A stretch of DNA of 22,327 nt, from the IMG/VR virus record IMGVR_UViG_3300042400_000803, positions 1 to 22,327 of that record; one strand, written 5' to 3'. Below the pieces are notes generated by a model. The model did not search any database. It had not been told where the DNA came from and saw only the letters and a program-made list of their open reading frames with translations. The position numbers and the translations under genes are program-made. Numbering within the stretch: position 1 is the first letter of the stretch; the number at the start of each line of letters is the position of its first letter. This DNA comes from a virus. Shown in pieces: positions 1 through 22,327 of the stretch.

Positions 1-35
1 TTTACAATGCAGCCCAAGGACAACTCCAATCTTAA
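1..35 (+). CDS. C-terminal end of an upstream gene (partial)
   Basis: Frame 3 is open from the window edge to a TAA at 33-35 and reads YNAAQGQLQS at its end. The stop lies 6 bases before the next ATG, the same tight packing as the rest of the + strand genes. Eleven codons are too few to identify a family. It is probably the tail of another virion gene in the same operon. Confidence 0.4.
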   Translation, partial: YNAAQGQLQS

Positions 36-41
36 ACCATC

Positions 42-917
42 ATGCCCGGTATTCCTCAAACTCTCGAAGTTCCGCCACCAGTAAGCGTCCAGACCATCCT
101 CTACGGCATCTATCAGGCCTTGGGCGGTAGTAGCGGTGGCGGAGGTGGAAGTGGAATTTCATCCATCCTCACGCCTCGCCTCATCTGGGTGGATGCGACG
201 AATGGAGATAACGCTACGGCAGTGATTGGACGCATGGACAAACCGTATGAAACGCTTGAGGCTGCGTATGCTGCCGGTGTCGCCAATGCGGTGGATTTTG
301 GCATCGTCTTGATGCCCAATGCGAACCCCTACACCTTGACCTTGGTGGCCGCATGGAACTCGCTTTGTGCTTCGTTGGTTGGCTACAGTGTCGCAGGATT
401 GACCATCGAACCGTCTGTTCGAGTGAATGTGGTGGCCTACCAAGCAGAGGCAACAAACGCCAACGGCGTCGATGGCTACTCTGGAGCCGTGGCCATTGAG
501 GGTCTTTGGCTTTACTTGCAAGCATCCGGGCAGGATGTTAATGCTGACGATGGGAACACTTACACCGCAGGCAACGGCGGCAGTTGGAGTGTGAGCGGAG
601 CTGGTCTTCTGACCGCTGATTTACAGGGCGGCAGTGGTAACGTTTCTAATGGCAGTGTCGTGAATGGCGGAACCGGCGGCGCGCTCACCCTGCTTAATGG
701 CGTGAAAACTTGGGGCGATGGAGTTTCCATCAATGAGGCCACCGGAGCAGGTGGCGGAAGCAATGGGAATCCCGGCACGCTGACTGCGGACAACTGCGAC
801 TTGCGGGTTCAATCAATTATTCCGGGCGGAGACGTGACTCTGGGCCGGTGTTCTTATACAGCAGGAGCTATAACGATAACCAACAACAAAGGCGGAAATG
901 CCGATTGGCCAGCATAA
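42..917 (+). CDS. Tail spike/fibre-like virion protein
   Basis: This 291-residue protein begins with a Pro-rich stretch and a Gly/Ser linker at about residues 29-38. It then has the segment around WVDATNGDNATAVIGRMDKP (about 49-68) followed by YETLEAAYAAG. This 'D..NGN.A..GR.DKP..T...A' pattern is common at the start of right-handed beta-helix domains in phage tail spikes and fibres. The rest is rich in Gly, Asn, Thr and Val, as expected for a beta-solenoid. No catalytic residues are recognisable. It lies just upstream of two other tail genes on the same strand. The start has no Shine-Dalgarno sequence. Role as a receptor-binding or tail-decoration protein is inferred from composition and position. 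Confidence 0.65.
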   Translation: MPGIPQTLEVPPPVSVQTILYGIYQALGGSSGGGGGSGISSILTPRLIWVDATNGDNATAVIGRMDKPYETLEAAYAAGVANAVDFGIVLMPNANPYTLTLVAAWNSLCASLVGYSVAGLTIEPSVRVNVVAYQAEATNANGVDGYSGAVAIEGLWLYLQASGQDVNADDGNTYTAGNGGSWSVSGAGLLTADLQGGSGNVSNGSVVNGGTGGALTLLNGVKTWGDGVSINEATGAGGGSNGNPGTLTADNCDLRVQSIIPGGDVTLGRCSYTAGAITITNNKGGNADWPA

Positions 918-932
918 CTTCATCATCAAAAC

Positions 933-1295
933 ATGATCCCCGGAGATTCCACTCAACTCGACGCCAATCTGGCTTTTGTCCAAGGAGACACTTGGGGAGG
1001 GATTCCTAGCATCACGATCACGCCTCCAGATACGGGTAGCACGGCTGAATTGGCTATCTTTGCCATCAAGAAGCAGGCGTCCGACATTCAAACGGTCAAG
1101 CAACTCAGTTCTGCCGATGGCGACATTACCATCACTGATGACGTGAACTGGATTTTCTCCATTCCACAACAGAACCTTGGCCTCAATGCTGGCACCTACG
1201 TCTGGCAATTCCGAGTTACGGATAGCGATGATGTGATTCAAACCTACCTCCAAGGCTCCATGCAAGTCCTTCAGCAGTATTCTCTCCCTTCATGA
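933..1295 (+). CDS. Small tail/baseplate accessory protein
   Basis: This 120-residue protein contains FVQGDTWGGIPSITI near the N-terminus (about 15-29). A beta-strand-rich stretch follows and ends in TYVWQFRVTDSDDVIQTYLQGSM. The QGDTW opening and the late YxWxxxxTDSD segment resemble small beta-sandwich proteins encoded beside phage fibres (baseplate upper protein or fibre-attachment type). The stop overlaps the next start as ATGA at 1292-1295, so it is probably translated together with the long fibre. The exact family is not certain. Confidence 0.55.
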   Translation: MIPGDSTQLDANLAFVQGDTWGGIPSITITPPDTGSTAELAIFAIKKQASDIQTVKQLSSADGDITITDDVNWIFSIPQQNLGLNAGTYVWQFRVTDSDDVIQTYLQGSMQVLQQYSLPS

Positions 1296-3496
1296 GCACG
1301 TCCGTCAACGTCACAACTCCGGTAAACAAGCCGACAGTTAGCGTCACCCAAGAAGGAGACGTGACGGTGGAGATTAACTACGGAGGAGGATCGGGCGGCT
1401 CTGGAGATGTGGTAGGACCAGCCAGCTCAACTGATAACGCTATCGTCCGCTTTGACGGCACCACGGGCAAGATTATCCAAGACAGCGGTATTACTATTGC
1501 TGATGGCGCTTCTGGCACCCTTTCTGGCACAAATAGCGGGGATGTGACACTGGACTCAACGGTTACAGACATCCTGACAATCACCGGACAATCCATCTCG
1601 GCAGACGATCAAGGTTCCGATAAACTGGTGTTTTGGGATGAGTCTCAAAACAAGCTAACATCTCTGACTGTTGGAAGCGGATTGTCGATTACGGGCACCA
1701 CCATTGCCGCAACTGGAAGCGGAGACGTAGTTGGTCCTGCCTCCGCCGCCGACAATGCGCTAGTCCGGTTCGATGGCACCACGGGCAAACTCGTCCAAAA
1801 CGGCCAGATCACGCAGTCTGACACAGGCGACCTCGCCAGCGTCAACAGCATTGCGATGAACACCACACCCACAGGCTCGCTTACCACGGCAGGCCAGATG
1901 ATGTGGAGTTCCAACGACGAAACGCTCGACATCCAGCTCAACGGCTTCGCGATGCACACGGGCCAGCACGTCCTGTATCACGTCAGAAATAGCACCGGCA
2001 GCACCATTGCTAAAGGTGTGCCCGTCATGTATAACGGGACTACAGGCAACAGCGGCAGGCTGCTCATCCAACCGTGGAATGGCACCGGCCCGAGCACCTA
2101 CTTCATGGGTCTTACTGCCGAAAGCCTAGCCAACGGCAGTGAAGGATTCGTCATCGCTTTCGGCAAACTGCGTGGCATCCAGACCAACGGCGGCAACTAT
2201 GGCGAGACTTGGGCAGATGGCGAGATCATCTACGCTGGGACGACAACCGGGTCATTGACTAAAACGCAGCCCGCAGCGCCGAATCCACACGTACAGGTTC
2301 TCGCGGTCGTCCATGCCCACGCTTCCAACGGCACGGTCTTCATCAACCGCACACTCGGCTCCAACATCAAGGATGACGAGGGCGTGACGATCACCAGTCT
2401 CTCGACGGGCCAGATTCTCGTCGCCAACAGCGCAGGGACCGTCTTCGAGAACAAGTCCGTTTCAGGAGACGCCACGCTCGCTAACACAGGCGCGCTGACA
2501 CTGGCGACCGTCAACAGCAACACCGGGTCGTTCGGTAGCTCTACCGCCATCCCGGCCATCACAGTCAATGCCAAGGGACTCATCACCGCTGTAAGCACCA
2601 ATACGGTAGCACCGGCTGTCGGCAGCATAACCGGACTTGGAACCAACGTAGCCACCAGCCTTGCGAACAACATGGCAGCGAGTGGGACGCTGGCTATTTT
2701 GGGGGCGAATACGTTTACGGGAGTGCAGACCCTCACAGCCGGGGCCGTCGGAGCGCCATCCATCACTCTCGGAGACGCGGCCACAGGTATTTACCGAAGC
2801 GCGCTTAATGAGTTCGCGATCACCAATAACGGGACACAAAGGCTGCGCACTACAACCAGTGGGGCGGTAATTACCGGGACGCTCAACGTAGATTCACAGA
2901 ACATCTATTTTACCTCGTCCGGTTCATCGTATGGTGTGCGAAGCGATGGCAGCACTTTTACTGCACTACTGGCAAATGGCGCTTCGGTGGTCGGCGGAAA
3001 CACTCCCGCTCAAGCCGTCAGTGTCATCAGTTCATGGTCCTTTGGCTTCTCCAATGCCGTCAACACCACGGCCCCAGACTGCGCTTCCGCTCGCGACGCC
3101 GCTGACGCATGGGCGCATCGTCGTGGCACTAACGCGCAAGCCCTTCGCGTTTATAACACCTTCACTAGCTCGACAAATCATGAACGAGCCACGATAAGTT
3201 GGGCCTCGAACATCCTCTCCATCGGAACCGAAAAAGGCAGCGGCGGAGGCACGGCTCGCGTCATGCAGCTTGTTACGGACGGCACCGCAAGGGCTGTTTT
3301 TGAGGCTACGACCTACAATACCACCCTCCTTGCCAACGCTGGCAGCTACGGCAGTGGCAGCGGCGTCCTTTTCCTTGGAAACGCAACGACCGTTCCTACA
3401 ACGAACCCAACTGGCGGAGGCATCCTTTACGTCGAGGCGGGCGCTTTAAAGTATCGAGGCTCGTCCGGCACAGTAACAACCCTTGGAGCAGCATAA
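1292..3496 (+). CDS. Long tail fibre protein
   Basis: This 734-residue protein is rich in Gly, Thr, Ser, Asn and Ala. Residues 39-70 and 144-175 are two copies of the phage-fibre motif GDVVGPAS..DNA.VRFDGTTGK, which is widespread in fibres of unrelated phages. Later there are Thr/Ala/Gly-rich shaft-like segments. The C-terminus, around ILYVEAGALKYRGSSGTVTT, matches the usual end of many fibre or receptor-binding proteins. No intramolecular chaperone or peptidase domain is visible. It would form the host-contacting fibre of the virion. It overlaps the preceding gene by four bases and is followed 3 bases later by a small gene. Confidence 0.8.
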   Translation: MSTSVNVTTPVNKPTVSVTQEGDVTVEINYGGGSGGSGDVVGPASSTDNAIVRFDGTTGKIIQDSGITIADGASGTLSGTNSGDVTLDSTVTDILTITGQSISADDQGSDKLVFWDESQNKLTSLTVGSGLSITGTTIAATGSGDVVGPASAADNALVRFDGTTGKLVQNGQITQSDTGDLASVNSIAMNTTPTGSLTTAGQMMWSSNDETLDIQLNGFAMHTGQHVLYHVRNSTGSTIAKGVPVMYNGTTGNSGRLLIQPWNGTGPSTYFMGLTAESLANGSEGFVIAFGKLRGIQTNGGNYGETWADGEIIYAGTTTGSLTKTQPAAPNPHVQVLAVVHAHASNGTVFINRTLGSNIKDDEGVTITSLSTGQILVANSAGTVFENKSVSGDATLANTGALTLATVNSNTGSFGSSTAIPAITVNAKGLITAVSTNTVAPAVGSITGLGTNVATSLANNMAASGTLAILGANTFTGVQTLTAGAVGAPSITLGDAATGIYRSALNEFAITNNGTQRLRTTTSGAVITGTLNVDSQNIYFTSSGSSYGVRSDGSTFTALLANGASVVGGNTPAQAVSVISSWSFGFSNAVNTTAPDCASARDAADAWAHRRGTNAQALRVYNTFTSSTNHERATISWASNILSIGTEKGSGGGTARVMQLVTDGTARAVFEATTYNTTLLANAGSYGSGSGVLFLGNATTVPTTNPTGGGILYVEAGALKYRGSSGTVTTLGAA
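1406..1816 (+). repeat. Duplicated fibre module (two copies, 315 bases apart)
   Basis: The segments at 1406-1501 and 1721-1816 encode near-identical 32-residue motifs (GDVVGPASSTDNAIVRFDGT and GDVVGPASAADNALVRFDGT, each followed by a TGK segment). They are in the same frame, 105 codons apart. The DNA copies have diverged mostly at third positions, so the protein motif is conserved rather than recently duplicated. Confidence 0.85.
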
Positions 3497-3499
3497 GCC

Positions 3500-3754
3500 A
3501 TGACTATCACCCTCACCCTTGAACTCAACGCGGAGCAGACCGCCTCGCTTCAAAAGCGGGCAGACGAGGTGCAACCTGACCCCTTGACCGTCGAAGCCTA
3601 TCTCCTGCGCTCATTGAATGCCGAAATCGCCTCCTACACCGATGCCGACTTCAACGCCGCAGCTTTACGCCTCGTAAGCGCAGCCAAGGACTTGCCATTT
3701 GAGCAGCGCATGGCGATAATTGCGCAGGTCGAACAGGCCATCCAAACTCCATGA
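3500..3754 (+). CDS. Hypothetical 84-residue protein
   Basis: No family is recognised. The N-terminus TITLTLELNAEQTASLQKRA predicts a beta strand followed by helices, and the rest is a mostly helical acidic/alanine-rich sequence. It starts 3 bases after the fibre gene stop. Its stop overlaps the next ATG as ATGA. The position just after the fibre could fit a fibre-assembly helper or the first gene of the lysis cluster; the sequence does not decide. Confidence 0.6.
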   Translation: MTITLTLELNAEQTASLQKRADEVQPDPLTVEAYLLRSLNAEIASYTDADFNAAALRLVSAAKDLPFEQRMAIIAQVEQAIQTP

Positions 3755-3927
3755 CACCGATTACCCAACCTGAAGCCCAGCAAACCCTCGATGCCGTCGT
3801 TGGTTTCGTCGCCAACCTCAAAGCTGAAATGACTGTTCGAGACGCATGGGCGCTTCAAAACCACTTCCAGAAGCTCGCGGAGTTCATAGCTTCCAAAACA
3901 GAAACTAACACTTCTCAGACCCAGTGA
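3751..3927 (+). CDS. Small hypothetical protein (58 residues)
   Basis: The frame reads MTPITQPEAQQTLDAVVGFV and then a short charged helix ending in SQTQ. It overlaps the upstream gene by ATGA (3751-3754) and the downstream GTG start by GTGA (3924-3927). This double overlap, in a stretch otherwise without a gene, supports a real gene. It is predicted soluble and helical. No function is recognised. Confidence 0.6.
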   Translation: MTPITQPEAQQTLDAVVGFVANLKAEMTVRDAWALQNHFQKLAEFIASKTETNTSQTQ

Positions 3928-4364
3928 AGACCTTTTTCGATTCCAGCTTGGACCTCCCGGTTGCATTGGCGTATCACATCGCCGGAGCTGCTATTTCTGG
4001 GTTAGGAATAGTTGCTACGACAGCGTATGGGTGTTACACTAGAATGGCTGTAATCTCCCCCGAGGAGCTTGCCCTTCAGCCACTCCATGTCGTGTTAATC
4101 CTCTTCATCGTCGCTCTAGCTGCTTTCATCGCCCTGATTCTGCGGGCGGTGTGGGGCAAGGGACTCTCAACAATGAACAGGTTTGCTGATTGTTTGGACA
4201 GCCTTACAAAGATGATTGACGACGTAGGGACCAAGATTGAGCAGCTTCAAGAGGATCAAAACAAGTCCCTGCGAGACTATCAAAACCTGTCTCTTGACGC
4301 CCTGAAGGCCAAGTCGTCCAAAAACGAGGATTTGACAGAACCAAACAATAAACGTAAGCATTAA
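3924..4364 (+). CDS. Two-helix membrane protein with coiled-coil tail
   Basis: This 146-residue protein starts at GTG 3924, overlapping the previous stop. Hydrophobic segments lie at about residues 11-37 and 53-77. They are followed by a charged helical tail with coiled-coil character (IEQLQEDQNKSLRDYQNL) and a Lys/Arg/His end. A membrane protein just before another small membrane protein and a spanin-like pair fits a holin, antiholin or lysis regulator. The long cytoplasmic-type tail is unusual for a simple holin. Function is inferred from position and topology only. Confidence 0.6.
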   Translation: MKTFFDSSLDLPVALAYHIAGAAISGLGIVATTAYGCYTRMAVISPEELALQPLHVVLILFIVALAAFIALILRAVWGKGLSTMNRFADCLDSLTKMIDDVGTKIEQLQEDQNKSLRDYQNLSLDALKAKSSKNEDLTEPNNKRKH

Positions 4365-4367
4365 CCC

Positions 4368-4592
4368 ATGAAAGAACTTGCCATCAAACTCGCCACTACC
4401 AACTCCGGCTGGATCATTCGTCAGGCCTTGAAGGGCGTCACCTATGCGGCTGGCGCTTTGTCCGCTTACCTCGCCGCTAAAGGCGTGGATGCGGAACTCA
4501 CGTCCACTATCGCTGCTGGCCTCATCTCTGGAGCAAGCTGGCTCCTTGAAACCGGCCTGTCGTTCGTAGCCCGCAAGTATGCTGTGAAATGA
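4368..4592 (+). CDS. Candidate holin
   Basis: This 74-residue protein has two moderately hydrophobic helical stretches, at about residues 22-36 and 43-66. They are joined by KGVDAE, and the protein ends in the basic tail ARKYAVK. Size, two-helix topology and a basic C-terminus fit small phage holins, which form lesions in the inner membrane. It lies directly upstream of the spanin-like pair. The next gene starts at 4589, overlapping its stop (ATGA). Other small phage membrane proteins look similar, so this is a candidate only. Confidence 0.55.
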   Translation: MKELAIKLATTNSGWIIRQALKGVTYAAGALSAYLAAKGVDAELTSTIAAGLISGASWLLETGLSFVARKYAVK

Positions 4593-4828
4593 GCATTCTA
4601 GCCGCCATCACCGCCGCTCTCGAAGCCTTTGCGTCACTCGCGAAGGCTTTTCCTTTGTGGCTCCAATGGCAGGTGACGAAAGAGTGTGAGTCCCTAACCG
4701 AAAAGATCATCGACCATGAAAACAAAGGCACTCCTGCTGACCGCACTATTGCTGACAGGCTGCGTTCAAACCTCGCCTACCGTCGCCAGCTCAATGCAAG
4801 TTTACTCTCCAGACACACTGGAGCTTAA
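4589..4828 (+). CDS. Candidate inner-membrane spanin (Rz-like)
   Basis: This 79-residue protein has an N-terminal hydrophobic helix (residues 2-28, ending FPLWLQWQV). A charged helical domain of about 50 residues follows, containing TKECESLTEKIIDHENK. A single N-terminal anchor with a helical periplasmic part is the topology of i-spanins such as lambda Rz. The last 113 bases are overlapped in the +1 frame by a lipoprotein gene, as Rz1 overlaps Rz. The periplasmic domain is shorter than in lambda Rz. The call rests on topology and gene arrangement, not sequence similarity. Confidence 0.55.
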   Translation: MSILAAITAALEAFASLAKAFPLWLQWQVTKECESLTEKIIDHENKGTPADRTIADRLRSNLAYRRQLNASLLSRHTGA

Positions 4829-4943
4829 GGCTGGGACGACCATCCAGACCAAGGATGGTATTTATACCTCTCAGGTTGACGAGAGGTGGTATTCGGCGGA
4901 TATTTACATGAAGCGCGTTCAAGAAGCACTTAACCCAAAGTAA
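4716..4943 (+). CDS. Candidate outer-membrane lipoprotein spanin (Rz1-like)
   Basis: This 75-residue protein has a clear lipoprotein signal peptide: a basic start, a hydrophobic core, then LLLTGC with the lipid-modified Cys at residue 16. The mature part is about 60 residues. It starts inside the upstream gene, +1 relative to it, and extends 115 bases beyond it. This is the lambda Rz/Rz1 arrangement, in which an outer-membrane lipoprotein partners an inner-membrane protein to fuse the membranes at the last step of lysis. It is not proline-rich like classical Rz1. A lipobox implies a host with an outer membrane. Confidence 0.65.
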   Translation: MKTKALLLTALLLTGCVQTSPTVASSMQVYSPDTLELKAGTTIQTKDGIYTSQVDERWYSADIYMKRVQEALNPK

Positions 4944-4945
4944 AT

Positions 4946-5944
4946 ATGAAAAATTGGTCCGCAGCCGTTCACGAAACACAGGAAATTCGCCACAAAAAGA
5001 CCGTGGCCGACTTTGAATCCGAGCGTAAAAACCTCCTCGACATCATCTCGGAAAAAGACCAGCAGCTCAATACGGCGCTGGGCATCTGCTCAGAAAAGCC
5101 TAAGCCATCCAAGATTAAGGTTTCTCCAGATGCGGACGCAGAGGCCACCTTTGTAGCCGTTGCTTCTGACTGGCACGTTGAGGAAACCGTTGAGGGCAAG
5201 ACCATCAACAACCTGAACGAGTTCAATCTGGACATTGCTGAACAGCGCATCAACCGTTTCTGGCAGTCCATTGTTCGCATGGCTCAGATTCAGCGTCACG
5301 GAGCCAAAATTGACCGCCTTGTGCTTGTTTTAGGGGGCGATTTGATGACGGGCTACATTCATGAGGAACTGATGGAGAACAATGCTCTATCGCCTACGCA
5401 AACGGTTCTGTGGCTTCAAGATCAAATTGCCAGCGGTGTCGAGCTTTTGTCGAAGCATTTTGGGGAAATAGTAATTCCTTGCGTCTATGGAAATCATGGT
5501 CGCAACACTCGCAAACCACGACATGCCACAGGTGCCGCCAACTCCTACGAATGGATGCTCTACAAGACGATGGCGAAGCACATGGGCAGCAAGGCTGAAT
5601 GGCACGTTTCCGATGGCTACCACCTGCTTCTCGACCTCTATGGCAAGACCCTGCGCATTCATCACGGCGACGGATTGCAGTATCAAGGCGGCATTGGTGG
5701 TTTGACCATCCCAGTTGAGAAAGCTATTGCGTCTTGGAACAAGGGTGTCCCGGCAGACCTCGACATCTTTGGTCACTGGCACCAGAGTCAGCAGAACCCG
5801 AAGTGGATTTGCAACGGGAGTTTGATTGGATACAACGCTTACTCCGTTGTCATTAAGGCCCCATACGAACCACCTTCCCAAACGGGATTCATTTTCGACA
5901 AACGCTACGGAAGGACAGTCACCTTCCCGATCTTTGTTGGATAA
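4946..5944 (+). CDS. Calcineurin-like metallophosphoesterase
   Basis: This 332-residue protein has the ordered metal-binding motifs of the family: SDWH (74-77, D75 and H77), GGD (130-132), GNHGR (182-186), HHGD (239-242) and GHWH (276-279). These bind two metal ions for phosphoester hydrolysis. The substrate cannot be read from the sequence; nucleases such as SbcD and several nucleotide or protein phosphatases share the fold. About 45 N-terminal residues are charged and helical, possibly coiled coil, and are not part of the fold. It starts 2 bases after the lipoprotein stop, so it is in the lysis transcript. No signal peptide is seen, so it should act in the cytoplasm. Confidence 0.85.
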   Translation: MKNWSAAVHETQEIRHKKTVADFESERKNLLDIISEKDQQLNTALGICSEKPKPSKIKVSPDADAEATFVAVASDWHVEETVEGKTINNLNEFNLDIAEQRINRFWQSIVRMAQIQRHGAKIDRLVLVLGGDLMTGYIHEELMENNALSPTQTVLWLQDQIASGVELLSKHFGEIVIPCVYGNHGRNTRKPRHATGAANSYEWMLYKTMAKHMGSKAEWHVSDGYHLLLDLYGKTLRIHHGDGLQYQGGIGGLTIPVEKAIASWNKGVPADLDIFGHWHQSQQNPKWICNGSLIGYNAYSVVIKAPYEPPSQTGFIFDKRYGRTVTFPIFVG

Positions 5945-5945
5945 G

Positions 5946-5977
5946 CCACGCAAAAACAGACAATAAACCACGCAAAA
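5946..5977 (+). repeat. Direct repeat CCACGCAAAA, two copies 22 bp apart
   Basis: CCACGCAAAA occurs at 5946-5955 and 5968-5977, in the short gap before the helix-turn-helix gene at 5984. The 22-base spacing is about two DNA helical turns, which would place two bound proteins on the same face. This fits an operator for the adjacent regulator, but chance is possible. Confidence 0.35.
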
Positions 5978-5983
5978 CACACT

Positions 5984-6385
5984 ATGAATTGGCAAAAAGC
6001 AGTCGATAAAATCAACGTCCAGAAGTTCAGCATCCCGGCAGGTTGGGACACCAAAGACAAGATCGCAGCCGAGCTTCAATGCTCTCCAGAGCGGGTTCAC
6101 GACCTGCTCAAAGGCGGTCTGGCATCGGGAGCTTTCGAGACTCAGGAGTTTCCAGTTTGGGACATGAAACGCCGCATGACCATTCGCGTTCGATGCTATC
6201 GACAAAAGACAGACGATGGCATTTCTCCTGCCAAGGAAGGCGTCGCCACAAAAAGTCAGCCCAAGTCCCTAGAAGAACGCATCTTGGCGGCTATTGAACG
6301 CCACAAGGGCAAAAGCAACAGCTACATCGCTCATCGCATCAACGGGGCGAGCGCCTCAATGGTTGCCCAGCTACGCAAAAAGTGA
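5984..6385 (+). CDS. Helix-turn-helix DNA-binding protein
   Basis: This 133-residue protein has a segment WDTKDKIAAELQCSPERVHD (about 21-40) with a winged-helix/HTH pattern: helix, turn after the Cys-Ser-Pro, recognition helix. A beta-hairpin-like FPVWDMKRRMTIRVRCY follows. A second HTH-like stretch near the C-terminus reads SNSYIAHRINGASASMVAQL. A role as a transcription regulator is inferred. Two direct repeats lie in its upstream gap. Its stop overlaps the next GTG start (GTGA, 6382-6385). Confidence 0.6.
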   Translation: MNWQKAVDKINVQKFSIPAGWDTKDKIAAELQCSPERVHDLLKGGLASGAFETQEFPVWDMKRRMTIRVRCYRQKTDDGISPAKEGVATKSQPKSLEERILAAIERHKGKSNSYIAHRINGASASMVAQLRKK

Positions 6386-6639
6386 AATCAAGCTCCATAA
6401 CCGTTCTACGTCGCAAGCTCGGGAGACATCGCGCTCTCGGGCTTGCGCACGGTAATGGAAGGATTGAAATAGACGACCGGCTTCGCGGCAAGCCTCATCT
6501 CCGCATTTTAATTCATGAATTTCTCCACGAATGGGAATGGGCGTTGCCCGAGGAAGTAGTGGACAAACTCAGCACCGACATGGCCGCATTTCTTTACAAG
6601 CACAACACTCGAATGATTGAGGAGGACGTTGAGCCGTAA
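6382..6639 (+). CDS. Small HExxH metallopeptidase-like protein
   Basis: This 85-residue protein starts at GTG 6382. It contains LIHEFLHEWEW with an HExxH zinc motif (H45, E46, H49) in a helix, followed by a second helix with conserved-looking acidic residues (PEEVVDKLSTDMAAFLYKH) that could give the third ligand. Short proteins of this kind occur in many tailed phages and are usually annotated as SprT/Zn-peptidase-like with unknown substrate. Its stop overlaps the next ATG as TAATG. Confidence 0.6.
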   Translation: MKSSSITVLRRKLGRHRALGLAHGNGRIEIDDRLRGKPHLRILIHEFLHEWEWALPEEVVDKLSTDMAAFLYKHNTRMIEEDVEP

Positions 6640-6740
6640 TGATCGTCGAGTTCACACCATCCGTCATCGCTGGCCTGCTGTTTACGGCGGTCGCGTTAGT
6701 CGTTTGGGGGCTGATTGCTATTTACAAGGAAAGATATTGA
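6639..6740 (+). CDS. 33-residue single-helix membrane protein
   Basis: The frame reads MIVEFTPSVIAGLLFTAVAL and continues through VVWGLIAIYKERY: one hydrophobic helix with an acidic start and a basic end. The ATG overlaps the preceding stop (TAATG). If the HNH gene is a later insertion, this gene originally sat immediately before the endolysin, where a pinholin-like or other lysis membrane protein would fit. No family can be assigned at this length. Confidence 0.5.
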   Translation: MIVEFTPSVIAGLLFTAVALVVWGLIAIYKERY

Positions 6741-6765
6741 CCTTGCAGGAGAAGTGAACTATACG
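6737..6765 (+). promoter_or_regulatory. Candidate promoter for the HNH-AP2 gene
   Basis: TTGACC (6737-6742), 17 bases, TATACG (6760-6765), then 6 bases to the ATG at 6772. The -35 is close to sigma-70 consensus. Transcription would begin at or next to the ATG. The AGGAGAA inside the spacer is an alternative reading as a ribosome site, but it is too far (18 bases) from 6772 and too close to a GTG at 6754. Confidence 0.4.
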
Positions 6766-6771
6766 AAACGT

Positions 6772-7296
6772 ATGGATTACTCAGATTATGTAGAGATTTC
6801 CACATTGTCTCCAAGTGGGCTTGTGTGGAAGGGCCGCTGCCTAGAGAGCTTCAAAAGCGTTCGCTCGTATAATCATTTTAGGAAAACCAGAATGGGTCGA
6901 GCTGTTGGCTGCAAAAGCAAAGATCAAAATGGATATTTATCATGGAAAATGGAGATAAATGGACAGGCGCTTTTACCAAGTCGGGTAATTTGGCAAATGC
7001 TCCACGGAGAAATTCCCAATGGAATGTTGGTTGAGCACAAGGACGGAGATGCGCTAAACAATAGTCCAAGCAACCTTCGTTTGGCGACGCGAGGGCAAAA
7101 CAAGATGAACGAAAAAATCCGCAAGGATAACGAAAGCGGATTTAAGGGCGTTAGCAAAAGGGGAACGAAATGGATGGCTAGAATTGGACCCGGTGGAAAG
7201 ACTTTGTTAGGATATTTTTCCTCGCCAGAAGAAGCTCATTCTGCTTATATGGAGGCGGCAAAAAATAGAGACCCCAACTTTTACCGTTCAAAATGA
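6772..7296 (+). CDS. HNH-AP2 homing-type endonuclease
   Basis: This 174-residue protein has an HNH domain at about 68-106: LPSRVIWQMLHGEIPNG, then VEHKDGDALNNSPSNLRLAT with H89, D91 and N96/N97 as likely active-site residues. A C-terminal AP2-type DNA-binding segment at about 122-163 reads SGFKGVSKRGTKWMARI and then FSSPEEAHSAYMEAA. This domain pair is typical of free-standing phage homing endonucleases. The frame is open from a TTG at 6715. ATG 6772 is chosen because the protein starts cleanly there and a promoter-like pair lies just upstream; GTG 6754 is an alternative. The gene is visibly A/T-richer than its neighbours, which suggests recent arrival. Its stop overlaps the endolysin ATG. 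Confidence 0.85.
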   Translation: MDYSDYVEISTLSPSGLVWKGRCLESFKSVRSYNHFRKTRMGRAVGCKSKDQNGYLSWKMEINGQALLPSRVIWQMLHGEIPNGMLVEHKDGDALNNSPSNLRLATRGQNKMNEKIRKDNESGFKGVSKRGTKWMARIGPGGKTLLGYFSSPEEAHSAYMEAAKNRDPNFYRSK

Positions 7297-7880
7297 AAAT
7301 TCTCTCAGACCACTGGATTGAAGGCGTAAAAAAAGATCGCATACCCGGAGGTTCGCCGATGCCAATACGGCGATTCTTGGTGATACATTACACTCAGGGT
7401 GCCTCCGCTCAATCCTCCGTCAATTTCTGGAAGACGCCAGCGGCCAAAGGGGCTTCTGCCCACATCGTTATCGACCGCGATGGCTCCATTATCCAGTGCC
7501 GACCGTTCAACGTAGTCTGCGGACATGCTGGCAAATCGAAATGGAAGGGTTTTGACGGCCTTAATTCGTGCTCGATTGGCATTGAACTAGCCAACGCTGG
7601 CGACGACGCCAAACTGGCTTCTAGGTGGACTAAACTGCCGCTGGTGAAAGCTCGCCACAAGAACGGCGGGCCTATTACGGAATGGGAAGCATATCCAGAG
7701 GCGCAGGTAAAGGCTTGCACTGAGTTGGCTAAGGCACTCGTTGAACGCTACAATCTCGACGACGTGATTGGTCATGAGGATATTGCGCCCCTACGCAAGG
7801 TGGACCCCGGACCCGCTGCTGAAAAATGGATGGGGGATTTGCGTGTTGCGTGTGGCTTTCCAGCCGAAATCAAAGCATGA
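7293..7880 (+). CDS. Endolysin: N-acetylmuramoyl-L-alanine amidase (Amidase_2)
   Basis: This 195-residue protein is a single-domain T7-lysozyme/AmpD-type amidase. Motifs in order: RRFLVIHYTQG with zinc ligand H32, AHIVIDRDGSIIQ (56-68), GHAG (77-80), SIGIELAN (94-101, E98), and GHEDIAPLRKVDPGP (160-174) with ligands H161 and D171 and the catalytic-type K169. It cleaves the bond between MurNAc and the peptide stem in peptidoglycan. No signal peptide is visible, so it would need a holin. It overlaps the HNH stop by ATGA, and its own stop overlaps the next ATG in the same way. Confidence 0.92.
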   Translation: MKILSDHWIEGVKKDRIPGGSPMPIRRFLVIHYTQGASAQSSVNFWKTPAAKGASAHIVIDRDGSIIQCRPFNVVCGHAGKSKWKGFDGLNSCSIGIELANAGDDAKLASRWTKLPLVKARHKNGGPITEWEAYPEAQVKACTELAKALVERYNLDDVIGHEDIAPLRKVDPGPAAEKWMGDLRVACGFPAEIKA

Positions 7881-8068
7881 CCCAAATCGAGCGCCTAATG
7901 CAGGACTTCAACCAGACCGCTCCAGCCTGCCGACAACACAAGGAGAGGCCCAAGATTGGCTACGACGGCACTTGGTTCATCGAATGCCCTAAAGGCTGCT
8001 CCATGCACGATGGCGACAATGCCACGATCACGCCGATTATGGTTCGGTGGGTGGAGGAGATGAGGTAG
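7877..8068 (+). CDS. Hypothetical Cys/His-containing protein (63 residues)
   Basis: The start is taken at ATG 7877, overlapping the endolysin stop (ATGA), rather than an in-frame ATG 51 bases upstream inside the endolysin gene. The protein has ACRQHKERP and later IECPKGCSMHDGD, a spread of Cys and His that could bind zinc. Function is unknown. It is the last + strand gene of the cluster. Its final 32 bases overlap the end of the convergent - strand gene. Confidence 0.55.
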   Translation: MTQIERLMQDFNQTAPACRQHKERPKIGYDGTWFIECPKGCSMHDGDNATITPIMVRWVEEMR

Positions 8069-8297
8069 GGTTAAGAGGTGACTTGCTGACGTGCATGAGC
8101 CACCACATCTCTTCGTTGGTCAGCCAACGGCACGCGGACATTTCCACGATACACCGCTCATGCGTTTCAGGGTGACACACCACAAAGCCCGTGATTCTAT
8201 ATCCTTGACGGCTCATAATAGATGCGGTCTTCATTGCGGTTAAATCAGCCGCCTGAGCGCCGCCAAGGACATTCGATAAAACTTGCGTCTCACTCAT
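8037..8297 (-). CDS. Hypothetical small phage protein (86 residues)
   Basis: Last gene of a six-gene - strand run. The core, RQGYRITGFVVCHPETHERC followed by IVEMSACRWLTNEEMWWLMH, has a beta-hairpin then a Trp-rich helix. The C-terminus (PLNPTSSPPPTEP) is low complexity and overlaps the convergent + strand gene. The ATG overlaps the upstream stop (ATGA). No function is recognised. Confidence 0.6.
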   Translation of the reverse strand: MSETQVLSNVLGGAQAADLTAMKTASIMSRQGYRITGFVVCHPETHERCIVEMSACRWLTNEEMWWLMHVSKSPLNPTSSPPPTEP

Positions 8298-8515
8298 ACC
8301 ACCACCTTCTTTCCAAGCCTCTTAGGCTCTGCCTTGGTGATTAGATTCGTCTCCATGATAATCCCAGCCTCCGTGCCGTAGAACTTCACGGTGTATTCGC
8401 AGGCAATGCGGTTGGCGATGTTCTTGCGGATCAACGGCGCTGCGCGATCCGGGTCAAACACGGTTTCGCAGAGGGTAACAAGGGCGTCCTCGATGGTTTC
8501 TTCTTCGTAGGTCAT
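8294..8515 (-). CDS. Hypothetical small phage protein (73 residues)
   Basis: The N-terminal part is acidic and helical (MTYEEETIEDALVTLCETVF) and is followed by strands around CEYTVKFYGTEAGIIMETN, with a basic end. It overlaps both neighbours by four bases (ATGA), so it is part of a translationally coupled series. No family is recognised. Confidence 0.6.
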   Translation of the reverse strand: MTYEEETIEDALVTLCETVFDPDRAAPLIRKNIANRIACEYTVKFYGTEAGIIMETNLITKAEPKRLGKKVVV

Positions 8516-8727
8516 ATTTTCGTTATAGCCTGACCAAACACCAGCTTCGGCTTTTTGACAACCACTTTCGGCAGTTCGATTTCAGGCTGCGGGATGTTGT
8601 ATGGGACGCGGTTCTTTACCGACCACTCATGGAAGGCCGTTGGCTGCATGGCGTCACCTGTGCATAGGCATGAATTGTTCCACAAGGAACGTCCGAAAGC
8701 GTGGCAGGCAGGGCAGAGGTCAGGCAT
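8512..8727 (-). CDS. Zinc-ribbon-like small protein (71 residues)
   Basis: The start is set at ATG 8727, which overlaps the upstream stop as TAATG; an in-frame ATG 27 bases further upstream lies inside the previous gene. The N-terminus has MPDLCPACHAFG and then NNSCLCTGD, i.e. CxxC and CxC pairs about 20 residues apart, as in a zinc ribbon. The C-terminal half is Pro/Lys/Val-rich. A nucleic-acid or protein-binding role is possible but unproven. Confidence 0.55.
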   Translation of the reverse strand: MPDLCPACHAFGRSLWNNSCLCTGDAMQPTAFHEWSVKNRVPYNIPQPEIELPKVVVKKPKLVFGQAITKI

Positions 8728-9050
8728 TAGGCCTCCTCCGCAATCTTCGCCCACTTGCCCTTTTTAAGTTTCCAGACTTGAGGGTGGAAGGGGAGGTTTT
8801 CGATGAAACGCTGATGCGTGTTGCCGCAACTGGATTTCAGGCCAACCATTTCAGTTAGCGTCCAGATTGCAGGCCATCCATCAATTTCACACTTTCTTCG
8901 ACCTTGGGGTTTGGCAAAGATTCCGCTTTCTGGAAAAGTGTATCCCATTGAGTGAGGCACCACCTCATGCTTCATCCCAATCGCCACGGCGTCGTAGCCA
9001 TGTTGGGCGCAGAGGTCGAGGAGTTTTGTGAGGGTTTGTTCCGGGGTCAT
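8727..9050 (-). CDS. Hypothetical protein (107 residues)
   Basis: Start chosen at ATG 9050, four bases after the upstream stop and preceded by AAGG; upstream in-frame ATGs at 9080 and 9143 would lie inside the previous gene. It begins MTPEQTLTKLLDLCAQHGYD and ends with a basic Lys/Trp-rich stretch (PQVWKLKKGKWAKIAEEA). No recognised domain; probably a small soluble accessory protein. Confidence 0.55.
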   Translation of the reverse strand: MTPEQTLTKLLDLCAQHGYDAVAIGMKHEVVPHSMGYTFPESGIFAKPQGRRKCEIDGWPAIWTLTEMVGLKSSCGNTHQRFIENLPFHPQVWKLKKGKWAKIAEEA

Positions 9051-9054
9051 GGCC

Positions 9055-9288
9055 TTATCCGTTTGGCGTATGCTTTTCATAGTGATTCTTAACGCCTTCA
9101 AGGGTGCTACGAAGAACGATGATGGTCTTGTCGAAAAGCTCATCCCAAGAAACGTCTGGAGCCTTGTTTTCGATCACCTCAAAGGCAACTGCTGATACGA
9201 ACGCGGCGATGGAGTCGATTGAATTTGCCTGCGCTCGAACTTGGGAGCGAATGTCGTCAACGAGGACGGCGAATTGTTTGTTTGTCAT
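9055..9288 (-). CDS. Hypothetical helical protein (77 residues)
   Basis: Start chosen at ATG 9288, two bases after the upstream stop; an earlier in-frame start at 9324 overlaps the upstream gene. The sequence is almost entirely predicted helix (TNKQFAVLVDDIRSQVRAQA and later WDELFDKTIIVLRSTLEGVK). No domain is recognised. Confidence 0.55.
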   Translation of the reverse strand: MTNKQFAVLVDDIRSQVRAQANSIDSIAAFVSAVAFEVIENKAPDVSWDELFDKTIIVLRSTLEGVKNHYEKHTPNG

Positions 9289-9290
9289 AC

Positions 9291-9497
9291 TTACAGTTTT
9301 GGAAGCTTGATAGGCCCGTAGCACTTGCCGTCAAATGACTTGTAATCGAATGGGTATGAGTAAGCGTGGCCTTCATTTCGGTAATACCAAACCTGTCCTT
9401 CGCCGTGAATGTTGGCAACAGCCATGTAGCCATCGCAACGCAGCGCATACAGGCCGTTTTTGAACGGGAAGTCGTGCCATTGGGGTTCGGGGTTCAT
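9291..9497 (-). CDS. Hypothetical aromatic-rich protein (68 residues)
   Basis: Start chosen at ATG 9497, preceded by GGAG at good spacing (one of the few Shine-Dalgarno-like sites in the window) and by a promoter-like pair; an upstream in-frame TTG at 9533 is rejected. The protein is rich in Tyr, Phe, Gly and His (WHDFPFKNGLYALRCDGYMA) and looks like a small beta-fold. First gene of the six-gene - strand run. Confidence 0.6.
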   Translation of the reverse strand: MNPEPQWHDFPFKNGLYALRCDGYMAVANIHGEGQVWYYRNEGHAYSYPFDYKSFDGKCYGPIKLPKL

Positions 9498-9504
9498 ATC
9501 TCCA

Positions 9505-9533
9505 ACCTTACGCTTATTCGGAGGGTGAGTCAA
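9505..9533 (-). promoter_or_regulatory. Candidate promoter for the six-gene reverse operon
   Basis: On the - strand, TTGACT (9533-9528), 17 bases, TAAGGT (9510-9505), then 7 bases to the ATG at 9497. The -35 and spacing are good; the -10 matches at the key T, A and final T only. The mRNA would start next to the ATG, in conflict with use of the GGAG as a ribosome site, so one of the two readings is wrong. Confidence 0.35.
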
Positions 9534-9565
9534 GGGGTGTCACACGGGATGCAGGGTTTGCGCCA

Positions 9566-10282
9566 TTACCTCATAGGAATTGATCCTCCGACCTTGGCAA
9601 TTTCGTTTATCAAATATCTCTTGTGGCGTAAGCGAAGTTTTTCTCCGTAATGTGATTCAAAAGTCTCTACAAGGTCAAGAGACGGTATTCTCCAAGCCAA
9701 GAAACTAGACCAGATTTGCTCAAATTGTTTCTGAGTCCATTTTCTATCGCCTCCACTGCCATTGATGGCTGATTTCAGCCTCCTAGCCTTAGCTCCACTC
9801 TTCAAAATGATGATGGAGTTGATGGCGTCTTGGGGTAGCTTCAATGACCTCATTTTCCTGATGATGGTATTTAGGCGTGGGTTTTTCTGGCAGTTCTTCA
9901 AACCCATGATGAGCGGCTTGACAGATTCAGCCAAAGACGGTGATCGCAAATCAAGCCCCTCGATGTTGAAGGCTGGAATCGGCGTCTTTTTGCCCTTCTT
10001 TTTGGAGGCTTTTTCTGGCTTTGTCCCAAAGTGAAATTCATGATGGTGGGTATGGCACAGAATCCTCAAATCAGCCGTCGTCACATCGTAAATGTCCCGG
10101 TAGTTGTCGTGGTGAAACTCCAGCCTTTTCTTGGAGCCGCAAATCTCGCACTTTCGACCCACCTCTTTTGCCTTGGCCTTCTTCAGCGCCTTCCAGTGGT
10201 CAGATTTGAGGTAAATCTGCGCATACCATTCCTTCTGGCTAAGGCCAGAGGCTTCGATTTCTTGTTTGTAGCGGGGTTGCAT
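9566..10282 (-). CDS. HNH endonuclease
   Basis: This 238-residue protein has a zinc-supported HNH domain: RKCEICGSKKRLEFHHDNY (C45, C48, H57, H58) followed by LRILCHTHHHEFH (C76, H77, H79, H80) at about residues 43-84. This is the C..C..HH..C..H layout of HNH nucleases. A Lys-rich linker and a helical C-terminal part (about 95-238) with no recognised domain follow; this part may recognise DNA. It could be a homing-type nuclease or a DNA-packaging-associated HNH. It does not sit next to the terminase here. It is first on the - strand side of the divergent region. Confidence 0.8.
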   Translation of the reverse strand: MQPRYKQEIEASGLSQKEWYAQIYLKSDHWKALKKAKAKEVGRKCEICGSKKRLEFHHDNYRDIYDVTTADLRILCHTHHHEFHFGTKPEKASKKKGKKTPIPAFNIEGLDLRSPSLAESVKPLIMGLKNCQKNPRLNTIIRKMRSLKLPQDAINSIIILKSGAKARRLKSAINGSGGDRKWTQKQFEQIWSSFLAWRIPSLDLVETFESHYGEKLRLRHKRYLINEIAKVGGSIPMR

Positions 10283-10295
10283 TTGAAACTTTCAA
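10283..10295. promoter_or_regulatory. 13-base palindrome at the HNH start codon
   Basis: TTGAAACTTTCAA is a perfect inverted repeat (6-base arms around one C), immediately next to the ATG of the HNH gene at 10282. The half CTTTCAAC recurs at 10356-10363. It could be an operator or a small hairpin that limits translation. Confidence 0.35.
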
Positions 10296-10676
10296 CGGAT
10301 TGCGAGTTAGGGCGCGGGCACAGCTCGCCCCTTGCGGGGCGAAAAGCATTAAGTCTTTCAACTGGAAGCTGAGAAGTCCGAACACTGCCTACCGTGCTAA
10401 CGTGGGCTGGAGGCTCAATCCCTCCTCAATCCAGAGGAGCCACAACACTTCGGCGCTCGCGCAAACCTTTTACCATACTGGGACATGGTATCCGCAGCGG
10501 GCAATTCATCGCTCTGCGGTAGCCGGGTCTTTAAATGGCGTCTTTTCCGTTTTCACAGGAGTCCGCCACATCAAGCGTTTTGCTATCGCCGCCATTCACC
10601 TTACATTGTTCCCTTTCGGGGTTTATGGGGATTGAATAGCTTCTGTCAGGCGCAATAGCGTTGCCCGAAACGCAAA
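10296..10676. other. Non-coding, hairpin-rich part of the divergent region
   Basis: No convincing gene is seen. A + strand frame of 111 codons (from TTG 10300) has no start signal or recognisable product. Two - strand frames of 29 and 27 codons (10595-10506 and 10509-10426, overlapping as ATGA) are too short to call. Inverted repeats include TCGCCCC/GGGGCGA at 10325-10342 (loop GCAA, a GNRA tetraloop, on the - strand), a T-arm-like hairpin GGAGG-CTCAATC-CCTCC at 10409-10425, TACCAT/ATGGTA at 10471-10490, and CCGCAG/CTGCGG at 10492-10519. GGATTG (10297-10302) can pair with CAATCC (10427-10432), enclosing the first two. This suggests a structured RNA or a DNA control region. Confidence 0.4.
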
Positions 10677-10749
10677 AGGCCGACTGGTTGCAGCAGTCGG
10701 CCTAAGCGGGTTCCCCGGTTGGTCAGATCACTCCTGCAACGGGTGAACC
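10677..10749 (+). ncRNA. Candidate kissing-loop RNA element
   Basis: Hairpin 1 is a perfect 10-base stem (10677-10686 with 10694-10703) with loop GTTGCAG. Hairpin 2 is CACTC (10729-10733) with GGGTG (10741-10745), one G-U pair, and loop CTGCAAC. The two 7-base loops are exact complements. GGTT (10709-10712) can pair with AACC (10746-10749) to close hairpin 2 further. The G-U pair would be a C-A mismatch on the other strand, which favours a + strand RNA. It lies upstream of the 10814 gene. Hairpin 1 lacks a following T-run on this strand, so it is not a simple terminator. Confidence 0.4.
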
Positions 10750-10777
10750 TATTTGAATTCGACCCAACATTAACAAC

Positions 10778-10805
10778 TTGCCCTCACCCGCGCAAGTGAT
10801 ATTCT
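10778..10805 (+). promoter_or_regulatory. Candidate promoter for the 10814 operon
   Basis: TTGCCC (10778-10783), 16 bases, TATTCT (10800-10805), then 8 bases to ATG 10814. This is the first gene of the + strand run 10814-14339. The expected transcript would have almost no leader. Confidence 0.4.
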
Positions 10806-10813
10806 CCGAAATT

Positions 10814-11512
10814 ATGGCAAGTAGCACACTTTTCCTTTCGCGAAAGAACGGCAGATTCTTCCGCTACGACGACGTTTCTGCGGTGTCCCTTACCGGATCA
10901 ACCACGGCCTACGCAGGCGTCACGGGGGTCGATTCCACGGATGTAGTCACCTTTGCCGGTGCAACGCTGTCAGACGGCCTGCAAATCACCTTCACGCAGC
11001 TCACAGGAGGCTCCAACGTCACCACGAACCGGGTCTATTTCGCCCGAGACAGCTCCGGCGCTACCTGCAAGCTGGCCGAAACCCTCGGCGGCACTGCGGT
11101 CAACCTCGGCTCAAACATCACCTCTGGCTACGCGATCATCCAACGGGATGAAATCCGGGTCTGGTCGAGCGAGTTTCGGGATATTTTCACGAATACGACG
11201 ACTCTCTGGCCCATAACTACGGCACCCTCCGCAACGGCTCCCGGCTCATTTGTGGGCGCTGCCGCAGTCATCCCGAGTGTTTTCGCAGGGGGCGGCGCAA
11301 ACGCTATCACGGGAACTGGAGGCCTTGCGGTGGAGGGAACCACCGACCTGAGAGCCTCAGTCTCCGACGAAATCAATCATCAGCCCCTCCGGCAGACCTT
11401 CCTCGCCCGCACGCACTGGATTTTCACTATTGAGAATGGCACCCCCGCCTCTCTGGCCGCTGAATGGCAGACCGGCGATGTGATTGCTCCGTATCCCCCG
11501 AACACCGTCTAA
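10814..11512 (+). CDS. Virion-associated protein, possibly decoration or tail-tube type
   Basis: Start chosen at ATG 10814 instead of the in-frame TTG at 10778, which is more likely part of a -35 element. The 232-residue protein is Thr/Ser/Gly/Ala-rich. It carries ITFTQLTGGSNVTTNRVYFA followed by a CKLAETLGGTAVNLGSNIT-type segment, a beta-rich module I know from many phage structural proteins (V.FT.LTGG....Y.V......F.LA.T.GG). The C-terminal part has aromatic strands (THWIFTIENGTP). The stop overlaps the next start as TAATG. It is a likely virion protein of unknown exact place. Confidence 0.55.
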   Translation: MASSTLFLSRKNGRFFRYDDVSAVSLTGSTTAYAGVTGVDSTDVVTFAGATLSDGLQITFTQLTGGSNVTTNRVYFARDSSGATCKLAETLGGTAVNLGSNITSGYAIIQRDEIRVWSSEFRDIFTNTTTLWPITTAPSATAPGSFVGAAAVIPSVFAGGGANAITGTGGLAVEGTTDLRASVSDEINHQPLRQTFLARTHWIFTIENGTPASLAAEWQTGDVIAPYPPNTV

Positions 11513-12348
11513 TGGCCTCGAATTTCCAGCTACTCCCGACGCCAGACCCGAACGAGTTCATGTTCTCGGTGTCGGTGCCTGACCAAAAGATCAACCCGGA
11601 GCTGTTCCTGTCGCCCGAGAAGCCTCTTTTGCAGGCTGGAGTGACTCGCTACAAGGAGTTCCTTTGGGCTGTCAACGGTGAGCGCGCCAATGAGAAATGG
11701 GGCGACTACATCTATGTCTCCTGCTCCAAGGCTGGGGCTGGCTCCATTTCCTTCCTGTTCGGCAAATCAAAGACCGAGAACTCCAAGGATGGTTTAGGCA
11801 CCAAGAATAAGCCCTTCAAGGTTTTCCCGGACACGCAGAACTACACTTGGCCTGCGGTCCTTCTCGACCTCTACGCCATCGAGACGAATGCCTTCCCGCT
11901 GGCGATCAATAACGGCGCTAGTATCGTCACTACGCCACGTATTCTGCCGCGCTACAAGTTCATTCCAGAGGTCAACTACAACTCGACCATCATCGTCCGA
12001 CAGTTCCTTTCCCCGACGCCGTGGAGCGAGGCTGATTTGACGCATGAGCAGCCGGTGCCTACGGATGTGAATGGCTCCTACATCGGCGTTTCCATGGACT
12101 TTGTTCGCTGCCTGCATCCCACGGTTGTCTTTCCCGAGCAGCAATACACAGCGGAAATCATCGTTGGGGTGGGCGTTCAAAACCCTCCTCCGGGGCGCAA
12201 TCCGAACAAGACGATCATTCCGGCGACCAATTTCATCGACTGGGAGAGCTTCATCCTCCGCGACACGCAGCAGTATGTGAACGGCATGTGGCTACGCGAG
12301 CAGGTGGAAATCTTCCCGCCTCCGCAGCCTGAAGAGACGATCCAATGA
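11512..12348 (+). CDS. Hypothetical virion-like protein (278 residues)
   Basis: Start chosen at ATG 11512, overlapping the previous stop (TAATG). The sequence is a compact mixed/beta-rich protein with many aromatic and Pro residues (SNFQLLPTPDPNEFMFSVSV, later NYNSTIIVRQFLSPTPWSEA). No signal peptide or membrane helix is seen, and no family is recognised. Its stop overlaps the start of the Pro/Thr repeat protein (ATGA at 12345-12348). Position between virion-like genes suggests a structural role. Confidence 0.55.
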   Translation: MASNFQLLPTPDPNEFMFSVSVPDQKINPELFLSPEKPLLQAGVTRYKEFLWAVNGERANEKWGDYIYVSCSKAGAGSISFLFGKSKTENSKDGLGTKNKPFKVFPDTQNYTWPAVLLDLYAIETNAFPLAINNGASIVTTPRILPRYKFIPEVNYNSTIIVRQFLSPTPWSEADLTHEQPVPTDVNGSYIGVSMDFVRCLHPTVVFPEQQYTAEIIVGVGVQNPPPGRNPNKTIIPATNFIDWESFILRDTQQYVNGMWLREQVEIFPPPQPEETIQ

Positions 12349-12875
12349 TTACGACCGCAAACGGCACGTATGGCCCTGATGCCAGCCCGTATCAGTCCGC
12401 TCCCAAGGAATACGGAGTCGGAGGCCTGATTGCGAACCGCCAGCGTGGGTCTGACCAAGTTACCATCCGGCAGCAGGCTAGGCCGGTGGTGAGGATTGAT
12501 AACTCGTTTGACGCAACGCCATCGTTGCAGGTGGTGCCGATTCGAGTTGGGACGTATCTGTCCATTGTTGGCGGGGTGGTGACGTATGTGGGCGGAGAGC
12601 CAGAGCCTCCAGTGACGACCACGGCGGCTCCAACAACGGGAGCGCCAACGACATTGCCTCCGACAACTGTTCCGCCGACCACGGTTGCTCCCACGACCCT
12701 TCCGCCGACAACTTTGCCTCCGACGACCTTGCCGCCGACTACGCTGCCACCCACAACTTTGCCGCCGACTACGGTTCCGCCTACAACTTTACCGCCAACT
12801 ACACTTCCGCCGACGACTTTGCCGCCTACGACAGTTCCTCCAAGCACGGACCCTCCAACGACACCACCTCCGTAA
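12345..12875 (+). CDS. Mucin-like Pro/Thr repeat protein
   Basis: This 176-residue protein has an N-terminal domain of about 90 residues (MITTANGTYGPDASPYQSAP to VTYVGGEPEPPV). The C-terminal half, from residue 95 to 174, is 16 tandem pentapeptides, mostly PPTTL or PPTTV. Such a tail should be an extended, exposed rod. Runs of Thr next to Pro are the classic acceptor pattern for O-glycosylation. There is no signal peptide, so it is probably a virion surface protein whose N-terminal domain binds the particle. It ends right before a glycosyltransferase gene (TAA then ATG with no gap). Confidence 0.65.
   Translation: MITTANGTYGPDASPYQSAPKEYGVGGLIANRQRGSDQVTIRQQARPVVRIDNSFDATPSLQVVPIRVGTYLSIVGGVVTYVGGEPEPPVTTTAAPTTGAPTTLPPTTVPPTTVAPTTLPPTTLPPTTLPPTTLPPTTLPPTTVPPTTLPPTTLPPTTLPPTTVPPSTDPPTTPPP
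12627..12866 (+). repeat. 15-bp tandem repeat, about 16 units (PPTTx)
   Basis: The units vary mainly at third codon positions (for example ccg/cct for Pro, aca/acg/acc/act for Thr) while the peptide is constant, so selection is on the protein. Unit number may vary between related phages by slippage or recombination. Confidence 0.9.
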
Positions 12876-14339
12876 ATGGAATTGAGCATCGTCCTAGCCT
12901 CAAGGAACGAAACGTCCATGCTTTGCGTGACGGTTTTGTCCGCAGTGGAGGCCATCAAAGAATCCGGCGTCACGGCAGAAATCGTAGTCGTGGAAAACTC
13001 CGACGAGGATGTCCATCTAGCGGCGATGGATTGCCTAGCTGGGCAAATCAAGGAGGGCATCGTTCGGGTTGTCAGGCTTGAGAATCCATCCATCGCGAAG
13101 GCTATTCATCTGGCCCACGAAGAGGGAAAGGGCGAATACCTGTTCTACACAGACGCTCACACACTGATAGGCCACAATACGATTCCAGCCCTGCTAAAGT
13201 TCCACAAGGAACACAAGGATGATCCGATTGGCTTTGTCCACGCACCGATCCAATGGGCGCATCGCTCCTCCGCAACCAAGAGGACGCATCTCAGTGTTTC
13301 CAGAACTCCCTTGGGGGAATGGGCTGGCGCAACCCCCGTCGAAAAGCCATCCATGGTTCCGTGGAAGGGTATGCCCTACATGATCCGCAAATCGGTTTGG
13401 GCTGACATTGGAGGCTTAGGATGTTGCGCAGAGCACAACTTGGGATGGGGTGTTCTCTCCTATCTCGGCATGAAGACTTGGATGCTTGGTTACGAAAACT
13501 GGGCAATACCGGATGGTGTAGTCTATCACTTCGGGGAGTGGCCCGAGAGAGTAAGGCCGCATGCTCAATACAGGACATACACCAACTCGGGAGAGAAGCC
13601 CGGACTAGCCAGAGCCGTCGCCCTTTACGTTTTTGGCGGCGAGGAAGCCTTGCGAAAGCATTTCTCCAATGATAGGCTTGAAAGGTTCTTCAAGAATCCA
13701 GAATCTACCTTGGAGAGAGTGAAGCAAGTTGCCGAACTGGAACGAAAAGAAATCGCCGCTCGTCAGGTTAGAACCTTTGATAGCCTGTATGAAAACCCGC
13801 CTTGGAATATGACGCCAGAACTTATCTCGCCCAAATACCGCCAGCTCAATCAAGACCTCCACCTCAATCCCGATGTTCGCTTTGGATACAAAGGCTGGGA
13901 ACAGGCAGCTTTGGCAGAAGAACTGTATCGACAGCATGGATGCTCATCCGCTTTGGACTACGGCGCTGGCAAACAGACCTTCTCGAAGGAAATGCGCAGC
14001 CGTGGAATCGAGGTCGCTGACTATGATCCATCCATCCCCGAGATTTCGGCCATGCCACAACCAGCAGACTTGGTGGTTTGCACAGATGTTTTGGAGCACG
14101 TTGAGCCAGAATACTTTGCCCGAGTCATGGACCACTTGCGCTCTTTGACTGGTAAATGCCTCATGGTTCGAGTTTGCCTAGTCCCATGCACGTCGAAGAC
14201 GCTGCCAGATGGTAGCGATCCTCATCGGATTGTGAAGGATGTTGGATGGTGGTTGGAAGCGTTCAGACGTGGATTTGATGTGTATGCCATCCATGAGTCC
14301 ACCGACACGTATCTCACGGTCAGCTTGCTTCCTAATTAA
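12876..14339 (+). CDS. Fused GT2-type glycosyltransferase and SAM-dependent methyltransferase
   Basis: This 487-residue protein has two domains. The N-terminal part (1 to about 260) opens with MELSIVLASRNET, the GT-A nucleotide-sugar fold start. It has FYTDAHT (90-96) in place of a plain DxD, and GWGVLSYLGMKTWMLG (190-205), which resembles the acceptor-side motif of Gal/GalNAc transferases. After a charged helical linker, the C-terminal part (about 320-487) has methyltransferase motif I LDYGAGKQTF (360-369), an acidic D384, and DLVVCTDVLEHVEP (398-411). It should transfer a sugar and methylate the sugar or a nearby group. It starts directly after the Pro/Thr repeat gene, which suggests that protein as substrate. 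Its stop shares TTAA with the convergent terminase stop. Confidence 0.8.
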   Translation: MELSIVLASRNETSMLCVTVLSAVEAIKESGVTAEIVVVENSDEDVHLAAMDCLAGQIKEGIVRVVRLENPSIAKAIHLAHEEGKGEYLFYTDAHTLIGHNTIPALLKFHKEHKDDPIGFVHAPIQWAHRSSATKRTHLSVSRTPLGEWAGATPVEKPSMVPWKGMPYMIRKSVWADIGGLGCCAEHNLGWGVLSYLGMKTWMLGYENWAIPDGVVYHFGEWPERVRPHAQYRTYTNSGEKPGLARAVALYVFGGEEALRKHFSNDRLERFFKNPESTLERVKQVAELERKEIAARQVRTFDSLYENPPWNMTPELISPKYRQLNQDLHLNPDVRFGYKGWEQAALAEELYRQHGCSSALDYGAGKQTFSKEMRSRGIEVADYDPSIPEISAMPQPADLVVCTDVLEHVEPEYFARVMDHLRSLTGKCLMVRVCLVPCTSKTLPDGSDPHRIVKDVGWWLEAFRRGFDVYAIHESTDTYLTVSLLPN

Positions 14340-16144
14340 GCCGCAAACAACTCCGCCAGCCCCATGAACCGTTTCTTCAACGGATTCGTCTGCTTGCTGC
14401 CGTAGTTCCCCGGCTTGTCGATGCTGCTTAGACCGTGGCGTTCGCGGCAAAGGTCAACGAGGATAAATGCCGAGTCTCCAACGTCAGGCGAGCGTCCAAT
14501 GCGCTTCTTCATATCCACCTTGGACTCCACCTTGATGCGTGATCCGCCATCCTGCGCCTTGGTGTCCTTGTATTTGCGAGAGACTAAATCCTCTGCCATT
14601 TCCTTCGTGATGTTGCGCAGTTGATCGCAGCGAATGAGTTCTTTGCCCACACTCCAAATTTCGCTAACCTTGGACGCGAATCGAACGCTGGATTTCTCGC
14701 GGTCAGCAGCGGACACTGGCCTATCAGAAGCCTTACCTCCAAAGTCCACGCGAAGGAACCCATTCGACCACTTCGACCAAATGGCATCGGAAAAAGTCTT
14801 GCCTCCCCCGGCGCTGCTATCAACGGCAAGATTGCTTATAGTAATTCCCTCCCGCAGACAAATCTCCTTCAGCTTCTCGACCATCTGCGTCGTGCGGTCC
14901 ACATCCTTCCGCGTCACGTCCTCATCAAGCTCGATATGCTTCTCAAAACGCAGGCGCTTCTTGCCGTCAACGCACAGGCCAATAGACCCGATGGTGAGCA
15001 CAGACTTATCCCCGCCAGTCGTATGCGAGATGTCAAAGCCAGCCACCTTTGTAGGCACGCCTTGCCAGACGCAATCGGCAGGCACGCGGAGGAGTTCTCC
15101 GGGCGAGTAGATCGTCTCGTCATCACCATCCAGAAGGAAGGCTCCTAGCACGCCTCGCCAGTATGCGCGTGAGTTCATGCCTAGACGCTCTCGTTTGTCT
15201 TTCAGCGCCTCCCTCGTCATGAGGAACGAGTAGATCGTCCGACCGTAAATAATGTTCGGCGAGGTTTCGATGTTCACACGGCGAACGAACGCGCCTTCGC
15301 CTTCCCACGAATCCCACGCCGGATCGTATTTCTCCCAGCCCCCGTCCTTCGGTTTGCAGATTTCCCCAAAGTTGTCGAACGGCGTATTGGCGTTTGCCAA
15401 GGCGATGAGCTGATAGTTCGGGTTCTGCGTCAAGTTTTCCTCGAAGGCATTGCGGATGGCAACTCCAAGCTCCGCAGCCTCATCCATAATCACGATGATC
15501 TTACCACCGGGGCCGTGCTTTTGACCTCGAATAGCGCGGCTAGACTCTGCCTCCTTGGACTTCTCGCAGGCGAACAGGCGAATCCCGAACTTGTCGAGAG
15601 TTTGGCCCGACTTGGTATCCACCGACTTGATACAGTGGCCGGACGAAATCAACTTTCCGGGAGGTGGCGCTATCATTCCTGAGAAGAACTTCGTGATGCT
15701 ACCCCAAATGCGCCCGTCTGCGTCCTTGATGGTCGTGGTGTTCACCAAAATCACGTTGGCGAACGGATTAGCCAACCACCAAACGAGGGCATAGACCGCG
15801 AAAAATTCGGTCTTGCCGCCAGAACCGCCAGACGTGACGGCGTAGCGTTTGTGTTTGAATGCGTCCTTGGCGTATTGAATGGCCCACGGATGCCAGATGA
15901 ACGGCGTTGGCGAATCCTTGTAGTTCCAGATCAACTCCACAGCATTCATGAAGTGCCGCCATGCAGGTAGCCCCTTCTCGTTCTTTGAGCCGTCTCGGTG
16001 GCGCTGCGAGCCGAATCGAAGCTGCATCAGCAAAAGCTCGACCTGAAGCTGGTTTTTAGCCCCTAGATTTTCTCGAAAGCCCCATACGTTCAGCGGCCCT
16101 TTGGAGAACTGGACAACGTTGGATTTTGGAGGCGCTTTGGTCAT
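14336..16144 (-). CDS. terL: Terminase large subunit (TerL)
   Basis: This 602-residue protein starts at ATG 16144; the frame is open to 16291, but the upstream 49 residues look non-coding. The ATPase part has VTSGGSGGKTEFF (Walker A, about 106-112), IIVIMDEAAEL (Walker B, 216-222) and a coupling motif LIALANANTP (246-255). The RuvC-like nuclease part has VAGFDISHTTGGDKS (D371), LAVDSSAGG (D442) and GRSPDVGDSAFIL (D554, D557). It is the ATP-driven motor that packages and cuts phage DNA at the portal. No small subunit is recognised nearby. It is the only gene on this strand between two + strand virion blocks, which is unusual. Confidence 0.92.
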   Translation of the reverse strand: MTKAPPKSNVVQFSKGPLNVWGFRENLGAKNQLQVELLLMQLRFGSQRHRDGSKNEKGLPAWRHFMNAVELIWNYKDSPTPFIWHPWAIQYAKDAFKHKRYAVTSGGSGGKTEFFAVYALVWWLANPFANVILVNTTTIKDADGRIWGSITKFFSGMIAPPPGKLISSGHCIKSVDTKSGQTLDKFGIRLFACEKSKEAESSRAIRGQKHGPGGKIIVIMDEAAELGVAIRNAFEENLTQNPNYQLIALANANTPFDNFGEICKPKDGGWEKYDPAWDSWEGEGAFVRRVNIETSPNIIYGRTIYSFLMTREALKDKRERLGMNSRAYWRGVLGAFLLDGDDETIYSPGELLRVPADCVWQGVPTKVAGFDISHTTGGDKSVLTIGSIGLCVDGKKRLRFEKHIELDEDVTRKDVDRTTQMVEKLKEICLREGITISNLAVDSSAGGGKTFSDAIWSKWSNGFLRVDFGGKASDRPVSAADREKSSVRFASKVSEIWSVGKELIRCDQLRNITKEMAEDLVSRKYKDTKAQDGGSRIKVESKVDMKKRIGRSPDVGDSAFILVDLCRERHGLSSIDKPGNYGSKQTNPLKKRFMGLAELFAA

Positions 16145-16150
16145 TCGGGG

Positions 16151-16178
16151 ATGGTATGTGCGAATTAACGTAAGGCAA
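16151..16178 (-). promoter_or_regulatory. Candidate promoter for terL
   Basis: On the - strand, TTGCCT (16178-16173), 16 bases, TACCAT (16156-16151), then 6 bases to the ATG at 16144. It supports that start and implies a transcript with little or no leader. Confidence 0.4.
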
Positions 16179-16224
16179 GACTTGATCTTGAGGTGGGATT
16201 GGCGTAAGGTTGAGATATGATTCT

Positions 16225-16273
16225 GCCGAACACCCAGCTCGCCGACTAGCGAGCCTTGGCGAGTCTGTTCGGC
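16225..16273. promoter_or_regulatory. Long inverted repeat in the terL divergent gap
   Basis: GCCGAACA (16225-16232) pairs with TGTTCGGC (16266-16273). Inside, CTCGCC (16238-16243) pairs with GGCGAG (16258-16263), leaving a 14-base loop. An alternative inner hairpin is GCTCGC/GCGAGC. No T-run follows on either strand, so it is not a standard terminator. It could be an operator, a transcript-end structure or a packaging-related site. Confidence 0.5.
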
Positions 16274-16323
16274 GCTGCGCCACGTTCGCAAACCCTAAAA
16301 TTCCCGATTGCCCTCTCATTTCT

Positions 16324-17121
16324 ATGACTGAACAAGAAAATCAGGCCCAAAAACTCATGGAGGTAATTCAAAGCGCCTCCGACGACTTGGACAAGTATCA
16401 CTCCCTAACGGATGGTGAGCATACATGGAATCCGTGGCCCTACTTTCCAGAGCTTAGGGACAGTATGGCAGACGCTATCTGCTCTTTAGATAAGGCTCTC
16501 CAAAAGATTCGTCGAACTAGACCAAACCCTGAAGGCGTCAGCATGGGACCAAACTGGGTTAGACGAATCAGTATTAATGATTCACGCTTGAATTGGGATG
16601 TTAGGCCGCCGCTAGTCACCATCAATGGCCTTGAGTATTATATGTTGAGACAGTATGTGGCCAACCCATCGCTTCAGATTATACAAGAAGGCTCAAAAAC
16701 ACTCACTCCAGTTATGGATATGGGACACGCCCTAAATCCAGAGATATTAGATTTCATCTTTCAATCAATGAGCTTGGCTGGACGCGGGCTGAACGAAAAG
16801 TTTTTTCAGATGACAATCTTTTCGAGCCTAAAAGACACGAACAGTGCAATGTCTGATTATATTGAAGATAGAAAACGAGGGGATTTTCGTGGGTTTTGGA
16901 GGCGTAAAGAGGGGGCGCAGATCGGAACAATACAAAAAGAAGTGCTTCCAGAAGAAGTTCATTTCCCATACTTAACGAAGTTCCTCCAGACGCCCAAATT
17001 CAACCTGATTGATGGCCTCTGGCACCCAGCAGAGGATGGCGAATACGAAGACGTGTTCTGCTGCATGGAAATGGTTCCATTTGCCTGCTCTATTCGGTTC
17101 AAATCGTTCTTGCCAGCCTGA
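16324..17121 (+). CDS. Orphan A/T-rich gene, possible moron (265 residues)
   Basis: Start chosen at ATG 16324; the frame extends to 16210, but that part runs through the inverted repeat. The protein begins with an acidic helical region (MTEQENQAQKLMEVIQSASD). It is rich in Trp, Phe and Met later (GPNWVRRISINDSRLNWDVR and GFWRRKEGAQIGTIQKEVLP). No domain, signal peptide or membrane helix is recognised. The gene is visibly richer in A/T, with longer A and T runs, than the genes around it, and it stands alone between terL and the next operon. That pattern fits a recently gained accessory gene. Confidence 0.65.
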   Translation: MTEQENQAQKLMEVIQSASDDLDKYHSLTDGEHTWNPWPYFPELRDSMADAICSLDKALQKIRRTRPNPEGVSMGPNWVRRISINDSRLNWDVRPPLVTINGLEYYMLRQYVANPSLQIIQEGSKTLTPVMDMGHALNPEILDFIFQSMSLAGRGLNEKFFQMTIFSSLKDTNSAMSDYIEDRKRGDFRGFWRRKEGAQIGTIQKEVLPEEVHFPYLTKFLQTPKFNLIDGLWHPAEDGEYEDVFCCMEMVPFACSIRFKSFLPA

Positions 17122-17137
17122 TTCTAGGCATTAGAAT
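17110..17137 (+). promoter_or_regulatory. Candidate promoter for the 17147 virion operon
   Basis: TTGCCA (17110-17115, overlapping the end of the upstream gene), 16 bases, TAGAAT (17132-17137), then 9 bases to ATG 17147. TAGAAT matches the -10 consensus at five of six positions. Confidence 0.45.
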
Positions 17138-17146
17138 CGAGTCCAA

Positions 17147-18106
17147 ATGAGCACTGGACTCACCGTAGCGGACGCGAGAGCCGCACTTTATGCGCAAGTT
17201 GACCCGTCCGACCCTACGACGGGGCAGTTTTTGCCGTATTTGAACCAAGCGTGTGAGCGCATTATCAACTCGGGGAATTGGAAGAACTCTTACGGAAGAG
17301 TCGATTTTCAAGCTCCGACCGGCTACATTACCCTCCCTCGCCGTTGGGAGTCCATTATCGGCGTTACCCGAGTCAACTACCCGACTGGCGTTTACCCCCG
17401 GATGATCGAGTTCATGACCTCGGGGCCGGGGTATTTTGATGACACCGACATCGACCTCAAGACCATCATCGACCAATCGGACGTATGCACTCAGGAGGTC
17501 CAAGAGGAAGCTGGACTTATCCGTCTGACCATCTCGAATCCAGACGATGCTGGCCTGATTTGCCGCATTTACGGCTATGACGCAGGCGGAGACGAGCTTT
17601 TCGACAGCGATGGACTGGCTGGAAAGAACCTGACTCTGGCTAATCCGACCGTCACCGGAACGGACGACATCTTCATCACACAGATCGTCAAGCCTCGCAC
17701 CAAGGGCACCGTGACCATTTCCTCGGTGACAAGTGGCACTCCGACTGTCCTTTCGGTTTACGAGCCTAGCGAGACGAACCCGATTTATCGCCGCTACAAG
17801 ACCGGCACGATGGTTGCCCGCGAGGACGGCAAGCCGTGGCTGCGCTGTATCTGCAAGCGTCGTTTCGTGCCCGCTGTGGCTGAAACCGACCTCATCTGGC
17901 CTGACAACATCGGAGCATTGAAGCACGCCCTGATTGCCGTTCGCCTAGAGGACCAAGGCGCTTACGAGGAGGCTCAGGCCGACCAACGCTGGGCCAAGTG
18001 CTACGAAATTCTCAACCAAGGGCTAAAACAAAATCGAGGCGCAATTCGCCCGACGATGCCCTTTCATTTCCCTCAATCCGCAGGCTCAACTCTCCAGACT
18101 CATTGA
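17147..18106 (+). CDS. Probable head-tail adaptor/connector protein
   Basis: This 319-residue protein begins MSTGLTVADARAALYAQVDP, followed by FLPYLNQACERIINSGNWKN (about 28-47). A helical N-terminus with 'LN.A..RI...G.W' is what I know from phage adaptor proteins that join portal and tail, or from podovirus tail-tube proteins. The middle is beta-rich (VDFQAPTGYITLPRRWESII). The C-terminal helices (IGALKHALIAVRLEDQGAYE) are also common in that group. It is first in the + strand run to the window end and has a promoter-like pair just upstream. The family assignment is by pattern only. Confidence 0.55.
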   Translation: MSTGLTVADARAALYAQVDPSDPTTGQFLPYLNQACERIINSGNWKNSYGRVDFQAPTGYITLPRRWESIIGVTRVNYPTGVYPRMIEFMTSGPGYFDDTDIDLKTIIDQSDVCTQEVQEEAGLIRLTISNPDDAGLICRIYGYDAGGDELFDSDGLAGKNLTLANPTVTGTDDIFITQIVKPRTKGTVTISSVTSGTPTVLSVYEPSETNPIYRRYKTGTMVAREDGKPWLRCICKRRFVPAVAETDLIWPDNIGALKHALIAVRLEDQGAYEEAQADQRWAKCYEILNQGLKQNRGAIRPTMPFHFPQSAGSTLQTH

Positions 18107-18109
18107 TCT

Positions 18110-18673
18110 ATGGCTACACCGTCACCCATGAACAGTTTTAGCGGCAGCAGCCTCCAAAGGGCGCAGGCTGGTGCATCTCGACCATCGCAGGTGGACATGC
18201 TGCAAAAGAACTCGATTGAAGGTCCGGGCAGTTCAGCCTTCAAAGACCGTCAAATAGCAGACCCCGGTTCTTTGGCTATTTCCCAGCGTCCGGCTACAAA
18301 GGTGGGGCGCTCCTCAATGGACCCGACTCGCCTCGCTGAACAGGCTTTCCGCCGCACTCGCGACCCGATGCAGCGCCTTGAACTTGGAATGATTCGCAGT
18401 AATCTCATGGGTCCGCAGGAGGATGAGCTAGACACTCTCGCCGCTCAGTCCAAAGAGGCAGGAACGCCTCCGCCTCCTACGACCGGCGCGCCCCCTCCGC
18501 AGGGTGGATACCTCGGTAATACCTCAAGTGCGGGAACGAATATTGTGAATAACTCGTTCATGGGCACTCGAAACCCGGCTGTTTCCAGCTTCCAAAAGCC
18601 TCGTAATCCAATGTTCGGACGCGGACTTGGTGTTATGAACTTGTTCCGAAACTCCAACCAGACCAATCGCTAA
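18110..18673 (+). CDS. Low-complexity virion-type protein (187 residues)
   Basis: Starts 3 bases after the previous stop. It is rich in Ser, Pro, Gly, Gln and Arg, with little predicted fold (AGTPPPPTTGAPPPQGG). A central helical stretch reads DPMQRLELGMIRSNLMGPQE. Near the C-terminus, residues 166-175 are NPMFGRGLGV, a decapeptide that recurs in the next gene. Its place before internal-virion-like genes suggests a minor virion or assembly protein. No family is recognised. Confidence 0.55.
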   Translation: MATPSPMNSFSGSSLQRAQAGASRPSQVDMLQKNSIEGPGSSAFKDRQIADPGSLAISQRPATKVGRSSMDPTRLAEQAFRRTRDPMQRLELGMIRSNLMGPQEDELDTLAAQSKEAGTPPPPTTGAPPPQGGYLGNTSSAGTNIVNNSFMGTRNPAVSSFQKPRNPMFGRGLGVMNLFRNSNQTNR

Positions 18674-18798
18674 TTATGAGAGATGCACCATTAACCCCAT
18701 CGGAAATTCGTTCCAGAGTTCTTGGCATGAAGCCATCCACGTCATCCGCCTCTGCTAAGACCGCGAGCAATCCAATGTTCGGACGAGGCCTTGGGGTT
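18605..18798 (+). repeat. Repeated NPMFGRGLGV-coding segment in two adjacent genes
   Basis: 18605-18634 (residues 166-175 of one protein) and 18769-18798 (residues 32-41 of the next) both encode NPMFGRGLGV. The 30-base copies differ at three positions, all synonymous. The rest of the two proteins is not similar. Confidence 0.85.
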
Positions 18799-19383
18799 CT
18801 TCTCCCAAAACAAACGGACTCCGCTGGAGATATGGATGCGTCCAAGCCATCGAACATCCTCGACCGATTGCTCGACATGAGTGGCCGCAAGCGAGCTTAC
18901 GCAGAGGCTTCTGCTGCCGTAGCTGGACGCAAACGCGAGCAAGAGGAGCAGGGTGTGATTCCCTACGTTCCAGCTAAACCGGGCGCTGTTGACGATATAG
19001 CGCGCTCAACGGCTTCCCGTGCAGGATTGCCACTTCCGGCTGCTGCTAAAGTGCAAACCGTCCAGCAACGCCCCACTGGCGGCAAGATCGTCAATTACCC
19101 TTCCGGCGAGAAGATTGTGATGGGCCGATTCGGATCAGGCACTAGAAAAGAAGGTCCGAAGAAACCAACCACGATTGAGGGTAAGCCAGCCGCCCAATAC
19201 TTCGCTGAAACAGCCGCGAGCCAAGGCAAGAGCAATAAATTCGCTGCCGCCCTTCCAACCGGCAAAAAGGACGAGCTTGGCCGTGAAAAGTTCCGTGGTA
19301 TTGCTTTTGAGGACTCCGATAAGATGAGTCCCGAGAAGCAGAAGGCTCTCATCTATGAGGCCATGAACCGCAAAAAAGCCTGA
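18676..19383 (+). CDS. Hypothetical basic, disordered-type protein (235 residues)
   Basis: Starts 2 bases after the previous stop. It begins MRDAPLTPSEIRSRVLGMKP and carries the shared NPMFGRGLGV at 32-41. Long Lys/Arg/Ala/Gly-rich segments follow with low predicted structure, and then a helical end (KMSPEKQKALIYEAMNRKKA). It is likely a minor virion or scaffold-type protein that shares a binding partner with its neighbour. No family is recognised. Confidence 0.55.
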   Translation: MRDAPLTPSEIRSRVLGMKPSTSSASAKTASNPMFGRGLGVLLPKQTDSAGDMDASKPSNILDRLLDMSGRKRAYAEASAAVAGRKREQEEQGVIPYVPAKPGAVDDIARSTASRAGLPLPAAAKVQTVQQRPTGGKIVNYPSGEKIVMGRFGSGTRKEGPKKPTTIEGKPAAQYFAETAASQGKSNKFAAALPTGKKDELGREKFRGIAFEDSDKMSPEKQKALIYEAMNRKKA

Positions 19384-19386
19384 TTT

Positions 19387-20790
19387 ATGCCCGTCACCTT
19401 TCTCCGCACACCTGCTGACTATTTCGGCATCCAAGAAGCGCCCGCACAGCCGCTCTTTCAGCAGACTCGCGCCTTAGCCGACCCTGCGGTGCAAAATCAG
19501 CTCAACTTTCAGGACCAGATCACGGCACTGCGCCAACAGCGTCCGCTGGCCCGCACTCAGGCTATCCAGAACGAGTATAACGCCATCTTTGAGAATGCGA
19601 ATCGCCTACGCCAACAGCAAGAGGCGGCAAAGCAGGCAGAGCAGGCCGTGTCCGCCTTGGCTGGCCTGACACCAGAGGCAGATGATTACGTGGAGCAGCG
19701 CCGTCAAATCCAGCGCCAGTTCCCGTCCGCTATGCTCGACTCTCGCGTTCAGAGCATCGTAGATGACAATGATCGCGTGTTCAATAGCCGCCAGAGTGCA
19801 GCGGCGAAGCGTAGTCAGGATGAAATGGGTATGGCCGCAGACCTCGCGGAGGCTGGGATGACAGACCTAGCGGAGGCTCAACGCATTGCCCGCCAAGGAC
19901 CGTTGGCTGTGAGTGCCGCGAAGTATCAGTTGGGCAGAGGAGGCGGCGGTGGTGGAGAAAATGCACGCCTCAAGATGATTAAGTCCGGTTTGGACACTCT
20001 GGCCGAAACGCTCAAGAATACGCCAGAGGAGATTGAGGAATCTGAGGGTAAATACGTTCCAAACCCCGTCCGAAAGACCCTCCTCGACAAATATTCCCAG
20101 TATTCCACCGAGTATCAGAACGAGTTGGACCGTGCGCTGTTCCCGCAGGCTAAGGCCGGTGCTGGTGGCGCTGCCGTTCCGCCTGCTGCTGATGTTATTA
20201 CGCCTCCTCCTGCGCGAGCACCACTCCCTAAACCTGAACTAGACGCTGCCGCCCGCGCTCGTTTGGCGAGCGTTCCTGCCGACCAACTGCCCCAAGCCAT
20301 CGAGAAAGAGCGGGCAAAACTGGGAGAGGCAGAGGAAATCAACAAAGTATGGCAATCTGCGAAGGAAAAACTCGAAGCCCAACTCAAGAAAGCACTTCCT
20401 GACAAGGATGCTGGCTTTGGGATCAATCCTTTGGAGCAGTTTGCGAGGCAGGTTCTTGGCAATCAAAATGCGCCCGATCCAACGCTTCCTCCAGACATCG
20501 AAACCGGAGCGGCGGCCATCGCTCCTATTGAGCACAAAGTTTTGCGCTCCCTTGGAATCAATCCTTTCTCCAAGGCCTTTGTAGAACCGGGAGAAAAGCG
20601 AAAATCCTTCTTTGGACTCGCCGGAACCCAAGATGTCACCTACGAACAGCTTATCAGAGATTGGGCAGACAAATTCCTAAAGGCCAGAAATTTGATTCCA
20701 TCAAGCATCGAAGAAAGCCCCGTCATTCCAAAGGAAGAGGTCGAATCTGCCGCAAATTTCTTGAAGAAGAAAACTCTCATGTCACAGTAA
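19387..20790 (+). CDS. Coiled-coil, internal-virion-type protein (467 residues)
   Basis: Starts 3 bases after the previous stop. It contains long Gln/Ala/Arg/Glu-rich helices (about 40-100, for example RLRQQQEAAKQAEQAVSALA), a Gly run near 183-189, a Pro/Ala-rich linker (about 255-275), and another coiled coil with ARARLASVPADQLPQAIEKE. This make-up is typical of internal core or ejection proteins of short-tailed phages, but also of other minor virion proteins. No enzymatic motif is seen. It precedes the large polyvalent-type gene. Confidence 0.55.
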   Translation: MPVTFLRTPADYFGIQEAPAQPLFQQTRALADPAVQNQLNFQDQITALRQQRPLARTQAIQNEYNAIFENANRLRQQQEAAKQAEQAVSALAGLTPEADDYVEQRRQIQRQFPSAMLDSRVQSIVDDNDRVFNSRQSAAAKRSQDEMGMAADLAEAGMTDLAEAQRIARQGPLAVSAAKYQLGRGGGGGGENARLKMIKSGLDTLAETLKNTPEEIEESEGKYVPNPVRKTLLDKYSQYSTEYQNELDRALFPQAKAGAGGAAVPPAADVITPPPARAPLPKPELDAAARARLASVPADQLPQAIEKERAKLGEAEEINKVWQSAKEKLEAQLKKALPDKDAGFGINPLEQFARQVLGNQNAPDPTLPPDIETGAAAIAPIEHKVLRSLGINPFSKAFVEPGEKRKSFFGLAGTQDVTYEQLIRDWADKFLKARNLIPSSIEESPVIPKEEVESAANFLKKKTLMSQ

Positions 20791-20793
20791 GAG

Positions 20794-22327
20794 ATGGCAA
20801 CTTGGCATGAACTTACTCGCGACCCTGAATATCAGTCGCTTTCAGAAGGCGCGAAAGCTCTGGTAAAGCAGGGATTTTTCGAGCAACAGATTGCCAGCGA
20901 TCCCGAATTTCAGTCCTTTTCCCCCGAAACACAGAGGGTAATTGCGGATAATTTCTGGAGAACCCCTGACGATACAGGCCAAGGCTACGTCACCTCCATG
21001 CTCGGAGCTGCCGGACGCGGATTTGCCGGAGTTGTTCCGGGCGCGGTGACTGGCGCTGGCGCTTTGCTTGGCAGCGAAACCATTCAGGGTGCGGGCGAGT
21101 CCTTGCAGGAAGGCCTCGAAAGCCTGTCTCCAGTCAATCCGATCTATGAGGGGGATTACCTCATGAAGGGCGCGAACGTCCTTGGCAATGTCGGGGGTAT
21201 CATCACCACTGGCGGCATCGGTGGCGCTCTCGGCAAAGGATTGGCGGCTGAAAGAATCGCTGCCGCTGGAACTCAGGCCGCTCGTCAGGCTCTGACCACT
21301 CAGGCTATTCAACGCGGGGCCAGTAGTGCCCAATATGGAACTGGGTTCGCTCAAGGTGCCGCTCAAAAGGCGCAGGAAAACGAACGTCTAGGCATGGAAG
21401 GTCCAGAAGCCTATCTAAACCTCATTGGTGGCGGTCTATCCGAAGTCCTACCCGAACGATTTGGTTTTGGCACAGCCCTCGAAACATCCGCTGCTCGTCG
21501 CTTGCTTGGTGGCGTGGATGATGCCGCTGGCAAGGTTGCTCCGGGTATTCGCATGGGCTTTGCCCAAGAAACTCTTGAAGGCGGCTCTACGCAAGCTCTT
21601 AGCAACCTCTCGACCCAGCTTACCGCTCCACAAGGAGTAGAAACACCCGGCCTTTTTGAAGGCGTTGGCGAGGCTGCTTTGTGGGAGGGTGTTGGAGGTG
21701 CCATGTTTGGTGCCATCAACAAGCTGGGACGCACTCCGCCTGATAAGCAAACGCCAGAGCAGCAGCAATGGCAGTCAGAAATCAACGCTACTCCAGTTGA
21801 TTCTACCCCTCCAGTAACACCCGAAGAAAGCCAAAAGAACGCCAGTGAGGGCGGCATTCCAGTTGTTACTCCAGATGGAGTTGTGAGTTGGTTGCCAGCC
21901 GTGAGTCAGGCAATTAACATCCAAGGACCACAACCGGAGGGCACGCCATCAGATGTTGAGCAACGACTCAGCGGCCTAATGGGGAAGCCCACCGATCCCG
22001 GCATTGTCGCCGCTGAAAATCTCGTTGCCGCCACAGTAGATAATCCAGATGCACAAGACGCCGCAGACACAGCAGCAGCCATCATCGCTCAGAACAAAAA
22101 AGTCGCTGATAGCATGCCGCCGCCACCATCTGAGCCAGCAGTTCAGCCTGTCGAAGCGGTTGAAGAGGCTGGGCCGGAGGTAGCGCCTGAAATGCCAGTG
22201 CTGGAAGAAATTCCAGCCGAAGAATCACCTTCGCTGCCTGAGACGGGCCCACCCGTCGTGGATCAAGAAGACCCAGCCGTGACGACGGTTCAGGCAGCAC
22301 CAATTCAACCCACAGCCCCACAAGAAA
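20794..22327 (+). CDS. Large internal-virion/polyvalent-type protein, truncated by the window end
   Basis: The frame opens at ATG 20794, 3 bases after the previous stop, and stays open for 511 codons to the edge. Residues 10-17 (DPEYQSLS) and 36-42 (DPEFQSF) are two copies of a short helical module found near the start of phage ejected or polyvalent proteins. Residues about 67-330 are Gly/Ala-rich and amphipathic, with membrane-like stretches (FAGVVPGAVTGAGALLGSET) and a late LFEGVGEAALWEGVGGAMFG, a pattern common in proteins delivered with phage DNA. From about residue 350 the sequence is Pro/Glu/Ala-rich linker. Any enzyme domains would lie beyond the window. Confidence 0.65.
   Translation, partial: MATWHELTRDPEYQSLSEGAKALVKQGFFEQQIASDPEFQSFSPETQRVIADNFWRTPDDTGQGYVTSMLGAAGRGFAGVVPGAVTGAGALLGSETIQGAGESLQEGLESLSPVNPIYEGDYLMKGANVLGNVGGIITTGGIGGALGKGLAAERIAAAGTQAARQALTTQAIQRGASSAQYGTGFAQGAAQKAQENERLGMEGPEAYLNLIGGGLSEVLPERFGFGTALETSAARRLLGGVDDAAGKVAPGIRMGFAQETLEGGSTQALSNLSTQLTAPQGVETPGLFEGVGEAALWEGVGGAMFGAINKLGRTPPDKQTPEQQQWQSEINATPVDSTPPVTPEESQKNASEGGIPVVTPDGVVSWLPAVSQAINIQGPQPEGTPSDVEQRLSGLMGKPTDPGIVAAENLVAATVDNPDAQDAADTAAAIIAQNKKVADSMPPPPSEPAVQPVEAVEEAGPEVAPEMPVLEEIPAEESPSLPETGPPVVDQEDPAVTTVQAAPIQPTAPQE

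Follow-up and report, generated by a model that had tools for sequence, protein, structure and literature searches.

Comparison with related phages shows the interval 10673–10754 of the window (the whole stretch of DNA that was analyzed, an entire IMG/VR virus record of 22,327 bases) to be the DNA of a structured leftward (minus-strand) RNA, predicted to hold a P1/P2 hairpin, a hairpin T and a 6–8-bp pairing between two segments, K and K′. On this comparative evidence we take the RNA element to be real, conserved, covarying and self-specific, once the original prediction is corrected for strand and second stem. At a probability of roughly 0.45, we tentatively read the element as a promoter-proximal phage attenuator RNA that serves the leftward operon and whose K-K′ pairing is self-specific. 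Its parts are the following.

10673–10754, minus strand: whole kissing element (covariance model R1, built without the window, 56.2 bits, E = 2.4e-16)
10677–10703, minus strand: hairpin T, with a 10-bp stem, in which five pairs are changed on both sides, and the 7-base loop K′
10687–10693 in plus coordinates, minus strand: loop K′ of hairpin T, CUGCAAC
Directly 3′ of hairpin T, minus strand: terminator-like, U-rich tail, UUUUGCGUUU
10734–10740, minus strand: segment K, GUUGCAG, the partner of K′
10708–10749, minus strand: P1/P2 hairpin, present in the minimum-energy fold

The order on the minus strand is P1, K, P2, P1′, then hairpin T with loop K′, then the U-rich tail. P1 (strands GGUUC(A)CCCG and CGGGGAACC) encloses K, P2 and P1′, and in the window P2 reads GGA-GUGA-UCU, with a GNRA loop. 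K thereby sits in the P1/P2 junction and K′ in the loop of hairpin T, which makes their predicted contact one of the loop-junction pseudoknot type. Little sequence is invariant apart from P1, P2 and the base of T, and K is hypervariable; GGAGNNAUC around P2 is kept in most members of both subtypes described below. The spacing between K and K′ is near-constant (39–43 bases in subtype I, 43–47 in subtype II), as expected for pairing within one molecule, and together with the similar lengths of P1 and T it would let both helices lie side by side in one molecule, although K-K′ might instead pair between molecules.

Relatives were found through the terminase gene, a conserved promoter-like block, the first virion protein and two element patterns. 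The element is spread over about 30 distinct uncultivated phage contigs (the complete-looking ones about 60 kb), with one strong match to covariance model R1 per record, and falls into two subtypes: subtype I, the kind in the window, with ten distinct sequences, and subtype II, with about 20 more phage contigs. In L050 it comes after a gene of the same direction instead of next to a divergent virion gene, which counts against the attenuator reading. Two contigs of another clade (L025 and L028) have the same promoter block with a simple hairpin only, the kissing element being absent, and carry a replication-type gene there, as judged from its translation only. No Rfam family was matched by the element in the window or seven relatives at the gathering threshold, nor at a relaxed threshold in the window and the L050, L023 and L069 stretches. 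The blastn searches against phages and against plasmids gave no match, GTDB genomes held no relative of the first virion protein and no subtype I pattern, and no tRNA or tmRNA was found in the window.

In subtype I, K and K′ are complementary over 6–7 bases in 10/10 distinct relatives (window included), through nine different pairs in which both sides change, so that complementarity is upheld by compensatory changes as in kissing-loop or loop-junction contacts. The pairs, K/K′ on the minus strand, are listed here.

Window: GUUGCAG/CUGCAAC
L026: AUUGCAG/CUGCAAU
L021 and L044: GUGGAGC/GCUCCAC
L019: GUGCAAG/CUUGCAC
L023: GGGAAG/CUUCCC
L045: GUAGAAG/CUUCUAC
L046: GUGCGAG/UUCGCAC
L050: GUGCUAG/CUAGCAC
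L051: GGACUAG/CUAGUCC
Subtype II: GGGUGAGA/UCUCACCC, GGGUGGCA/UGCCACCC, GGGUGCAA/UUGCACCC and GGGUGCA/UGCACCC

When the nine distinct pairs of subtype I are taken together, pairing extends to 62 of 63 cells; shuffles average 40.6, and 0 of 20,000 came as high. In alignment A6, made with a covariance model that leaves K and K′ unpaired, the four columns in register in all members have 100% of cells paired and 4/4 changed on both sides; neither this share of paired cells nor the covariation score is equaled in any of 500 shuffles, and pairing drops to 28–55% when the register is slid. Since the shuffles leave relatedness in place, the argument rests on the slid controls and on the number of different pair types. 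The full structure (P1, P2, T and K-K′) has 94.7% of cells paired, with 11 double-change pairs versus 4.6 in shuffles; two pairs of P1 are changed on both sides, a rough count because some P1 columns of the window and L050 are misaligned in A6. In subtype II, where covariation was judged by eye, the first bases of K also lie within P1, which may make P1 and K-K′ mutually exclusive in part.

The original prediction had proposed two hairpins with exactly complementary loops in the window, and both are present. Hairpin 1 (10677–10703, AGGCCGACTG-GTTGCAG-CAGTCGGCCT, with 10 Watson-Crick pairs) is the sole perfect hairpin of at least 8 pairs (loop 3–12) across the window, the shuffle expectation for hairpins of at least 10 pairs being 0.23 per window. 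The second (10728–10746, TCACTC-CTGCAAC-GGGTGA) forms 6 pairs on the plus strand including one G-U, and the remark that this G-U pair forms only in plus-strand RNA is correct for this stem. With both strands scanned, only one pair of hairpins has fully complementary loops (5–9 bases, at most 120 bases apart), and a complementary 7-base loop pair is expected at 0.01 per window in dinucleotide shuffles. The proposed loop-loop (kissing) pairing is borne out: the covariation check suggested with it was run, the loops covary among relatives, and the reading passes its own refutation test. The 5-bp second stem fared less well, as it shows no covariation; its plus-strand version, tried as a conserved stem, has 80% of cells paired, no better than its own shuffles. 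The minimum-energy fold of either strand lacks the small second hairpin and prefers the long hairpin 10708–10749, and by comparison the conserved partner of loop K′ is the segment inside the longer P1/P2 hairpin, not the second small hairpin. The parallels drawn to plasmid copy control and viral RNA dimers gained no specific support; the one to riboregulators may still apply.

The plus-strand RNA of the original prediction is not supported, and three features all favor the minus strand. The minus-strand structure has 14 G-U cells versus 2 A-C cells, A-C being what a G-U pair becomes on the other strand. Most members cap P2 with GUGA, GCGA, GCAA or GUAA (the exceptions are L050, capped GCCA, and L021, whose P2 is ambiguous), and the 5′ hairpin of subtype II has a GAAA cap. 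Furthermore, a terminator-like T with a U tail is found on the minus strand in the window, L045 and L051, and L054 has a terminator-like site in the same hairpin. Wobble asymmetry, GNRA loops and U-rich tail are each moderate indications; jointly they are convincing, and a minus-strand RNA is most likely.

K and K′ change together, and quickly. No difference separates the window from L021 between the start of the aligned stretch and the end of the leftward −10 box; within the element their identity falls to 63%, versus 98.7% over the 300 columns after it. Likewise, L045 and L046 are identical up to P1, 70% identical within the element and 98.3% after it, K and hairpin T having changed together with the stretch between them largely kept. 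Complementarity is preserved in both of these near-identical phage pairs despite the divergence, and the K/K′ of the window and L026 differ by one compensatory pair. The L021 element resembles that of the distant L044 (86%), which indicates that exchange between phages also happens. Neither drift under pairing alone nor block exchange alone would seem to account for all cases, and the simplest reading of these comparisons is selection for new matched K/K′ pairs. With such rapid joint change, each phage would have a self-specific version of its own, and quick joint change of complementary segments amid near-invariant flanks suggests selection for specificity. Selection of this kind is known for plasmid copy-control and immunity RNAs; we know of none for such a leader.

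The surroundings of the element, as they bear on its expression, are given below.

10767–10795, minus strand: putative leftward promoter, weak in the window (−10 TAATGT, 10772–10767; −35 TTGCGC, 10795–10790)
10778–10813, plus strand: putative rightward promoter (TTGCCC, 10778–10783; 16 bases; TATTCT, 10800–10805; 8 bases; ATG at 10814)
10814–11512, plus strand: first gene of the rightward operon, with no PHROG or Pfam match; the marker used for finding relatives
10283–10672, minus strand: long, apparently structured untranslated stretch that separates the element from the HNH gene
9566–10282, minus strand: HNH nuclease gene

To the right of the element is a block that does not differ at all across phages in which the next gene shares only 55–78% identity, and we infer that this block holds two overlapping divergent promoters. 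Its layout is, rightward, TTGCC(C/T)-16-TA(TTCT or AAAT)-8-ATG and, leftward, TTG(CGC/ACA/ACG)-17 or 18-weak −10; relatives have TTGACA at the leftward −35 in the same layout. Promoter consensus hits were obtained rightward in L045 and L051 (TTGCCT-16-TAAAAT) and leftward in L054; in the window there was no consensus hit, and its leftward promoter is a poor consensus match. Since the −10-like hexamer, in both versions of the rightward promoter, lies 8 bases ahead of the ATG (10814 in the window), the virion-operon mRNA is apparently nearly leaderless. The overlapping promoters also contain a CTTG-N11/12-CAAG palindrome (CTTG-N12-CAAG in the window), which could be an operator.

From T to the first leftward gene there are about 300–480 bases, highly conserved within each group and different between groups. 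In the window this region (10283–10672) shows 96–99% identity across the first 300 columns when the closest relatives are compared, and it aligns with the distant L033 with some compensatory pairs; its fold has ten compensatory pairs at near-zero covariation energy (four sequences), which is suggestive of structure, and it may be a separate further RNA. Downstream of the element, L050 has a tRNA-Met (4979–5052), and L023 has a tRNA-like match (33–137, minus strand; RF00005, 33.9 bits, above the Rfam threshold) in which a 49-base stretch replaces the anticodon region. Around this match is a long inverted repeat (formed by GAGAGYAGAGTTCAGCRG and the complement of it) that L023, L019 and L050 share 3′ of the element and whose two arms show matching changes from phage to phage.

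In the attenuator reading, the RNA would start near 10760, a few bases ahead of P1, at the inferred promoter that overlaps the rightward virion promoter, and the element would form about the first 90 bases of the leftward transcript. Hairpin T would act as an intrinsic terminator, and K and K′ would pair co-transcriptionally as a loop-junction pseudoknot, altering polymerase read-through into the long leader and the small-gene operon (10282–8037). The G+C-rich hairpin followed by a U-rich tract that marks an attenuator is found here, promoter-proximal with respect to the putative promoter. We have fair confidence that the element specifies a minus-strand, promoter-proximal RNA, and low confidence that hairpin T terminates and that K-K′ modulates termination. 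Indeed, several members have an interrupted T-tract, and the bases 3′ of T are able to pair with those 5′ of it, so that the role of T may be purely structural. Beyond T lies a long structured region, which implies that transcription would often continue past T.

The same features could be read in other ways. A trans-acting, type-specific RNA is unlikely, if still of some weight: the RNA of about 90 bases ending at T would be released, and K or K′ would pair with the corresponding region of a nascent transcript from another genome, leading to superinfection discrimination. Near-identical phages that differ only in the element, with K and K′ changed together, would fit this, since in an immunity-like RNA fast paired change would create new immunity types, and hairpin T does look like a terminator; however, no further target of K or K′ recurs within the following 500 bases, there is no Rfam family match, and lysogeny is not indicated: a search confined to tyrosine integrases found none in 15 records, which weakens the lysogenic-immunity reading. 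The phage immunity RNAs P4 CI and P1 C4 are short structured RNAs ahead of an operon, with loop pairing, premature termination and type specificity. The element is like them in its size, its position ahead of an operon, its loop pairing and possibly its premature termination and type specificity; it differs in matching no Rfam family, in having both complementary segments within one element, 40 bases apart, and in coming with no integrase found. Rather unlikely, too, is a self/non-self recognition RNA of lytic phages, in which the lineage-specific K/K′ would be a lock-and-key under diversifying selection, pairing between RNA molecules (as a homo-oligomer or in trans with the leader of a co-infecting relative) and telling own from competitor transcripts. 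The phi29 prohead (packaging) RNA, also a small RNA of a phage, has two loops that complement each other and are able to vary in sequence, as in the element; the element nevertheless comes from a different phage type, terminase and location and lacks an Rfam match.

Likewise unlikely is a large "ornate" RNA in which the element would be the 5′ module, followed by the 300–480-base region after it, and which would multimerize via K-K′ in the manner of GOLLD and ROOL. The downstream region is conserved and structured, with the tRNA-Met of L050 and the tRNA-like match of L023, and the topology is that of the intermolecular ROOL J6/8-L8 and GOLLD J13/15-L20 contacts: like those RNAs, the element is phage-encoded and has a covarying junction-to-hairpin-loop kissing pair, with tRNAs nearby in some members (PMC12286853). 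Unlike them, it matches no GOLLD or ROOL family model at Rfam thresholds, its core of covariation, about 90 bases long, would head the transcript, and its downstream region differs between groups; a ROOL-specific search gave no match, with its controls silent too, and the near-constant K-K′ spacing fits pairing within one molecule. A riboswitch or protein-binding leader with the pseudoknot as ligand pocket is improbable: the promoter-proximal position, pseudoknot, terminator-like hairpin and the shared GGAGNNAUC would suit it, but sequence invariant beyond P1, P2 and the base of T is scant, K is hypervariable and Rfam has no match. Most doubtful of all is a plus-strand RNA element or a DNA-level cruciform (an operator or recombination site). 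The second stem has its 6 bp on the plus strand only, inverted repeats are symmetric in DNA and the element turns over as a unit; against this, wobble asymmetry, GNRA loops, the U tail and the placement at the inferred leftward start favor minus-strand RNA, and a cruciform would leave the complementarity of K and K′, located as they are in separate hairpins, without use.

The HK022 put RNA is a conserved antiterminator of two hairpins that binds polymerase. By position and size only, the element of the attenuator reading can be compared with HK022 putL, which lies just 3′ of a leftward phage promoter and controls termination through about 70–90 bases with two hairpins, kissing not being mentioned (PMC9378689). 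Put suppresses termination (PMC9378689), whereas T of the element looks like a terminator and the conserved feature is loop complementarity. The element stands out in that Rfam has no family for this structured phage RNA and that one of its tertiary contacts covaries with unusual clarity.

A tie between the element and one HNH gene is ruled out, because the nuclease differs or is missing in relatives; being exchangeable or absent, the adjoining gene is not part of the element. The slot after the RNA region holds a nuclease gene in the window (9566–10282), L020 (6077–6706), L019 (9438–10166) and L049 (2248–2580), of the HNH, MUG113/T5orf172 (GIY-YIG-type) or homing-type families, as if it were a landing site for homing endonucleases. 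On the other side, within the window, 12345–12875 encodes a protein with a long TTLPP/TTVPP repeat and a weak Pfam hit to Extensin_1.
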